From: Chitinophagaceae bacterium C216 | Lineage (GTDB): Bacteria; Bacteroidota; Bacteroidia; Chitinophagales; Chitinophagaceae | Direction: 5' to 3' | Assembly: GCA_028485475.2 (NCBI GenBank) | Contig: CP144143.1 | Span: forward strand, 186,001-250,000 | DNA length: 64,000 nucleotides | Shown: positions 1 through 64,000 of the stretch, piece by piece | How positions within the stretch are numbered: position 1 is the stretch's first letter | Layout: each line of letters begins with the position of its first letter | Translations under genes and position numbers: made by a program | The notes under the pieces: generated by a model | What the model was told of the DNA's origin: nothing | Database searches by the model: none | What the model saw: only the letters and a program-made list of their open reading frames with translations

Positions 1-2481
1 GTCAATTAAGATATCCCCGTTTTTATTACGTGCATATGCTCTACCAGATATGGTTGTAATAGGATTACCCACAGATATACCATTCCGTATATTTCCTGAG
101 TTCCAGGTATATGGGTTGTAGTATTCTGTAACATTCTCCGGTAAATAAAGCACTTTTGATCTACCGCGAGAAGCATTAACACCCAAATTCCAAGTAAAAG
201 ATCCGGTTTTAATAATATCAGCATTGATAAGACCTTCCCAACCCCAAGTCTTGAACGTACCCACGTTCATGGTATTTAATACAAAACCGGTTGCATAGCT
301 TAAACGGAATGATTTTACAATCTGATCTTCGTGTCTTGTTCCAAACACTGTGAATATGGCATTTACACGGTTGTTAAACAAGCGTGCATCAAAGCCCACT
401 TCACGAGCAGTAGTCATTTCGGGTTTAAGATTCGGGTTAGGTCCGGTAAATCCATATTTAAAGCCTCCTCCGGATAAGTTAGTGGGCTCCAACTGTGGAT
501 AGATTTCCAAAGGACCGGCATCCTTACCTACTCTGGCTATAGAACCTCTCAACTTGATGAAGTTGACAACATCACTTTCAATTTTCAACAGATCCGTTAA
601 GATTAAAGATCCCTCTATAGCCGGATAGAAATAACGATTATTATTTATAGGCAAAGTGGAGGACCAGTCGTTACGACCTCTCAGTGTAATAAACGCCATA
701 TTGTTGTACCCAAATTCAAACTGCGCGGAGATAGCCTGAATACGTCGCTTTGTATTTCTCTGAGAGGAAACAATGGTTAAAGGGTCTGTATTATTGATGG
801 ATTGAAAGTCGGGAATAATAAACCTAGTACCACTGGTGGCTTGCCGAATAACCCCATTTTCCTGTTGGTGGTAACCAACCTGTGCACCAAATGAAAGTTT
901 ATTATCTAAAAATTTGTTGTTATACCCTGCTATAATATTGATTGTGGGATCAGAAAAGTTCGAATGTACCAAATCGTAACGGCCGCCATCACCACGACTA
1001 TTATTTGCAGCGTAATAGGGATGCCAAGATGTTTCAAAAGTTTGCATACCCACATCCCAGCCTATTTGACCTCTCAAAAAGGTATTCTTGATAGGCGTCA
1101 ATGTTAAGGCTACATTTGTCAGAAACCTATTGGAGCGATCGTAGTTTTTATTTTTATACATCGCAAAAAGCGGGTTAAGCAGGTCCCTATCTATATAATA
1201 AGAAGGGTATTTCATATGTAGGCCATCCGATGCCAAATACTCCAACATATTATCAGCCTGAGGCCATAACATAGCTCGATACAAAGGACCATCTGTTCCA
1301 CGCAACACTTTATGATTTTCTGTTTTAGTGTATTGCATAGAACCTTCAAACTTCAACCATTGAGTAATAGTGGCTTGACCCGATAAGCTGATATTGGCTC
1401 GATCGAAATCGGTTGTTTTAACCACTCCCTCCTGATTCAGATAGGAAAAGCCGGCTCTAATGGTTGCTTTCTCCGAACCCGCTTCAACCGACACATTGTG
1501 TCTATGAGAAAATCCAGTTTGTAATACGGCAGCAATATTATCGTACAACTTTACATTATCTGTAAACAAATTCCCATACTGAGAAGTGTAATAATAGTTA
1601 GTAGTTCCATAGGCTCCGTTAGCATATTTGGTTTGCATATCCGGATAGCCATAGGCCTTATCCCAACGGAAGAAGTTGCTATAACTCACCCTACCTCGGC
1701 TTACACGCCCTTTTTTAGTAGTAATGATAATTGCACCATTGGATGCATCGGAACCATAGAGCGCCGCAGCTGCCGCTCCTTTCAAAACTGTAATAGATTC
1801 TATATCCTCTGGATTGAAATCATTTCCTCTCGAAGCATAATCTTGGTTTCGAACGGAATACACTTCAGCTCCGGCCATTCCGATAGGATCGAATGTAGAG
1901 TTGTTCATAGGTACACCATCCACCACATACAAGGGCTGATTGTTACCCGAAATAGAGGTAATGTTTCGGAGTATTACCGTGGTGGAGGCTCCCGGTGCAC
2001 CGCTGGTCGACGTTACGTTTAAGCCGGGCACCCTACCTTGTAAGGCCGTAATAAATGCATCTCTTCCCGATTCGGCTATAGTAGCGCCATCTATTTGTTG
2101 CACAGATGAACCTACTGCTCGACCAATACGCTTCATACCGAACTCGGTAGTTACTACTACCTCCTCCTCTTGTTTGCCTACCCCTTCAACCATAGTAACA
2201 TTAACAACATTTCCCGTACCTATGGTCACCGATACTGTTTCATAACCGATAAAAGTAAACTCTAGAACATCTCCTGTAGAAGCTTGAATGGAATAATTTC
2301 CCGTAGATCCTGTGGCTGTAGCAGTTGACGTCCCCCTTACTGTTACGGTAACACCTTGTAATGCCTTCCCATCCTGTGTAGTTACAGTTCCCGTAATTGT
2401 CCTGGTTTGCCCTAATACCATATGGGGTACTAAACAATACAACAGCCAAAGCACAACGGCTTTTGCAATTGCTTTTCTCAT
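1..2481 (-). CDS. SusC/RagA-type TonB-dependent outer-membrane transporter (3' end outside window)
   Basis: The frame is open from the ATG at 2481 to the window edge, giving the first 827 residues; the C-terminal barrel strands lie outside. A signal peptide (about residues 1-25, ending VLGQ) is followed by a CarboxypepD-like repeat (TRTITGTVT, about 25-105), a region reading VVVTTEFGMKR, and a plug domain with LYVVDGVPM and NPEDIESITVLKGAAAAALYG, then barrel strands. The family imports oligomers across the outer membrane with a SusD lipoprotein, powered by TonB. It starts 21 bp after the DeoR gene at 2503-3252, so the two are probably one operon. Its N-terminus resembles the SusC at 8226-11642, suggesting a duplicated locus. 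The substrate is unknown; the SusD partner should lie to the left. Confidence 0.93.
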   Translation of the reverse strand, partial: MRKAIAKAVVLWLLYCLVPHMVLGQTRTITGTVTTQDGKALQGVTVTVRGTSTATATGSTGNYSIQASTGDVLEFTFIGYETVSVTIGTGNVVNVTMVEGVGKQEEEVVVTTEFGMKRIGRAVGSSVQQIDGATIAESGRDAFITALQGRVPGLNVTSTSGAPGASTTVILRNITSISGNNQPLYVVDGVPMNNSTFDPIGMAGAEVYSVRNQDYASRGNDFNPEDIESITVLKGAAAAALYGSDASNGAIIITTKKGRVSRGRVSYSNFFRWDKAYGYPDMQTKYANGAYGTTNYYYTSQYGNLFTDNVKLYDNIAAVLQTGFSHRHNVSVEAGSEKATIRAGFSYLNQEGVVKTTDFDRANISLSGQATITQWLKFEGSMQYTKTENHKVLRGTDGPLYRAMLWPQADNMLEYLASDGLHMKYPSYYIDRDLLNPLFAMYKNKNYDRSNRFLTNVALTLTPIKNTFLRGQIGWDVGMQTFETSWHPYYAANNSRGDGGRYDLVHSNFSDPTINIIAGYNNKFLDNKLSFGAQVGYHQQENGVIRQATSGTRFIIPDFQSINNTDPLTIVSSQRNTKRRIQAISAQFEFGYNNMAFITLRGRNDWSSTLPINNNRYFYPAIEGSLILTDLLKIESDVVNFIKLRGSIARVGKDAGPLEIYPQLEPTNLSGGGFKYGFTGPNPNLKPEMTTAREVGFDARLFNNRVNAIFTVFGTRHEDQIVKSFRLSYATGFVLNTMNVGTFKTWGWEGLINADIIKTGSFTWNLGVNASRGRSKVLYLPENVTEYYNPYTWNSGNIRNGISVGNPITTISGRAYARNKNGDILID

Positions 2482-2502
2482 AACGATGTATTTTAGAAAG
2501 AA

Positions 2503-3252
2503 TTATAAAACGTTAATTCCTGCTTTCACAAAGGGCTGTAATTGTTCATCCTCGGGGTCCAACTCTGTAACCAGATAGTCAATTCTCTCTATCCCGCATA
2601 CTCTAATCGGTTGGTACGTCCCAAGCTTTTCGGAAATTGTCATGCACACAACTTTCGAAGCTGAATTTACCATAGCCTTTTTTACTTGCACAACGTCCCA
2701 ATCATTGTCTGTATGTCCATGTTTTATGTCTAGGGCATTAGTGCCTAAAAAACATAAGTCAGCATTAACATGGCTTATCTTTTCGATTGCTTCTGGACCA
2801 ACGGTTATTTTGGAGTCTTTCGATAGTTTATCGCCGATTACTAATACATCCACATGAGGATGCGACATACAAGCATTTACTACGGGGATACTGCCGGTCA
2901 TGATGGTGAGTTTCAACTGCGGTGGCAATGCCCTAACCATTTCCAATATGGTTGTTCCTCCACTAGTGAGAATGAACATCCCGCTTTTAATTAGCCTCTG
3001 TGCTTTTTCAGCGATTATCTTTTTTTGCTTTTGCGAATAAACATTTCCAGGCTCGAACTGAACTTCGCTAAATGCTATAGAAAGTGCTCCCCCATGTACC
3101 TTTATTAATTTTCCTGCATCTGATAATTCCTGTAAATCTCTGCGGATGGTGTCTTCCGACACTCCCATAGCATTGCACAAATCCACGTTCAACACCTTAT
3201 TATGAAGATTGAGCTGATGAAGAATATAAGCCTGTCTTTCTTTCTTAAGCAA
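2503..3252 (-). CDS. DeoR/GlpR-family transcriptional regulator (copy 1)
   Basis: This is a 249-residue protein with the DeoR-type N-terminal winged helix (about 1-57, core SEDTIRRDLQELSDAG then VHGGA) and a DeoRC sensor domain (about 75-235; TSGGTTILEMVRALP, LGTNALD). The family usually binds a phosphorylated sugar and represses sugar-uptake or catabolic operons. The start is a TTG at 3252: an in-frame TGA lies just upstream and the protein aligns residue for residue with the paralogue at 11678-12427, which starts with ATG. It lies immediately upstream of a susC, so it probably controls that operon. Direct repeats 42-61 bp upstream of the start are candidate operators. The ligand is unknown. 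Confidence 0.92.
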   Translation of the reverse strand: MLKKERQAYILHQLNLHNKVLNVDLCNAMGVSEDTIRRDLQELSDAGKLIKVHGGALSIAFSEVQFEPGNVYSQKQKKIIAEKAQRLIKSGMFILTSGGTTILEMVRALPPQLKLTIMTGSIPVVNACMSHPHVDVLVIGDKLSKDSKITVGPEAIEKISHVNADLCFLGTNALDIKHGHTDNDWDVVQVKKAMVNSASKVVCMTISEKLGTYQPIRVCGIERIDYLVTELDPEDEQLQPFVKAGINVL

Positions 3253-3293
3253 TTTTCAGGTGTTTTAACAACAACTTAAAATTAATGACAAAT

Positions 3294-3313
3294 CCTGCAA
3301 ATTCCCGCAAAAA
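3294..3313 (-). promoter_or_regulatory. Candidate DeoR operator: two 10-bp direct repeats
   Basis: On the plus strand CCTGCAAATT is followed without a gap by CCCGCAAAAA, a 10-bp period (one helical turn), 42-61 bp upstream of the DeoR copy 1 start. The paralogous regulator gene has the same arrangement at 12486-12505. DeoR-family operators are often direct repeats, so self-regulation is inferred. Confidence 0.45.
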
Positions 3314-3384
3314 CAAATATTTTTTTTTAAATAACTTCTAACCAATTAAAAATTAATGATAGCAGGCGCTCATATGCTATAAAT

Positions 3385-3405
3385 AAAAAAGCGCCCGAAG
3401 GCGCT
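3385..3405 (-). terminator. Intrinsic terminator of the GHL10 operon
   Basis: The stem AGCGCC/GGCGCT with a CGAA loop (3390-3405) is followed, reading on the minus strand, by a run of six T. It lies 24 bp past the stop of the glycosidase gene and closes the five-gene DeoR-SusC-SusD-DUF4623-GHL10 operon. Confidence 0.8.
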
Positions 3406-3429
3406 ATGTGTATTAGCTGGAAAGATGAG

Positions 3430-4854
3430 TTATTTTTTTATGGGTTTTGAAACGGCACTTTCCTTATTATCTGCATTTAATGTAGAAACCGCATAAAACC
3501 CGCTTTGCGAAATGGCTAACTCGTTGGACGGGGTAATAGCGAGCACTTTACCCTCTTGCTGTAAGCTCGATGTATAATACACTACCGATCTTACATTTCC
3601 ACTGGTGCTCCATTTAAGGGTATTCCCTTCTATCCTTACATTTTGTGGTGCACCCGGATCAGGTGCCACCGCACGACCTAGGAAAGGAATGACAGCAGGA
3701 GTACTCCATAGTTCTGCAAGTTTATTGGTAAGATCAGGTTTATCATACAGATATCTTGCGCTATACAACAAATTACCCATCACAGCTTTCTTGTTTTTAG
3801 CAAGTATTAGCTGATTCGACAATTGAGAACTATTCGTCATTAAGTAAAAGCCGTGTCCAATCATCAGCGGAGGAAGATTGTTAAATCGATCCCACTCTGT
3901 TAACTTATTGGCAAATGCATCATTATTATAGAGCTGCGGAATTACTACATCCATCCACCCCTCTCTTGCCCATTTTTCAATATCGGCATACAAAGTGTTT
4001 CTGTTGGTAGTAAAATCTGCACCCGGCGAAATAGAAAATACCACTTCGGGTTTGGTAGCCGCAATCATATCCCTAACGCCCTTTATAGCCTTGTCCACAT
4101 TCGATCTTCTGAAATCCTCAATGCTTTCGTTACCGGTTTTGTAGGTCTGATAATCATTTTGGTCGGATACCATTTGTCCGGCCTGTGAAGGGTAAGGATA
4201 GAAATAGTCATCGAAGTGAATACCATCTACATCATATTTGGTAATGATATCCTTAATGATATCTACTAGTCGCTGACGCACTTCCGGAATGGCTGGGTTA
4301 TAAATTTGCATCAGCTCATGACTCACCACCCAATCGGGATTCACTGAAGGATGCAAGGCCGGGAAAGGTGTGGAGCTGTTAGCACGGGTTGCAATGCGAT
4401 AAGGATTGATCCATGCATGAAATTCTAAACCGCGTGCATGTGCTTCATCAATCATAAACTTTAATACATCATATCCCGGATCTTGACCTCTGGTACCCGT
4501 AATAGCTGCACTCCATGGTTCGTAAGGTGAATTATAAAAGGCATCGCCCATGCCTCGCACTTGAACAAAAACAGCATTTATATTTAGCTGCTTAAACTTT
4601 TCCAGATAATTGATATACTTCTGTTTTTGACTAGCAGTATTATAGTCACCAATAGGCCAGTCTAATCCCCAAGCAGTTACTATCCATACACCTCTAAGCT
4701 GTTTTTTAGGCAAGATCATTTGTCCTTCAGGAGAAGGATCAGGATTGGGGCTAGGGTCGGGACCTGGATCTTTTCCTACACCCTCCCCTTTACTACATGC
4801 TTGTAATAGTATTACAAATAGTAGAAAAATTATTACATAAAGCGTCTTTTTCAT
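3430..4854 (-). CDS. GHL10 (DUF187)/DigH-like glycoside hydrolase lipoprotein
   Basis: The protein has 474 residues from the ATG at 4854; an in-frame TTG two codons upstream is less likely. A lipobox LLQAC (Cys20) and a Pro/Asp/Gly-rich linker precede the GHL10 barrel (about 55-370), recognised by LRGVWIVTAWGLDWP, VFVQVRGMGDAFYNSPYEPW, FHAWINPYR and DGIHFDDYFYPYP. The C-terminus (about 395-474) looks like a fibronectin/Ig-type domain. The E. coli member DigH (YddW) cleaves peptidoglycan glycan strands lacking stem peptides, so the target may be peptidoglycan or another aminosugar polymer (inference). It is the last gene of the SusC/SusD operon, 97 bp after the DUF4623 lipoprotein. As a surface or periplasmic lipoprotein it would produce oligomers for the transporter. 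Confidence 0.87.
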   Translation of the reverse strand: MKKTLYVIIFLLFVILLQACSKGEGVGKDPGPDPSPNPDPSPEGQMILPKKQLRGVWIVTAWGLDWPIGDYNTASQKQKYINYLEKFKQLNINAVFVQVRGMGDAFYNSPYEPWSAAITGTRGQDPGYDVLKFMIDEAHARGLEFHAWINPYRIATRANSSTPFPALHPSVNPDWVVSHELMQIYNPAIPEVRQRLVDIIKDIITKYDVDGIHFDDYFYPYPSQAGQMVSDQNDYQTYKTGNESIEDFRRSNVDKAIKGVRDMIAATKPEVVFSISPGADFTTNRNTLYADIEKWAREGWMDVVIPQLYNNDAFANKLTEWDRFNNLPPLMIGHGFYLMTNSSQLSNQLILAKNKKAVMGNLLYSARYLYDKPDLTNKLAELWSTPAVIPFLGRAVAPDPGAPQNVRIEGNTLKWSTSGNVRSVVYYTSSLQQEGKVLAITPSNELAISQSGFYAVSTLNADNKESAVSKPIKK

Positions 4855-4951
4855 GGGCAATATTTTTAGGATTCAAGAAAAGTGTCTCCGCCTGCCCGAT
4901 AACATGGCGGAGACTACTATCACATATACCTGTCAATTGAAGGGCGTAGTA

Positions 4952-6379
4952 TTAATCCTCCAGTGTCTTTTTGGGAAACTCAACAATGATAAATCCAGCA
5001 TCGGTAGAAGCCGCAAACAAAGTAAGTTTTTCGTCATTACCGCTTCCATCCTTGGTAATAAAGAAACCGGACTGTGTACCTGGTGCGGCATTGCTAGCTC
5101 CCTTTAACGAGAATTTGTACAGCTGCGGCTTACTAGCTTTTTCGTTAAAGATTTCCAGTGCTTCCTTGGTATTACTTCCCTGGGTAATATCGTACACATA
5201 GAAGTCTGTAGCATCTGATGCTGCACGAGCTGCACCTGTCATAATCAAATAGCGCTCCTGATTGAATGTAAACACTCTTGCATCTGCACCGTTGAGCGGT
5301 ACTGCCGTATTGCTTAATGCATAGTCTACTACACCGGCTTCATTCACTAGTCTGATAGGAGCCGCATATCCTGTCTGAATATAATCGCCAGTACCCGGTA
5401 CTCTGGTCATGGTCATCCATGCGGTAATACCTGCCTGAGCTGGAATAGAGGTAGGCTCAGACAATGTAGTATAATTAGTCACTTTCACACGAAGAATATC
5501 TCTTGGGTTTACAGCACCACCATTATTATCGCCAAAGAACATGTATCCGTTTCCATTCTCATCAAGATCCATCGACATATTATCACCATATCTTCCGCCG
5601 GCAACTCCATGATCAGCAGGTGTAATGTTTCCGATAAGTGTTGGTGGCTGCGAAGGATCGGTCCAATGATAAATTTTCAGCTGGGCAGTAGCCGAACCGG
5701 CGAGATTACAGATATAGGTATGTCCGTTTATTTGTGCTCCGCTGCTATAAGCGAAAGTACCGCCACTCACACCGGTAAGGTTCAGTGGAATAGGATTGAT
5801 AACATTATTTTTCAAATCGGATACCTTCAGCAAATGCGGACCTGTAGCGGCTCTGGAAACAATTAGCACATATTCTCCGTCAAAGCCTGTCCATCTAGTC
5901 AACTGACTGGTAAAGTCAGGATACTTAGTTGCATTATTACTGAAGTCATAAAGGGTAGGCTTATCGAAATCGGCACCAAATACCGGCACTAGCAAACGCA
6001 ACGTCACCAAATACTCTCTGAAGCGTTTTTGATTCACCACTTTTATAATGATGGATTTTGCCGATTCACCCTCTTCAAACTCAAATGCATAGCTTTCTTT
6101 ATCCAGCTGTGCACCTTCAGACATTTCGGCCTCAAACTTGATAGCACTGAAATCCGTTGCCGGATCGATACGCGGAAACCATACGGTTTTGGTGACCTCA
6201 TCCACCACACCCTCCACAACCTGATTTCCACCGGGTCCCGCATTGACGATCTTAATTGCTTTTAAAACCACTTCATAGGGGGAGTCGACATTTCCCGGAT
6301 ATTTCTTCTGACAGGACGTTGCAAACAGCACTGCTGCCAGTATGACAAATATTATCTTGTATTGCAAAATGCGTTTCAT
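4952..6379 (-). CDS. DUF4623/DUF5018-type surface lipoprotein
   Basis: This 475-residue lipoprotein has the lipobox ATSC (Cys23). Residues about 35-130 resemble the DUF5018 Ig-like domain (repeated VVDEVTKTVWFPRIDPATDF and IIIKVVNQKRFREYLVTL). The rest (about 140-475) is a beta-propeller-like DUF4623 region with repeating Gly/Asn-rich blades (LTRWTGFDGEYVLIVSRAA, MSMDLDENGNGYMFFGDNN). The biochemical role is not established; members are usually found beside SusC/SusD and GHL10 genes and may bind glycan at the cell surface (inference). It lies 26 bp after susD and upstream of the glycosidase in the same operon. Confidence 0.8.
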   Translation of the reverse strand: MKRILQYKIIFVILAAVLFATSCQKKYPGNVDSPYEVVLKAIKIVNAGPGGNQVVEGVVDEVTKTVWFPRIDPATDFSAIKFEAEMSEGAQLDKESYAFEFEEGESAKSIIIKVVNQKRFREYLVTLRLLVPVFGADFDKPTLYDFSNNATKYPDFTSQLTRWTGFDGEYVLIVSRAATGPHLLKVSDLKNNVINPIPLNLTGVSGGTFAYSSGAQINGHTYICNLAGSATAQLKIYHWTDPSQPPTLIGNITPADHGVAGGRYGDNMSMDLDENGNGYMFFGDNNGGAVNPRDILRVKVTNYTTLSEPTSIPAQAGITAWMTMTRVPGTGDYIQTGYAAPIRLVNEAGVVDYALSNTAVPLNGADARVFTFNQERYLIMTGAARAASDATDFYVYDITQGSNTKEALEIFNEKASKPQLYKFSLKGASNAAPGTQSGFFITKDGSGNDEKLTLFAASTDAGFIIVEFPKKTLED

Positions 6380-6405
6380 GTTAAATATTTTTAGGAGTTA
6401 TTCAG

Positions 6406-8205
6406 TTATTCATATTCAGGCCAACCTTCGGTTTGCGCCAGCACATAACCATTCTTCCTATAATCTTCCATCTGGTTTCTACCTACTGGAGTCAGATAAG
6501 GATTCACATTAGGCAATCCCAAGAATGGTTGACGACCATTGGTGTTGGTAGTACGGAAGAAACCGCGCATTGATGCATTGTTGGTACCATTGTACACAGT
6601 TACCACTCCATCATTTACCACTGCAATCTGACCCGCATTAGAGGCAGTAAGACTGCTAGGTGACTCTGCAGGAAAATCCACATATCCTCCTGTTAGCAGG
6701 TCCGGACGTGCATCGGTATCCATATACTCGAGTTTTTTCCAGCGTTTCAAATCTTGGAAACGTGAATACTCAAACGCAAACTCCATACGTCTTTCTCTTC
6801 GAATCTCCCACAATAATGGATTCACAGAAGGATCTCTTGCCGGATCGTTGGGTAATGCTCCCAAATCCATCGGTGCTGTCTTCTGTACCCCTTTAGCTAT
6901 AGCTTCTGGTGCAAGAGGTCTGTTTCTTATTTTGTTGATAGAAACATCAATATCACCCTGAGTTACGGTTCCTAGTTCGGCTTTTGCTTCAATCCAGTTG
7001 AGCAAAGCTTCAGCATATCTGAAAACAGGATAATCGGTATGGTTGCGACTGCTGGAGAACTCTGTAGGCGGAGTGCCACCAGCTTCTACCTGAGCAATCA
7101 CACTACGAGGTATAAACTTGTTGATATACCAGTAGCTAGCCACATTTTTTGGTGTAGGCTTGTCGTAAAAAGTTGCCTCCAGTCTGGAGTCCCGGGTTTT
7201 AATCATGTTTGACAGATTAAAGCTTGTAGCATTGGGGACGGTAGACTGCTGATAAGGCAAGCCATCCACACAAATGAATGCTTTTATAAGGTCTGTAGTA
7301 GGACCAAAAGCTATAGACTCGGAAAGGTTATTATAGGTAGCAACGGCATGAGTCACTCCGACCGCCGGATCGTAATGACGATAGAGAATTACATCCTTAT
7401 TACCTTCTAAAGAATTGGATGCAAACAGCGAACGGAAATCGGTAACAATATCATACTTACCACTACTAATGAGCATGTCACCAGCAGTTACTGCGAGTTG
7501 GAAGAATTTATTTGCACGCTGAATGTTATTGTAGTAATACTTTTGCCAAGAGCCTTCCCTCAATGCAATTCTGGTAACGAAGCCTGCTACTACATATCTG
7601 TTTACCTGCTGGCTTCCATCATTCAATCTCACATTTTCCAAGGCATAAACCAAATCGTCGTACACTGCATCCATAACGGTATTGCGTGGTGTACGAGGTT
7701 TGTACAAATCATCCAGATCGGTATCCAATGGCACATAATCATAGTAAGGCACATCCCCAAATGAGGTTACAATATTGGAATACTCCATCGCACGGAAGAA
7801 TCGACCTATACCTGTCCAATGACGATAGGCCCCCTCATCCAAAATGCCTTTCATTCTATTTTCAATTCTGTCCAACATAATGTTGATGGACCGAATGGTA
7901 GTATAGCTCCAAATACTACTGTTAGGCACAGAGCGTGTAAAATTTCCTTGGTTACCTCTCAGCAACACATCATCGCTAAACTGAAAGCCTAACATAGCAG
8001 CATCGGCCTCATTACTAAAGTTTGTTCCATATCCCGTAAAAAATGTAGGATAAAACTTATTGGCATAGAGTCTCAGATTATTCTCTGACGACCAAGCCGT
8101 TTCATCATTTTCTGAGGTCAGCGGTGGTCTGTCCAGGAACTTTTTACAACCCTGGAAGCCGAACGCCACCAATGCGATCAATAAGGTATATAATGAATGT
8201 TTCAT
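6406..8205 (-). CDS. RagB/SusD-family nutrient-binding lipoprotein
   Basis: This 599-residue SusD homologue has the lipobox FQGC (Cys20) followed by KKFLDRPPLT. The N-terminal TPR-like helices and the C-terminal family block (DYPVFRYAEALLNWIEAKAELG, INKIRNRPLA, LLWEIRRERRMEFAFEYSRFQDLKRWKKLE) are clear. SusD lipoproteins act as a lid on SusC and capture oligomers at the cell surface. The gene begins 20 bp after its susC. The binding specificity cannot be read from the sequence. Confidence 0.94.
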   Translation of the reverse strand: MKHSLYTLLIALVAFGFQGCKKFLDRPPLTSENDETAWSSENNLRLYANKFYPTFFTGYGTNFSNEADAAMLGFQFSDDVLLRGNQGNFTRSVPNSSIWSYTTIRSINIMLDRIENRMKGILDEGAYRHWTGIGRFFRAMEYSNIVTSFGDVPYYDYVPLDTDLDDLYKPRTPRNTVMDAVYDDLVYALENVRLNDGSQQVNRYVVAGFVTRIALREGSWQKYYYNNIQRANKFFQLAVTAGDMLISSGKYDIVTDFRSLFASNSLEGNKDVILYRHYDPAVGVTHAVATYNNLSESIAFGPTTDLIKAFICVDGLPYQQSTVPNATSFNLSNMIKTRDSRLEATFYDKPTPKNVASYWYINKFIPRSVIAQVEAGGTPPTEFSSSRNHTDYPVFRYAEALLNWIEAKAELGTVTQGDIDVSINKIRNRPLAPEAIAKGVQKTAPMDLGALPNDPARDPSVNPLLWEIRRERRMEFAFEYSRFQDLKRWKKLEYMDTDARPDLLTGGYVDFPAESPSSLTASNAGQIAVVNDGVVTVYNGTNNASMRGFFRTTNTNGRQPFLGLPNVNPYLTPVGRNQMEDYRKNGYVLAQTEGWPEYE

Positions 8206-8225
8206 AACAATGGTAAGTTTAAGTT

Positions 8226-11200
8226 CTACAATGTGATGTTCATTCCGAAGGACGCAATTTTAAATGTTGGGTTGTTGGTACCAGTACGTCCCAGGTTATA
8301 GTTACCGTTGGTCAGCAACATGGACTCTCCTGAAATAGCCTCAGGATCGATCGGCAAACCACGCAGCTTATCAAATGTGATGAAGTTTTCAAACGACACA
8401 TACAGTCTGGCTTTCTTCATCTTTATTCTTTGCAGAATGTTGGGCGCCACATTGTATCCTAGGGTAATATTTTTGATGCGGAAATAAGCCATATTCAGCA
8501 TATAGCGCGTTTGCGGCACCATAGTAAATCCTGAGTTGGCTCCACCTAAGTCCCATGCTCTAGGATAGAAAGCATCAGTACGATCAGGTCTCCAATAATT
8601 ACCAGCGATCGCCTGTGGCATAGCACCTTCCTTAGCATAATAGCCAGGAATAGCCAACTGACCCGAACCCCATATGGCTCGTTTTCCTACACCTTGTCCC
8701 ATTACGGAGAAATCAAATGATTTGTAGTCGAGTCCGATACGGAATCCGTATTCATAACGAGGCAGTACGTTACCGATCACTACGCGGTCGCCCGGATCAC
8801 CGAATGTACCTCTACCCGGAGTGATATAACCATCTCCATCTATATCTACAAACTTTACATCACCGGGGCTAATCATACGAACTGCACCATCTTCAAAAAT
8901 TGTTTGATATACCGGGTTATTGCCGGCCAGTTTATGTACTCGTTTGGTAGTTCCTTGGAAGATGATGTATTCGTATACAAAGTTGCCGTTTGCGTCATAC
9001 ACAAAATCGTCTTTCTGGAAAAGTCGGTCTGTTACATAACCATACACATCTCCATAGCGTTTTCCGGTAGTAAAAGTTCCATCCACATTCCTGTCCTCCC
9101 AGGGAATATTCCAATCAGGACCTTTTGTAACATAGGTAACCGCATCGGAGAGATTAGCCATTACGTTAATGCCCAGACCGCTTTCGAATCTATGATTAAA
9201 GTCAACAGCCACTTCCCATCCTCTTGTTCTTAAGTTTCCGTAGTTACCTTGAGGAGCAGAAGCGCCGAATGTGGCAGGCAGTGCTAACCCAGGGATGATC
9301 ATGTTTTTGGTTTTACGCTGATACCAGTCAAACACAATACCGAATTTGTTTTTAAAGAAACGTAAATCGGTACCCAAATCCAGTGTTTCGATATCTTGCC
9401 AAGTTAGGTTAGCTGAAACAGGAGCAGGAGTACCCAATTGTAGCGACTGCTCACCGTTACTATTCAACCAGCTGTTCTTAGAGTAGTTCATGGTAGAGAT
9501 GTACAGACTGTTAGCTACAGACTGATCTCCAATAGTACCCCAAGAACCCCGCAGCTTAGCATAGCTCAGCACCGGACGAACACCTTCCATAAACTGCTCT
9601 TCGGTGAGTACCCAACCGGCAGAGAAAGAAGGATACCATTTCCAGCGCATATGTGCAGGGAAAATAGAAGTAGCATCATACCGCAGATTACCCTCGAACA
9701 GGTACTTATCGGCATAAGCGTAGTTAATACGACCAAAATAACCTAACTGTGAATCCCAATTCTCTCCTCCGGTTACGGTTTCTATACCGTCAGCAAAGTT
9801 GAACTGTGGATTGTCTTTATTAAACAATTGTGTTTTTTTGGACGAATGACTTTTCCATCTATTCGCTACAATATTTGTCCCAAGGGTAAACTTAAATGCG
9901 TTCTTTAATCCTGGGCGCCAGTTATAAGTAGAATAGGCGTTTACAGTGTGTCTGAATGCATTCCAAGAAGATTGGTATACATAACTGTTTTCTTTAGTTA
10001 CATAGTTAGACAATGGAAAACGCCATCCCGGCATACCGCCTACGTCTACAATATTTCCTGCACTGTCCACATATACACGATCTCCATTTTCATCTACCCA
10101 GGGAATGGCAGAATACCAATGTTCTCTCAGGGTAATTTCAGGCAAAGAAGAGTTCAATGTTTCATTGCGGAAATCATACGTGTAATCAGCAATGATTTGC
10201 CAGTTTTTGGTAAGATCGATAGTAGTTCCGAAAGTGAGGTTCAAATATCTTCTTTGGTCATAAACAGTATTGGTGTTTTTTGTATCCCAGTAAGGGTCGC
10301 GGATTTCTTCTCCCAGCTCCTTCACACCGGTTGGGAACAACAGACTCCAGCGATATAAATACAACCACGGGTCAGCAGCAAAGCCGGAAGAATTGGTAGA
10401 GTTGGGATATCGTTTGAGACGATCGGAGTATAAGCCTCCGGCTCTCACCGAAATGAAGTCGTTAACCTGATTAGATACTTTAAAGTTGGCAGTAAATCTG
10501 TTGAAATCATCATGCTTAGCCGGCTTCATCATACCGGTTTGGTTCAGATAACCAAAGCCTATATTGTAAAGTGTTTTGTTAGATCTACCGTTTAAAGATA
10601 GGTTGTGATTCTGAGTGAAAGTATAATCCTTAATCATTACGCTGATGGGATCATAAATTCGGTAACCGAATTTTTGAATACCATCCCAATACCAGTCACG
10701 ACCATACACCACAGGATCGGTTGGTTTTACTGTTTTGCCGTATAAACGTTGCCATTCTTTTGCTTTTTCAAGACTGGCACTATCGATACGCCAGAAGCCA
10801 CCTGCAGGACCGGAGCTACCCATATTATTATGAGCATCCAGTGTGTATTGCAAACCATCTATCCCAGCCAGCTCCAATTTTTTAAAGGGCATTTGCCAAG
10901 AGAAGTTATTCGAATAAGTAAGATCAGCTCCTTCTTTTTTTGAGCCCTTTTTAGTGGTAATAAGAATTACCCCAAATGCTGCTTTGGCACCATATATAGA
11001 TGCAGCAGAAGCATCTTTTAGAATTGAGATGCTTTCTACATCATTGGGGTTGATGAGTTGGATACTGGGAACTTCCACGTTGTCCACCAGTATTAATGGA
11101 GCACTGGATCCTTGTATGGATCCCACAAAGCCTCTGATACGGATTAAAGGATCGGACCCTACTTCACCACTAGGAATACGAACTGATAAACCGGGCACTG

Positions 11201-11642
11201 CACCTTGTAAGCCTCTACCCACATCCGGAATAGGACGACTCCCCAACACCTTGTCTACATCCACATTGGTAATGGCGCCGGTAATATTACTTTTCTTTTG
11301 TGTACCGTAACCTACAACCACTACTTCGTCGAGATTAGAATCTGCAAGCTTCAGTACAACAGTCACATAATCCGAGCTACCCACCACTACACTTTGCGTT
11401 CCATACCCCACCATAGTAACTTCCAATACGTCGCCCGTACGAGCCATAATGGAAAAAGCTCCTTCTTGATTTGTAGAGGTGGCTCTAGCTGTTCCCTTCA
11501 CGGAAACAGTAGCTCCTTGAATGGCATTTCCGCCATCATCAGTAACGGTACCCGTTATTGTACGGGTCTGGGTAAATGCTACGCCAGGAATCATGCAGCA
11601 TAGCAACCACAGCAAAACAGTACTTACAATTGCTTTCCTCAT
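8226..11642 (-). CDS. SusC/RagA-type TonB-linked outer-membrane protein
   Basis: This full-length SusC has 1138 residues: signal peptide (1-25), CarboxypepD-like domain (about 26-110), DEVVVVGYGTQKKSN, plug (about 120-235; LILVDNVEVPSIQLINPNDVE, ASAASIYGAKAAFGVILITTKKG) and a 22-strand-type barrel ending GMNITL. It is the transport pore of a SusCD pair and needs TonB/ExbBD (not in the window). It lies 35 bp after DeoR copy 2 and 20 bp before susD, which makes a regulator-transporter-binding protein-hydrolase operon. Confidence 0.95.
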   Translation of the reverse strand: MRKAIVSTVLLWLLCCMIPGVAFTQTRTITGTVTDDGGNAIQGATVSVKGTARATSTNQEGAFSIMARTGDVLEVTMVGYGTQSVVVGSSDYVTVVLKLADSNLDEVVVVGYGTQKKSNITGAITNVDVDKVLGSRPIPDVGRGLQGAVPGLSVRIPSGEVGSDPLIRIRGFVGSIQGSSAPLILVDNVEVPSIQLINPNDVESISILKDASAASIYGAKAAFGVILITTKKGSKKEGADLTYSNNFSWQMPFKKLELAGIDGLQYTLDAHNNMGSSGPAGGFWRIDSASLEKAKEWQRLYGKTVKPTDPVVYGRDWYWDGIQKFGYRIYDPISVMIKDYTFTQNHNLSLNGRSNKTLYNIGFGYLNQTGMMKPAKHDDFNRFTANFKVSNQVNDFISVRAGGLYSDRLKRYPNSTNSSGFAADPWLYLYRWSLLFPTGVKELGEEIRDPYWDTKNTNTVYDQRRYLNLTFGTTIDLTKNWQIIADYTYDFRNETLNSSLPEITLREHWYSAIPWVDENGDRVYVDSAGNIVDVGGMPGWRFPLSNYVTKENSYVYQSSWNAFRHTVNAYSTYNWRPGLKNAFKFTLGTNIVANRWKSHSSKKTQLFNKDNPQFNFADGIETVTGGENWDSQLGYFGRINYAYADKYLFEGNLRYDATSIFPAHMRWKWYPSFSAGWVLTEEQFMEGVRPVLSYAKLRGSWGTIGDQSVANSLYISTMNYSKNSWLNSNGEQSLQLGTPAPVSANLTWQDIETLDLGTDLRFFKNKFGIVFDWYQRKTKNMIIPGLALPATFGASAPQGNYGNLRTRGWEVAVDFNHRFESGLGINVMANLSDAVTYVTKGPDWNIPWEDRNVDGTFTTGKRYGDVYGYVTDRLFQKDDFVYDANGNFVYEYIIFQGTTKRVHKLAGNNPVYQTIFEDGAVRMISPGDVKFVDIDGDGYITPGRGTFGDPGDRVVIGNVLPRYEYGFRIGLDYKSFDFSVMGQGVGKRAIWGSGQLAIPGYYAKEGAMPQAIAGNYWRPDRTDAFYPRAWDLGGANSGFTMVPQTRYMLNMAYFRIKNITLGYNVAPNILQRIKMKKARLYVSFENFITFDKLRGLPIDPEAISGESMLLTNGNYNLGRTGTNNPTFKIASFGMNITL

Positions 11643-11677
11643 AATATGTGATTTATAAATAAAAGTTGGATGCTGAG

Positions 11678-12427
11678 TTATATCACTCTCACGCCTGCGT
11701 CTATAAAAGGCTTCAAGATCTCGTCTGTAGTCTCGAGTTCCGTAATCAGATAGTCTATTTTATCAAGGCTGCACACGCTGATGGGCTGATAAGTTCCCAG
11801 CTTTTCCGAAATAGTCATGCATACTACTTGTGCAGCAGAATTGACCATTGCTTTTTTCACCTGAACTACATCCCAGTCGTTATCGGTATATCCATGTTGT
11901 ACATCTATGGCATTCGTACCTAGGAAGCATATATCGGCATTTACATGGTTAATTTTCTCTATAGCATTTACCCCTACAGTTATTTTGGAATCCTTCAGCA
12001 GTTTATCGCCTATTACCACTACTTCTACATTGGGATGAGCCATGCATGCATTTACCACCGGTATGCTACCGGTCATCACCGTAATTTTCAAATGATGTGG
12101 CAAAGACCGAATCATCTCCAATATGGTAGTACCTCCAGTTGTGAGGATAAACATTCCGCTCTTTATCAGTCCCAATGCCTTATTCGCGATTAGCTTTTTA
12201 TGTGCCTGTGAATACACATTTGCCGAGTCAAACCGCACTTCGTTAAAAGCCATTGACAATGCGCCACCGTGCACCCGAATAAGTTGTCCTGCGTCTGAAA
12301 GTTCTTGAAGGTCTCTACGAATCGTATCTTCCGATACCGCCATCTCATTACACAGGTCTACACTCAGAACTTTGTTATGCAGATTGAGTTGGTGTAGTAT
12401 GTATGCGTGTCTTTCCTTTTTAAGCAT
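11678..12427 (-). CDS. DeoR/GlpR-family transcriptional regulator (copy 2)
   Basis: The 249-residue regulator is a close paralogue of the protein at 2503-3252: both begin MLKKER and share TIRRDLQELSDAG in the winged helix and LGTNA plus YTDNDWDVVQVKKAM in the sensor domain. I place the start at the ATG at 12427; a GTG four codons upstream (12439) would add residues absent from the paralogue. It heads the operon containing susC, susD, DUF4623 and GHL10 genes. Its two-domain form suggests derepression by a sugar phosphate released from the imported polymer (inference). Whether the two copies bind the same operator is open. Confidence 0.93.
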   Translation of the reverse strand: MLKKERHAYILHQLNLHNKVLSVDLCNEMAVSEDTIRRDLQELSDAGQLIRVHGGALSMAFNEVRFDSANVYSQAHKKLIANKALGLIKSGMFILTTGGTTILEMIRSLPHHLKITVMTGSIPVVNACMAHPNVEVVVIGDKLLKDSKITVGVNAIEKINHVNADICFLGTNAIDVQHGYTDNDWDVVQVKKAMVNSAAQVVCMTISEKLGTYQPISVCSLDKIDYLITELETTDEILKPFIDAGVRVI

Positions 12428-12485
12428 GGCAACAATCACTTTCTCTGTTTCGGCGAAAATGTTATAATAAAGTTAAGGTGTTTTT

Positions 12486-12505
12486 CCGCAAAAAACCGCA
12501 AAAAT
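12486..12505 (-). promoter_or_regulatory. Candidate DeoR operator: two 10-bp direct repeats
   Basis: On the plus strand CCGCAAAAAA is followed directly by CCGCAAAAAT, 59-78 bp upstream of DeoR copy 2. A third CGCAAAAAC lies at 12551-12559. The unit and the 10-bp period match the repeat in front of DeoR copy 1. Confidence 0.48.
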
Positions 12506-12585
12506 CAGAATAAAATCTGCATTATTTTTGAAATATTCAGAAAGCAAATACGCAAAAACATGCATAACAACGAATTATATATAAA

Positions 12586-12622
12586 AAAATCCGGTTCGTT
12601 TATTCCAAACAAACCGGATTTT
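12586..12622 (-). terminator. Intrinsic terminator of carA
   Basis: A 16-bp stem (AAAATCCGGTTCGTTT against AAACAAACCGGATTTT, one wobble) with a 5-nt loop is followed on the minus strand by a long T run. It lies 23 bp past the carA stop. Confidence 0.85.
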
Positions 12623-12644
12623 CATATAGTGTATCAATAAAAAT

Positions 12645-13751
12645 TTATTGTCTGTGCTCTTTTATCATAGCGATAAAATCATCGAAGAGGTATCGCGAAT
12701 CATGTGGCCCTGGAGTACTTTCGGGGTGATACTGTACCGAAAAAGCCGGTTTCCCTTTCACCCTTATACCTTCAATAGAATGGTCGTTGAGGTTCACATG
12801 TGTTATCTCCACTTTGTCGGAAGCCTTGACAGACTCGGGATCTACGCCAAATCCATGGTTTTGAGTAGTAATTTCAGATCTACCGGTAATGATATTTTTT
12901 ACCGGGTGGTTTAACCCTCTGTGACCGTGATGCATTTTAAAGGTCTTGATACCATTAGCCAAAGCGAGCAACTGATGTCCTAGGCATATACCAAACATCG
13001 GTTTGTTCTCGTTCATAATTTCCTTCACGGTATCAATGGCATAATCCATAGCGGCAGGATCGCCAGGACCATTAGAAATAAAGTAACCGTCGGGATTAAA
13101 GCTTTTAATTTTCGCTAAAGGAGTTTTTGCGGGAAATACTTTTACAAAAGCGCCGCGCTCGGTCATGCATTTTAAAATATTCTGCTTAGTACCATAATCC
13201 AACACGGCAATTTTTATATCAGCATTGGGATCGCCCAGCTCATACGGCTTTTTTGTAGAAACTTTTGAAGCCAATTCCTGCCCGCTCATATCGGGTGTTT
13301 CGGCCAAGCGACGCTTCAATTCTTCAATATCAAAAATCTCAGAAGAAATGATGCAGTTCATTGCGCCCTTGGTACGAATGTGGGCCACCAGCGCTCTGGT
13401 ATCCACACCATGGATGGATACAATATTATTCTTCTTTAAATAGGCATCCAGCGATTCCGTGGCTTTACTTCTGGAGTAGTTTTCATTGAGGTTTTTGGCA
13501 ATAACTCCTAGTACTTTCACGCTATCACTCTCCACATCTTCGGGCACCACCCCATAGTTACCCACGTGTACGGCATTCATGATAACGATTTGACCATAAT
13601 AACTGGGATCGGTGAAAACTTCTTGATAACCGGTCATTCCGGTATTAAAACAGATTTCACCACTAGTAGTGCCAATAGCTCCGAAAGCAAAACCTTCGGC
13701 GATAGTACCATCTTGCAATAATAAAATAGCGCGGGCTTGTGTATCAGACAT
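12645..13751 (-). CDS. carA: Carbamoyl-phosphate synthase small (glutaminase) subunit
   Basis: The 368-residue protein hydrolyses glutamine and passes ammonia to the large subunit CarB for carbamoyl phosphate, feeding pyrimidine and arginine synthesis. The N-terminal CarA domain (GEICFNTGMTGYQEVFTDPSYYGQ) is followed by a class I amidotransferase domain with nucleophile Cys in FGICLGHQLLA and the His/Glu pair in YHPESTPGP. Length and both domains are normal. It is transcribed alone with its own terminator; carB is not in the window. The ATG at 13751 fits the family N-terminus. Confidence 0.97.
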   Translation of the reverse strand: MSDTQARAILLLQDGTIAEGFAFGAIGTTSGEICFNTGMTGYQEVFTDPSYYGQIVIMNAVHVGNYGVVPEDVESDSVKVLGVIAKNLNENYSRSKATESLDAYLKKNNIVSIHGVDTRALVAHIRTKGAMNCIISSEIFDIEELKRRLAETPDMSGQELASKVSTKKPYELGDPNADIKIAVLDYGTKQNILKCMTERGAFVKVFPAKTPLAKIKSFNPDGYFISNGPGDPAAMDYAIDTVKEIMNENKPMFGICLGHQLLALANGIKTFKMHHGHRGLNHPVKNIITGRSEITTQNHGFGVDPESVKASDKVEITHVNLNDHSIEGIRVKGKPAFSVQYHPESTPGPHDSRYLFDDFIAMIKEHRQ

Positions 13752-13826
13752 TTAATTTCCTTTTATTTACCAGCTTATGTGCATGTCGGCTCCACCGTTA
13801 TGAGGCGAGTTCACAACAAAATCGCG

Positions 13827-13834
13827 CAAAAATA
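13827..13834 (-). promoter_or_regulatory. carA promoter, -7 element
   Basis: On the minus strand TATTTTTG matches the Bacteroidota -7 consensus TAnnTTTG, about 76 bp upstream of the carA ATG. A TTG at 13852-13854 may be the -33 box, although the 17-nt spacer is slightly short. Confidence 0.55.
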
Positions 13835-13937
13835 GGGCAAAATTTCAGATTCAAAAGGATAAATCCGGATATATTTCAGGATTTTTCACAACGGTGAAAA
13901 ACTCACACATACTTAGGCATTCGACAACGGTCCCCTA

Positions 13938-14243
13938 CTAGGCCTGAGCTGCCGGTCCTCCAAAGTTCACCGGTATTTGCAACTCGTCCAAATCTTTGAT
14001 GGGTCCGTGAACGGCCTCAAACTTCTCGATATTTTCTTTCAACGCTTTCATAAAGCGTTTGGCATGCTGAGGCGTAAAGATAATTCTGGACTTCACCTTA
14101 CTTTTAGGCGTTCCCGGCATAATGTTTACAAAATCAATTACAAATTCTGCATGAGAGTGAGTAATCACTGCCAGATTTGCATAAGTTCCTTCTGCAATTT
14201 CTTCGGATATTTCAATATTGATTTGATTCGGTTGTTGCTCCAT
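13938..14243 (-). CDS. DUF3467-family protein
   Basis: This small 101-residue soluble protein matches DUF3467 over nearly its whole length (EGTYANLAVITHSHAEFVIDFVNIMPG, RIIFTPQHAKRFMKALKENI). There is no signal peptide or membrane segment. The function is not known. It appears monocistronic, with a promoter-like TACCTTCG 24-31 bp upstream. The ATG at 14243 gives the usual family start. Confidence 0.85.
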   Translation of the reverse strand: MEQQPNQINIEISEEIAEGTYANLAVITHSHAEFVIDFVNIMPGTPKSKVKSRIIFTPQHAKRFMKALKENIEKFEAVHGPIKDLDELQIPVNFGGPAAQA

Positions 14244-14266
14244 ATGCCTCTTTTTTATTTATGAAG

Positions 14267-14274
14267 CGAAGGTA
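14267..14274 (-). promoter_or_regulatory. DUF3467 gene promoter, -7 element (TACCTTCG variant)
   Basis: On the minus strand TACCTTCG differs from TAnnTTTG only at the seventh base. The same TTCG variant occurs before the TSUP gene and rny in this window. Confidence 0.4.
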
Positions 14275-14359
14275 ATAAAAAAGCTACCGGCAGCAGTCAT
14301 CCTCTATTATAAAATATTGCTACAAGCAGCATTGCTAAATGATTTTGCCCTTGGACTTA

Positions 14360-14400
14360 TTATCAAAATGCCCCACGATAATCGTGGGGCATTTTGATAA
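14360..14400 (-). terminator. 41-bp near-perfect palindrome, probable terminator
   Basis: Two exact 20-bp arms (TTATCAAAATGCCCCACGAT and its complement) are separated by one A. It lies 66 bp past the stop of the lipid-binding-family gene. As RNA it forms a very stable hairpin ending in ATTTTGAT, so termination of the SusC operon is likely even though the T tract is interrupted. Confidence 0.6.
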
Positions 14401-14466
14401 ACTTGTAACAGAAAATCATATTATATTATACAAATACGACGATTGGGTGTATTTGCCATCTTGTAA

Positions 14467-14925
14467 TTAATCCTGCATATAATCGTCATATCCTACAGCT
14501 CTGTGACCAGCTAAAGTGTATATAGTACCGGGATCATCCTCAAATTCCATGTTAAAGTAGATGCTGTCTTTGTTGATAATCTTCCCATCGGTCACCTTAA
14601 TAGTAATGTCATACTTGGGAATAGCATTTACAGAGCCTGCTGTTTGAAATGTGAGGGTAGACATATCTACTTTGGCTTTAAATTTCATATCCCAGAAATT
14701 TCCATTGTAGTCATCTATCCAAACAGAATCCTGTCCAAATGAAGTGTTATAGATTTTAATTTCAAATGGGCCATATATTTCATCACCGTCTATATAAGCT
14801 TTAAGCTTCCAATCTCCTGCAACCGGGTATGCCCAATTATATTCTTTCTCTATCTTTTTCTGACAAGAAGATAGGGCTATCACTACACCCAAAATAATTG
14901 CTATGCAGTAAAGTATTCTTTTCAT
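14467..14925 (-). CDS. Lipid_bd-family (PF12888-like) lipoprotein
   Basis: The protein has 152 residues from the ATG at 14925; a GTG eight codons upstream would spoil the signal peptide. The lipobox ALSSC (Cys21) is followed by a small beta-rich domain (WAYPVAGDWKLKAYIDG, DSVWIDDYNGNFWDMKFKAKVD) resembling the Bacteroidota lipid-binding putative hydrolase family. Any lipid-binding activity is inferred from the family name only. It is the last gene of the second SusC/SusD-like operon, 42 bp after the Ig-like lipoprotein. Confidence 0.7.
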   Translation of the reverse strand: MKRILYCIAIILGVVIALSSCQKKIEKEYNWAYPVAGDWKLKAYIDGDEIYGPFEIKIYNTSFGQDSVWIDDYNGNFWDMKFKAKVDMSTLTFQTAGSVNAIPKYDITIKVTDGKIINKDSIYFNMEFEDDPGTIYTLAGHRAVGYDDYMQD

Positions 14926-14967
14926 TGTATAATGTTTTGTAATATTCACTCTAATTAAATTTAGAAA

Positions 14968-15696
14968 TTACTCTTCAAAAAGTGGAGAGGGATTGGATAA
15001 AGTAACTTCAAAGAGCAGATACTCAACATCCCCCATGATGGTATTAAGTTTTATAGTTTTTGTAGCCGGATCGTAAGTGGACTCATCGAAGAACACCGGT
15101 GCTGATTCGCCAGAGAAACCTAAGTTTTCAGAAGAGATCAGCTCAAAAGTGTTATCACCTTTCAATCTAATCACACCCGGACCGGCATATGCAGCACCAT
15201 AACCACTTCCTACATCATACCAGCGACCTAATAAATCTTGCACATAATAATCATCCCCACCTACTCCAAAAACCAACAAGGTGTATGGGCCTCTGTTTGC
15301 AGTAGTACCAGCATCCGTATTATAGAATGTGATGCGAGACTCGTAATACCCATTTAAAGGTGCGTTTTTATCACATACCACCACAGTACGGCTCACTGAT
15401 GCAGGGAAGCCGTCGCTATTATTCACCGAGTAAGTTACGGTATAAACACCGCCTTTTGCTGTATTCACATTTGACTTTACAGTAATTTGATCAGTAAGAT
15501 CAATATCACCTTCCATAGCAGTACATCCCGGGTCTACATAAGGCTCGTTCAGCTGCCAGAAAAGTGTACTGGGTCCTTCTAATTCCATATCGGCGTAAGT
15601 AGTAATGAAAGATACACCTTTGGAATCTTTTTTACAGGATGTCATTGTCAGGATAGACAATGTAAAAATGGATAATATCGATAATATCTTCTTCAT
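14968..15696 (-). CDS. DUF5011/BT_2263-like Ig-domain lipoprotein
   Basis: A 242-residue lipoprotein with lipobox MTSC (Cys21). Residues about 40-110 form a bacterial surface Ig-like domain (DPGCTAMEGDIDLTDQITV, GGVYTVTYSVNNSDGFPASV), and the C-terminal half is a beta-rich domain of unknown function (LNGYYESRITFYN, GDDYYVQDLLGRWYD). Such proteins accompany SusC/SusD-like pairs and are thought to sit on the cell surface. It lies 14 bp after the susD-like gene and is clearly cotranscribed. Confidence 0.75.
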   Translation of the reverse strand: MKKILSILSIFTLSILTMTSCKKDSKGVSFITTYADMELEGPSTLFWQLNEPYVDPGCTAMEGDIDLTDQITVKSNVNTAKGGVYTVTYSVNNSDGFPASVSRTVVVCDKNAPLNGYYESRITFYNTDAGTTANRGPYTLLVFGVGGDDYYVQDLLGRWYDVGSGYGAAYAGPGVIRLKGDNTFELISSENLGFSGESAPVFFDESTYDPATKTIKLNTIMGDVEYLLFEVTLSNPSPLFEE

Positions 15697-15710
15697 AGTA
15701 TTCGTTTTAA

Positions 15711-17102
15711 TTATTTAGCCCACCAAACTGGCACATCAATGCTTACCAAAGCAGGTGTATTTATATTGGAAGTACGCTCACTTGACGGATAAAGCAAACG
15801 TTTCGGCCGGTTGTCTCCTGTCAGAACAGAGGAAAGAGACTTTGTAAAAAAGTCAGGATATCCTGTTCTGTTATAATCGAAGAAGGCTTCCAATGCTCTT
15901 TTATTAGTAGCGGCAAACCACTTCTGCTCTATTATGGACTTTATTCCATTGTATGGATAAGTTATAGCATCACCACTTAATCCTAAGCTAAGCAATGATT
16001 CTCTGATTCCATTATTGTATGCAGTTTCTGCGCGAGAAGCACTACCATATCTGGCTTCTGCTTCAGCAATGAGGAAGTATACTTCTTCTTTTGTGAAAAA
16101 ATATACTGGATATAATTCATCAATTTTGGGTGTAGCGTAGTTTTTAATGGTAGTTCCTACAGTAGTACGACTTTCACCTGTACTTAAAGAAGCCCATAAA
16201 CCTCCAGTCTCTGATGGTTCAAACAGTTTTTCTCTTCTAGGATCATTATTGTCGGTGAGTCTGGACATCAAAGTGGTATTAGCGATTACGTTACCACTTA
16301 ACCTATCTACGAATGTGTTATAAAATGGATTGGCTCCTGTTTGCTCTGCTTTAAAGGATGAGAATTTTGCATCCGCAGTGGTCAACAATTTATTTTCATC
16401 CAATAGAGCCAAAATTTGTGATCTATATTTATTGGGATCAACGTTTACATAGCGCAAATAGATTTTCAACTTTAAAGTATTAGCAAACCTTTGCCATTTC
16501 TCCATATCTCCCTGAAAAATTACATCAGCCGTTCCTGGATCTTCTGCAGAAGAAGAGGAGAAATCTTTAGACATTGCATCATCAATCATATTCAGCAACC
16601 CTTCATATACAGTTTGCCCATCATCATACTTTGGCTGAATTACCTCTGTACCCATCAACGCCTCTGTAAAAGGTATTTTATCATACAGATCAGCAAGTAC
16701 GTGGAAGGTATACGCTTGCATTAAAGTAGCAATGGCATAATACTTCCAATTGTTGGTAGCGCTGGCTTTATCTTTTACATATTTATAATCATACAATGCT
16801 CCCGCATATAAAAGAGTAAATTGACGGTTAAAGTCATTGTCGGTTAAGTTATAAGATTCCCACTCAGCCCACTGAGAAGCAGCAGCAGCTTGCGCGTAAT
16901 GCTGTGCCCAGAATGAACCGAGAGCATGATAATAACCGCCCAAAACAAAAGCAGATCCTGCTATTCCGCTGGGTAGTACAAGAGCGGGGGTCGCTTCTGA
17001 AGGATTATTGGGGCTTACATTGATATCAAAAAAGCCTTTTTTACAACCGGAAGCCAGCAGCGCTACAGTTATAAAAATTAACAAATAATTTCTTATATTC
17101 AT
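15711..17102 (-). CDS. SusD_like-2 family lipoprotein
   Basis: A 463-residue protein with lipobox ASGC (Cys20) and KKGFFDINVSPNNPSEA, the start typical of the SusD_like-2 group (PF12771), which differs from classical SusD. The helical core (YYHALGSFWAQHYAQAAAASQW, YYAIATLMQAYTFHVLADLYDKIPFTEA) and the C-terminal EQKWFAATNKRALEAFFDYNRTGYP are family features. It follows its susC by 33 bp. Members of this group often occur in loci without polysaccharide lyases or hydrolases, as here, so the ligand need not be a glycan. Confidence 0.92.
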   Translation of the reverse strand: MNIRNYLLIFITVALLASGCKKGFFDINVSPNNPSEATPALVLPSGIAGSAFVLGGYYHALGSFWAQHYAQAAAASQWAEWESYNLTDNDFNRQFTLLYAGALYDYKYVKDKASATNNWKYYAIATLMQAYTFHVLADLYDKIPFTEALMGTEVIQPKYDDGQTVYEGLLNMIDDAMSKDFSSSSAEDPGTADVIFQGDMEKWQRFANTLKLKIYLRYVNVDPNKYRSQILALLDENKLLTTADAKFSSFKAEQTGANPFYNTFVDRLSGNVIANTTLMSRLTDNNDPRREKLFEPSETGGLWASLSTGESRTTVGTTIKNYATPKIDELYPVYFFTKEEVYFLIAEAEARYGSASRAETAYNNGIRESLLSLGLSGDAITYPYNGIKSIIEQKWFAATNKRALEAFFDYNRTGYPDFFTKSLSSVLTGDNRPKRLLYPSSERTSNINTPALVSIDVPVWWAK

Positions 17103-17135
17103 TTTATTTATGATTTTATCAGTGATAAACGTCTC

Positions 17136-20100
17136 TTAAAATCCAAGTCTAATGCTAAATCCAAAACCTCTAGTAGTAGGAGTAGCTCCAAAATCACCAT
17201 AATCAGCTTCCAAATCATTACCAAAGGTTGTTTGCTCTGGATCAGTAAACGAATTAGCTACTGGAGTCCATAAAAGCAGGTTGGTACCCACCAGCCCTAC
17301 GTCTATAGAACGAATTTGCGAACGAGAAAGCAACTTGGATGGTAAAGAATAGTACAAGCTAACTTCCCTGAGTTTAAAGAAAGTTTTAGGTACTAATGCA
17401 TAAGCGGAACCCTTTCCTGCATTATATGTTTGATTATAATACAGATTGAGATTATGATCGAAACCTGCAATAGGCACAGTATTCTCAACATAATTATCTC
17501 CAATCTTCTGTACTGAATTAGGGATAATAAAGGGTTGACGATCGTTGTAAGTAGTTTGAATAGCATTACCAGTAAAATACATGAGTTCAGCAGTACGAGA
17601 GTACATCAAACCACCATGCCTATAATCACCCACAACTTTTAAGTTCAAGTTCTTATAAGAAATACTGGTACCACCTCCAATTCTGTATTTGTTTTGAGAG
17701 GAACCTAAAATTTCTTTTTGATCTTTAAAGGTGGGCAAACCTTGAGCGTTCACTATTACTCTACCCTGAGGATCGGTTGCAACAACGGTTCCTTCAAATA
17801 ATCCTAGAGGATATCCCGGACGAGCTACAAAACCGATAGTGCTAGTTCCTCCAAGAGATATTTGATCTAACCCTTCTACTAACTCGACGAGTTTGTTTTT
17901 GTTAGTAGAGTAGTTAGCAAACACTTCCCATCTCCAATCGGTAGTTTCTACAGGAACTACATTTAAAGCCACTTCAATACCTTTATTGGTAATCTTTCCA
18001 AGATTTTGAGTTTGTGCTGTAAATCCTGTAGTAGATGGTATGGTTGAAGTCCAAATTAAATTAGTAATAATCTTATTGTAAGCTGTAAAATTGATACCAA
18101 TTCTGTTTCTGAAGAATTTCAAATCAGTACCGATTTCATAGTCTGTAGAAAGCTCTGGTTTTAGTTTTTGGTTTCCAATAAGATTAGAAACGGTAAAACC
18201 ATTTACGCCTCCAGCTAATGGGAAGTCAAACCCACGGTATCCATCGGTTAATGATGTTTGGGTGAGTACTGCAAAAACCTGATAAGGGTCAGCATCTTTA
18301 CCGGTTCTAGCAACACCCATTCTAAGTTTACCAAATGAAAGCACATCTTTGGATGAGAGCAGCTCAGAGAATATAAAGCTTAAGCTAGCACTTGGATAAA
18401 AGAATGAGCGATTGGATGCTGGCAGAGTGGAAGACCAGTCATTTCTTCCTGTTAAAGTCAAATACAATAAGTTTCTATAACCTAGGTCAGCACTAGCATA
18501 CACACCTACTAATCTGCGCTTAGACAAGGTAGCAGTTGCGGTAGGCGTTGCAGAACTATTAGACAGATTATAGTATCCTGGAATATCCAGTCCTATAACT
18601 GTTGTTGATTGAGTGCGTGCATCTCTTTGGTTAAAGTTATGACCTACAATAGCATTTAAGGAGAAATCACTACTAATTTTTGGATTAATGTTAAAGAAGA
18701 AATCCGTATTGAACTCGGAAGAATAATATGATGCTTCAGTTACTCTACCTACATCATCATTATAGCTTGCGCGAGCAGACTTGGTAATTGCTCTCCAGCT
18801 TTTAGCTGTACTGTTTGATACATCGCTACCGGCGCGGAAAGTGGCACTCAGCCAAGAAGCAATTTTTGCATCGAGAGATACACTACCAAACATACGGTTC
18901 TCATTAAACCTATTACCATGCTCTTGAAGCACATAGTAAGGGTTTTGTGCGTAGTAAGTATAGTAGTTATCTACGTTATAGAACTTATTATTATAATCCT
19001 TCTGATCAACAAAACTGATATCTCTAGGGGCTTGCCACAAACCGTCAAGCACTGATTGATCCTGACCGGTAAGAACATACTTTGAGCTCTTTCTAATATA
19101 GTTAATATTAGCAGAAGCATTAAAAATCTTTAAAAATTTAGCATTCCCTCTTGCCGCGATATTATGTCTCTTATAGGAATCGGCATCGGTAGGCATAATT
19201 CCATCGGCCAAGATATTACCATAGGAGAGATAATAACTCTTATTTTCATCTCCATTTTTAATCGCAATAGAATTATTTAATGTTTTGCCTACCTCAAAAA
19301 AGTCTCTTACGTTATTTTTTAAAGCCACATAAGGTTTAATGAGTTGTTGGTTATCTACAACAAAACCCCATTTACGAAGCACTCCATCAAATTTGGGACC
19401 CCAGCTACCATTTTCCTGTAAGTCACCGCCATCTTCTGTAGTGCGGTTGTACCATCCCTGACCAAATTCATTTTGCATGAATGGCAATCTCAGAGGAGTT
19501 TCAAATGTTGTAGTGGATACGATATCAACAGATACTCTATTATTAGATCTAGAACCGTTCTTTGTAGTAATTACGATAACACCAGATGCAGCTCTAGAAC
19601 CGTATAGTGCAGTAGCAGAACCACCTTGGAGAATAGTGATAGATTCTATATCATTAGGATTGATATCATTTCCTCTATTACCAAAATCCAAACCGCCGTT
19701 CAAATCAGTAGAGCCGATTTGTCCATTACTAATGGGAACACCGTCTACTACATACAGAGGTTGGTTAGATCCTCCCAAGGAAGTAAAACCACGCATGATA
19801 ATACGGGTAGAAGCACCGGGAGCACCAGACGCAGAGGTGATATCCACCCCAGGAACTTTACCCTGTAATGCATTAAAAGCACTTCTGTTACCGGTAGCAG
19901 TAATATCTTCGGCATTAATCTGAGTAGCAGCATAACCTAGCGAGCGCTCAGATCTTTTAACACCAACCGCAGTTACCACCACTTCCTCGATCATCTGTGC
20001 CTCGCCTCTGGCAAGTACAACAGTAACCGTAGTGCCCTCTACTTTTACTTCTTTAGAGGTGTAGCCGGTTGCAGAAACTACTAAAACATTTCCAGGAGCA

Positions 20101-20288
20101 GCTTGTACGCTGAAGCTACCCTCGGCATTTGCCGATACAGCGACATTGGTCCCCTTGACACTGATAGTAGCAAAGGGCACTGGGGCAGCAGATTCATCAA
20201 GGACTGTCCCGGTTATCGTACCTGTTTGTGAAAATGCCAGGAACGAGAAACCTAAAAACATTGCAAAGAGCAATAAAACCTGTCTCAT
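17136..20288 (-). CDS. SusC/RagA-type TonB-linked outer-membrane protein
   Basis: The 1050-residue protein has a signal peptide (1-20, ending LAFSQ), a CarboxypepD-like domain (about 22-100), IEEVVVTAVGVKRSERS, a plug (about 115-225; LYVVDGVPISNGQIG, ALYGSRAASGVIVITTKNG) and a barrel ending SIRLGF. It is the transporter of the SusC/SusD_like-2/Ig/Lipid_bd operon. Its N-terminus is nearly the same as that of the SusC at 23218-26343 (LLLFAMFxGFSFLAxSQT), and both share the element at 20384-20407, so the loci are probably duplicates with diverged cargo. Confidence 0.95.
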   Translation of the reverse strand: MRQVLLLFAMFLGFSFLAFSQTGTITGTVLDESAAPVPFATISVKGTNVAVSANAEGSFSVQAAPGNVLVVSATGYTSKEVKVEGTTVTVVLARGEAQMIEEVVVTAVGVKRSERSLGYAATQINAEDITATGNRSAFNALQGKVPGVDITSASGAPGASTRIIMRGFTSLGGSNQPLYVVDGVPISNGQIGSTDLNGGLDFGNRGNDINPNDIESITILQGGSATALYGSRAASGVIVITTKNGSRSNNRVSVDIVSTTTFETPLRLPFMQNEFGQGWYNRTTEDGGDLQENGSWGPKFDGVLRKWGFVVDNQQLIKPYVALKNNVRDFFEVGKTLNNSIAIKNGDENKSYYLSYGNILADGIMPTDADSYKRHNIAARGNAKFLKIFNASANINYIRKSSKYVLTGQDQSVLDGLWQAPRDISFVDQKDYNNKFYNVDNYYTYYAQNPYYVLQEHGNRFNENRMFGSVSLDAKIASWLSATFRAGSDVSNSTAKSWRAITKSARASYNDDVGRVTEASYYSSEFNTDFFFNINPKISSDFSLNAIVGHNFNQRDARTQSTTVIGLDIPGYYNLSNSSATPTATATLSKRRLVGVYASADLGYRNLLYLTLTGRNDWSSTLPASNRSFFYPSASLSFIFSELLSSKDVLSFGKLRMGVARTGKDADPYQVFAVLTQTSLTDGYRGFDFPLAGGVNGFTVSNLIGNQKLKPELSTDYEIGTDLKFFRNRIGINFTAYNKIITNLIWTSTIPSTTGFTAQTQNLGKITNKGIEVALNVVPVETTDWRWEVFANYSTNKNKLVELVEGLDQISLGGTSTIGFVARPGYPLGLFEGTVVATDPQGRVIVNAQGLPTFKDQKEILGSSQNKYRIGGGTSISYKNLNLKVVGDYRHGGLMYSRTAELMYFTGNAIQTTYNDRQPFIIPNSVQKIGDNYVENTVPIAGFDHNLNLYYNQTYNAGKGSAYALVPKTFFKLREVSLYYSLPSKLLSRSQIRSIDVGLVGTNLLLWTPVANSFTDPEQTTFGNDLEADYGDFGATPTTRGFGFSIRLGF

Positions 20289-20383
20289 TTAAAACCTTTT
20301 TGTTAAAAAAATTAATAATTGACTTACGGATTAGTACGGAAATCAGTACAGATCACACTCTCCTTTTCTGACAAGGAAAGGGC

Positions 20384-20407
20384 AAGTTAGATTTTTTTTA
20401 ACAAAAG
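20384..20407 (-). promoter_or_regulatory. Shared susC upstream element (copy A)
   Basis: Read on the plus strand: AAGTTA, a short A/T run of mostly T, then AACAAAA. It lies about 96 bp upstream of the susC start. An equivalent block lies at 26426-26448, about 83 bp upstream of the paralogous susC. It probably contains the promoter or an activator site; the exact -33/-7 boxes are not clear. Confidence 0.4.
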
Positions 20408-20635
20408 GGGGCGTTTTTTTTATTTTTTCGTTAAAATAGGGGTCTATATTTTTCTTTTTCAAAACATTGAATTAATGCTGTTTTTCAAAACATTATAATA
20501 TCAAAAAAAGAAAAATATATATAAAAAATATTGATATAAATCATGTTATAAAATAGTTTTTATAAAGAAAAGGGTAAAATTTTTGAAAATATTTTTCCCG
20601 AAGCCTTTAAGTAGAGGAGCATTAAATAAATTAAA

Positions 20636-20670
20636 AAAAAGAGGATATGCAAGTAGCATATCCTCTTTTT
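20636..20670 (-). terminator. Intrinsic terminator of the DUF1735 operon
   Basis: The stem GAGGATATGC/GCATATCCTC with loop AAGTA is flanked by A and T runs. It lies just past the stop at 20692 and would work in either direction. Confidence 0.88.
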
Positions 20671-20691
20671 ATAAAACGATATTCTCTTTAC

Positions 20692-21543
20692 CTAATTTCT
20701 ATCACCTGTACGTGTGTACCATTCTTCAAACTGTCGGCTACCTGCGGTCCACTTCACGTACAGTACTTTGTTCACAGGATCCCAATTACTTGCCGGATCA
20801 GTAATCGGAGTACCAATTGAAGGATCCACTCCAATTACAGTTACCTTATTTGTTGTAGGATCAATTTCGTACGTGATAATATTAGAATATGTATACAACA
20901 AGTTGGTTTTTACTCTTGTTGCTGTAACAGTTTCTAATGGTACGTTGCTCTTATTGGCATTAGGCACTAATGATGTAGCAGCCGAAGTTCTATAGTGATA
21001 CACCCCGTCGTATGGATTTTTCCCCATCACACGGATAAGAATTCTGGAAAAATACTTACTTAAAGTTTCTCCGGATGCATCTGTAATTTTCAATGGGAGA
21101 ATATAAGCTTCTTCCAGACTAATTTGATCTACCTTAAAGTCAATATTTATTGTTGCCGTTTTTTCACCTTTTCTAATAGTAGCTGAACTAGGCATTGTAT
21201 ATACTGAAGCCGGTAATAGAGTCATGTTTGCAGACTTCACTGTATTATATTTATTCAGCCACTCTTCGTCTACCGCCACGTTAACAGCAATATCGCGGGG
21301 AGCATTTTTGGGCCCTGTATAAACTACAGGAACTTCCAATATAGCTGATGGAACTATATTGTAGCTCACTGTGTACAACCGGAAAGAATCCGTTGGAGCA
21401 CTTGTAAGTACCGCAGGATTCCCAAATTCTACTACTGCAGGAACAGCATCCGGATCTAAAACCAAATCTCGCCCCTTTAAGCAGGATTGCAGCAGCAGTG
21501 TAGAGCCTGTCATTATTAGAAATAAATACAATATCTTTTTCAT
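20692..21543 (-). CDS. DUF1735-domain surface lipoprotein
   Basis: A 283-residue lipoprotein with lipobox LLQSC (Cys21). Residues about 50-165 match the DUF1735 (BT_3987-type) beta-sandwich (VPVVYTGPKNAPRDIAVNVAVDEEWLNKYN, IRKGEKTATINIDFKV, YILPLKITDASG). A second beta domain follows (NPYDGVYHYRTSAATS to the C-terminus). The N-terminal domain is common in SusCD-linked surface proteins, including some glycosidases, but no catalytic domain is present here. It is the last gene of its operon, 12 bp after the susD-like gene. Confidence 0.8.
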   Translation of the reverse strand: MKKILYLFLIMTGSTLLLQSCLKGRDLVLDPDAVPAVVEFGNPAVLTSAPTDSFRLYTVSYNIVPSAILEVPVVYTGPKNAPRDIAVNVAVDEEWLNKYNTVKSANMTLLPASVYTMPSSATIRKGEKTATINIDFKVDQISLEEAYILPLKITDASGETLSKYFSRILIRVMGKNPYDGVYHYRTSAATSLVPNANKSNVPLETVTATRVKTNLLYTYSNIITYEIDPTTNKVTVIGVDPSIGTPITDPASNWDPVNKVLYVKWTAGSRQFEEWYTRTGDRN

Positions 21544-21555
21544 AAAATTTTAAAT

Positions 21556-23205
21556 TTATTTAGCCCAAAATATTTTGTCTCTAAGAGGGTCAATATTTCC
21601 CTGTGCTCTCACGTTCTCTGCATTGTAAGAAAACTCTCTTGCCGGATACTGAATTCGAGTAGGCAATTTATCTGGTTGCGGAGAAGGAGAAATTACAGAA
21701 GCGAAGCTGTAATATTTGTAATCAGGAGTATTTCTCGGATCACAGAATGGATACCCGGTTCTTCTATACTCGTTCCAAGATTCATCCGCCTTAATCATAT
21801 TATGAGCGATATACTTTTGGGTAATAATCGCTTCAATCTTCTGCTCTGTAGTAGTGGCCAAGTCAAAGTTTACCAGTCTGTTATCACTATTGAGTCTCTG
21901 ATAAATTTCTACCTCTATTGCAGGATTTATCTGAATATAGTTGGATGAAACTGCCGAAGTAGCCAGGGTTCCATTTGTAGTATCCACATATTTTGTAGAT
22001 ATATTGCCTCCCTCGTCTTTGTTTAAATATCTGAAAGACTCTAAGATACCGTTGTTAAAGGAAGCCTTCGCATCTCCTGAAATCAACCCTCGAACGATGG
22101 CTTCAGCCTGTAAGAAATGACTTTCGGCAGCCAACATTATCGGCTGAGGAGCCGATGGCCCTTTAAAAATTCCAATTGCTGCATAGTTACTTGCAGATGG
22201 TGTAGCAGCAAGCGTAATATACCAGTCATTAGGTTGTTTTACCACTGCTTCACTTCCACCGGGTACACCTAACTGATTCACCCCGGGAGTTGGAAAGGTT
22301 CTATAGAGTAAGTGACCTCTGAAAAAGTCGTTAATCTTAGTACCATCATAGAATCCCAACATATAATAGCTGGGCACACGCTGGGTAAGCCCCTGTGCAG
22401 ATCCCGAAGCAGAATACACACGACCCCAGTTAGGATTGGTTTTACCATCGATATTGGTAAAGCCGGGCTGCACCATGGCATCCTCAGCAAGAAAACCGTC
22501 AGCACTAAAGTTCTTGTTATCGAAATTCACTTTATCACCCGCTCTTAAAATTATTCTGAGCTTAATAGTGTTGCCGTATTTTCTCCATTTTACTAGGTCA
22601 CCTCCAAATAGTGGATCCGTTGCATTGGTAGGTACCAATGTAGCCGCATTACCTCCCTGTAGCTCACCTATCGCTTGATCTATAAGAGATGCAATACTTT
22701 TGTAGATATCTGGACCTTTATCATACTTTGGCAACAACGCTTCTACACCACGATTGGCATCAGTATAAGGCACATTGTTATAAGCATCCACTAACGCTTG
22801 AAAATGTACCGCTTTCAAAATTTTAGCGATAGCACCATAGTACTGATAAGATTCGTCCACTTCACTTCTAGCAATAATAGCGTTCAGATCTGTTACATTA
22901 TCGTAAAGATCCCACCAGAAGGTGTAATTCCCCGGTCCATAGTTATAGTCAATTAACGATCCATAACCTGATACACCACCGGCGTTTACAATGGCTCCGC
23001 TAAGTTCGCCTCCATAGTTATCGGCGTTGGGCATCACACGCGCCCAGGTTACAATAGTTTTTCCTAATAGGAAAGATTCTTCAACAGTTCCGGTAGGAGC
23101 GTTGGGGTTCTTATTAATGTCCATGAACTTTTTACAGGACGATAGTAAAGTTGTAATTCCCAACAGCAGAACCAAACTGTATATATAATATCTCTTCTTG
23201 TTCAT
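21556..23205 (-). CDS. SusD_like-2 family lipoprotein
   Basis: A 549-residue protein with lipobox LLSSC (Cys24) and KKFMDINKNPNAPTG, the SusD_like-2 signature start. The helical core (YYGAIAKILKAVHFQALVDAYNNVPYTDA) and the C-terminal MIKADESWNEYRRTGYPFCDPR fit the group. It starts 12 bp after its susC and is followed by the DUF1735 gene. The ligand is not predictable. Confidence 0.92.
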   Translation of the reverse strand: MNKKRYYIYSLVLLLGITTLLSSCKKFMDINKNPNAPTGTVEESFLLGKTIVTWARVMPNADNYGGELSGAIVNAGGVSGYGSLIDYNYGPGNYTFWWDLYDNVTDLNAIIARSEVDESYQYYGAIAKILKAVHFQALVDAYNNVPYTDANRGVEALLPKYDKGPDIYKSIASLIDQAIGELQGGNAATLVPTNATDPLFGGDLVKWRKYGNTIKLRIILRAGDKVNFDNKNFSADGFLAEDAMVQPGFTNIDGKTNPNWGRVYSASGSAQGLTQRVPSYYMLGFYDGTKINDFFRGHLLYRTFPTPGVNQLGVPGGSEAVVKQPNDWYITLAATPSASNYAAIGIFKGPSAPQPIMLAAESHFLQAEAIVRGLISGDAKASFNNGILESFRYLNKDEGGNISTKYVDTTNGTLATSAVSSNYIQINPAIEVEIYQRLNSDNRLVNFDLATTTEQKIEAIITQKYIAHNMIKADESWNEYRRTGYPFCDPRNTPDYKYYSFASVISPSPQPDKLPTRIQYPAREFSYNAENVRAQGNIDPLRDKIFWAK

Positions 23206-23217
23206 ACGATACTCATT

Positions 23218-26200
23218 TTAGAAATTAAACGAAATGGTTGCTCCATAGAAACGAGTAGGAGGATTTTCTGTTAAAGTAGTAATACCGAGATAGTTTCCGG
23301 TACCGTTATTGCTATACTCCGGATCGGTTGCATACACATTTTCTTTTGGCACCAGTATGAACAGGTTTCTACCTATCAAATTAATCGCTGCACCTTTAAG
23401 AATTTTGGTATTACGGAATAATTTACTAGGCAGATTGTAAGACAGAGAAATCTCTCTAAGCTTCCAGAAATCACCGGAAAGAAGGTAGTTTTCTGTAATC
23501 GCTCTACGTGGGTTGTTCTGTGTCCAGTATCCTGTATTACCATCAGTAATGGTCAAATTAGTATTGTCGACGTATCTACCGGTGGCAGGATCAAGATATA
23601 CTGAATTAGGGAATACAAAACGTTCACGATCGAACATGATTGTATTAATACTAGAACCACTAAAGTCGTAAGTAGGACCAGCTCCAGCGTAGATCACATA
23701 ACCGCCTCTGTATTCCATCAATACTCTTAAGTTGATACCTTTCCAACCTGCATCTAGGTTGACACCCATTCTGTGCAATGGCTGGGTATTACCCAAAGGT
23801 TGAATATTAGTATTATTAGAGGGATATCCTGATACAGGATCTACAATTACTTTACCCGTTACACTGTCTCTTAAGTGAGTAGTACCGAAGTATACCGGGA
23901 AGCGATATCCATTAGCAGCATAGATACCAGTTTGGTCGCCATATGTAAATAGAGATATGCGCTCGATATCCTGAATTCCTAGGTCTACTACACGGTTATC
24001 ATTGTAGGTATAGTTACCACCTAAAGTCAGATACCAGTTTTCTTTATTCACAACATTCACATTCAACGATGCTTCAAAACCGGAACCTTTGGTCAAACCC
24101 ACATTAGCCAGCATGCTGTAATAACCTGTTGATTGAGTAAGCTGAACAGGCAAGGTTTGGTTCCTTGTTTTTTGAATATAGTAGGTGAATTCCCCGCTTA
24201 TTCTTCTAAAGAATTCAAAGTCGATACCATATTCAGTAGCGAAGGTAAACTCAGGTTTTAAACCTTTTTGAACTATACGGTCTCCAATGGTATAGGATAT
24301 TACACCGCTATACGGATAACCCGCTCCCTGTCCAATGGTAGGCTGAGTCGCATAAGGACCAAGGTTTACGTTACCTGAATTTGCAATACCGAATCTCAGT
24401 TTTAAGAGATTGATATTGGGATTATCCTTCAAAGCCGGAATCGCATCCGATAACACTACTGATAAATCAGCTGAGGGATAGAAGAACGTATTGTAACCTG
24501 GATCCAGAACCGATACATGGTCTCTCCTACCGGTCAGGTGCAAAGTTGTCCCAAATTTTCTATAGGTAATATAGGCCTCCCCATATACACCTATTGTTCT
24601 GGATTTGCTGATACTTTCTCCGGCAGAGGGTGGGTTAATCTGGTTAGACAGATTATAGATGTCTGGTAAGGCCAGACCTGTAATGCCGGCACTCAAGTTT
24701 TTAGAATCGTCCTGAATCAACTGGGTACCTAAAGTAAGCTTGAAGTCCCAATCCTCTATATTCTTTTTGGTAAATACAGATTGGAAATCTCCTACCAGCG
24801 TATTAGTATAGAACATATTATCGCTTACACTACCCTGTATATCACTTTTCTTATAAGAGCCGTGAGAATTATCTTTTGCATAGGTTGAATAGGCATACTT
24901 ACCGGTCCAGGATTTACTGGAATAGTTTCTAGAAGTCATACCCACTCTACCGATCAGGTCCCACCAGTGGTAGGGCGACCATTTTAAATTGAGGTTACCT
25001 ACCAAGTATTCATTCCGTGCATCGGAACGGTTATTATCCTTTATGAAATAGGGGTTGTTGTAATAAGCATTATAATAGTAGTCGGGCATAGCAAACGAGT
25101 CGCGTTGCCAGTTGCGATAAGTAGTAATCGGCGCATGCCCTGGTGTATTCAATATCAGGTCATACATTGTTCCACCAGATGTGGCCTGTCTGGTATAGTT
25201 TTGTACATAACGAACAGAGTAATCCAAACTTAGGTTCTCGTAGATTTTTTGATTACCCGAAAGTGATACAGTAGAACGCTTATAAGAATCACCTTCAATA
25301 AGACCCTTATTCGCTACATATTGACCAGAGAAGTAGAAACGGCCTTTATTACTTGTATTAGCCAAAGAGAAATCTGTCTGCGAAGAAACATCGGGCCTCC
25401 AGAAGTTTAACTTGCCATGCTTTGAGTCAAATGCATAAGGTACTTGTTGCATAGCACCGCCAGGCAGCGGAAATTCGCCAAAGTCAACCAAAGAGCCGTC
25501 GAAAGCCGGACCATACTGTTGGTTTTCGTACGGTTCGTAAATTTTTACATACCCTGTTGCACCCGATCCGAATTTTTTCTGAATTTTAGGGAAGAACCCC
25601 ACTGTAGATACTTGTACGGTTTGAGCCACGCGTACTTCAGTTCTTCCTGGTATTCCTTTTTTAGTAGTAACAATTAACGCACCGTTTGAAGCCCGGGTAC
25701 CATATAACGCTGAGGCACTCGAACCGTTCAATACGGTAATGTTCTCAATGTCGTTCGGGTTAAGATTACCCAGAATTTCATTAGGTACAATTACGTTGTC
25801 CAGTACAATGAGGGCTTGGTTATTACCGGTAATAGAACGGTAACCTCTGAGCACCACGCTCACATTAGGATTTACACCGCTACCAGTAACGTTGATTTGT
25901 AATCCCGGCACTTTACCGGATAGGGCTGTGGCTACGTTAGTAGGAGCAGCTTGTACTAACCTGTCAGCATTCACGACAGTAGCAGCATAACCCAGATTCT
26001 TTTTGTTAACACGTTGTCCGGTAGCTGTTACTACAACTTCTTCGATAACATCACTACCGCTTTTTACCAACATAATGGTAAGTGGAGAGGAAGAGGCTGC
26101 GACTTCTTTGGCTATAAAACCTGTCGCAGATACAACTAATGTAGCACTGGGTTCGGCCTGGATGGAAAATTGACCTTCATCGTCAGCCGAAACACCAAAA

Positions 26201-26343
26201 GAAGTTCCTTTAATCGCCACTGTGGCGAAAGGCACCGGCGCACCGGTTTCATCAAGCACTGTTCCGGTAATCGTTCTGGTTTGGGAAATGGCCAGAAACG
26301 AAAAACCCATAAACATTGCAAAGAGCAATAGAATTTTTCTCAT
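23218..26343 (-). CDS. SusC/RagA-type TonB-linked outer-membrane protein
   Basis: The 1041-residue protein has a signal peptide (ending LAISQ), a CarboxypepD-like domain (about 22-100), IEEVVVTATGQRVNKK, a plug (about 115-215; LIVLDNVIVPNEILGNLNPNDIE, ASALYGTRASNGALIVTTKKG) and a barrel ending GATISFNF. It is the first gene of a three-gene operon with a SusD_like-2 and a DUF1735 lipoprotein. It is paralogous to the SusC at 17136-20288. No enzyme or regulator is linked, so the substrate remains open. Confidence 0.95.
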   Translation of the reverse strand: MRKILLLFAMFMGFSFLAISQTRTITGTVLDETGAPVPFATVAIKGTSFGVSADDEGQFSIQAEPSATLVVSATGFIAKEVAASSSPLTIMLVKSGSDVIEEVVVTATGQRVNKKNLGYAATVVNADRLVQAAPTNVATALSGKVPGLQINVTGSGVNPNVSVVLRGYRSITGNNQALIVLDNVIVPNEILGNLNPNDIENITVLNGSSASALYGTRASNGALIVTTKKGIPGRTEVRVAQTVQVSTVGFFPKIQKKFGSGATGYVKIYEPYENQQYGPAFDGSLVDFGEFPLPGGAMQQVPYAFDSKHGKLNFWRPDVSSQTDFSLANTSNKGRFYFSGQYVANKGLIEGDSYKRSTVSLSGNQKIYENLSLDYSVRYVQNYTRQATSGGTMYDLILNTPGHAPITTYRNWQRDSFAMPDYYYNAYYNNPYFIKDNNRSDARNEYLVGNLNLKWSPYHWWDLIGRVGMTSRNYSSKSWTGKYAYSTYAKDNSHGSYKKSDIQGSVSDNMFYTNTLVGDFQSVFTKKNIEDWDFKLTLGTQLIQDDSKNLSAGITGLALPDIYNLSNQINPPSAGESISKSRTIGVYGEAYITYRKFGTTLHLTGRRDHVSVLDPGYNTFFYPSADLSVVLSDAIPALKDNPNINLLKLRFGIANSGNVNLGPYATQPTIGQGAGYPYSGVISYTIGDRIVQKGLKPEFTFATEYGIDFEFFRRISGEFTYYIQKTRNQTLPVQLTQSTGYYSMLANVGLTKGSGFEASLNVNVVNKENWYLTLGGNYTYNDNRVVDLGIQDIERISLFTYGDQTGIYAANGYRFPVYFGTTHLRDSVTGKVIVDPVSGYPSNNTNIQPLGNTQPLHRMGVNLDAGWKGINLRVLMEYRGGYVIYAGAGPTYDFSGSSINTIMFDRERFVFPNSVYLDPATGRYVDNTNLTITDGNTGYWTQNNPRRAITENYLLSGDFWKLREISLSYNLPSKLFRNTKILKGAAINLIGRNLFILVPKENVYATDPEYSNNGTGNYLGITTLTENPPTRFYGATISFNF

Positions 26344-26425
26344 GTAAAACTATTTGTATTTTAAACAATAAAGCAGCTAAATTTCCTGTGATACTGGGTG
26401 TCAGGGTACTTTAGCAGTTAGCACT

Positions 26426-26448
26426 AAGTTATAATTTTTTAACAAAAA
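26426..26448 (-). promoter_or_regulatory. Shared susC upstream element (copy B)
   Basis: Read on the plus strand: AAGTTA, a short A/T run, then AACAAAA, as at 20384-20407. It lies about 83 bp upstream of the susC start. Confidence 0.4.
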
Positions 26449-26603
26449 ATTGACTTGATCTTTACCAATTTTTAAGAAAAAACCCATGTAGATCTGATAA
26501 ATAATTGAAATTTTTATTAGTTATATATTAGAAATGACCTAATGCAAAATCAGAATATTGATTGAAATCAATTATATTAATTATTACTTTGTTATTCATG
26601 TGT

Positions 26604-26636
26604 TTGCTTTAGTCTAGAAAAATTAACGCATATTTG
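26604..26636 (+). promoter_or_regulatory. folD promoter with -7 box abutting the start codon
   Basis: TTG (26604-26606), a 22-nt spacer and CATATTTG (26629-26636, one mismatch to TAnnTTTG) end three bases before the ATG. If used, the transcript would have almost no leader. Confidence 0.4.
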
Positions 26637-26639
26637 CAC

Positions 26640-27518
26640 ATGCAATTACTAGACGGAAAGAATACAGCCCAAACAATTTTAAATGAACTGAAACTAGGCG
26701 TAGCACAACGTGCAGCAGCGGGCAAAAAGATACCTCATCTGGCTGCAATTTTGGTAGGAAATAATGGTGCCAGCCAAACCTATGTCAATTCTAAGGTCAA
26801 AACCTGTAACCAAATTGGTTTTATATCGACCCTTATCCAATACGAAGAAGACATCAGCGAGGTAAAACTTCTCGAAAAAATAGAAGAACTGAATGAAGAT
26901 TACTCGGTAGACGGGATTCTGGTGCAGCTTCCCTTACCCGCTCATATATCCGAGAAAAAAGTCATTGAAGCTATTGCAGTTCAAAAGGACGTTGACGGGT
27001 TTCATCCCGAGAATATGGGTAGGTTGATTATGGGTGAAGAGGAGGCTTTTATACCGGCAACCCCTTACGGCATCATGTTGTTGTTGGAGCACTATAATAT
27101 CCAGACTAAAGGCAAGCATGCTGTAGTGCTCGGCCGCAGCCATATAGTAGGACGCCCTATGAGCATCCTGTTGAGTAATAATACACAGCCCGGTAACTGT
27201 ACCGTTACTGTGTGTCACTCAAAAACTCAAAATCTGAAGGACGTCTGCCTGCAAGCCGATATTATTGTGGCAGCTATTGGTCAGCCTGAATTTCTTAAAG
27301 CCGACATGGTAAAAGAAGGTGCTGTGGTAATAGATGTGGGAATTACACGCCTCCCGGATGCTTCTAAAAAATCCGGTTATCGTCTGGTGGGAGATGTTGA
27401 TTTTGCTAATGTGGCGCCCAAGTGCTCTTACATCACCCCAGTGCCAGGAGGAGTGGGCCCTATGACCATCGCCGCGTTGATGAAGAATACTTACAAATCC
27501 TGTACACAAAAAGATTAA
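26640..27518 (+). CDS. folD: Bifunctional methylene-THF dehydrogenase/cyclohydrolase
   Basis: The 292-residue FolD interconverts 5,10-methylene-THF, methenyl-THF and 10-formyl-THF in the cytosol. Family motifs are the YVNSKVKTC segment carrying the catalytic Lys, [20 protein letters not shown] (NADP site) and [12 protein letters not shown] chose the ATG at 26640 (MQLLDGKN) over a TTG two codons upstream because it matches the usual N-terminus. queE follows 75 bp downstream and may be cotranscribed. Confidence 0.97.
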
Positions 27519-27593
27519 TAACCTGATGGTACAGCAGGTAACAGAGTGTTTCCGTTACCTGCTTTTATCTAGCAATGCCCGACTCTGTAGCGT

Positions 27594-28220
27594 ATGTCTA
27601 ACACCCCTTCTTTACAAGCCGAAACATATTTACCCGTGATGGAGCACTTTTATACCTTGCAAGGAGAAGGCTTCCATCAAGGACGTGCCGCTTATTTTGT
27701 ACGTCTTGGAGGATGTGACGTGGGCTGCGTATGGTGCGATGTAAAAGAAAGCTGGGCTTTTGAAGGACATCCTCTGCTGTCCATAGAAACAATTGTATCG
27801 CATATAAAACAGTCCGGAGCTCCTATTGCCGTGATCACCGGTGGAGAGCCGCTGCTACATAACTTAAACGAGCTTACTACAGCGATTCAAAAAGAAGGTA
27901 TCCAAACCAATATCGAGACATCGGGTTCCTCCCCGCTAAGTGGTTACTGGAACTGGATCTGCCTTTCACCCAAAAAGTTTAAACAACCCCTCCCCGAAAT
28001 ACTACCCTTGGCCCATGAACTCAAAATCATTGTATATAATAAGAGTGATTTTGAATGGGGGGAGCAATTTGCCGCACAAGTAAGCCCTACCTGCAAATTA
28101 TACTTGCAACCCGAATGGAGTAAGGCCGCACAGGTTACACCTCTTATTGTCGACTACATCAAGAAAAATCCCAAATGGGAGCTTAGTCTGCAAATTCATA
28201 AGTACATTAATGTTCCATAA
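27594..28220 (+). CDS. queE: 7-carboxy-7-deazaguanine synthase (radical SAM)
   Basis: A 208-residue radical-SAM enzyme that converts 6-carboxy-tetrahydropterin to 7-carboxy-7-deazaguanine in preQ0/queuosine synthesis. The cluster motif is C-x3-C-x2-C in GGCDVGCVWCD, preceded by the substrate loop LQGEGFHQGR and followed by AVITGGEPLLH (SAM binding). No other queuosine gene is linked in the window. The ATG at 27594 gives a normal length. Confidence 0.94.
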   Translation: MSNTPSLQAETYLPVMEHFYTLQGEGFHQGRAAYFVRLGGCDVGCVWCDVKESWAFEGHPLLSIETIVSHIKQSGAPIAVITGGEPLLHNLNELTTAIQKEGIQTNIETSGSSPLSGYWNWICLSPKKFKQPLPEILPLAHELKIIVYNKSDFEWGEQFAAQVSPTCKLYLQPEWSKAAQVTPLIVDYIKKNPKWELSLQIHKYINVP

Positions 28221-28242
28221 CAACTTTTTATACTCAATAAAA

Positions 28243-28275
28243 AAGCACACTGCTTAAAAATAAAACAGCGTGCTT
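28243..28275. terminator. Bidirectional terminator between convergent genes
   Basis: AAGCACACTG pairs with CAGCGTGCTT (one mismatch) around a 13-nt loop, between the queE stop and the phosphoesterase stop on the other strand. A-rich flanks on the left give a T tract for the minus-strand transcript. Confidence 0.65.
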
Positions 28276-28314
28276 CTAAAATTCTAAAAGCATAGGATTA
28301 GACGGATCTATCCT

Positions 28315-29400
28315 TTAATCAATGCTGAACTCAAACTGATCGTACGATTCGGTTCTCCATGCTAGATGTTGGGTTGAAGGGGAAATCGCAAACAAGGGTG
28401 AAAAGGTTTTCACTTTCACTGTTTTCTTATCGGGTAAAAACTCCAATATCCGCAACCACCCATCGCCACCGTTGCCATGCCAGCCACCTCCTAAAGCTTG
28501 GGCATTAAACACCATCTGACTTACATTCTTTCCGGCTGCATTTTTATCCTGCCTGAAACCTACATGCGCCTTTACATTATCAGGAGCGCCGATATGTCCG
28601 GAAAATACCAGCTGAATATTGGAAGATGGCTGTACCAGTTTACGCCAGATAGCAGCACCATAATTGCCTTCGCTGATTTTATAGTTCTCTTTCTCAATAT
28701 GCTCATTTTTGGAATTGAGATAAGAATGCGTAAGAATAATAGCCGTATGGTCTTTGTATTTATCCTGCGCTAGCGTGTGTTTGGCCCAGCTTAAGATAGT
28801 GTCGCGTGGAGCAAACTCCAATGTCATCAGCAAAAACTTTCTACCCTGCGGTGATGTAAATTCAAATACTGCATTTTCCAGCGTGGGTACCCCCTCGGCG
28901 TTGAGCGCCACCTCACGAATACCTTTCTGAGTTAAGAAGTTTTTATCCACCGGAAAATACTTATTGTATTGCGTGCGGCGAACACTAATATTGCTATAAC
29001 CATAATCATGATTGCCGGCTGCAAGCATATAAGGCACCTTACCATCCAACCTGCTAAATCCTCTTGCAACAGCTTCCCATTGCTTCTTACTGGGCTGATT
29101 TACCGAAACACCATTAGGATTGATAATTTCGTTTTGCTCCACCAAATCTCCTGTACACATTACCAGTTTAATATTCAGCTTATCGATATTTTCACTAATC
29201 CATGCCGTCATAAGTTCAAAGATGGGCTGATTACGTTCAAACTTCTGATAAGTCTGAGGATCCGGCAGTAAAATCATAGTCCAGGAATTTGGGTCCGATA
29301 AAGCCGGAGGTTCATATTGCTTCTGCTGAGCATGAACAGCTAACTTAAAGCAAACAATCAATAACGCAAATAACCAGAATTGACGAAAGTATTTATTCAT
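28315..29400 (-). CDS. Secreted calcineurin-like metallophosphoesterase
   Basis: A 361-residue protein with a signal peptide (1-24, ending VHAQ). Metallophosphoesterase motifs follow in order: LLPDPQTY (first metal Asp), MCTGDLVEQ, AAGNHDYG, ILTHSYLN and FSGHIGAPDN. The substrate is unknown; secreted members act on phosphate esters or nucleotides. It lies 53 bp downstream of the Gfo/Idh/MocA gene on the same strand, so a three-gene exported operon is likely. The C-terminal region (KTVKVKTFSPLF) is a small beta domain usual in this group. Confidence 0.88.
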   Translation of the reverse strand: MNKYFRQFWLFALLIVCFKLAVHAQQKQYEPPALSDPNSWTMILLPDPQTYQKFERNQPIFELMTAWISENIDKLNIKLVMCTGDLVEQNEIINPNGVSVNQPSKKQWEAVARGFSRLDGKVPYMLAAGNHDYGYSNISVRRTQYNKYFPVDKNFLTQKGIREVALNAEGVPTLENAVFEFTSPQGRKFLLMTLEFAPRDTILSWAKHTLAQDKYKDHTAIILTHSYLNSKNEHIEKENYKISEGNYGAAIWRKLVQPSSNIQLVFSGHIGAPDNVKAHVGFRQDKNAAGKNVSQMVFNAQALGGGWHGNGGDGWLRILEFLPDKKTVKVKTFSPLFAISPSTQHLAWRTESYDQFEFSID

Positions 29401-29453
29401 GATTATATTTTCTTTTAAGTGAATTTAGACCTAAGTCTTTCGTTCTTTTCCTT

Positions 29454-30752
29454 CTAGAAAACAGACCACTCCTTCTTCATGGGTCTCGTTAATAATTGAT
29501 TGGCTGTCTCATTATTGGTGAATCGTTCTTTTACAGGATCCCACTTTAGATATTCTTTTACTTCGAATGCAATGTTACCAATATTGCACACCGTAGCGGT
29601 ACGATGGCCTGTTTCAATATCTGCCACCGGTTCTGTACGCATACGCATAGCATTTATGAAATCTTTATAATGATCTTCACTATAATACACTCTTTTTTCA
29701 TTGGAGCCTATTTTATGATCGCGCAACTGTTCGGGATTGGTTTCTAGCTTTCTTCTTTGTACGTCCAAAGTGCCTTTAGTACCGATAAATCTTACGGCAT
29801 GATTTTTTCCAAAGTTTTCTTTGGTCATCACAATACCATTAGCATAGCGATAGGTTAAAGCGGTAGCACCATTTACGCCTGGTGGTGTAATGTCTACGGG
29901 ACCGCTTCTGTCCATATCTAGCGCCCATTGTGCAATATCAAACATGTGTGCCCCCCAATCTGTCATATCACCGCCACCAAGACCTTTATAATTGCGCCAT
30001 TTAGCCCATACTGGATTATCTAAGGCCGGATTCAGCAAATTGTTATAATGCACATATTCCGTATTGGGGCCTAACCACATATTCCAATCCAGATCTGCAG
30101 GCAACTGCTCTTCGGGTAAATCATAAGGAACGGGGGGAGCTCCCACACTTACCTGCACCTTGGTAATTTCACCAAGATAGCCGTTACGTACCAATTCCAC
30201 CGCCTGCCTGAACTCTGGCCAGGAACGCTGCATACTACCGGTTTGAAATACTCTCTTGTATTTTTTTACCGCATTCACCATAGCGCGTCCTTCGGTCACA
30301 GTAAGCGACAGTGGTTTTTCACAGTAAATATCTTTTCCGGCTTTGGCTGCCATTACAGTCATAGTTGCATGCCAAGCATCGGGAGTAGCGATCACTACGG
30401 CGTCTATATCTTTTCGTTGGAGCAGTTCTGTGAAATTGCTATAGGCTACACAACCGTTATAGGATGATTTACCGGTGAATTTTGCGTAATACTCGTTTAC
30501 TTCCCTAACAAAAGTATCTACTTTTCGTTTGTATACATCACAAGCTGCTGCAATTTGTGCCTCACCGGTATTTAAGAAAGATTGTTTTAGATAAAAAGCT
30601 TGTCTTCCGGTTCCAATAAAGCCGAAATTAATCATATCGCTGGGGGGCGTATAGCCTCTACCCAATACACGACGCGGTACAATAAAAACAGACGACAATA
30701 TGGCCGATTGGGCAAGAAATTTTCTGCGAGAAATAACGTTTTTTTTGTTCAT
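29454..30752 (-). CDS. Tat-exported Gfo/Idh/MocA-family oxidoreductase
   Basis: A 432-residue protein with a twin-arginine signal (SRRKFLAQSA) followed by an N-terminal Rossmann domain (INFGFIGTGRQA; VIATPDAWHATMTVMAAKAGKDIYCEKPLSLT) and a C-terminal alpha/beta domain (GGGDMTDWGAHMFDIAQWAL). Family members oxidise or isomerise sugars with NAD(P); exported Bacteroidota members with tightly bound cofactor include glycosidases acting by a redox mechanism, so a hydrolytic role is also possible. Its ATG overlaps the stop of the isomerase-like gene by 4 bp (ATGA), which indicates translational coupling. Confidence 0.9.
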   Translation of the reverse strand: MNKKNVISRRKFLAQSAILSSVFIVPRRVLGRGYTPPSDMINFGFIGTGRQAFYLKQSFLNTGEAQIAAACDVYKRKVDTFVREVNEYYAKFTGKSSYNGCVAYSNFTELLQRKDIDAVVIATPDAWHATMTVMAAKAGKDIYCEKPLSLTVTEGRAMVNAVKKYKRVFQTGSMQRSWPEFRQAVELVRNGYLGEITKVQVSVGAPPVPYDLPEEQLPADLDWNMWLGPNTEYVHYNNLLNPALDNPVWAKWRNYKGLGGGDMTDWGAHMFDIAQWALDMDRSGPVDITPPGVNGATALTYRYANGIVMTKENFGKNHAVRFIGTKGTLDVQRRKLETNPEQLRDHKIGSNEKRVYYSEDHYKDFINAMRMRTEPVADIETGHRTATVCNIGNIAFEVKEYLKWDPVKERFTNNETANQLLTRPMKKEWSVF

Positions 30753-31666
30753 GCTTTGAGTGCGTTTTTACAATAATCAATACATTTTTTTATTTCGGTG
30801 AGTGCGTCAGTTGCAGCATATTCATATTCGATATTACAAGGAATCGGCCAGCCTTTATCTCTTATCAATTGCAATACATCCACAATAGGTGTGTCGCCTT
30901 GTCCAAAAGGCACCACACGTCCTTGATTCTTTTTGCGGTCTTTAATATGAAGACAAACAATTTTATCGTGATACTTTTTAATAAAATCTACAGGATCATA
31001 ATTCGCAGCAGTGAAGTGCCCGATATCTAAATTAATGCGTATAAAGTCCGACTTACCCTCCATACCACGCATAAAACTTTCAGGCGTGGCGAATTGATTG
31101 GGATCCTCTACATGGGAGTGATTATGCATCCCCACTTTTATCTGATATTTTCGGGCCAACACATCTATTCTGCCCATCTGATCTACTGTGGTGGAAGTGG
31201 TAATCGTATCGGTTCCCAATGTTTTTGCTATTTTGAATACCAGTTCAAACTCCTTTTCTGAATCTCTTTTATTAAACGTACCGTTGAACGCCTGAATACG
31301 AATACCGGCTTTTTTAAATTTTTCGGCAATCGCTTCAATCTGATCCATTGTTACTGTTTCGCGCCATCGTTTTAATCCTTCGGCATTGCGCTTCCGTTCC
31401 TCCGGGGTGGCATCACGCTTCCACATAAACTCGCGGGGTTCTACATGGCCTGTCCATAATTCACAACTCGTAAATCCTAACTGTTGCATGGCTGCGATAG
31501 CCTCGTCCAAATTCCGGTCGCGAAAGCTGTAGCTTTGCACACCTATAATCACCTCCTTATATTGTTCTTCGATTAAAGAAAAGTGTTGTAGCGAAGGCGA
31601 TATCAACATGCCAGTCATTCCGGCCAAAGATATCTTACACCATTCCCTACGAGATATTGTTGACAT
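30749..31666 (-). CDS. Exported sugar-phosphate isomerase/epimerase-like TIM-barrel protein
   Basis: A 305-residue AP-endonuclease-2/xylose-isomerase-like barrel. The N-terminus has SRREWCKISLAGMTG, a Tat-like signal. Barrel residues include VGMHNHSHV, RINLDIGHFTAANYDP, IVCLHIKDRKK and NIEYEY, which supply the metal-binding His, Asp and Glu. Family members isomerise or epimerise sugars and related acids; the substrate here is unknown. It is the first gene of the operon with the Gfo/Idh/MocA protein and the phosphoesterase, and probably works on the same compound as the oxidoreductase. Confidence 0.85.
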   Translation of the reverse strand: MSTISRREWCKISLAGMTGMLISPSLQHFSLIEEQYKEVIIGVQSYSFRDRNLDEAIAAMQQLGFTSCELWTGHVEPREFMWKRDATPEERKRNAEGLKRWRETVTMDQIEAIAEKFKKAGIRIQAFNGTFNKRDSEKEFELVFKIAKTLGTDTITTSTTVDQMGRIDVLARKYQIKVGMHNHSHVEDPNQFATPESFMRGMEGKSDFIRINLDIGHFTAANYDPVDFIKKYHDKIVCLHIKDRKKNQGRVVPFGQGDTPIVDVLQLIRDKGWPIPCNIEYEYAATDALTEIKKCIDYCKNALKA

Positions 31667-32191
31667 GGTATTATAATTTATGCAGTAAACTCCTAATAGA
31701 ATCCTTATCCAATTTCAGAAATATCAATATGCAAGCATCCCGTTATAAAAACCAAATAAGCAATCGTAAAAAAGCTATTGACCTTTAAAACACCAAGTGC
31801 TTAGAGCAATCTCATCACATTCAAGAAATAACATCCTTACCACGTTCCGAATCTTCCCCATTACACGTTCCTCAAATTTAATAAGTTCCAACTATTTCTG
31901 TATTAATTCTTTTTTATCAGTTTATTAGAGATGCCTTCAGGAAGCGCCACTGAAGTGTACCCGCATAAAAAAAACACCACTTATAGACATAAATGGTGTA
32001 ATTCTCGAAAACTATCTGCTTTTAGGAAAGATGTGAAGGCAAAATTGTTGGCACCTTTCAGAAAAACTTACTCAGTAAGCAAAAGCCAAAGGAGCCACAG
32101 GCTTTTGTGATAACAAAAGTATAAGCATGCCGTATTACTTTATTATCGAAATCGGGAAAAAGCATTTGCGAAATGCGGAAAATAGGAAGTA
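31667..32191. other. Intergenic region with several hairpins
   Basis: About 525 bp lie between two minus-strand genes. They contain a terminator at 31966-31999, the inverted repeat CTTCAG/CTGAAG near 31935-31953 and an 8-bp inverted repeat CAAAAGCC/GGCTTTTG (32080-32107). No open frame looks coding. A small RNA is possible but unsupported. Confidence 0.5.
31966..31999 (-). terminator. Intrinsic terminator of the ABC exporter gene
   Basis: ACACCACTTA pairs with TAAATGGTGT (one wobble) around a 6-nt loop, with eight or more T following on the minus strand. It is about 190 bp past the ABC gene stop, so the mRNA has a long 3' end. Confidence 0.75.
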
Positions 32192-33997
32192 TTAGCTCTT
32201 AAAAGTTTGGGCCAATCTAGCAATATTTAAGCTACGAGCCGAGGCTTCGAAGATTTCCTTGTACACCCCCTCACGTTTAATCAGCTCTTCATGCTTGCCG
32301 CTCTCTACCAGACGTCCCTGTTTCAGCACATAAATCACATCTGCATCTACAATCTGTGAGATGGAATGTGAAATAATCACTACAGTACGGTTTTGCTTGA
32401 TGGCATCAATACTGTTTTTAATTTGCTCGGTGGCGATAGCATCTAGGCTCGCTGTGGGCTCATCCAAAAAGATAATAGGTGGATCTTTTAAAAATAACCT
32501 AGCAATCGCAATACGTTGTTGCTGGCCACCACTTAAGAGCTGTGCATCACTTTTATATCGCAACGGAAGATCCATAATCTGATCGTGCAGATAAGCTTTT
32601 TTAGCCGCTTCAACAATTTCCGCTTCCGTAGCATCAATTTTACCATACCGAATATTTTCTTCAATAGTTCCTTTGAAAATGTGATTACGTTGCAATACCA
32701 ATCCTATCTCGCTACGCAATGAACTATTATCATATTCTTTCAAATCAACACCATCCAGTAAAATGGTACCACTATCTGGCTCATAAAATTTATTGAGGAG
32801 ATTGAGTATAGTACTTTTGCCCGCACCGCTGAGACCTACAAGGGCTGTAGTTTTACCTTTTTGAATTTTCAGACTTACATTATGTAACGCCTTGGTGCCA
32901 TTGGGGTAAGTAAAGCTTACATCGCGCATCTCGAAAGTGCCCTCTGCTTCAGTAACCACATATCCGCCATTAGCCTCAATTTCCTCATCATCTTCGATAA
33001 TTTGAAAATAGGCTTCGGCATAGATAAAGGCATCGTTAATTTCATCGTAGATCCTGTGCAGTTGCCGTATCGGAGCGGACACATTATTAAACAGCATGAT
33101 GTGCAACATAATAGCACCGATACTAATTTGATGGTTCAACACCAGATAGGCGGTTAAAATGATAATCAATACTACCCCAATCTGTTCGATAAAGCTTTTA
33201 ACACCATCGTAAGTAAAATTCGTTTTACGGGTGTATAGCTGATTATCCGTAAGCTCCTGCTGGATAGCTAATTGTTTTTTTTCTTCAATATCTTCTCTAA
33301 CAAAGCTTTTGATAACCGTAATGGAATCAATAAGATTCAATAATCCGTTACTTTTATTCTCTCGTCCCGATCTAAGCTGTCGCCTCACCCCCTGCAGTTT
33401 CTTAGCCTGCTTGGCACTTACCAGAAAATAAGCCGGCAATATAGTTATCGCTATTAAGCCTACATATACATTGGCCGTAAACATGATTACCAATGCCAGT
33501 ATCGCATTACAGAATAATGGTAATATATCGATGAAAAAGTTTTGTACCAGTCGTGTAAGACTTTCCACACCTCGATCAATACGCGTCTGTAATTTACCAG
33601 ATTGATTTTCGGGCAATGCAAAAAAATGCATGCGATAAGTAAGAATACGGCTGATGGCTTTTTGTGCTAGTGTGTTACTGACATTGATGCGGATCTTTTC
33701 GCCGTAGTATTTCTGCCCGAACTGAATGAAAATATTCAATAATTCTTTAGCAAATAATATGGCGGAAATAACACCCAGCAATTTTACACCCTCTTTCATG
33801 GGGTCGGGATGATGCAATAGCACATCCACATGATCCACTGTATACTTGAGGATTAACGGATTGACCTGTGCCGCCATTGCACCAATGAGTGTGAGCGTGA
33901 GAGTGCCCAACACCATGGTACGATAAGGCTTTACGAAAGGCCAAAGCTGCTTTACAATATTGACGAGGTTAAGTGTTTTGGAAAATGGTTTGGCCAT
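32192..33997 (-). CDS. ABC exporter, fused permease and ATPase
   Basis: A 601-residue half-transporter: about six membrane helices (residues 15-320) and a nucleotide-binding domain (about 345-585) with Walker A GLSGAGKSTIL, signature LSGGQQQR, Walker B IIFLDEPTASLD and the H-loop SHSIS. It would act as a homodimer in the inner membrane exporting lipid, peptide or drug; nothing in the sequence decides among these. It appears monocistronic. Confidence 0.92.
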   Translation of the reverse strand: MAKPFSKTLNLVNIVKQLWPFVKPYRTMVLGTLTLTLIGAMAAQVNPLILKYTVDHVDVLLHHPDPMKEGVKLLGVISAILFAKELLNIFIQFGQKYYGEKIRINVSNTLAQKAISRILTYRMHFFALPENQSGKLQTRIDRGVESLTRLVQNFFIDILPLFCNAILALVIMFTANVYVGLIAITILPAYFLVSAKQAKKLQGVRRQLRSGRENKSNGLLNLIDSITVIKSFVREDIEEKKQLAIQQELTDNQLYTRKTNFTYDGVKSFIEQIGVVLIIILTAYLVLNHQISIGAIMLHIMLFNNVSAPIRQLHRIYDEINDAFIYAEAYFQIIEDDEEIEANGGYVVTEAEGTFEMRDVSFTYPNGTKALHNVSLKIQKGKTTALVGLSGAGKSTILNLLNKFYEPDSGTILLDGVDLKEYDNSSLRSEIGLVLQRNHIFKGTIEENIRYGKIDATEAEIVEAAKKAYLHDQIMDLPLRYKSDAQLLSGGQQQRIAIARLFLKDPPIIFLDEPTASLDAIATEQIKNSIDAIKQNRTVVIISHSISQIVDADVIYVLKQGRLVESGKHEELIKREGVYKEIFEASARSLNIARLAQTFKS

Positions 33998-34049
33998 TCG
34001 AATTTATTCTGGGTTGGAGAGATGATCTGTTATAACTAATGGATATACT

Positions 34050-35225
34050 TTACAACCTTTCGATGATGCCTGCAATCCCCTGTCCACCACCCACACAAGC
34101 GGTGACCATGCCGTACTTTTTGTTTAGTCTTTTCAAGTCGTTTAAGATTTGCACGGTGAGCTTGGTACCGGTACAACCCAATGGGTGTCCTAAGGCAATA
34201 GCACCCCCGTTGATATTTACTTTGGTAGCATCCAAACCGGCTTCGCGTATAACAGCCAATGTCTGTGAAGCAAAAGCTTCATTTAGTTCTATCAAATCGA
34301 TATCAGCTAAGTTCATACCTGCTTGCTTTAAAGCCTTTGGAATAGCAGCTACAGGGCCAATACCCATAATTCGGGGCTCCACTCCTGCTACTGCCGATAC
34401 CACAAGTCTACCTATTGGTTGCAGTTGGAGTTGATTCATAAGCTTCTCGCTCATCACAATCACAAAGGCGGCTCCGTCGCTGGTTTGAGAAGCATTCCCC
34501 GCCGTAACAGTACCATTGGCAGCAAATACCGGTTTCAGCTTGCGCAGCGCTTCTATAGAAGTGTCCGCACGTGGTCCCTCATCCGTATCCACCACATAAG
34601 TGCGCTTTTGTTTTTTTCCTTTTTCATCCAGATAAACTTGCTCCACGGTTATGGGTAAGATTCCGTCTTTGAACACACCGTTTTTTATAGCAGCTAATGC
34701 CTTTTGATGCGAATGGTAGCTATACTCATCTTGGTCATCGCGACTGATATGGTATTCCTTAGCCACAGCTTCGGCTGTGAGGCCCATATTCAAATAATAA
34801 TCGGGGGCATCGCTGGCAATATTGTAAGAAGGAACGGTTTTCCATCCGGAAGCAGGCACCATACTCATACTCTCGGTTCCGCCTGCGATAATACAATCGG
34901 CCATGCCACATCTAATTTTAGCAGTGGCGATGGCGATGGTTTCCAATCCCGAAGCACAATAGCGGTTGACCGTAACCCCGGGTGTTTCGATACCTAATGC
35001 ACGCGCAGCGATAATACGTCCCATTTGTAGGCCCTGCTCCGCTTCGGGTACGGCATTGCCCACAATTACATCATCTATCAAAGCGGGCTCTAGTTGTGGC
35101 ACACTCGCCATTAATCCTTTTATAACTTCGATGGCCAAATCATCCGGACGATAAAAGCGAAAACCGCCGCGCTTGGCTTTGGCCACTGCAGTTCGATATC
35201 CGGCTACGATATATGCTTCTGTCAT
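34050..35225 (-). CDS. Thiolase (acetyl-CoA C-acyltransferase)
   Basis: The protein has 391 residues from MTEAYIVAGYRT; further ATGs lie upstream in frame (35231 and others), but this start gives the family length. The thiolase nucleophile Cys is in VNRYCASGLETIA, and the second active-site pair is GGAIALGHPLGCTG and TACVGGGQG. It either cleaves 3-ketoacyl-CoA in fatty-acid breakdown or condenses acyl-CoAs. No other beta-oxidation gene is adjacent. It is divergent from pyrD across about 220 bp. Confidence 0.93.
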   Translation of the reverse strand: MTEAYIVAGYRTAVAKAKRGGFRFYRPDDLAIEVIKGLMASVPQLEPALIDDVIVGNAVPEAEQGLQMGRIIAARALGIETPGVTVNRYCASGLETIAIATAKIRCGMADCIIAGGTESMSMVPASGWKTVPSYNIASDAPDYYLNMGLTAEAVAKEYHISRDDQDEYSYHSHQKALAAIKNGVFKDGILPITVEQVYLDEKGKKQKRTYVVDTDEGPRADTSIEALRKLKPVFAANGTVTAGNASQTSDGAAFVIVMSEKLMNQLQLQPIGRLVVSAVAGVEPRIMGIGPVAAIPKALKQAGMNLADIDLIELNEAFASQTLAVIREAGLDATKVNINGGAIALGHPLGCTGTKLTVQILNDLKRLNKKYGMVTACVGGGQGIAGIIERL

Positions 35226-35433
35226 GAGCATAGAATTTAAACTGGAAAAATGATTAAATAGTTGCATAAGCAACCGTGTATTTCAAACTTACGAAAATTG
35301 CATGAACCATGGATTTGTCTGCCATCAATAAATGACGAGCTATGCACCGCAGTACAAGTGAGTGACACAAGAGCGATGCGTAACCGTACCACAGCCAGTA
35401 ACATAAACATCATTATACAACCTTAACATCACC

Positions 35434-35441
35434 TATATTTG
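35434..35441 (+). promoter_or_regulatory. pyrD promoter -7 element next to the start codon
   Basis: TATATTTG fits TAnnTTTG exactly and ends six bases before the ATG at 35448, so the mRNA would be leaderless or nearly so. No clear -33 TTG is seen at the expected distance. Confidence 0.5.
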
Positions 35442-35447
35442 CAATCG

Positions 35448-36491
35448 ATGTATTCCCTACTAAGAAGATTATACTTTTTGTTTCCTGCGGAGAGGGCTCA
35501 TTATATGGCAATGAGCCACTTACACCTGCTTACGGCTACACAGGCCGGCAAGAAGCTGGTAAGTGCCATTACAGCACCTTCTAAAACCATTGAGACGCGT
35601 TTTCTGAATATGGTATTCAAAAATCCGGTGGGACTAGCTGCCGGTTTTGATAAGAATGCCGTATTTCTGAACGAACTGGAAGCATTGGGATTTGGATTTG
35701 TGGAAATAGGCACCGTTACCCCATTACCGCAATCCGGCAATCCGCAACCACGCCTATTCAGATTGCCGGCCGATAGGGCTTTAATCAATCGAATGGGCTT
35801 TAACAACGACGGTGCAGATGCAATTGCAGAGCGACTTCGGCAATGGAGAGAAAAAAAAGCTGCCGTCAAAGAAAAATATCCGCTCATTATTGGTGGTAAC
35901 ATTGGTAAAAACAAAGTAACGCCTAACGAAGATGCGTGGAAAGACTATGCCACCTGCTTTAACAAACTGCATCATTATGTAGATTATTTTGTGGTGAATG
36001 TGAGCAGTCCGAACACACCCGGCCTACGCGCATTGCAGGATAAAGAATCGCTTAGAAAAATTATTTGGAACCTTGCCATGATTAACAATGGTAAGGCCGT
36101 AGCCAAACCTATACTGTTAAAAATAGCACCCGACCTGAACCAGGCGCAGATTGATGATGTGATTGAGCTGGCCGATGAAGTAAAACTGGATGGGTTGGTC
36201 ATCAGCAATACCACTATTGACCGTAACGGATTGGTAACACCCGTAACAGAACTAGAAAAAATTGGAAATGGAGGCTTAAGCGGAAAACCCGTAAGAGCCA
36301 GAAGTACGGCCATTATAGAGTATGTGCATAAACAAACACAAGGATGCATTCCCATTATCGGTTCGGGAGGCATCTTTAGCGCGGTAGATGCCCGGGAAAA
36401 ATTGGCTGCAGGCGCCACTTTGGTGCAGGTATGGACAGGGTTTATTTATCAAGGACCTACCATCGTTAAGCAAATTTGCGACGCTTTATAA
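35448..36491 (+). CDS. pyrD: Dihydroorotate dehydrogenase (quinone), class 2
   Basis: A 347-residue class 2 enzyme oxidising dihydroorotate to orotate with quinone as acceptor, bound to the inner membrane by its N-terminal helices (MYSLLRRLYFLFPAERAHYMAM). FMN and substrate motifs are NPVGLAAGFDKNA, GFVEIGTVTP, NVSSPNTPGLR (catalytic Ser), KIAPDL, ISNTT and IIGSGGIFSA. The ATG at 35448 is preferred over an in-frame TTG three codons upstream, which overlaps the -7 box. The TerC-family gene follows 8 bp downstream. Confidence 0.97.
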   Translation: MYSLLRRLYFLFPAERAHYMAMSHLHLLTATQAGKKLVSAITAPSKTIETRFLNMVFKNPVGLAAGFDKNAVFLNELEALGFGFVEIGTVTPLPQSGNPQPRLFRLPADRALINRMGFNNDGADAIAERLRQWREKKAAVKEKYPLIIGGNIGKNKVTPNEDAWKDYATCFNKLHHYVDYFVVNVSSPNTPGLRALQDKESLRKIIWNLAMINNGKAVAKPILLKIAPDLNQAQIDDVIELADEVKLDGLVISNTTIDRNGLVTPVTELEKIGNGGLSGKPVRARSTAIIEYVHKQTQGCIPIIGSGGIFSAVDAREKLAAGATLVQVWTGFIYQGPTIVKQICDAL

Positions 36492-36499
36492 ACCCTGAC

Positions 36500-37324
36500 A
36501 TGGAAACATTATTTATCTCCGCACCGGAGCTTTTTACCTTCGATTCGCTGGTAAGCTTCATCATACTCGTAATACTGGAAATCGTATTGGGTATCGATAA
36601 TGTAACTTTCGTAAGCATTATCTTGAGCCGCCTTCCCCGTAATTTACAGAAGAGAGGGGGTGTTACATGGATGATTACCGGCATCATCAGCCGCTGTTTG
36701 TTATTGGCCGCACTCAGCTGGCTGTTGTCACAAAAAGGCAAATATATTATCCCTGATAGCTGGTTTGGAAAAGGATTTGACCTGGCCAGCTTAGTAATGC
36801 TGGCGGGAGGCATTTTTTTGATATATAAATCGGTAAAAGAAATCCATCATAAGCTAGAGGGAGAAGACCCCATGGCGAATCCACAAAACCGTAAAACCTT
36901 AACCTTTGGTGTAGCCATTGCACAGATTTTGCTTATCGATGCGGTGTTCTCGTTCGATAGTGTAATTACTGCCGGAGGTACGGCCAAACATCTGGAAATT
37001 ATGATAGCGGCAGTAATTGTGGCGATGATTGTGATGTTTACCTTCAGTCCGAAGATTGCGGATTTTATTGAAAAGCATCCTACACTGAAAATACTGGCTC
37101 TTTCGTTTCTAGTAATGATAGGCGTAAGTCTGATAGTAGAGGGTTGGAACTCCGAAAAAGCCCACGAGCTGCACCTGAAAAACTACATCTACTTTGCCAT
37201 GGCCTTTTCCTTTGTGGTGGAAGTGCTGAATATGATTATGCGCAAACGAACCGATAAACGAGTAGTACAACTAAATGCACCCCGATTGAAGAAAGAGCGT
37301 GATGAAACGTCTGAGACCATTTAA
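36500..37324 (+). CDS. TerC-family integral membrane protein
   Basis: The protein has 274 residues from the ATG at 36500; a TTG start further upstream would overlap pyrD. It has about seven membrane helices with conserved acidic motifs EIVLGIDNVTF and IDAVFSFDSVI, both diagnostic of TerC. The family is linked to metal-ion (manganese) export and tellurite resistance; the substrate here is not proven. It begins 8 bp after pyrD and is probably cotranscribed with it. Confidence 0.92.
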   Translation: METLFISAPELFTFDSLVSFIILVILEIVLGIDNVTFVSIILSRLPRNLQKRGGVTWMITGIISRCLLLAALSWLLSQKGKYIIPDSWFGKGFDLASLVMLAGGIFLIYKSVKEIHHKLEGEDPMANPQNRKTLTFGVAIAQILLIDAVFSFDSVITAGGTAKHLEIMIAAVIVAMIVMFTFSPKIADFIEKHPTLKILALSFLVMIGVSLIVEGWNSEKAHELHLKNYIYFAMAFSFVVEVLNMIMRKRTDKRVVQLNAPRLKKERDETSETI

Positions 37325-37424
37325 ACAACATGGCAGCTGCTTATAAATTTTTTTCTGCAAAATTTTAGCAGCTTGATGCAAAAGCTATATTTTTACACCC
37401 CCAAAAAAACGGGGTAATATCACA

Positions 37425-37498
<74 letters not shown>

Positions 37499-37540
37499 CT
37501 TTACTTTCTCTGATGCATTAGAAAACTGTTTCGGATAGCT

Positions 37541-39022
37541 TTACCCGCCCTTGGCTTTCCATATTCCTGTATTACCTTTCTCCCACAATTTCGTCAAACG
37601 TTCTACAATTTCGGGGTGTTCTGCTGCCATATTCTTTCTTTCAAAAGGGTCGCTGTCATAATCGAATAATTCAACTGCCGGTGTTTCGGTTCTGAAATAT
37701 TTGGTGAGTCTGTATCGTTCCGTACGCATACTAATGCCGCGCCTAAAATAACTGTACGCCACATTTTCCCAATTTTTATCCTTAAGATTCTTTAATAACG
37801 GAATTAAGCTTCGACCATCAGATTGATGTTTTACTTTAACATCGCACAACTCCGTTAATGTAGGATAAATATCTACGCTGCTTACAATCTTCTTACAAGA
37901 ATAGGCTTTTGTAACACTTGGTACTTTGATGATTAACGGGCTTCTTAAGGACCATTCCGATAGTGTATGTTTTCCCCATACTCTTTGGTCGCCTAGATGC
38001 CAGCCATGATCCCCCCACACAATGACAATCGTGTTTTCTTCAAGATGCAATTTTTTCAGAGCATCTAGTACTTTACCTATCTGAGCATCTACATAGCTAA
38101 CCCCAGCTAAATAAGCATGTCGGAGTTTTCGCGCATAGGCATCGGATACAGCTTGCCGGAGCGATGCCTTTTCTTCGCCTTTCTTATACCCATTAAACTC
38201 TGCACTGTTGTGCAGGCTTGCCTCATTCACGCCCTCAGGAATATCGGAAAACGGTGCAAGAGGTATTTGCTCTTCTTCATAAAGATCCCAATATTTTTTA
38301 GGGGCATTGAACGGAAGATGCGGTTTAAAAAAGCCCACGGCCAAAAAGAATGGCTGATTGCGGCTGGCAAGCTCCTGCAGTTTTTGCACTGCCAATGCTG
38401 CGGTCAACCCATCAGGATATGCATCATCCGAAACATGGGCTGCTTCATAAGGTTTTACTTCACCATTTAGCGCATTTCTGTTTGTTCCATCAGTATACCC
38501 GAAAAATGCATTCCAGCCAGTACCCCATTTGCCAGCGTTAAACAACATTTCGTCCCAGCTTTGGGGCAGCTCCAGCCGATTGCTTTTGGGCTCCTGATAC
38601 TTATAAATATATCCATCTGGTGCATGGCTGATTTTTCCAATACCTACCGTGTAATAGCCGTTTAGCCTGAATGCATGCACAAAAGTTTCCGGGTTAAAAT
38701 CGGAGGGTACTCCTTTCAATTTGTGTTCCATCGCTTCGTTACTCAGGTCCTGCACAGTACGAGGTAATTTTCCGGTAAGTATGCTAGCTCTGGAAGCACC
38801 GCAAGTAGGCACAGTTACATAATGATTCATAAATACCACACCGCCCGAAGCTAGAGCATCGATATTGGGTGAATAAACGTATTTATTACCATAACAACCC
38901 AGCTCGGGACGCAGATCATCCACTGCTATAAATAATACGTTCCACTTGTTAGAAGAAGATTGGGCTGTAACTAAAAAAGTAGACCAGATTCCTAGAAAAA
39001 ACAGTATTCCTCTCTTTATCAT
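37541..39022 (-). CDS. Secreted Cys-type sulfatase (iduronate-2-sulfatase-like)
   Basis: The protein has 493 residues from the ATG at 39022 (signal MIKRGILFFLGIW, cleavage near VTAQ); an upstream start would put extra residues before the signal peptide. The catalytic motif TCGASRASILTGK has the Cys that is matured to formylglycine. Metal ligands are in NVLFIAVDDLRPELGC and IVIVWGDHGWHLGDQ. Such enzymes remove sulfate esters from glycans. The overall pattern, such as WGDHGWHLGDQRVWGKHTLSEWSLRSPLI, is that of iduronate-2-sulfatase-like S1 sulfatases. It stands alone between tRNA-Pro and the TSUP gene. Confidence 0.93.
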   Translation of the reverse strand: MIKRGILFFLGIWSTFLVTAQSSSNKWNVLFIAVDDLRPELGCYGNKYVYSPNIDALASGGVVFMNHYVTVPTCGASRASILTGKLPRTVQDLSNEAMEHKLKGVPSDFNPETFVHAFRLNGYYTVGIGKISHAPDGYIYKYQEPKSNRLELPQSWDEMLFNAGKWGTGWNAFFGYTDGTNRNALNGEVKPYEAAHVSDDAYPDGLTAALAVQKLQELASRNQPFFLAVGFFKPHLPFNAPKKYWDLYEEEQIPLAPFSDIPEGVNEASLHNSAEFNGYKKGEEKASLRQAVSDAYARKLRHAYLAGVSYVDAQIGKVLDALKKLHLEENTIVIVWGDHGWHLGDQRVWGKHTLSEWSLRSPLIIKVPSVTKAYSCKKIVSSVDIYPTLTELCDVKVKHQSDGRSLIPLLKNLKDKNWENVAYSYFRRGISMRTERYRLTKYFRTETPAVELFDYDSDPFERKNMAAEHPEIVERLTKLWEKGNTGIWKAKGG

Positions 39023-39097
39023 GCAAATCTTTATTGTGGCGAGCAATGTAAACGCATTAAAATTAAGACATCATTTGCGAACCAATGGTTTAATTGA

Positions 39098-39141
39098 TAG
39101 TCCACTAATTTAGTAGGATAAATGTAAAAAGCCTATCTTCG
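39098..39141 (+). promoter_or_regulatory. TSUP gene promoter with palindromic operator
   Basis: An imperfect palindrome (39098-39120, TAGTCCACTAATTTAGTAGG...) shares 18 of 23 positions with the perfect palindrome at 40567-40589. The -7-like TATCTTCG (39134-39141) begins 25 bp from the palindrome centre, against 24 bp in the PhyH promoter. The same regulator probably binds both (inference). Confidence 0.55.
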
Positions 39142-39170
39142 CGAATATTTTTAATCGTTGTGTGTATTTT

Positions 39171-40481
39171 ATGAGTGAAGTTTTATCAAAATTTGATAGT
39201 GGCACGGAGGTAGTAACAAAGGGTTTTCCTGTGTTTCTCAAAACAGATGAGATGGATGTGCTCATTGTAGGAGCTCGAGATAGAGAGGTAGTACTACTAA
39301 AAACTTTATTAAAAAATTTACCCCAAGCTACTATAAGAATTCAGGCTGAAAAAATAGACGAATCGATACGACAGCTCGAAAGCGAGTTTGATTATGTAAC
39401 TGTAGAAGAAAGACCCTATGAAAAAAAGGATTTGGAAAATGCCAATTTGGTTATTATTGCGGGGAATCAGCAACAATTGATGCAACGTATACAGCTGGAT
39501 GCCTCCCAACTGGGATTAACCGATGTGCATATTCTGCAAGGAGATGCCCCTATGAATATTTTTGCAAATGGCGGCGTGCCGCTCAATGGAAATACAAAAC
39601 GTAAAAAGCTTTCCTATAAAAAAATTGCTTCCTACGCATTGGGTGTTTTTGCTTTAATGCTCATTGGTCATATTATTTTTTCTTTCTGGCCCTTTGATGC
39701 AATTAAGCAACAGCTAGTAACACTTTACGACTCGCTGGGAAGCTCCTTCTTGATCATGCTGGCTGCAGGATTTGCTGCACAGCTGGTGGATGGAGCGCTG
39801 GGTATGGGTTATGGTGTAACCAGCGCCACTATATTATTGTCTGCCGGTGTAAACCCTGCTGCTATTAGTGGTAGTATACATACTGCTGAAATGTTCGCTA
39901 GTGGTGCATCGGGTTACAGCCACTACAAATTCGGCAATGTCAACAAAAAATTGTTTAAAACATTACTGATTCCTGGGGTAATTGGTGCTATTGGTGGTGC
40001 AATATTGTTAGTATGGCTAGGAGAACAATATAGTGACTGGGTACGTCCTCTATTGGCTTGCTACACGCTTTTCCTAGGAATAAAGATTTTATACAACGCT
40101 TTCAAAAAGCAAATTAGAAAAAAGAAATTCAAACATTACAGACTATTAGCCGGTGCCGGGGGGTTCTTTGATTCATTCGGTGGAGGTGGATGGGGGCCTA
40201 TCGTTACTACTACATTAATAACCAAAGGCCGTAGCCCCAGATACGTAATAGGCTCTGTAAGTATTACCGAGTTCTTTGTTACCCTATCCAGCGCCTTTAC
40301 ATTTTTTATATTGCTAGGTGTAAGTCACTGGCAAACCATACTGGGTCTGATTTTAGGTGGACTGATAGCAGCTCCGATAGCAGCTAAACTCGCCGGTAGA
40401 CTTCCCAGAAAAACAGCATTCATATTAGTAGGTGTATTAGTAATTATTTGGAGCATTCGAATATTGATAAAGCTTTTATAA
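39171..40481 (+). CDS. Siroheme-synthase-like domain fused to TSUP (TauE/SafE) membrane transporter
   Basis: The protein has 436 residues from the ATG at 39171 (MSEVLSKF). Residues about 15-145 look like the precorrin-2 dehydrogenase/ferrochelatase Rossmann domain of siroheme synthase (GFPVFLKTDEMDVLIVGARDREVVLLKTLL, ANLVIIAGNQQQL). The dinucleotide loop reads GARDRE instead of the usual Gly-rich GGGxVA, so the domain may not be catalytic. Residues about 160-435 form an eight-helix TSUP permease (AAQLVDGALGMGYGVTSATILLSAGVNPAAIS, GGFFDSFGGGGWGPIVTTTLI). TSUP proteins move sulfite, sulfonates or sulfur species, so a link to sulfite reduction is likely. It is monocistronic with its own operator and terminator. 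Confidence 0.85.
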   Translation: MSEVLSKFDSGTEVVTKGFPVFLKTDEMDVLIVGARDREVVLLKTLLKNLPQATIRIQAEKIDESIRQLESEFDYVTVEERPYEKKDLENANLVIIAGNQQQLMQRIQLDASQLGLTDVHILQGDAPMNIFANGGVPLNGNTKRKKLSYKKIASYALGVFALMLIGHIIFSFWPFDAIKQQLVTLYDSLGSSFLIMLAAGFAAQLVDGALGMGYGVTSATILLSAGVNPAAISGSIHTAEMFASGASGYSHYKFGNVNKKLFKTLLIPGVIGAIGGAILLVWLGEQYSDWVRPLLACYTLFLGIKILYNAFKKQIRKKKFKHYRLLAGAGGFFDSFGGGGWGPIVTTTLITKGRSPRYVIGSVSITEFFVTLSSAFTFFILLGVSHWQTILGLILGGLIAAPIAAKLAGRLPRKTAFILVGVLVIIWSIRILIKLL

Positions 40482-40510
40482 AATTACTTCTTCATAATTG
40501 CTATCTATAA

Positions 40511-40540
40511 AAAAAGCTCACTATTTACAGTGAGCTTTTT
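40511..40540 (+). terminator. Intrinsic terminator of the TSUP gene
   Basis: AAAAAGCTCACT pairs exactly with AGTGAGCTTTTT around ATTTAC, with a T tract, 30 bp past the stop. Confidence 0.9.
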
Positions 40541-40561
40541 GCTTTAAAAAAAATTTTACAA

Positions 40562-40609
40562 TTTATTAGTCTACTCATTTGGTAGACTAATAAATACTTT
40601 ATATGTTTG
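40562..40609 (+). promoter_or_regulatory. PhyH operon promoter with perfect palindromic operator
   Basis: A perfect inverted repeat with 13-bp arms (TTTATTAGTCTAC/GTAGACTAATAAA, loop TCATTTG; 40562-40594) covers the -33 box TTG (40579-40581). After 20 nt comes TATGTTTG (40602-40609), an exact TAnnTTTG. The operator position implies repression or tightly placed activation. It is related to the site at 39098. Confidence 0.72.
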
Positions 40610-40625
40610 CATCAGAATATAACCT

Positions 40626-40706
40626 ATGAGGCATTCTGCAACATATTACTTCTACATTTCCGACATGTGTTGTTGCATACACATACCTGTCATGTGTTGC
40701 CGCTAG
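40626..40706 (+). CDS. Cys-rich leader peptide (putative attenuator uORF)
   Basis: An ATG 17 nt after the -7 box opens a 26-codon frame ending in TAG at 40704-40706. The peptide begins MRHSATYYFYISD and ends MCCCIHIPVMCCR: five of its last thirteen residues are Cys in two clusters. Downstream, ATTGCT/AGCAAT (40712-40732) forms a hairpin. An alternative pairing of TTGC (40697-40700) and TAGC (40704-40707) with GCAA (40728-40731) and GCTA (40722-40725) would exclude it. Ribosome stalling on Cys codons when Cys-tRNA is scarce could therefore control the dioxygenase gene starting at 40778. Cys-rich leader ORFs are known upstream of sulfur genes in mycobacteria; the role here is inferred. Confidence 0.6.
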   Translation: MRHSATYYFYISDMCCCIHIPVMCCR

Positions 40707-40777
40707 CTTACATTGCTTTTCGCTATAGCAATACCGGATACTCTTTACATTTCTTCACCACTAAATACTGTAATCAC

Positions 40778-41644
40778 ATGAGCACACCCACACAGCAATT
40801 TCACTTCAATGGTCAGATAACATCTTTACATATTGAACATTTGAAACAATATGGCATTATCCACTTTAAACAATTTATATCTTATCATACCGTAAAAGAG
40901 TTTTTGTACGAAATCTATCAAGTGGAGCAGCATTTATTAAACAAAGGCATTCAACAAGTCAATGGCATTCCTTTAAAGTTTGGTTATAATGTGGATGGCG
41001 CTCCGCTTATTCAACGCATAGCCTTTGCTTCGTTGTTCAGCAGTACACTCAGTAATTTTTTGAAAAGTGATCAGGTGCAGGAATTGACTAAATTACTCAC
41101 GCCTTACGAAGGACGCATAGGAGAATTGGAAAAAGATGGGCTAGTAGTAAATCACTATCTGAATACCAGTGACAGTTCCTTTACAAGACTGGGCTGGCAT
41201 ACGGATAGTCCCAGAGATCTTTTTCTAGGATCAAGAATCAAGCCCATGCTGAATGTAGGACTACATTTAGACGATTGCCCTCAAAGCAACGGAGGGTTAA
41301 GAGTATTGCCCGGTACCCATAATAAAGGATTTTTCACCCTTTTCTTTAAGAAGAAATATTTCATCGATCACGAGCCCGATCAAAATGAAGTGGGATTGGA
41401 TATTCAGGCCGGAGATCTTACCATACACGACGGACGTTTATGGCATCGTGTGCAGCAATCTCCTTATATCGGAGAAAAAAGTAGACGTCGTGTGATGTAT
41501 ATACCGGTAATAACGGGCGCTTATCAGCCCAAAACAGCCGATAGCAAAACACCGCTATATCACAGACTGGCTTCGCTGGTATTTAAAAAACAAGCAAAGA
41601 AAAAAGTGCCGCAATACGAACCGCAGTTAAATCCAACAATATGA
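40778..41644 (+). CDS. Phytanoyl-CoA dioxygenase (PhyH)-family Fe(II)/2-oxoglutarate oxygenase
   Basis: The protein has 288 residues from the ATG at 40778 (MSTPTQQFHF); the frame is open upstream but that part overlaps the leader peptide in another frame and resembles nothing. The iron-binding facial triad is HTD in LGWHTDSPRD and the distal His in DGRLWHRVQQS, with the 2-oxoglutarate Arg in KSRRRVMYIP. Family members hydroxylate varied small molecules. The promoter carries the palindrome shared with the TSUP gene and the leader encodes a Cys-rich peptide, so a role in organosulfur use is inferred; the substrate is unknown. The SDR gene follows 61 bp downstream. Confidence 0.88.
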   Translation: MSTPTQQFHFNGQITSLHIEHLKQYGIIHFKQFISYHTVKEFLYEIYQVEQHLLNKGIQQVNGIPLKFGYNVDGAPLIQRIAFASLFSSTLSNFLKSDQVQELTKLLTPYEGRIGELEKDGLVVNHYLNTSDSSFTRLGWHTDSPRDLFLGSRIKPMLNVGLHLDDCPQSNGGLRVLPGTHNKGFFTLFFKKKYFIDHEPDQNEVGLDIQAGDLTIHDGRLWHRVQQSPYIGEKSRRRVMYIPVITGAYQPKTADSKTPLYHRLASLVFKKQAKKKVPQYEPQLNPTI

Positions 41645-41705
41645 TCCCACTATTGATCCTATCAATTATTCAAAACTTTTTAAACAAGAAAACAAAAAAC
41701 TGAAT

Positions 41706-42527
41706 ATGTCATACGCACTTGTTACAGGCGCAGCAAAAGGTATAGGCGCAGCAATAGCCATAGAGTTGGCAAAACTCAAAAAAGGGCTTATTCTAGTAGA
41801 TGTGGATGAAAGATCCTTACACGAAGTAGCTCAATACATTCAAGATAAATACTATGTAGACGTGTTTCCTATAGTACAGGATCTATCACAACCGGATGCC
41901 GCACAGCAAATTTTTGAAAAAACAAAATGGTATCATCTGTATTTGAATATTGTAGTCAACAATGCAGGCTTCGGCTTAAATACTCCTTTTACCGAAGGCT
42001 CATTAGACGATCAGCTGAATATCATTGATGTAAATGTAAAAGCGCAATTACGCATTGTTCATACTTTCGTTCCTGTTTTAAAACGATTCTCAGAATCGTA
42101 TCTGCTGAATGTAGGAAGTACTACCTGTTATCAATCCGTGCCCTATTTATCAGTATATGCAGCGTCGAAAGCGTTCGTGCGCTCCTTTACGCGCAGCTTG
42201 AGATATGAATTAAAAGACAGCACTGTATCGGTTAGCTGTCTGATACCAGGTCCTACCGATACCGCTTTCGTAGAAAGAGCAGGCATGAAAACACATACTT
42301 TAAAAACCGCAGCAAAGTTTAATATGACACCGCAAGAAGTAGCACAAGTGGCCGTTAAAGGATTGTTTAAAGGTAAGGCCGAAATCGTTCCAGGCTTTAT
42401 CAATAAGCTCAATGCGGTCGTTACAAAATTTGTGCCTCCGCGTATTGTAGAGCATGTAGCGGCACAGATCTACAAACCCCGACCCGGAGAGCAGGAAGAT
42501 AAAAAAGCAGTAGCACTACAATACTAA
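41706..42527 (+). CDS. Short-chain dehydrogenase/reductase
   Basis: A classical SDR of 273 residues with the cofactor loop TGAAKGIG, NNAG, the catalytic Ser in NVGSTTC and YAASK, and the family PGPTDT. It uses NAD(P) to oxidise or reduce a carbonyl or alcohol group. The C-terminal 40 residues (PPRIVEHVAAQIYKPRPG) carry a basic, partly hydrophobic tail. It probably forms an operon with the PhyH-type oxygenase, whose product it may process, and tRNA-Cys lies 26 bp after its stop. Confidence 0.9.
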   Translation: MSYALVTGAAKGIGAAIAIELAKLKKGLILVDVDERSLHEVAQYIQDKYYVDVFPIVQDLSQPDAAQQIFEKTKWYHLYLNIVVNNAGFGLNTPFTEGSLDDQLNIIDVNVKAQLRIVHTFVPVLKRFSESYLLNVGSTTCYQSVPYLSVYAASKAFVRSFTRSLRYELKDSTVSVSCLIPGPTDTAFVERAGMKTHTLKTAAKFNMTPQEVAQVAVKGLFKGKAEIVPGFINKLNAVVTKFVPPRIVEHVAAQIYKPRPGEQEDKKAVALQY

Positions 42528-42553
42528 CCCATCAACCATACCTTACACCTTAA

Positions 42554-42624
42554 AGCCACGTGGCCGAGTGGATAGGCAGAGGTCTGCAAAACCTACTACG
42601 AAGGTTCGAATCCTTCCGTGGCGT
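42554..42624 (+). tRNA. tRNA-Cys (anticodon GCA) with two stem mismatches
   Basis: A 71-nt cloverleaf: acceptor AGCCACG/CGTGGCG, D arm GCC-GAGTGGATA-GGC, anticodon loop CTGCAAA (GCA at 42586-42588), T arm GAAGG-TTCGAAT-CCTTC and discriminator T73, the Cys identity base. A1 faces G72 and G27 faces A43, where a G-C and a G-T or Watson-Crick pair would be expected. CCA is not encoded. It is either functional with weak ends or a decaying copy. Confidence 0.85.
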
Positions 42625-42943
42625 CAACGAAATTAAATATTGTATTGTACTCCGTATAGTTTTACATCGCAACTACCATAAAGGGAGGATTGGCAACATA
42701 TCAGAGATAATCAATTATTGGTCGTTTCCCCTCATTACGATTAAGCTTTTCTACAAACAAGCACTCACCACCATTAAATCCTCCCTTTTTCCTCACACTA
42801 TTTATACGAAACAATTCAAAACATACACCAGTTTCTATAATTCATTTGCTCAAAATGATACCCGCAGCATTCATTCATAACACATTATTATTTATAACAC
42901 CTGCGGTGCATTAGTGCAATTAGGAGTAGATAATATATGCAAT
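42625..42943. other. Non-coding stretch between tRNA-Cys and the susD remnant
   Basis: About 320 bp show no gene that I can recognise in any frame. They may be eroded sequence of the susD remnant to the right. The inverted repeat CCGCAG/CTGCGG near 42863-42907 is weak. Confidence 0.4.
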
Positions 42944-43353
42944 TTGAAATTCAAGGTAGATTTAATCGCTACTGTAGCTAATAGAGGAAACGATTGGCCT
43001 GTTATTAGACATGCTGATATAATCCTCGCATCTGCAGAAGCACTAATCAAACACTACGATCCTAATGCAACAAGTATTAACTTAGTAAATGAAGTGAGGG
43101 CAAAAGCAGGTATTACATCTTTACAGCTATCTGCATGCCGAGTGCAGAATCGTAGCGCCATGCGATATTTCAAGAAAGAGTGTGGGAGCTTCATGCAGAA
43201 GAAATGCATCGGCAGGATCTAATAATAAAAGGTACTTTTATCGGTGAAGCTCGACAAAGAGGACATAATGCTCAACATTATCAGGTTCTTTTCCCGATTC
43301 CACAAGAAGAAATAGATAAAAATCCAAATCTTAAACAAAATGATGGATATTAA
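42944..43353 (+). pseudogene. Degraded SusD/RagB gene, C-terminal remnant
   Basis: Frame one reads NRGNDWPVIRHADIILASAEALI then LVNEVRAKAGITSLQ, the SusD C-terminal block. The matching frame then shifts near 43133 and continues after an in-frame TAG (43153-43155) as RHAIFQERVWELHAEEMHRQ and finally VLFPIPQEEIDKNPNLKQ before TAA at 43351. The last segment is the typical SusD ending. Only about 135 codons remain, and no susC or susD N-terminus is present upstream. The stop overlaps the start of the next sulfatase gene, so the sulfatases were once translationally coupled to a susCD pair now lost. Confidence 0.85.
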
Positions 43354-44899
43354 CTTAACATCGAAACACGTGTATGGCAGACTATTATTGATTGCCTCAA
43401 TACTTCTATTGACAATCGTGTCGCGTGCGCAATCTCCTAATGCACCCAATATTATTGTTTTTATTGTGGACGATATGGGGTGGCTCGACACTTCGGTTCC
43501 TTTTGCGGGAAGTGTTACAGCTAATAACAAGAAGTATCATACTCCCAATATGGAACGACTGGCTAAAGAGGGGATGATCTTTACCGACGCCTATGCAGCA
43601 CCGGTTTGTACCCCCTCGCGTGTAAGCTTGATGACAGGCATGAATGTTGCCCACCATCATGTAACCAACTGGACACATCCTCTTAAGAACACTGTCGCCG
43701 ATGCCAAAAATCCTCCCTACGATTATGCCGACTGGAACATTAATGGCTTTAGTCCCATAGCTGGCATAGAAAAAACAGTTCATGCTACGGCATTACCTCA
43801 GTTATTAAAAGCCGCCGGATACTTTACGATTCACGTAGGAAAAGCTCACTGGGGTGCACAAGGTACTCCCGGAGCGAATCCATATAATCTTGGATTTATT
43901 GTAAATGTAGCAGGACATGCGGCAGGTCATCCGCAGAGCTATCTTTCCGAAGACAACTATGGAAATATACCTGGCTCAAAAGTAGCTGCACAAGCAGTTC
44001 CGGACTTAGAAGAATATTATCAAACCGGTACATTCCTTACAGAAGCACTTACACGAGAAGCTTTAAAAAGTCTGGAGTACCCCGTTGCCAAAAAACAACC
44101 GTTCTTTCTTCATTTCGCTCATTATGCAGTACACACACCACTTATGGCAGACGTTCGGTACTTTCAAAAGTATTTAGACCGTGGATTAGACTCCGCCGAG
44201 GCAAAATACGCATCGCTTATCGAAGGAATGGATAAAAGTCTGGGCGATGTTATAGATTTTATCGAGCAAAAAGGAATTAAGAACAATACCGTAATCTTTT
44301 TCCTATCCGATAACGGTGGTCTGTCTTTACCTCCAAGAGGCGATAAACCTTTAACGCACAACGCCCCTTTAAAAGCAGGAAAAGGATCAGTGTATGAAGG
44401 AGGTATTAGAATCCCGTTTATTGTAAGCTATCCGAAGCTTGTCAAAAAAGGTCAGGTATCCCATACCCCCATAATCATAGAAGATCTTTTCCCTACATTG
44501 CTTGATATTACAGGCATGAAAAATTACAAGACTATTCAAAAAATCGACGGCAGATCTTTAGTTCCACAATTGAAAGAACCCTCTCTTGCGGATACGTCTA
44601 GAATTCTATTATGGCATTATCCCAATTATTGGAGACCGAGCAATTTTCCAGGCACCAATTATCACAGTGCCCTACGCCAGCATAATTGGAAATTAGTTTA
44701 TAACCAACAGACTAGAAATGCAGAATTATATGACCTTTCGACGGATATTGGCGAGCAGAAAGACCTCTCGACCATTTATCCTCATAAAACAAAAGAACTG
44801 GTAGCTCTATTGGGCAAATTGTTGAAAGCTTATAATGCACCAATGCCTAAAGATAAAGTTTCGGGTAAACCCCTTCCTTATCCGGCAGATGCTGAATAA
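43340..44899 (+). CDS. Secreted Cys-type sulfatase
   Basis: A 519-residue sulfatase with a signal peptide (about 1-31, ending VSRAQ; the start may be 43340 or the next codon, 43343). The formylglycine motif is VCTPSRVSLMTGM; metal ligands are in IIVFIVDDMGWLD and NTVIFFLSDNGGLS. The pattern, including AGKGSVYEGGIRIPFI and LRQHNWKLVYN, is that of arylsulfatase A-like S1 sulfatases acting on glycan sulfate esters. Its start overlaps the tail of the susD remnant, and a second sulfatase follows 51 bp downstream. A sulfatase-maturing enzyme is required and is not in the window. Confidence 0.93.
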   Translation: MMDINLTSKHVYGRLLLIASILLLTIVSRAQSPNAPNIIVFIVDDMGWLDTSVPFAGSVTANNKKYHTPNMERLAKEGMIFTDAYAAPVCTPSRVSLMTGMNVAHHHVTNWTHPLKNTVADAKNPPYDYADWNINGFSPIAGIEKTVHATALPQLLKAAGYFTIHVGKAHWGAQGTPGANPYNLGFIVNVAGHAAGHPQSYLSEDNYGNIPGSKVAAQAVPDLEEYYQTGTFLTEALTREALKSLEYPVAKKQPFFLHFAHYAVHTPLMADVRYFQKYLDRGLDSAEAKYASLIEGMDKSLGDVIDFIEQKGIKNNTVIFFLSDNGGLSLPPRGDKPLTHNAPLKAGKGSVYEGGIRIPFIVSYPKLVKKGQVSHTPIIIEDLFPTLLDITGMKNYKTIQKIDGRSLVPQLKEPSLADTSRILLWHYPNYWRPSNFPGTNYHSALRQHNWKLVYNQQTRNAELYDLSTDIGEQKDLSTIYPHKTKELVALLGKLLKAYNAPMPKDKVSGKPLPYPADAE

Positions 44900-44950
44900 T
44901 AAGCTTACTGAAGTGATTCCACTTTTTGACTCAACAAACTTCATCTAGTT

Positions 44951-46585
44951 ATGAAAAAAATAAAATTACTTTTACTTGGCTTGTTCATAGGTACAGCCAT
45001 TATCAATGCACAACATCAACAACATCCCAATATTATTCTCATCTTTTCTGATGATCATGCGTATCAAGCTATAAGCGCATACGGCAACAACCTGGTACAA
45101 ACACCTCATATCGATCGCATCGCAAAAGAAGGAGCACTACTGGAAAACAATTTTGTAACTAACTCTATTTGTGGCCCCAGCCGTGCTACATTGCTTACAG
45201 GAAAATATAGTCATAAAAATGGTTATTACGATAATGGCGGGACGCCAATCAATACTGCACAGCTCGTATTTCCTCAACTGTTGCAACAAAACGGATATCA
45301 AACTGCATGGATTGGCAAAATGCATTTGAACGCGTTACCTAAAGGCTTCAACTATCTGAACGTATTAGCCAGTGCGGGAGGACAAGGACATTATTTTAAT
45401 CCAACATTTGTAAACATCAATAATGATACTTCGGCATACAAAGGCTATGTTACCAACCTCATCACCGATTTCTTCTTTGAATGGATGGAGCAGCGCGATC
45501 CCAACAAACCTTTTTTTGCTGTAATTGGGGAAAAAGCTACGCATAGGTCATGGCTGCCAGACTTACCCGACTTAGGAGCATATGACGCTATTGATTTTCC
45601 GCTTCCCGACGACTTTTTTGACAATTATGAAAGTAGACCTGCGGCCCAACAACAAGACATGACTATTGATAAAACAATGCGACTTAAAGAAGATCTGAAA
45701 ATCGGTCAGATCTTCGGCATTAACCGAAATACAGACTTAAATGAAATTCGTAAACGCTTAAAAGAATATTATCCCAACAAAAAATTTACCGATAAAGAGT
45801 TGCGAAACTTTGCCCGCAATAGCGACTACAGCTCACTAGATGCAGAGCAAGCAGCAGCTTACCAAAAGTATTACGGAGAGATCACCAAAAAATTCGAGGC
45901 TCAAAAATTAAATGGTAAAGATCTTGCTAAATGGAAGTTTCAACGTTATCTCAAAGACTATTATGCAACAGCTCGCTCCATGGATCGGAATATCGGAAGA
46001 ATTTTGAGCTATCTGGACAGCACCGGTCTTAGCAAAAACACAGTAGTTATCTACGCATCCGACCAGGGTTTTTATTTGGGTGAACATGGTTGGTTCGATA
46101 AAAGATTTATTTATGATCAGTCTTTAAAAACTGCTTTTGTAATCCGTTATCCCGGTGTTATTAAACCCGGCACACGCATTAAAGAATTTGTTTCCAATGT
46201 AGACTGGGCTCCTACTCTTCTCGATATCGCAGGAATTAAAACCCCTTCCGAAATGCAGGGAGCCTCCTTTCTTCCTATACTAAAACAACAAACACCTCAC
46301 AACTGGAAGAAAGACATTTATTACCACTATTACGAATATCCACAGCCGCATCACGTATCACCTCATCTTGGCATAAGAACGAAGGATTATCTGTTAATAC
46401 GATTCTATAAAGGAGTAGAAGGATGGGAGTTTTTTGATCTGAAGAAAGATCCAAAGCAACTGCACAATGTTTATAACCAGAAAGAATACGCACCCATTAT
46501 CGCTCAGTTAAAATCCAGACTAAAAGAGCTCATCATACATTATGACGATAAAGAGGCTCTAGACATTTTCAACACACCCATCTAA
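44951..46585 (+). CDS. Secreted Cys-type sulfatase
   Basis: A 544-residue protein with a signal peptide (1-20, ending INAQ). The formylglycine motif is SICGPSRATLLTGKYSHKNG, with metal ligands in IILIFSDDHAYQAIS and VVIYASDQGFYLGEHGWFDKR. It contains a long insert (about residues 215-320) before the second metal site. The YASDQGFYLGEHGWFDKRF pattern is typical of S1 sulfatases resembling N-acetylglucosamine-6-sulfatase and related enzymes; the substrate is inferred only at that level. It forms an operon with the preceding sulfatase and ends at a terminator shared with the convergent SufE-like gene. Confidence 0.93.
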   Translation: MKKIKLLLLGLFIGTAIINAQHQQHPNIILIFSDDHAYQAISAYGNNLVQTPHIDRIAKEGALLENNFVTNSICGPSRATLLTGKYSHKNGYYDNGGTPINTAQLVFPQLLQQNGYQTAWIGKMHLNALPKGFNYLNVLASAGGQGHYFNPTFVNINNDTSAYKGYVTNLITDFFFEWMEQRDPNKPFFAVIGEKATHRSWLPDLPDLGAYDAIDFPLPDDFFDNYESRPAAQQQDMTIDKTMRLKEDLKIGQIFGINRNTDLNEIRKRLKEYYPNKKFTDKELRNFARNSDYSSLDAEQAAAYQKYYGEITKKFEAQKLNGKDLAKWKFQRYLKDYYATARSMDRNIGRILSYLDSTGLSKNTVVIYASDQGFYLGEHGWFDKRFIYDQSLKTAFVIRYPGVIKPGTRIKEFVSNVDWAPTLLDIAGIKTPSEMQGASFLPILKQQTPHNWKKDIYYHYYEYPQPHHVSPHLGIRTKDYLLIRFYKGVEGWEFFDLKKDPKQLHNVYNQKEYAPIIAQLKSRLKELIIHYDDKEALDIFNTPI

Positions 46586-46590
46586 TGAAA

Positions 46591-46632
46591 AATGCCTGCT
46601 GCATCTTCTTGAATCAGCAGGCATTAATTTTT
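46591..46632. terminator. Bidirectional terminator between sulfatase and SufE-like gene
   Basis: AATGCCTGCTG pairs exactly with CAGCAGGCATT around a 13-nt loop, followed by AATTTTTT. Confidence 0.85.
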
Positions 46633-46645
46633 TGACAAAGACTAA

Positions 46646-47086
46646 TCAGGCGCTCTTCAACATATGGGCCTGGAGCCCCGCTGCCAACGACCGTATACGT
46701 ACCAGTATAGACGAAACTTCTTTACGTCTTTCAGGCGAAAGATTTTCAAACAGCTCAATTTCATTAGTAAAATAAATATCAGAATCAATGATTTCTTGAG
46801 GTGTTCTTCCTGAAAAAACTTTCAGGAATAAGAATAAAATTCCCCTCATGATGCTGTTGTCACTATCGCCGCTGTAATATACTTTTCCGTCGCGACATTC
46901 TGCATCCAGCCATATCCTGGACTTGGACAGATGAATAAGTTTTTCATCTGTGCGAATGGACGTATCCGTAGGCAGCTGTGCACCTAAATCAGCCAGATAG
47001 CGGAAATATTGCCGCTTGTTCTTCAAATTGTCAAAGAGGGCTTCAAACTCCTCAATGATAATGTCCTGAGCTTTATTCAAATGCAT
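46646..47086 (-). CDS. SufE-like protein lacking the expected active-site Cys
   Basis: The 146-residue protein matches SufE over its length (EKLIHLSKSRIWLDAECRDGKVYYSGDSD, GILFLFLKVFSGRTPQEI, YFTNEIELFENLSPERRKEV). SufE normally takes sulfur from the desulfurase SufS on a Cys in GCQSxVW. Here the aligned residue is Ser54 (LSKSRIW), codon TCC, and the only Cys is Cys64. It may be a non-transferring regulator of SufS, a diverged paralogue or use another Cys; ordinary SufE activity is doubtful. It stands alone, convergent with the sulfatases. Confidence 0.85.
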   Translation of the reverse strand: MHLNKAQDIIIEEFEALFDNLKNKRQYFRYLADLGAQLPTDTSIRTDEKLIHLSKSRIWLDAECRDGKVYYSGDSDNSIMRGILFLFLKVFSGRTPQEIIDSDIYFTNEIELFENLSPERRKEVSSILVRIRSLAAGLQAHMLKSA

Positions 47087-47462
47087 AGCTAAAAGATTTG
47101 AACGTTAAGAAATGATCGGAACATGCTATCTTCTAAAATATTGTATATCAGCGCAAGCAATGATATCCGTTCGAAGTCTCTTCAATTCTGTGATAAATAC
47201 TCTAATTATTCAGAAGGCTTGGGTCAGCAACAAACTGTATTATAAACGTACAATGCACTCTTTTTAGTGCATCAGCGATTGTAATTTTATTATAAAAAAT
47301 TAACGTTAAATAATCGCCTCCATTGCAGCTGCAACTTCAACAATCTTCACCTATTAGGGCTGCGTTAGAACTATTAAATATTAAGAAAATTTGTTGCAAC
47401 TATTCTAATTTACCTTTTGCCCAATTACAAAGTTTTATACCTTTAGGTAATTACTGCATTTT
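47087..47462. other. Intergenic region, divergent from SufE-like and kinase genes
   Basis: A/T-rich, about 376 bp. It contains a 7-bp perfect hairpin ATGCACT/AGTGCAT with loop CTTTTT (47253-47272) and the kinase promoter (47417-47445). No gene is recognised. Confidence 0.5.
47417..47445 (+). promoter_or_regulatory. Histidine kinase operon promoter
   Basis: TTG (47417-47419), an 18-nt spacer and TACCTTTA (47438-47445, one mismatch to TAnnTTTG) lie 17 bp upstream of the ATG. Confidence 0.4.
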
Positions 47463-48728
47463 ATGGCTTCAGTGGAACATACTCAGGATGAATCTCAATG
47501 GTTTAAGGCAATGTTTGATTATGCCACTATTGGAATAATCGTTACTAATGAAAAAGGGGAAATCACCAATTTCAATCGACAGGCGGAAAAATATTTTGGT
47601 TATAGCAAGGAAGAAATTATCCATCAACCTATTGAAATTCTACTTCCTCCGGGAGCTCGAGAAAAACATATTTCCTACCGACAAGAATTCTATCATAAAC
47701 CTTCCCCTCGTAATATGGGGCACGGACGGGATTTGTACGGACAGCGAAAAGATGGTAGCGTTTTCCCTGTGGAAGTAAGCCTCAGCCATTATTATATCGA
47801 AAACAAAATTTATGTTATTGCTTTTGTAATAGACATTACGGTACGTAAAAAGCAGGAAATAACTTTAGTGCAGCAGAAGGAAGAATTGGAACGTGTTACT
47901 GAAGAAATCAAAACACTTAATGCCACACTCGAAAAAAAGATTGACGACCGTACGCGTATGCTGCGCGAAACCCTGTCTGCTCTGGAGCAGTCTAAAGCCG
48001 AATTAAGCGAAGCTCTTAAAGCTGAAAAAGATTTAGGCGAGTTAAAGTCCAAATTTGTATCGATGGCTTCGCACGAATTTAAAACACCCCTCAGCACCAT
48101 TTTATCTTCTGCCTATTTATTAGAACAATACAACGAATCAAACGAGCCTGCGAAGCGTATCAAGCATATCAATCGCATTAAAAACGCTGCGAATGACATG
48201 AAAATGATTTTGGATGATTTTCTTTCGCTTGATAAACTGGATGAAGGGGTGGTACAATGTTATCCCATACATCTCACGGCAAAAAAATGCATTGAAGAAA
48301 TTGCCGACATCATTCAGGATATGCAAATCAATTGTAAACCCGGTCAGATCATCGAGTTTACGCACGAAGGCAATAATGATATCTATGTTGATGATCGTCT
48401 TTTAAAAAATATCTGCATCAACCTGATTTCTAACGCTATCAAATTTTCCCAAGAAAATGGGATTATAAAAGTGCATTGTCGCATTCAGCCGCACGAGCTT
48501 TCTGTGTCGGTAGAAGATAACGGCATCGGCATTTCTGAAGAGGATCAGCAGCATTTATTTGAAAGATTTTTCCGTGCCAGAAATGCCGTCAATATTCAAG
48601 GTACAGGCTTGGGATTACATATCATCGTCAAGTATTTGGAACTGATGAACGGGCGCATCACCTTTAGTAGTAAATTAGATGAGGGCTCTACATTCACGGT
48701 CTTTATTCCGCAACTACCATCATCTTAA
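47463..48728 (+). CDS. PAS-domain sensor histidine kinase
   Basis: A 421-residue cytoplasmic kinase: PAS domain (about 8-130; MFDYATIGIIVTNEKGEITNFN, GQRKDGSVFPVEVSLSHY), a coiled coil (about 135-195), HisKA (phospho-acceptor His in SMASHEFKTPL) and an HATPase domain with NLISNAIKFS, VEDNGIGI, LFERFFRA and GTGLGLHI. No membrane segment or signal peptide is seen, so it senses an internal cue. The partner is the REC-CRP protein encoded 39 bp downstream. PAS domains of this type often sense redox state, oxygen or small ligands; the signal here is unknown. Confidence 0.92.
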   Translation: MASVEHTQDESQWFKAMFDYATIGIIVTNEKGEITNFNRQAEKYFGYSKEEIIHQPIEILLPPGAREKHISYRQEFYHKPSPRNMGHGRDLYGQRKDGSVFPVEVSLSHYYIENKIYVIAFVIDITVRKKQEITLVQQKEELERVTEEIKTLNATLEKKIDDRTRMLRETLSALEQSKAELSEALKAEKDLGELKSKFVSMASHEFKTPLSTILSSAYLLEQYNESNEPAKRIKHINRIKNAANDMKMILDDFLSLDKLDEGVVQCYPIHLTAKKCIEEIADIIQDMQINCKPGQIIEFTHEGNNDIYVDDRLLKNICINLISNAIKFSQENGIIKVHCRIQPHELSVSVEDNGIGISEEDQQHLFERFFRARNAVNIQGTGLGLHIIVKYLELMNGRITFSSKLDEGSTFTVFIPQLPSS

Positions 48729-48767
48729 GTATTTTTGCAGTACAATTCAAAGACTGAAATCAATCTA

Positions 48768-49826
48768 ATGAAAAAAATTCTTGTCATTGAAGATAACGAA
48801 GAGGTAAGAGAAAATATTGCCGAAATACTGGAGCTTTCCAACTATGAGGTAGTTACTGCTGCCAATGGGAAGATGGGAGCCGAAATGGCTATAAAAGAAA
48901 AACCAGACCTTATCATTTGCGATGTGATGATGCCCGTGCTGGATGGTTACGGCGTCGTGTACTTGTTGCATCAGCAGCCCGAAACCCGTCATATCCCCTT
49001 TATATTCCTTACAGCTAAATCTGAAAAATCTGATTTCAGAAAAGGCATGGAACTTGGTGCGGACGATTATATTACCAAACCTTTTGAGGGCATAGAATTA
49101 CTAAAAGCCGTAGAAACCCGCCTTCAAAAAGCAGAGCTGACTAAACAACACTTTTCAGCAGGGAATACGAACAATGTACCGTTTAATAAAACTACAGCGA
49201 GCCCCAATGAAAACCCGCTTATCTCCGGCAACAGGGAAGCTTACGATTATCGGAAGAAACAAATCCTGTATAACGAAGGGCAGCGTCCAAAAGCCGTGTA
49301 TTATATCAAATCTGGGAAAGTGAAGATTTATAAAACCAATGAGGACGGAAAGGAATTTATCACCAACATATTAGGCGCCGGCGATTTTCTGGGTTATACC
49401 TATATCCTCGAAAATTTGCCCTACAAAGAAACCGCCGAAACATTAGAAGATGCGGAGATTATGATTATTCCTAAAGAAGAGTTCTTATCGCTTATTTCTT
49501 CTAATATCCAGGTAGCCCAGCAGTTTATACATTTGATGAGTAGCAATGTACTGGAAAAGGAAGAAGCACTGCTCAACTTAGCTTACAATACACTTCGAAA
49601 AAAAGTCGCCTACCAGCTCACTGTAATGCTGGATAAATTCAAAAGTGAAACACCCGGTACTAATGAAATTAGATTATCGAGAGATACATTGGCTCAGGTT
49701 ACCGGCATTGCTACCGAATCATTGATTCGCACGTTATCAGATTTCAAATCGGAAAAACTCATCGATATAAAAGGAACGACTATTATAATTTTGAATGAAG
49801 AAAAACTGCGGCAACTCCCGTATTAA
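48768..49826 (+). CDS. Response regulator: REC domain fused to CRP/FNR-type domains
   Basis: The protein has 352 residues from the ATG at 48768 (MKKILVIEDNEE); an in-frame TTG further upstream is unlikely. A receiver domain (1-120; acidic EDNEE, phospho-Asp in ICDVMMPVLDG, Lys in YITKPFEG) is joined by a linker (120-155) to a cyclic-nucleotide-binding fold (about 160-270; KAVYYIKSGKVKIY, LGAGDFLGYTYIL) and a C-terminal CRP-type winged helix (about 285-350; RLSRDTLAQVTGIATESLIRTLSDF). Phosphorylation by the upstream kinase would thus control a CRP-like DNA-binding factor. The conserved cAMP-contacting residues are not obvious. The 3' end overlaps the convergent gene by 4 bp. Confidence 0.9.
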   Translation: MKKILVIEDNEEVRENIAEILELSNYEVVTAANGKMGAEMAIKEKPDLIICDVMMPVLDGYGVVYLLHQQPETRHIPFIFLTAKSEKSDFRKGMELGADDYITKPFEGIELLKAVETRLQKAELTKQHFSAGNTNNVPFNKTTASPNENPLISGNREAYDYRKKQILYNEGQRPKAVYYIKSGKVKIYKTNEDGKEFITNILGAGDFLGYTYILENLPYKETAETLEDAEIMIIPKEEFLSLISSNIQVAQQFIHLMSSNVLEKEEALLNLAYNTLRKKVAYQLTVMLDKFKSETPGTNEIRLSRDTLAQVTGIATESLIRTLSDFKSEKLIDIKGTTIIILNEEKLRQLPY

Positions 49827-50167
49827 AAGTGATTGCTGACCTCCTCCGCAGCAGTATTTTGCTGTTCCAGTGTCCAGTTGTTAGTTAATGATGTTTCTAC
49901 CCATACATTCCCACAACGTCGAAATACTTCGGCTCTCAAACCCAGCTTAGCAAATTGGGCTTCGAGTTCGGATACCGTTACCAATTTTCCAATGTTTATA
50001 TAACCGTCCTGTTTAAGATTGGCAAAATGCAGTATGGCACGGGCTTCTTTCTTGCCTATATCATTACCGAGGAGCTTGTACAGCTCTATTCGCAAATAGG
50101 GATAATAGGCTGAAAACTGCTTCTTTATCTCTTCCGGCTTAATATCTTTTGCAATATACAGCTTCAT
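49823..50167 (-). CDS. Small hypothetical protein
   Basis: The 114-residue frame starts at ATG 50167 (MKLYIAKDIKPEEIKKQFSAYYPYLRIELYKLLG); a TTG start lies three codons upstream. I do not recognise the family. It is soluble, has no signal peptide and contains a mixed alpha/beta pattern. Its stop overlaps the stop of the convergent regulator gene by 4 bp. The composition is protein-like, so I believe it is a gene. Confidence 0.55.
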   Translation of the reverse strand: MKLYIAKDIKPEEIKKQFSAYYPYLRIELYKLLGNDIGKKEARAILHFANLKQDGYINIGKLVTVSELEAQFAKLGLRAEVFRRCGNVWVETSLTNNWTLEQQNTAAEEVSNHF

Positions 50168-50257
50168 TATAACCAATATTGCTGTAAAACTATTGCTCCG
50201 CCCAGAAGCACGTAATGATCATCATCAATTGACGAAATGATTATCATCAGGCTGCCC

Positions 50258-51388
50258 CTATAAAATGATAGTCTTAAAGTTTTGTAAATGGTTGTCAAAG
50301 CACACAAGCCTAGCCGGATAACCGGGTTTGATATACCCCAGCTTATCATTCATGCGTATAGCCTTAGCTACGCGACTACTGGACATTTCCACAGCTTCTT
50401 GAATGGAAACATGCAAATGCGTTACGGCATTTCGTACAGCATCAACCATGGATATTGCTGCGCCACCCAGATTGCCATAGGCATCTCTATAAAAGCCATC
50501 AATTATGGTGATACTAAGATGTTCCCAGTCGAAGCGTTGTTTTTTTCTGCCCAGAAAAGAAGCATCAGAAAGCAAAATAAGTTTGTCGCCTTTTTGTTTG
50601 TATGCTATTCTAGCTGCTGCATAATGACAATGTCCTCCATCCAATATCAGTGGCGCATACACTGTGTCATTGTCAAACACCGCTCCTACCAGGCCACACT
50701 CTCTATGCCCCATTTGATTCATTGCATTATACAAGTGAGTAACCAAGCTAATACCTTTTGAAAAATAATACTGCGCTTGATCATAATTCACTGTAGTATG
50801 CCCAATAGAAATATTAATGTTACTATCGAGCAGCATTTGCAACTGCGCTTCTGTAAAACATTCCGGAGCAATCGTAATCATTTTTATTACATCGGCTCCT
50901 GCGTTTAAGATTGCCTGCAACTCTTCATTTGTAGGCTTACGAATAATATGTGCCGGATGGGCACCTCGTCTTTCTACATTAAGGAATGGACCTTCCAAAT
51001 GCATTCCTAATACGCCAGGCTGTTTCTGGCGATACTGCTTAACAACCTCAATAGCTTTAAGAATGGTTTCAAATTCGGAAGAAATCAATGTAGGCAACAA
51101 AAAACCTGTGGCATGATCAATACAAGCTTGATACATGTCGTCCAAAGCAGCTTCCGAAACCTCTTTTGAGAAATATAGATCATAACCCCCATTGGGCTGA
51201 ATATCAATAAAAGCGGGTGCAATATTTTTCCCCTCCACATCCATAACGGTGGCTCCGATAGGCACACGGTCAGTGCTTTCCCCGATCATACCATTTTCAA
51301 CAACAATGATCCTGTCGTGTATAACCTGCTCACCGTTATAAATAACGCCATTTACGATTGCATGTAACATAATATTTACCTTGTGCAT
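50258..51388 (-). CDS. nagA: N-acetylglucosamine-6-phosphate deacetylase
   Basis: A 376-residue amidohydrolase that removes acetate from GlcNAc-6-P, allowing entry into glycolysis or reuse in cell-wall synthesis. Motifs: the Q-x-N variant of the first metal motif (FIDIQPNGGY, as in E. coli NagA), HLEGPFLN, ISIGHTT, THLYNAM and LSDAS. The ATG shares one base with the rsmE stop (TAATG), so translation is coupled. A second ATG six codons in (51370) is also possible. If the DeoR/SusC operon brings in aminosugars, this enzyme would be the next step (inference). Confidence 0.93.
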   Translation of the reverse strand: MHKVNIMLHAIVNGVIYNGEQVIHDRIIVVENGMIGESTDRVPIGATVMDVEGKNIAPAFIDIQPNGGYDLYFSKEVSEAALDDMYQACIDHATGFLLPTLISSEFETILKAIEVVKQYRQKQPGVLGMHLEGPFLNVERRGAHPAHIIRKPTNEELQAILNAGADVIKMITIAPECFTEAQLQMLLDSNINISIGHTTVNYDQAQYYFSKGISLVTHLYNAMNQMGHRECGLVGAVFDNDTVYAPLILDGGHCHYAAARIAYKQKGDKLILLSDASFLGRKKQRFDWEHLSITIIDGFYRDAYGNLGGAAISMVDAVRNAVTHLHVSIQEAVEMSSSRVAKAIRMNDKLGYIKPGYPARLVCFDNHLQNFKTIIL

Positions 51389-52092
51389 TATTGAGGTATC
51401 CGCAAAAGCGCTGCGGCAGCCATGCCTGCAGTTTCTGTTCTAAGCCTTGTATCGCCTAAAGTAACAGGCCGATATCCTTTTGACAATGCTTCCTCTACTT
51501 CTTGGAGAGTAAAATCGCCCTCGGGTCCAATAAGAATAATAGATGAAGCAGTGGTGTATTTCAGTACTTCCTTATTTCCCTCTATACAATGTGCAATATA
51601 CTTATGTTGAATGGCAGTATAAACATCATTACGCATCAGGGCGTCGAAGAGCATCGGTTCACAAGTCTCCACCAGCCAGGTTTGGCGGCTTTGTAGCATG
51701 GCGCTAATTAAAATATTTTCAACCCTCGTTGCTTTGATGTTTTGCTTCTCGGTACGTTTGGTAACAATCGGTATTACCCGGCTCACTCCCAGTTCTGCAG
51801 CTTTTTCAAGAAACCACTCAAAGCGGCTGTTATTTTTGGTAGGAGCAATGGCAATGGTAACTTCCGGTCCGGTTCTAGGTTTTAAAACTGCCTGCGATAC
51901 ACGTACCTCGCAGCGCTTTTTATGATCGTTGGTGATTACGGCGGTTAGCAGATGTCCTTTCCCATCCGTAAGATGTACTGAGTCGCCGTTTTTCATTCTC
52001 AGTACTTGAATAGCGTGGCGCGAATTATCTTCGTCCAACACCACCCCACTTTCCTTCGGGTCATAATCTTTTATGTAAAAACAGGGAAGTAT
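51388..52092 (-). CDS. rsmE: 16S rRNA m3U1498 methyltransferase, unusual start
   Basis: RsmE methylates U1498 of 16S rRNA with SAM. The SPOUT knot at the C-terminus is clear (ILIGPEGDFTLQEVEEAL, VTLGDTRLRTETAGMAA). The family usually has about 235 residues. The homologous N-terminal part LPCFYIKDYDPKESGVVLDE lies in this frame but has no ATG, GTG or TTG in front of it. An ATA at 52092-52090, just before LPCFYI, would give 234 residues. The only ordinary start (GTG, 52044) would delete 16 residues of the domain. I annotate from the ATA; this is inference. It is followed by nagA with TAATG overlap and lies 41 bp after dnaB. Confidence 0.75.
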   Translation of the reverse strand: MLPCFYIKDYDPKESGVVLDEDNSRHAIQVLRMKNGDSVHLTDGKGHLLTAVITNDHKKRCEVRVSQAVLKPRTGPEVTIAIAPTKNNSRFEWFLEKAAELGVSRVIPIVTKRTEKQNIKATRVENILISAMLQSRQTWLVETCEPMLFDALMRNDVYTAIQHKYIAHCIEGNKEVLKYTTASSIILIGPEGDFTLQEVEEALSKGYRPVTLGDTRLRTETAGMAAAALLRIPQ

Positions 52093-52133
52093 ATCTTCAG
52101 TTTTTCGATGAAAAAAATGCTTCTCTATTTTTT

Positions 52134-53702
52134 TTAGAAAGGAGCATCGTCCAGCTCGTCATCTGTCATGGTGTTCATGCGGCTCTGCGCTTGGAACAGA
52201 CGCGCACCTCCGGCACTGTCATCGTCCACCGGACGCCAGTTACCGCCCGGTAAACCTATTGCACTGAGCGGATCTTCATCCCATACAACAAATTTCTGGA
52301 TGTGTAACAGTGCTTTCAGTTTAATAGTTTCTAGCGAACCGTTACGGTGTTTCGCTATTTTTACCTCGGTAAGACCTCTTTGGTCTTCACCTTCGGCATT
52401 AGAATGAATATCGTAATAATCTGGACGGTACAAGAACATTACCATGTCCGCATCCTGTTCAATGGCCCCGGACTCACGCAGGTCGCTCAGTTGAGGTACG
52501 CGACTACCATCTTTAGCACCCCGTTTTTCCACCTCCCGGCTTAACTGCGACAACGCAATAATGGGAATATTAAGCTCTTTAGCCAATCCCTTCAGGTTAC
52601 GGCTAATGTTACTAATTTCCTGTTCCCGGTTGGCATTGCGGTTATCCCCTGTTCCACTCATCAACTGTAAATAGTCGATAATCACCAACCCTACATTATG
52701 CTTATTTTTTAGCTTGCGACATTTAGCGCGCAATTCAAAAATATTCAAAGCAGGCGTATCATCGATAAACAATGGAGCCTGAGACAAGCGTTGAATACCT
52801 TTTGTGTATAATTGCTTCATCTCATGCTCTTCCATTTTACCACGCGCAATTTTCTCCAGATTAATTTCACTCTCGGCAGCCAAGATACGTTGTACTAGCT
52901 GGCTCGCACTCATTTCAAGAGAAAAGAATGCTACGGCCGTAGGTTTTGAAGGATTCAGTGCTGCATTTCTAGCCAGATTGAGAGCAAATGCAGTTTTACC
53001 CACCGCAGGTCGCGCCGCCAGAATGATCAGGTCGCTGTTCTGCCATCCGTAGGTTACTTTATCCAAGGTTTTAAAACCACTCGGTACGCCGGTTATATCT
53101 TCATTCCGATGTCGGAGATCTTCAATACGCTGAATGGTCTGTACCAGCACAGAGTCTACCGGCTGAATACTGCTACGCAAATGTGAATTGGTAATTTCAA
53201 ACAATTTGGCCTCGGCATCATCAAGTAGCTCAAACACGTCAGTGCTATCCTCATAAGCATCGTTGATGATTTCGCCACTGATACGTATCAACTCTCGCTG
53301 GATAAATTTCTGCAGAATGATACGAGCATGCGATTCTATATTGGCAGCAGAAACTACTGCATTAGTAAGCTTGGTTACGTAATAAGGTCCACCTACCATC
53401 TCCAGTTCCTCTCGGCTCTTCAGTTCTTCTACTACGGTAAGTATATCTATAGGCTGGCTCTTATTCGCCAGAGACTGCATCGCCCTGAAAATACGCTGAT
53501 GGGCATCAACGTAAAAACACTCAGGCTTCAGTATTTCAATTACAGCATCAAAAGCATTTTTCTCCAGCATTATGGCGCCCAAAACCGCCTCCTCCAGTTC
53601 TCGCGCCTGTGGTGGTACTTTCCCATAGACCATAGTGCCTAGGTCTACAGCCGTACGCCTCTTTTGCTTTCTTTCTTTTTTATTTAGATTCGTTAAATCC
53701 AT
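52134..53702 (-). CDS. dnaB: Replicative DNA helicase
   Basis: A 522-residue hexameric helicase of the replication fork. The N-terminal DnaB domain (about 30-130; PPQARELEEAVLGAIMLE) and the RecA-like C-terminal domain carry Walker A ARPAVGKTAFALNLARN, Walker B GLVIIDYLQLMSG and SQLSREVEKR. Length is normal and no intein is present. The C-terminus (MTDDELDDAPF) is acidic, as often in Bacteroidota. It heads the dnaB-rsmE-nagA group. Confidence 0.97.
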   Translation of the reverse strand: MDLTNLNKKERKQKRRTAVDLGTMVYGKVPPQARELEEAVLGAIMLEKNAFDAVIEILKPECFYVDAHQRIFRAMQSLANKSQPIDILTVVEELKSREELEMVGGPYYVTKLTNAVVSAANIESHARIILQKFIQRELIRISGEIINDAYEDSTDVFELLDDAEAKLFEITNSHLRSSIQPVDSVLVQTIQRIEDLRHRNEDITGVPSGFKTLDKVTYGWQNSDLIILAARPAVGKTAFALNLARNAALNPSKPTAVAFFSLEMSASQLVQRILAAESEINLEKIARGKMEEHEMKQLYTKGIQRLSQAPLFIDDTPALNIFELRAKCRKLKNKHNVGLVIIDYLQLMSGTGDNRNANREQEISNISRNLKGLAKELNIPIIALSQLSREVEKRGAKDGSRVPQLSDLRESGAIEQDADMVMFLYRPDYYDIHSNAEGEDQRGLTEVKIAKHRNGSLETIKLKALLHIQKFVVWDEDPLSAIGLPGGNWRPVDDDSAGGARLFQAQSRMNTMTDDELDDAPF

Positions 53703-54464
53703 TGTTCATTAACAGCGACAAAATTCCTATCATTAGTTTTTACCAACGATCCACGGGTGCCATCCAACTTATATTTCTGTAAAAATGTTTGTTGTGGTGG
53801 TTGCGATACCCTTATCTCAGAGGGCGAATTTAGACTCAAAAAAGGGTAGAAAAAAATCTTTATTTCCAAACATTTTATATACAGAAAAAAGAAGGTTATT
53901 CACATGTTCAAGCTTTTATATATTTCGTACAATAATTGATATAGCAAAGATTCTATATTACAAATTATTGATATATTCACATTCTGTAATAATAGCAAAA
54001 ACCTCAAGCACCCTGATTTCCGATACTACAGCATCCGATGGTTTGCCAATCTATTTTTTACATGTCGTCGTGTTTATCACTCAATATACATCATTTAGGT
54101 GGATGTATAAACTACTATTTATGAAAACCCGTATTTACTAGGATTTATAGCATTCATCTACATCTTTAATAACATTCAAAAACATACAATGAGTACTCCG
54201 TTCATATACTCTCATTAAGTGCTATAAATATGTTCACATCACCATTCTTCACATTTTTAAACATCCCAAAGAGAATTATTTTGATAACGCTAGCTCTTAA
54301 GCTTGCCTCCTCACTCATCATTAGCGTGGACTCCTTCTTTCCAAAATTTAGAGAAGTTTTTGTTTTACCGTATTGCACTGCTTCGCAGCGCCCACTAGCA
54401 GCCAATTGCTTATCTTTGCGGCTCCCTGAAGGGATATCCTTCAAACAAAAACATATTTCAGAAG
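53703..54464. other. Long A/T-rich divergent intergenic region
   Basis: About 760 bp lie between dnaB and pheT. Short frames on both strands have low-complexity, unlikely protein composition and no recognisable domain. The pheT -7 box lies at 54411-54418 and a small CTGC/GCAG hairpin lies near 54378. No RNA gene is recognised. Confidence 0.55.
54411..54418 (+). promoter_or_regulatory. pheT promoter -7 element
   Basis: TATCTTTG matches TAnnTTTG exactly, 46 bp upstream of the pheT ATG. Confidence 0.5.
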
Positions 54465-56888
54465 ATGACTATTTCATATAATTGGCTAAGCGAGTATCTG
54501 CCGGAACCGGTGCAACCCGAAAGGCTGAGCCAGATTCTTACCTCAATAGGACTGGAAGTAGAAGCTGTAGAAACATACGAGTCGCATAAAGGAGGCTTGA
54601 AAGGCCTTGTTGTAGGTGAAGTGCTTACCTGCGAGAAGCATCCTAATGCAGATAAGCTGAAACTGACTACCGTGGATATTGGGTCTACAACCTTAAAAAT
54701 TGTGTGCGGAGCCCCTAATGTGGCAGCTGGACAAAAAGTAGTAGTAGCACCCGTAGGTGTAACAATATACCCCACCGACGGAGAACCCGTTACTATGAAG
54801 CGTGCTAAAATACGTGGCGAAGAAAGTGAAGGGATGATTTGTGCCGAAGACGAAATTGGGCTGGGAACCTCGCACGATGGTATTCTGGTATTGCCTGCTG
54901 ATGTCAAACCCGGCACGCCTGTAGCCAATTTATTTGAAATTTACAATGACACAATTTTCGAGATAGGGCTTACACCTAATCGTATGGATGCGATGAGCCA
55001 CTGGGGTGTAGCAAGAGATGTTGCTGCTTACTTAGCTCATCACGATAAGAAAACCGTTTCTCCCAAACTACCAGAAATTGCTAAACTTCCCCCCTTCAAA
55101 GGAAAAAGCCCTATTGAAGTATCGGTAGAAAATACGGCTGCTTGTCCTAGATACAGCGGTATCTGCATTAATAATGTAACTATCGGACCCAGCCCAGTAT
55201 GGCTGCAAAATAAACTTAAAGCCATCGGCGTTAAGTCTATTAATAACATTGTTGACATTACTAATTTTATCCTCCATGAAACCGGACAGCCTTTACATGC
55301 CTTCGATGCGGACAAGATTGTAGGCAATAAAGTCATTGTTAAAACGCTGCCGGAAGGCACACCTTTCGTTACGCTGGATGGCAAGGAAAGAAAACTATTG
55401 GCTTCCGACCTAATGATATGCAACGCCGAAACCGGCATGTGTATTGCCGGTGTATATGGTGGTGCTAATAGCGGGGTAACCGAAAGTACCAAAAACATTT
55501 TCTTGGAAAGTGCTTGTTTCGACAGTGTAAGCATTCGCAAAACATCCTTTGCCCATGGCTTAAGAACCGATGCGGCTACACGCTTCGAAAAAGGAACCGA
55601 TATTGCAGCCACTGTCGACGTGCTGAAAAGAGCTACCGCTCTTATATTGGAATTGTGTGGCGGTGAAATCGCATCAGATATTATCGATATCTATCCGGAA
55701 GAAAAACCCAAAACTTCCATCATTTTGAAATACCACTACCTCAAAAAGCTTAGTGGCAAAAACTATCATCCTGATGCAGTAAAAAAAATATTGAAAACAT
55801 TAGGATTTTCTATTGAGAAAGAAGATATCGATTCTTTAACCATCGAAGTACCGTATCACAAACCCGACATCAGTCTGCCCGCGGATATTGTGGAGGAAAT
55901 TCTACGTATAGATGGACTAGACAACATTCCTAATCCTAGCTCCATTACCATGACACCCGCAGTAGAGGAGCACTATGCAGCAGAACAACTAAAGGAAAAA
56001 GTAGCCTTTTACCTTGCTGGTCTCGGCTTTAATGAAATACTTACCAACTCCATCACTAATAAGGCTTATTTCTCCGAAGAAGAACTGGCTGCAGCAGTAA
56101 AAATGAAGAATAGCTTGAGCGCAGAATTGAACATTCTTCGGCCAAGGATGACGGAAACCGGTCTAGAAGTAGTTTCCTATAACCTCAACCGTAAAAATGA
56201 AAATCTAAAGCTGTTTGAATTTGGGAAAATTTATAGTGTCAATAACAAAGGGGCTTTTAACGAAACAGAACATCTCTGTTGCTATCTCACCGGAAAAAAA
56301 CACGCCGATTCTTGGAAAGGCAAAGCTCCGGCTAATGACCTATATACGCTCAAAGGAGTTGTAGAAAAAGTATTATATCTGACCGGCCTTACAAATTTCA
56401 CTTATCAAGAAACTAATGATCCCACCCTGCAGTATGGTCTGTCCTTATTGGCAGGAAAGGATGAAATCGGCCGATTAGGTTTAATTCATAAAAACAAACT
56501 TGCGCAATTTGACATTAAACAATCGGTATTTTTTGCCGACCTGAACTGGGAGCTGCTATTGAAAAAAGTAAAAAACCATCAAGTACAGTTTCAACCATTA
56601 CCCAAGTTCCCTTCAGTTCAGCGAGATATTGCAGTAGTCATCCCCAAATCGCTGCCTTATGCCGCAGTAGAAGAGCAGGTAAAAAAATTAAATCTTAAAA
56701 AACTACAATCCATCCAACTCTTCGATATTTTTGAAAGTGAAAAATTGGGCGCTGATAAAAAGTCGATTGCCATCAATTTCACCTTCCTGGACGAGGCAAA
56801 AACCCTTACCGATAGTGAAATTGACGGCTGGATGAACAAGATTATTCAAAGTTTGGAAAGAGATTTGCAGGCAGAAATAAGAAAATAA
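54465..56888 (+). CDS. pheT: Phenylalanine--tRNA ligase beta subunit
   Basis: The 807-residue beta subunit works with PheS as an (alpha-beta)2 enzyme charging tRNA-Phe and editing Tyr. Domains: OB-type tRNA-binding domain (about 40-155; VGEVLTCEKHPNADKLKLTTVDIG), B3/B4 editing region (about 210-385; NNIVDITNFILHETGQPLHAFDADKI), B5 (about 405-480; PADIVEEILRIDGLDNIP) and the C-terminal FDX-ACB domain (about 715-807; LPKFPSVQRDIAVVIP). It leads a group with the coiled-coil gene, zapA and rny. pheS is not in the window. Confidence 0.97.
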   Translation: MTISYNWLSEYLPEPVQPERLSQILTSIGLEVEAVETYESHKGGLKGLVVGEVLTCEKHPNADKLKLTTVDIGSTTLKIVCGAPNVAAGQKVVVAPVGVTIYPTDGEPVTMKRAKIRGEESEGMICAEDEIGLGTSHDGILVLPADVKPGTPVANLFEIYNDTIFEIGLTPNRMDAMSHWGVARDVAAYLAHHDKKTVSPKLPEIAKLPPFKGKSPIEVSVENTAACPRYSGICINNVTIGPSPVWLQNKLKAIGVKSINNIVDITNFILHETGQPLHAFDADKIVGNKVIVKTLPEGTPFVTLDGKERKLLASDLMICNAETGMCIAGVYGGANSGVTESTKNIFLESACFDSVSIRKTSFAHGLRTDAATRFEKGTDIAATVDVLKRATALILELCGGEIASDIIDIYPEEKPKTSIILKYHYLKKLSGKNYHPDAVKKILKTLGFSIEKEDIDSLTIEVPYHKPDISLPADIVEEILRIDGLDNIPNPSSITMTPAVEEHYAAEQLKEKVAFYLAGLGFNEILTNSITNKAYFSEEELAAAVKMKNSLSAELNILRPRMTETGLEVVSYNLNRKNENLKLFEFGKIYSVNNKGAFNETEHLCCYLTGKKHADSWKGKAPANDLYTLKGVVEKVLYLTGLTNFTYQETNDPTLQYGLSLLAGKDEIGRLGLIHKNKLAQFDIKQSVFFADLNWELLLKKVKNHQVQFQPLPKFPSVQRDIAVVIPKSLPYAAVEEQVKKLNLKKLQSIQLFDIFESEKLGADKKSIAINFTFLDEAKTLTDSEIDGWMNKIIQSLERDLQAEIRK

Positions 56889-56946
56889 TGGCAGTAGTGC
56901 ATGCAGCCCTTGTTGGAGGATGCACTACTCCTTAAAATACAAGCCT

Positions 56947-57237
56947 ATGTCCGAAGTTCTTGAAAACAAAATAAAAGACATACAGGAAAAGCTGCAATTA
57001 CTCCTAAAACAGCATGCTGCCTTAAAAAAAGAGAACCAGCAGTTAAAAGACGCGCTGGCGGAGGCCCGTCAGCAAGTAACCGAAGCCTCTAAGCTGGCTG
57101 AATCTCTACAACATCAGCTGGATGCCCGTAAGTACAGCCAGGCCTTAATGGATCCTGAAGAAAAGAAAGCCTTTGAAAAAAAGATCAACGGGTATATCAA
57201 GGAAATAGATAAGTGTATTGCACTGCTTAGTGTATAA
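56947..57237 (+). CDS. Small coiled-coil protein
   Basis: A 96-residue protein from the ATG at 56947 (MSEVLENKIKDI), almost entirely a coiled coil (heptads KIKDIQEKLQLLLKQHAALKKENQQLKDAL) with a C-terminal helix (MDPEEKKAFEKKINGYIKEIDKCIALL). No function is assigned. It lies between pheT and zapA, and the pairing with zapA suggests a role near the division ring (inference). Confidence 0.78.
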   Translation: MSEVLENKIKDIQEKLQLLLKQHAALKKENQQLKDALAEARQQVTEASKLAESLQHQLDARKYSQALMDPEEKKAFEKKINGYIKEIDKCIALLSV

Positions 57238-57279
57238 TGTCCGGTATTACAAGATTTGTAATCACTTTAACCCACTGCC

Positions 57280-57576
57280 ATGGAACAAAAAAATCTCATC
57301 CCTGCAAATATCAATATTGCCGATAGAATTTACCGGGTACAGATGCTCCCCGACGATGAACAGGTTGTAAGACAATCTGTAAAGCTTATCAATGATAAAA
57401 TAATGGAGTTCAAAACCACCATCCCCGGAAAAGATATGCAGGATTATCTTTCCATGGTACTGGTGTGGTTTGTAACCGAAAGCGCCAATAAGTCCGTATC
57501 CCTTGCCAATGAAAGCCTACTTTTATCTCAATTACAACAAATCGAATCGGTTATTGAGGAAGAACTGGAAAAATAA
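57280..57576 (+). CDS. zapA: Cell division protein ZapA
   Basis: A 98-residue ZapA: N-terminal beta region (IPANINIADRIYRVQMLPDDEQVVRQSVKLINDKI) and a C-terminal helix forming the dimer/tetramer coiled coil. It bundles FtsZ filaments at mid-cell. It follows the coiled-coil gene by 42 bp. A 6S-like RNA candidate lies just downstream, as in proteobacterial zapA-ssrS pairs. Confidence 0.88.
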   Translation: MEQKNLIPANINIADRIYRVQMLPDDEQVVRQSVKLINDKIMEFKTTIPGKDMQDYLSMVLVWFVTESANKSVSLANESLLLSQLQQIESVIEEELEK

Positions 57577-57595
57577 ATACCGTAACCATAACCGT

Positions 57596-57712
57596 TAAAA
57601 GAGCCTTTCTTTTTTACCCTCACACCTTCGCAGCGTCTTCAGCAATGGAAAAACGAGGAGTATTGAAGCCAAATTCTAATCCTCTCCCTTATTCCAAGAA
57701 GTAAGGTTGGGC
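57596..57712 (+). ncRNA. ssrS: 6S RNA candidate downstream of zapA
   Basis: An outer stem CCTTTCTT (57604-57611)/AAGTAAGG (57699-57706) and an inner hairpin (CTTC, CAAT at 57637-57646 against ATTG, AAG at 57662-57668) enclose two single-stranded sides of about 26 nt each. A large symmetrical bubble between stems is the architecture of 6S RNA, which mimics an open promoter and binds RNA polymerase. The position after zapA agrees. The ends are approximate. Confidence 0.42.
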
Positions 57713-57736
57713 ACATATTAAATCCCAAATTTATTT

Positions 57737-57771
57737 TATCTTCGCCCACTGCCATAAGTGTCGTGGTAGTG
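57737..57771 (+). promoter_or_regulatory. rny promoter -7 variant and leader hairpin
   Basis: TATCTTCG (57737-57744) is a TAnnTTYG-type -7 box. CACTGCCA (57747-57754) pairs with TGGTAGTG (57764-57771) with one wobble in the leader, 60 bp upstream of the rny ATG. Confidence 0.4.
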
Positions 57772-57830
57772 ACGTAATTTTATATAGATAGGTAGTATTA
57801 TTTGTTAAGAAAATTTAAAAATGAATTTTA

Positions 57831-59396
57831 ATGGATCCCATAATAAGTTTTGTTATAGTGGCTGTGGTTGCCCTACTGGTTGGCATTATAGCGGGTAAAT
57901 TTATTTTTGCTAAAAGCACAAAAGAAAAGATTCAGGAAGCGGAATTAAAAGCGCAAACTATCATAAAAGAGGCTGAATTAAGAGCTGAAAATATTAGAAA
58001 AGAAAAAGAATTACAGGCGAAGGAAAAAATCGTTTCTTTAAAATCAGCTCATGATAAAGAAGTAAATGAGCGCAATCGCAAACTTGCCGAAACCGAAAAC
58101 CGCATTAGACAAAGAGAACAGCTGTTAATTCAAAAAGAATTGACGCTGGAAAAACAGGTTAAAGACAACGACGTTATTAAGGAAAACCTTAACAAACAAA
58201 TCGAAATCGTCAATAAAAAACGCACAGAGCTGGAGAAACACCAGGAAGAACATATCCGGCGTCTGGAAAAAATTGCTTCGCTTACTGCAGAAGAAGCCAA
58301 AAGCCAACTGATAGAAACTCTTAAAAACGAAGCAATAACACAGGCAATCGGCATTCAGCAGGAAATTATTGACGAGGCAAAACAGAAAGCAAATAAAGAA
58401 GCCCGTAAAATTATTATTCAAACCATTCAGCGTACTGCTGCGGAACAAGCCATTGAAAACTCAATTACCGTTTTCAATCTGGAAAGTGATGAGGTAAAAG
58501 GACAAATTATCGGTCGTGAAGGTCGTAATATTCGTGCGTTGGAAGCCGCTACTGGAGTAGACCTGATTGTGGACGATACCCCAGAAGCTATTTTATTGTC
58601 CTGCTTTGACCCGCTTCGCCGTGAGATTGCCCGACTTAGTTTACAACGCTTGGTGACAGATGGTCGTATCCACCCGGCACGCATCGAGGAAGTGGTAGAA
58701 AAAACCCGCAAACAGATCGAAGAACAGGTAATGGAAATCGGCGAACGCACCGTTATCGATTTAGGCATTCACGGTCTGCATAAAGAACTGGTAAGAATGG
58801 TAGGGCGCATGCGCTATCGTTCTTCATACGGACAAAATCTGCTCATGCACAGCCGTGAAACTGCTAATCTTTGTGCTACGATGGCTGCCGAGCTGGGATT
58901 GAACCCCAAACTGGCTAAACGCGCCGGTTTATTACACGATATTGGTAAAGTACCTGATGAAGAAAGCGAGCTGAGCCACGCACTGCTGGGTGCTAAGTTG
59001 GCCGAAAAATATGGCGAAAGCCCTGCAGTGGTAAATGCCATTGCCGCTCACCACGATGAAGTGGAAATGAAATACATTATTGCTCCTATTGTGCAGGCTT
59101 GCGACGCCATTAGTGGTGCCCGTCCGGGAGCCCGCCGCGAAATTATGCAGCAATATCTGCAACGCATTAAAGACCTCGAAAATCTCGCTGTAAGCTATCC
59201 AGGTGTAGAAAAAGCTTACGCAATTCAAGCGGGACGCGAGCTGCGTGTTATTGTAGAATCGGACAAAGTAACTGACCAAGATAGTGACAGGCTCTCCTTC
59301 GAGATTGCACAAAGAATTCAGTCGGAAATGACCTTCCCCGGACAAATAAAAGTTACTGTCATCCGCGAGAAGAGAGCTGTAAACGTGGCCAGATAA
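57831..59396 (+). CDS. rny: Ribonuclease Y
   Basis: A 521-residue membrane-anchored endoribonuclease that starts mRNA decay. One N-terminal helix (about 3-26) is followed by a long coiled coil (about 30-205), a KH domain (about 210-275; [26 protein letters not shown]) and an HD domain (about 330-430; [31 protein letters not shown]). Size and order are typical. It has its own promoter-like box and a strong terminator. Confidence 0.96.
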
Positions 59397-59429
59397 TTTA
59401 TTCAGACCGTCAAATAAAAAAATATATCA

Positions 59430-59460
59430 AAAGAGGAGCTTAAAGCTCCTCTTTCTTTTT
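59430..59460. terminator. Intrinsic terminator of rny
   Basis: AAAGAGGAGC pairs exactly with GCTCCTCTTT around TTAAA, followed by CTTTTT. It lies between rny and the convergent secreted-protein gene. Confidence 0.9.
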
Positions 59461-59468
59461 ATGCAGTA

Positions 59469-60626
59469 TCATTGTTGCTCGGTTCTACTACTCGCTAGCC
59501 TATACATTTCATGTTCCAGCAATAATGCCAAATAGTACGCACGACATTTATAATAAAAATTGATTTTGCGGCTTTTGGCAAAAATTCCCTTAATAGGATT
59601 AGGAAACACAGATGTCATATTGGCTACAAAAAAATAAAAATCGTCCAAATCTTGCTCCAAAAGCTGTATACGCGTTAATACAGGCACTCCTAACCTGAGT
59701 AATGAAGTTTGCAATAACACAGCTCGCATCCCGGCGTTTGTTTTTAATAATTCTTTTTGAATATCCCTAATCAGTAAGGGTTTCAAAGCAGCTAGTTCAG
59801 GCAATTGAGGATGTGCAGCCACCAAACGCGATAGATGGTATAAAATAATCGCCGCATCTTGATAATGCGGTGCCACATAAGGCGGTCGCTTTATATGCAA
59901 GCCTGCTCGTACCATATCGCTAATGAGGTGGATGGTGGCGCTATCATGTGCCCCTAATGGAAACCCATTATCCAGCACAAATCTCAGCCCATTTGCCTGT
60001 ACACAGATGTCAAAATCTATTGGCATGTTTTTGCCAAACCAGGTAGCATAGGCTTTACGATTCTTATAGCGCTTGTAGGTATTTCTAATACGTAAGGTAT
60101 TGCCATTAGCATGGCGAGCGATCAACTGTTTGACGGCCTGTTTAAGGCTGTCGGGAAAATCAGCAGAAAGGTAAATAATGGCCGTATCATCTAAGTCATC
60201 GGGCAAAATATATTTGCTTCTGCTGGAAAAATATTTACTGTTAGGAAAGTGCCTAGAAGGATTCGTCTGCCAAAAATTGTAAGTGGGCCCTCCTTCTTTG
60301 TTTCTGTATAAAGGATAATTAACAATTGCACGCGCTGCAATGCTGTCTACCAATTGCTGATTTTGCAAGGATAGTGCATCGCGAATGCTTTTCAAAGTCC
60401 ATACAATAAGACCGGTAAAAAATATATTATCATCTTCTTTTTCGTTATACCGAAATCCTAAATAACAACGTTGGGAAGGAAACAAGCCAGCATTATAATA
60501 AATATCCGACTTACTTTTCTGCAAGCCTACAATAGCATTTAACAAAGAATCTACATAAGCATTCTGGCCCCGAATAGTCGGGGTTATTGATAATATCCAT
60601 ACGAGAATCCAACAAATTCGTAACAT
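59469..60626 (-). CDS. Secreted protein of unknown function with a DLDDTA motif
   Basis: A 385-residue protein with a signal peptide (1-20, ending IRGQ). It is rich in helices, and the spacing of helix pairs suggests an alpha/alpha-toroid. At about residue 142 it reads YILPDDLDDTAIIYLS; D-x-DDTA is the acid motif of class II terpene cyclases, but those are normally not exported and other cyclase motifs (QW repeats) are missing. I do not recognise a family and assign no activity. It is monocistronic, convergent with rny. Confidence 0.6.
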   Translation of the reverse strand: MLRICWILVWILSITPTIRGQNAYVDSLLNAIVGLQKSKSDIYYNAGLFPSQRCYLGFRYNEKEDDNIFFTGLIVWTLKSIRDALSLQNQQLVDSIAARAIVNYPLYRNKEGGPTYNFWQTNPSRHFPNSKYFSSRSKYILPDDLDDTAIIYLSADFPDSLKQAVKQLIARHANGNTLRIRNTYKRYKNRKAYATWFGKNMPIDFDICVQANGLRFVLDNGFPLGAHDSATIHLISDMVRAGLHIKRPPYVAPHYQDAAIILYHLSRLVAAHPQLPELAALKPLLIRDIQKELLKTNAGMRAVLLQTSLLRLGVPVLTRIQLLEQDLDDFYFFVANMTSVFPNPIKGIFAKSRKINFYYKCRAYYLALLLEHEMYRLASSRTEQQ

Positions 60627-60862
60627 GCTTTGTTATTGTGTGATAATCTTACAAAAGTACATTACGGGAAAGCGTTTCGGCATCACACAGTGTGTATATT
60701 TTATTTCAGCAATTAATTTAAATTGAATAATATTGCCGCTCTAACCGGTGCAGAATTATATTCTCTTCCTTCATTACCGAATATCTGAAAAACCGTGAAC
60801 AGAATATTCTATCTGCATAATTATTTATTCCGATGCTTGCCCGATAAAAATGAGCATAAAAT

Positions 60863-62104
60863 ATGAAGGGCAATAACAAAGCTGTAAAAATATTCATTCT
60901 AGGATTGTTGAGTGCAATCGGCCCCTTTTCGATCGACATGTATTTGCCGGGGTTCCCCAGTATTGCTAAAGAATTAAATACGGATGTAAGTAATATATCC
61001 TTGACGCTTTCCAGCTTTTTCATCGGTATTTCATCCGGCCAGTTGATTTACGGCCCCTTATTGGACAAATATGGTCGTAAAAAACCGCTGTATTTCGGGC
61101 TCTCGCTTTACATTCTTGCTACACTCGGTTGTGCACTGGCCACTTCGGTACATATGCTTATAGGGTTACGTTTTCTACAGGCTATTGGAGGTTGTGTGGG
61201 TATGGTAGCTTCAAGGGCCATGGTACGTGACCTGTTTGATGTGGAAGAAAATGCAAAAATCTTTTCCCTTTTGATGCTGGTGGTAGGAGTATCACCTATT
61301 ATAGCCCCTACATTAGGTGGTTATATTACTGCAGTATTGGGCTGGAGGTATGTTTTCGGAGCGCTAGTGCTCATTGGTGTAATAATTCTGGTGCTTTGCA
61401 TCACCATCTTGCCAGAAAGCAAAAAGCCTAACCCCAATTATTCTTTGGCTCCTAAGGCTATTTTAGGAAAATTTGCTGACGTGTTCAGACAATCGCAGTT
61501 CGTTATTTATGCGATAACCGGAGCTTTTACGGCTGCAGGCTTGTATGCCTACATCGCCGGTTCGCCACATGTTTTTATGGAAATCTTTGGGGCCAGCGAG
61601 GAGCAATACGGGTGGATATTTTCCATTGTTGCGGGCGGGTTGATATTAGCAACTCAGATCAACGCACAAATATTAAGGTTCACTACCAGCCAAAAAATCG
61701 TGCCCCGTGCCATTCTGCTGCAATGCTTTACCGGATTATTGCTGTTGGCAGGATTCATATGGCATTGGTGGGGACTTAACAGCAGCGTGGTAATTTGCTG
61801 TATTTTTCTGGCCTGCCAAGGCTTTACTTTCCCCAACGCTTCGGCCATTGCCATAGCCCCTTTCGAGCAGAATGCAGGTAGCGCATCGGCCCTGATGGGA
61901 TGTATTCAGATGTTAGCCGGTACACTTTCCTCGGCACTGGTAAGTATTTTTCACAACGAAACTGCCATTCCCATGGCATTTGTAATGGCTTTATGCGCCT
62001 TTACGGCCCTGACGGTACTGGTTACGGGTAAGCGCATCGTAAAATATAAATGCAGTCAGCAACAGGTCGAAAAAAAGAGTACCGAAATGCTGAGCGAGAT
62101 ATAA
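60863..62104 (+). CDS. Bcr/CflA-family MFS multidrug exporter
   Basis: A 413-residue permease with about 12 membrane helices. The Bcr/CflA signature is clear: GPFSIDMYLPGFPSIAKEL near the N-terminus, GQLIYGPLLDKYGRKKPL (motif A) and FLQAIGGCVGMVASRAMVRDLF. The family exports drugs, sulfonamides, bicyclomycin or amino acids including cysteine. The substrate here is unknown. No regulator is adjacent. The ATG at 60863 fits the family start. Confidence 0.92.
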   Translation: MKGNNKAVKIFILGLLSAIGPFSIDMYLPGFPSIAKELNTDVSNISLTLSSFFIGISSGQLIYGPLLDKYGRKKPLYFGLSLYILATLGCALATSVHMLIGLRFLQAIGGCVGMVASRAMVRDLFDVEENAKIFSLLMLVVGVSPIIAPTLGGYITAVLGWRYVFGALVLIGVIILVLCITILPESKKPNPNYSLAPKAILGKFADVFRQSQFVIYAITGAFTAAGLYAYIAGSPHVFMEIFGASEEQYGWIFSIVAGGLILATQINAQILRFTTSQKIVPRAILLQCFTGLLLLAGFIWHWWGLNSSVVICCIFLACQGFTFPNASAIAIAPFEQNAGSASALMGCIQMLAGTLSSALVSIFHNETAIPMAFVMALCAFTALTVLVTGKRIVKYKCSQQQVEKKSTEMLSEI

Positions 62105-62163
62105 AAACACCCTCTCAGCAAAAAGTTTTTATCACAGGGGGTGGATTTTTGATAAATTCCCCT

Positions 62164-62171
62164 TACCTTTG
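62164..62171 (+). promoter_or_regulatory. rplS promoter -7 element
   Basis: TACCTTTG matches TAnnTTTG exactly, 20 bp upstream of the rplS ATG. No good -33 box is seen at the usual spacing. Confidence 0.55.
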
Positions 62172-62191
62172 CAGTCCTTAAAAATAAAGTT

Positions 62192-62569
62192 ATGAGCAGC
62201 GCAGTAGCTTTCGTTCATGAGCAATTGACTCAAAAAAAGAACTTCCCCGCTTTCAAAGCAGGTGATAATATTACTGTAAATTACAGAATTATAGAAGGAA
62301 ATAAAGAGCGTATCCAGTCTTTCAAAGGTGATGTGATTAAAAAACAAGGAACTGGAAGTACTGCTACCTTTACTGTAAGAAAAATTTCTGATGGTATCGG
62401 AGTAGAAAGAGTATTCCCTTACGCTTCTCCTAATATTGAATCCATCGTAGTTAATAAAGTAGGGCAAGTACATAGAGCTAAACTTTACTACCAAAGAAAA
62501 AGAAGTGGTAAGAGCGCTCGTATTCGTGAAAAACGTATGGCAGTTGCTGCTGCAGCTGATAAAGCATAA
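62192..62569 (+). CDS. rplS: 50S ribosomal protein L19
   Basis: A 125-residue L19 at the subunit interface of the ribosome. It has the family core FKAGDNITVNYRIIEGNKERIQSFKGDVIKK and GVERVFPYASPNIESI, ending with the basic KLYYQRKRSGKSARIREKR and a short Ala-rich tail. It is monocistronic with its own promoter and terminator, not in a trmD operon as in many bacteria. Confidence 0.97.
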   Translation: MSSAVAFVHEQLTQKKNFPAFKAGDNITVNYRIIEGNKERIQSFKGDVIKKQGTGSTATFTVRKISDGIGVERVFPYASPNIESIVVNKVGQVHRAKLYYQRKRSGKSARIREKRMAVAAAADKA

Positions 62570-62596
62570 ATCAGTTTTAAAATATTATAAATCTCA

Positions 62597-62629
62597 TATA
62601 AAAATCCCGCTTAATGCGGGATTTTTATA
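62597..62629 (+). terminator. Intrinsic terminator of rplS
   Basis: TATAAAAATCCCGC pairs exactly with GCGGGATTTTTATA around TTAAT. Confidence 0.92.
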
Positions 62630-62694
62630 TATAGGATTGTTGACTATTTGAAAATTTTTAAAATACTAAACAACCGGCATAGCCATTCTTCTCG

Positions 62695-62702
62695 TATCTT
62701 TG
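62695..62702 (+). promoter_or_regulatory. tatA promoter -7 element
   Basis: TATCTTTG matches TAnnTTTG exactly, 19 bp upstream of the tatA ATG. Confidence 0.5.
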
Positions 62703-62721
62703 ATAACTAATTTTATCAATC

Positions 62722-62934
62722 ATGACAAGTGTTCAACTTTTAGCTTTAGGTACTAACGAGGTTATTATCATTGCAATAATTGTGTTACTGTTATTCGGTG
62801 GCCGTAAAATTCCCGAGCTGATGAGAGGGTTGGGTAAAGGCGTGCGTGAGTTCAACGACGCTAAGGATAATGTAAAGAGAGAGCTGGAAGAAACAGCCAA
62901 TACTATTTCTAGCGAACCTAAAAAGCCTGAATAA
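62722..62934 (+). CDS. tatA: Twin-arginine translocase subunit TatA
   Basis: A 70-residue TatA/E: one N-terminal membrane helix ([16 protein letters not shown]), the hinge [16 protein letters not shown] and an amphipathic helix ending in a charged tail. It polymerises to form the Tat protein-conducting path for folded proteins. Two Tat-type signal peptides occur in the window (29454-31666), so the substrates exist. tatC is not adjacent. gatA follows 46 bp downstream. Confidence 0.93.
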
Positions 62935-62980
62935 CAGTATTCTATTTCGTTTATTTTATTGACTTTCAAAGCATAACCTC

Positions 62981-64000
62981 TTGCCGGATTTTATATCTAT
63001 TGCAGATTATCATAAAAGACTGGAAGAAGGTAGTACCTCCTGTTTAGCTACTGTGGAGGAATACCTGGCTGCGATTGAAGCCAAAAAGCATTTGAATGCT
63101 TTTGTAGAAGTATATGCCGATGAAGCCAGAGCTCGTGCCAAAGAACTGGATGCATCCACCGCTCCAAAAGGCAAACTCCATGGTGTTGTTATCGGTATTA
63201 AAGATGTTATATGCCATAAAGGCCATAAAGTAACCGCCGCATCCAAAATTCTAGAAGGATTTACTGCTGTATTTTCTGCCACTGCTGTAGAACGGTTATT
63301 AGCCGAAGGAGCTATTATCATTGGGCGACTCAACTGTGACGAGTTTGCTATGGGCTCCACCAATGAGAACTCTGTTTACGGGAAAGTGCTCAACGCCGCA
63401 GATGAAACCCGCATTTCCGGAGGATCTTCTGGAGGGTCAGCTGTGGCCGTACAGGCCGGTTTGTGTATGGCCTCTCTAGGATCAGACACAGGAGGCTCGG
63501 TACGTCAGCCTGCCGATTTTTGTGGGATTGTTGGACTGAAACCTACTTATGGCCGCATCTCCCGATACGGATTGATTGCCTATGCATCTTCTTTTGATCA
63601 AATTGGAATATTTTCCCAAAATATACCCGATGCCGCATTATTGCTCGAAGTAATTGCCGGTCCAGATGAATACGACAGCACTGTATCGCTGAAACCGGTT
63701 CCCCAATATTCAAAAGAGCTAAAAAAAGAGCAAAAAAGCTATAAAATAGCCTATTTCCCTGAAGCTTTGAACCACGAAAGCCTTGACCCAGAAATTGGTG
63801 CAGCAATTAAAAATAAATTGGAAGAGTGGCAAACTCAGGGACATACTGTTGCACCGGTTACCTTTGATCTACTGGATTACATTGTTCCGGCGTACTATAT
63901 TCTTACTACTGCAGAAGCTGCATCCAACCTGTCAAGATACGATGGTGTAAAATATGGATACCGACATCCGGTACAGAACGACGCGGATTTGGATATATTT
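62981..64000 (+). CDS. gatA: Asp/Glu-tRNA amidotransferase subunit A (3' end outside window)
   Basis: The first 340 residues of GatA, which hydrolyses glutamine to amidate Glu-tRNA(Gln) or Asp-tRNA(Asn) with GatB and GatC. The amidase Ser-cisSer-Lys triad is visible in VIGIKDVI, ISGGSSGGSAVAVQAG and GSDTGGSVRQPA. I place the start at the TTG at 62981 (MPDFISIADYHKRLEEG): an in-frame TGA precedes it and no ATG exists before the conserved region. It may be cotranscribed with tatA. Confidence 0.95.
   Translation, partial: MPDFISIADYHKRLEEGSTSCLATVEEYLAAIEAKKHLNAFVEVYADEARARAKELDASTAPKGKLHGVVIGIKDVICHKGHKVTAASKILEGFTAVFSATAVERLLAEGAIIIGRLNCDEFAMGSTNENSVYGKVLNAADETRISGGSSGGSAVAVQAGLCMASLGSDTGGSVRQPADFCGIVGLKPTYGRISRYGLIAYASSFDQIGIFSQNIPDAALLLEVIAGPDEYDSTVSLKPVPQYSKELKKEQKSYKIAYFPEALNHESLDPEIGAAIKNKLEEWQTQGHTVAPVTFDLLDYIVPAYYILTTAEAASNLSRYDGVKYGYRHPVQNDADLDIF

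Follow-up and report, generated by a model that had tools for sequence, protein, structure and literature searches.

What is the function of a 26-codon open reading frame, rich in cysteine codons, that stands immediately upstream of a putative dioxygenase gene in a member of the Bacteroidota? The question is raised by a 64,000-nucleotide stretch (hereafter the window) of the genome of Chitinophagaceae bacterium C216, a single contig of 3.34 Mb. On the forward strand of the window the ORF MRHSATYYFYISDMCCCIHIPVMCCR runs from an ATG at 40626 to a TAG at 40704-40706, as read from the sequence and as indicated by conservation of its Cys cluster in relatives. It contains five Cys codons in two clusters, MCCC and MCCR, exactly as the initial annotation had described: TGT TGT TGC at 40668-40676 (codons 15-17) and TGT TGC at 40695-40700 (codons 24-25), the latter one codon short of the stop. 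The promoter element that had been noted ahead of the ORF is likewise in place, the candidate -7 element TATGTTTG lying on the same strand at 40602-40609 with 16 bases between it and the ATG. We propose that the ORF at 40626-40706 encodes a cysteine-sensing leader peptide, a mechanism that, taken as a whole, we regard as about 75% probable, and that the family to which it belongs probably switches sulfur-related genes on at cysteine shortage.

The presence of a Cys-cluster ORF before PhyH-type dioxygenase genes is real and beyond chance. A search with the single PhyH protein, before alignment, confirmed no relative; an alignment of 15 PhyH proteins led to at least 585 named loci, of which the best 80 were analyzed. 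Under a fixed rule, an ATG-started Cys-cluster ORF lies upstream of PhyH in 34 of these best 80 of at least 585 loci, whereas shuffled PhyH upstream regions gave a mean of 0.80 and a maximum of 3 in 40 rounds, and 1.4 in a second set of ten. Several leaders depend on a GTG or TTG start, and with such starts allowed the leader is found in 40 of the best 80 (shuffled mean 2.33, maximum 5). A wider list, to which L170, L183, L188 and L198 were added by hand and from which L204 was removed, gives 41 of the best 80, the strict count remaining 34. Other genes of the PhyH loci have a Cys ORF in 7 of 338 cases; the Fisher p of ~4e-21 for 34/80 versus 7/338 should not be read literally, the rows being related species. 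The enrichment is also specific to the residue, Cys scoring 34 against ~1 in shuffles and the other 19 residues falling near or below their shuffles. The claim that the Cys-codon leader is conserved before the PhyH-type gene is thereby borne out, and the outcome that the annotation had named as counting against it, an ORF or Cys codons found nowhere in relatives, is contradicted by the 34 of 80 loci and by leaders before sulfur genes as well.

Among the best 80 loci, leaders are present at every locus of Niabella (4/4), Chitinophaga (16/16), Niastella (4/4), Larkinella (2/2) and Siphonobacter (2/2), at the one locus each of Puia, Pseudoflavitalea, Paraflavitalea, Terrimonas and Foetidibacter, and at 2 of 7 Spirosoma loci. 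They thus span two NCBI classes, Niabella belonging to Chitinophagia and Larkinella to Cytophagia. In the same set, no leader was found in Arcicella (0/4), in Flectobacillus or Aquirufa (0/1 each), or at the single loci of Flavitalea, Ferruginibacter, Fibrella and Flaviaesturariibacter. Because 39-46 of the best 80 PhyH relatives, the number depending on the rule, have no Cys leader, PhyH does not need one. One record titled Williamsia, an actinobacterial name, has at L180 a Cys leader ahead of PhyH in a locus that resembles those of Bacteroidota, and may be mislabeled.

Upstream of the leader, a palindrome that we regard as a candidate operator, TAGTCTACTCATTTGGTAGACTA, occupies 40567-40589, with perfect arms extending over ~40561-40595. 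Within it, on the forward strand at 40578-40581, stands TTTG, a candidate -33 element 20 nt upstream of the -7 element; TTTG ~20 nt before TATGTTTG is what we take to be the layout of the Bacteroidota -33/-7 promoter consensus. The window contains a single copy of the palindrome (0.00 expected); when two mismatches at most are allowed, 42 of 149 genomes of relatives have it, the reversed control giving 3 matches in all. Two further copies lie in the window's genome. The copy at 1,076,440 stands between a second siroheme-TauE gene and a TonB receptor gene downstream, with MSSFQHASNRLYPMNRKHEWRCCMCS after it; the copy at 2,776,132 stands ahead of a SusC-like gene, and the MKVNPIVLFNCMHGHLMMRRCPA that comes next contains two isolated Cys but no cluster. 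The latter region (L009, G000:C1:2776132) has a long 5' region before the SusC-like gene with apparently complementary blocks, GGTTTCC ... GGAAACC.

The operator scan covered 88 boxes in 80 regions (L041-L120), with L147-L152 left out. Because TAnnTTTG stands 11-14 nt behind the box in 27 of 88 boxes, versus 5 of 3520 random places, the box often overlaps the -33 element; in Chitinophaga it instead lies just after TATATTTG (L166, L172), with similar box-leader spacing in 15 loci of that genus. Either position, over the -33 element or just after TATATTTG, would fit repressor binding. At L175, L191 and L194 there is no leader, and the box immediately precedes PhyH, its first base 33-46 nt upstream. 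The Larkinella leaders, which end in CCCCCCR, have no close box match (6 and 9 mismatches), so leader and operator can part. In Spirosoma, another palindrome lies near the PhyH start in L201, L202, L212 and L219 (ACTATACTTATTCTGTATAGTA in L201 and L202) and is perhaps a local form of the operator. In several TonB-receptor loci, namely L079 (from 4001) and also L074, L086, L093 and L107, a further box or half box separates the Cys leader from the receptor gene, so that operator-like sites lie on both sides of the leader.

The genes nearest the boxes, on either side and in any direction, fall mainly into a TonB/SusC cluster (37 members, including short ORFs of ~105 aa), siroheme-TauE genes (19) and PhyH (13). 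Present in small numbers are genes for a PAPS reductase, a CysD-like protein, a CysM-type synthase, a Cys/Met PLP enzyme, a sulfatase-modifying (FGE) protein, peroxiredoxins and an Rrf2 regulator, and many further neighbors are unrelated singletons. An ATG-started ORF with three Cys in 3-4 residues begins at most 120 nt from the box, on either side, at 23 of 88 boxes, the same test giving 69 of 5280 at random positions of the same loci; with GTG and TTG starts the figures are 31 of 88 and 132 of 5280. Leu came second in this test, at 15 of 88, a figure without a control of its own. Counted by side, 112 box sides face a same-direction gene within 700 nt and 32 of these have a leader: 13 of 13 for PhyH, 3 of 3 for PAPS reductase (two loci, one with two boxes), 2 of 2 for the CysM-type synthase, whose genes both lie 470-540 nt behind the leader, 12 of 37 for the TonB cluster (none at the other 25), and two singleton genes, one AhpC/TSA-like. 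No leader was found at the box sides of siroheme-TauE (0/3), peroxiredoxin (0/3), FGE (0/3), CysD-like (0/1) or Rrf2 (0/1) genes. By genome, a PhyH relative at E <= 1e-20 is present in 22 of 89, a box lies within 450 nt of it in 13, and all 13 carry a Cys leader; in G049 the box and leader lie further upstream, with a small ORF between. The box at 4000 in L080 and L096, on one side of which lie the Cys leader and the CysM-type synthase, has a divergent sulfatase-modifying-factor-like gene on its other side.

Cys leaders also precede cysH genes in some genomes. A survey of cysH/cysD in the phylum, in which PF01507 was found in 68 of 118 genomes, covered 50 loci, or 49 distinct places, since L262 and L282 are the same place. 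Three genomes of the f30 family, outside the window's class, have a Cys leader 72-98 nt before a PAPS-reductase-family gene (cysH), ending in SLCCCC (from a TTG start), RMTCCC and RMTCCC; the fourth f30 genome, G154, gave no PF01507 match. G049, which belongs to the window's own family, carries MLYLHFKLIKCCCSCLE 48 nt upstream of a gene of the PAPS-reductase family. The majority of the 49 places have no Cys leader. Short Cys ORFs before some gene were seen at L237, L262/L282, L263, L264, L269, L272, L273, L275 and L280; among the cysH/cysD Cys ORFs we regard those in the three genomes of f30 and in L280 as convincing and the others as distant, weak or chance-like. The window genome's own cysH/cysD region showed neither box nor leader within locus L260. 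The expectation that such leaders would also be found upstream of sulfur genes is thus supported for PAPS reductase/cysH and the CysM-type synthase, partly behind the shared palindrome.

How might the leader act on the gene behind it? The initial annotation had pointed out that no long T tract follows the leader, and no terminator-like site was found after it in the window, where the sole site listed by the scan is the palindrome; among 42 loci that were folded, few hairpins appeared and none scored as a clear terminator. The annotation had also proposed two mutually exclusive pairings. Both exist as sequence, and as a switch they find no support: folding in the window is no better than in shuffles (z of -0.70 for 40664-40777, -0.44 for 40694-40777 and +0.01 for the stretch with the ATTGCT/AGCAAT hairpin), and by eye no counterpart of ATTGCT/AGCAAT was seen in the intervals of Niabella L153, L154, L155 and L159, so we reject this switch. 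A trp-type attenuator was likewise rejected, with no U-run terminator hairpin or antiterminator and with z near zero in the window. The fallback offered in the annotation, control by Rho or at translation initiation, fits better than the pairings, the forward-strand interval of 71 nt between leader and gene (40707-40777) being C-rich, G-poor and without a terminator, and hence a candidate Rho loading region. Across 42 PhyH leaders the intervals average C 0.289 and G 0.123, a C/G of 2.35; the ratio is 1.11 for 86 other 5' regions from the same loci and 1.34 upstream of PhyH genes that have no leader. In 22 further leaders, mostly non-PhyH, the bias is weaker (C/G 1.58). The C-rich, G-poor composition by which Rho-dependent attenuation is recognized, with C exceeding G, is found after all 42 PhyH leaders and 18 of the 22 further ones.

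Because the interval is C-rich, G-poor and without a terminator, we favor Rho-dependent attenuation. Transcription would start shortly after 40609, at a predicted start site, with a putative repressor on the palindrome gating the promoter, and the leading ribosome would follow RNA polymerase closely as it translates the 26-codon ORF. With ample charged tRNA-Cys, the ribosome would reach the TAG at 40704 and leave, exposing C-rich, G-poor RNA on which Rho could load, so that transcription would end short of the dioxygenase gene. With too little charged tRNA-Cys, the ribosome would stall on the Cys codons beside the stop and cover the Rho-loading RNA; with the Rho site shielded, the polymerase would continue into the PhyH, SDR and tRNA-Cys genes. 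We favor such a shield by a stalled ribosome because C exceeds G at the proven attenuation site of CruR, Rho has been suggested for actinobacterial leaders and Rho is encoded in the window's genome. Given that the rest of the model holds, we regard Rho as the termination step at even odds.

Related systems have been described outside the phylum. Leaders with runs of Cys codons have been reported from Mycobacterium, P. acnes and B. longum, with Rho suggested in 2005 (Seliverstov et al. 2005, PMC1262725), and those of M. smegmatis are Cys-dependent attenuators (Canestrari et al. 2020, PMC8764745, as described in PMC9031893; cited in PMC13236596, PMC9094748). In the accessible text of the first of these reports, the actinobacterial leaders resemble the present ones in being short ORFs with a Cys run near the stop, sulfur or Cys genes downstream and no terminator (PMC1262725); both marks of that type, consecutive Cys codons near the stop before a Cys or sulfur gene and the lack of an intrinsic terminator, are found here. 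However, the actinobacterial leaders, as far as that text extends, are leaderless and belong to mycobacteria and their kin, whereas here, in another phylum, the start codon lies 16 nt behind the -7 element, a distance that bears on the leaderless-mRNA criterion and is measured from a candidate promoter and a predicted start. Moreover, unlike those leaders, the present ones target PhyH-SDR-tRNA-Cys and TonB receptors, with a shared palindromic operator, and their Cys response is predicted. The uORFC-8-2 motif before cysS in Rhodobacterales, proposed to act by ribosome-mediated attenuation, shares the tandem Cys codons in a short upstream ORF but, in the available account, has intrinsic-terminator stems with a U run and precedes cysS only, neither of which applies here (PMC8632094). 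For the Bacteroidota, the parts of two reports available to us mention, in F. psychrophilum, amino-acid operons under leader-peptide attenuation (PMC9723704) and, in B. thetaiotaomicron, sORFs that resemble leaders (PMC7366714), with no Cys case in either. The remark in the annotation that it knew of no Cys-rich leader described for Bacteroidota agrees with the literature searched, in which none was found, most subscription journals lying outside its coverage. As far as we found, Cys-codon attenuation is so far on record in Actinobacteria and Rhodobacterales; its presence at many Bacteroidota loci, which belong to more than one class and in part share an operator, would add a further major phylum to those with ribosome-based Cys sensing.

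Could the same ribosome-stalling Cys sensing have RNA rearrangement or translation initiation, not Rho, as its output? Across 16 Chitinophaga loci, the stop is followed by a 4-bp hairpin whose loop is C-rich, and the start codon lies inside another 4-bp stem; the paired fraction of cells is 96.1%, which 0 of 500 shuffles equalled, and the first hairpin shows G-C to A-U at one pair in three sequences. A complement of the Cys run lies within the interval in 10 of 42 loci (shuffles: mean 2.78, maximum 6), and these hairpins and complements leave room for control of initiation; moreover, structure may matter in some loci, because 8 of 42 leader loci fold with z below -2. However, the window has nothing comparable (z -0.70 to +0.31, the upper value for leader end, interval and gene start), the mean z over the 42 loci for these same folds is only -0.70, and L157 of Chitinophaga is missing the first hairpin, all of which makes this output improbable. 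Another reading keeps the peptide and changes the signal: the Cys clusters would bind a metal or thiol-reactive signal as a nascent peptide, in the manner of CruR of Bordetella, a copper-responsive uORF with a CXXC motif and a C>G bubble at proven Rho attenuation (PMC9426467). The two share a uORF, a C>G bubble, Rho-dependent attenuation (proposed here) and, for many of our leaders, a TonB receptor downstream. Yet the copper-sensing CruR, as the accessible text has it, is a DUF2946 protein carrying both a CXXC and a RAPP motif (PMC9426467), whereas the present peptides have 8-60 aa and end in Cys runs. Read from its sequence, the 26-codon peptide of the window has neither motif, and we rejected a CruR-type copper uORF for it. 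Also against a metal signal, the linked genes include PAPS reductase, CysM-type synthase and tRNA-Cys genes, and by eye the PhyH leader peptides have no recurring fixed spacing or second motif. The Cys run is at the very end of the peptide, and such a terminal run lies largely within the ribosome tunnel once the ribosome stops. We therefore regard a signal other than Cys supply as distinctly unlikely.

Two readings would do without the peptide altogether, and on these the codons themselves bear. Peptide bodies vary among relatives and the Cys run beside the stop persists: of 42 leaders, 31 have their last Cys codon right next to the stop, 6 have it one codon away, 2 three and 3 five. Pairwise alignment within 11 groups (19 comparisons) shows Cys retained at 63 of 67 aligned Cys codons, of which 57 are identical and 6 synonymous, compared with 279 of 426 other codons (Fisher p ~2e-7, the pairs sharing members). 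The bias toward synonymous change that the annotation had suggested looking for points the right way, with 6 of 10 Cys-codon changes synonymous versus 68 of 215, in a sample too small to press. These same 6 of 10, together with the preponderance of TGT over TGC in leaders (117 versus 37) and the TGT-only runs of most Chitinophaga leaders, could be taken to mean that the TGTTGTTGT run is a nucleic-acid element, bound by protein or RNA, in which the reading frame is incidental. That is highly unlikely, since Leu, the TTG frame, falls below shuffles (7 versus 14.8) and Val reaches 4 versus 1.8, set against 34 versus ~1 for Cys, and since Cys is kept without a simple repeat in MCCC...MCCR, RCCSCRC and CYCCTCTCC. 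Broken clusters such as that of the window speak for selection of the residue rather than of a TGT repeat. A chance ORF in an AT-rich upstream region is scarcely credible: Cys ORFs do occur in the background, at the few other genes and random places counted above, but recurrence before PhyH orthologues and behind a common palindrome speaks against chance. An ATG often directly precedes the Cys run (at 40665-40667 in the window and in the leaders of L123, L153, L154, L155, L201 and L202), and a minimal M-Cys-stop ORF could therefore also be translated.

The transcription unit behind the leader would comprise, all on the forward strand, the PhyH-type Fe/2-oxoglutarate dioxygenase gene (40778-41644; PF05721, 6.1e-14, with a fold match to the superfamily), a short-chain dehydrogenase/reductase (SDR) gene (41706-42527; PF00106, 2.4e-40) and a tRNA-Cys (GCA) at 42554-42625, 26 nt 3' of the SDR stop. 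Upstream of the leader unit is a siroheme-type/TauE fusion gene (39162-40481; TauE 2.3e-37, the siroheme-synthase-like N terminus below cut-off), from which the unit is likely separated by a forward-strand inverted repeat with a T run at 40512-40539, 3' of that gene; this likely terminator was read by eye only and is absent from the list of the terminator scan. Sulfatase-like genes flank the unit at 37541-39046 (by Pfam) and at 43340-44899 and 44951-46585 (by eye), and the only known RNA families in the window at gathering scores are two tRNAs. A tRNA-Cys on the same strand as PhyH is present in 7 of 11 Niabella PhyH regions, the window counted, 14, 15, 16, 17, 20, 26 and 65 nt downstream of the long ORF that precedes it. 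This ORF is the SDR gene in the window and, judged by its position, in the other Niabella loci as well. The tRNA-Cys is absent from the other four Niabella regions (L067, L075, L097, L101) and from four other PhyH regions tested (L041, L050, L053, L059), and a second tRNA-Cys lies elsewhere in the window's genome. These distances suggest that tRNA-Cys is cotranscribed with PhyH-SDR in Niabella. If this is true, then feedback through tRNA supply becomes testable in this operon. The downstream tRNA-Cys, the palindrome over the -33 element and the other loci are additions beyond the initial annotation.

Neither sequence nor fold comparison revealed a specific function for PhyH, and its protein gave no NCBIfam match. 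Its nearest relatives by sequence are MysH, phytanoyl-CoA dioxygenase, SptF and EctD and by fold EvdO1, TlxIJ and other Fe/2OG enzymes, with 12-22% identity among the matches listed; the structure model has a mean pLDDT of 78.4 and is weak at 135-153. The PhyH-SDR pair is independent of the leader, because the leaderless L132, L135, L136 and L140 retain, by eye, an SDR-like start behind PhyH. We would count PhyH, with the SDR, as a sulfur gene on its regulation only. Its position in a Cys-leader operon suggests, speculatively, a role in sulfur release or sparing, and would be the first physiological lead for a conserved pair without a known role. Likewise speculatively, a cysteate-synthase-like gene, at 459.5 bits versus a cut-off of 600, makes sulfonolipid a candidate substrate link that is suggestive only.

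The repressor of the palindrome is perhaps an Rrf2-family protein. In L065 an Rrf2 gene lies 59 nt from the box, with a peroxiredoxin gene 34 nt from it on the other side, and its product matches, among others, the CymR and IscR models, all below equivalog cut-offs. An Rrf2 gene of the window's genome (L289 ~1498-1902, G000:C1:1056111), whose product is 64% identical to that of L065, lies ~10 kb from cysH/cysD and has a degenerate box only (7 mismatches). This would be reminiscent of the CymR-type Rrf2 sulfur regulators, the likeness being a palindromic site before sulfur genes and an Rrf2 gene beside one box; the differences are that equivalog cut-offs are missed here and that operator binding by Rrf2 is predicted only. 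A tentative and, taken as a whole, somewhat unlikely extension is that a two-check circuit is widespread in Bacteroidota, in which an Rrf2-type repressor reading one sulfur signal would act at the promoter and Cys-run leaders reading charged tRNA-Cys would act in elongation, the output in Niabella including tRNA-Cys and a PhyH-SDR pair that frees or spares the sulfur of sulfonolipids or other organosulfonates. In practical terms, a short ORF ending in a Cys run offers a simple marker for mapping sulfur-responsive genes in Bacteroidota. In the Niabella genomes G002 and G012 (L138, L142, L144-L146), PhyH is split or has in-frame stops, and the box and Cys leader are intact.
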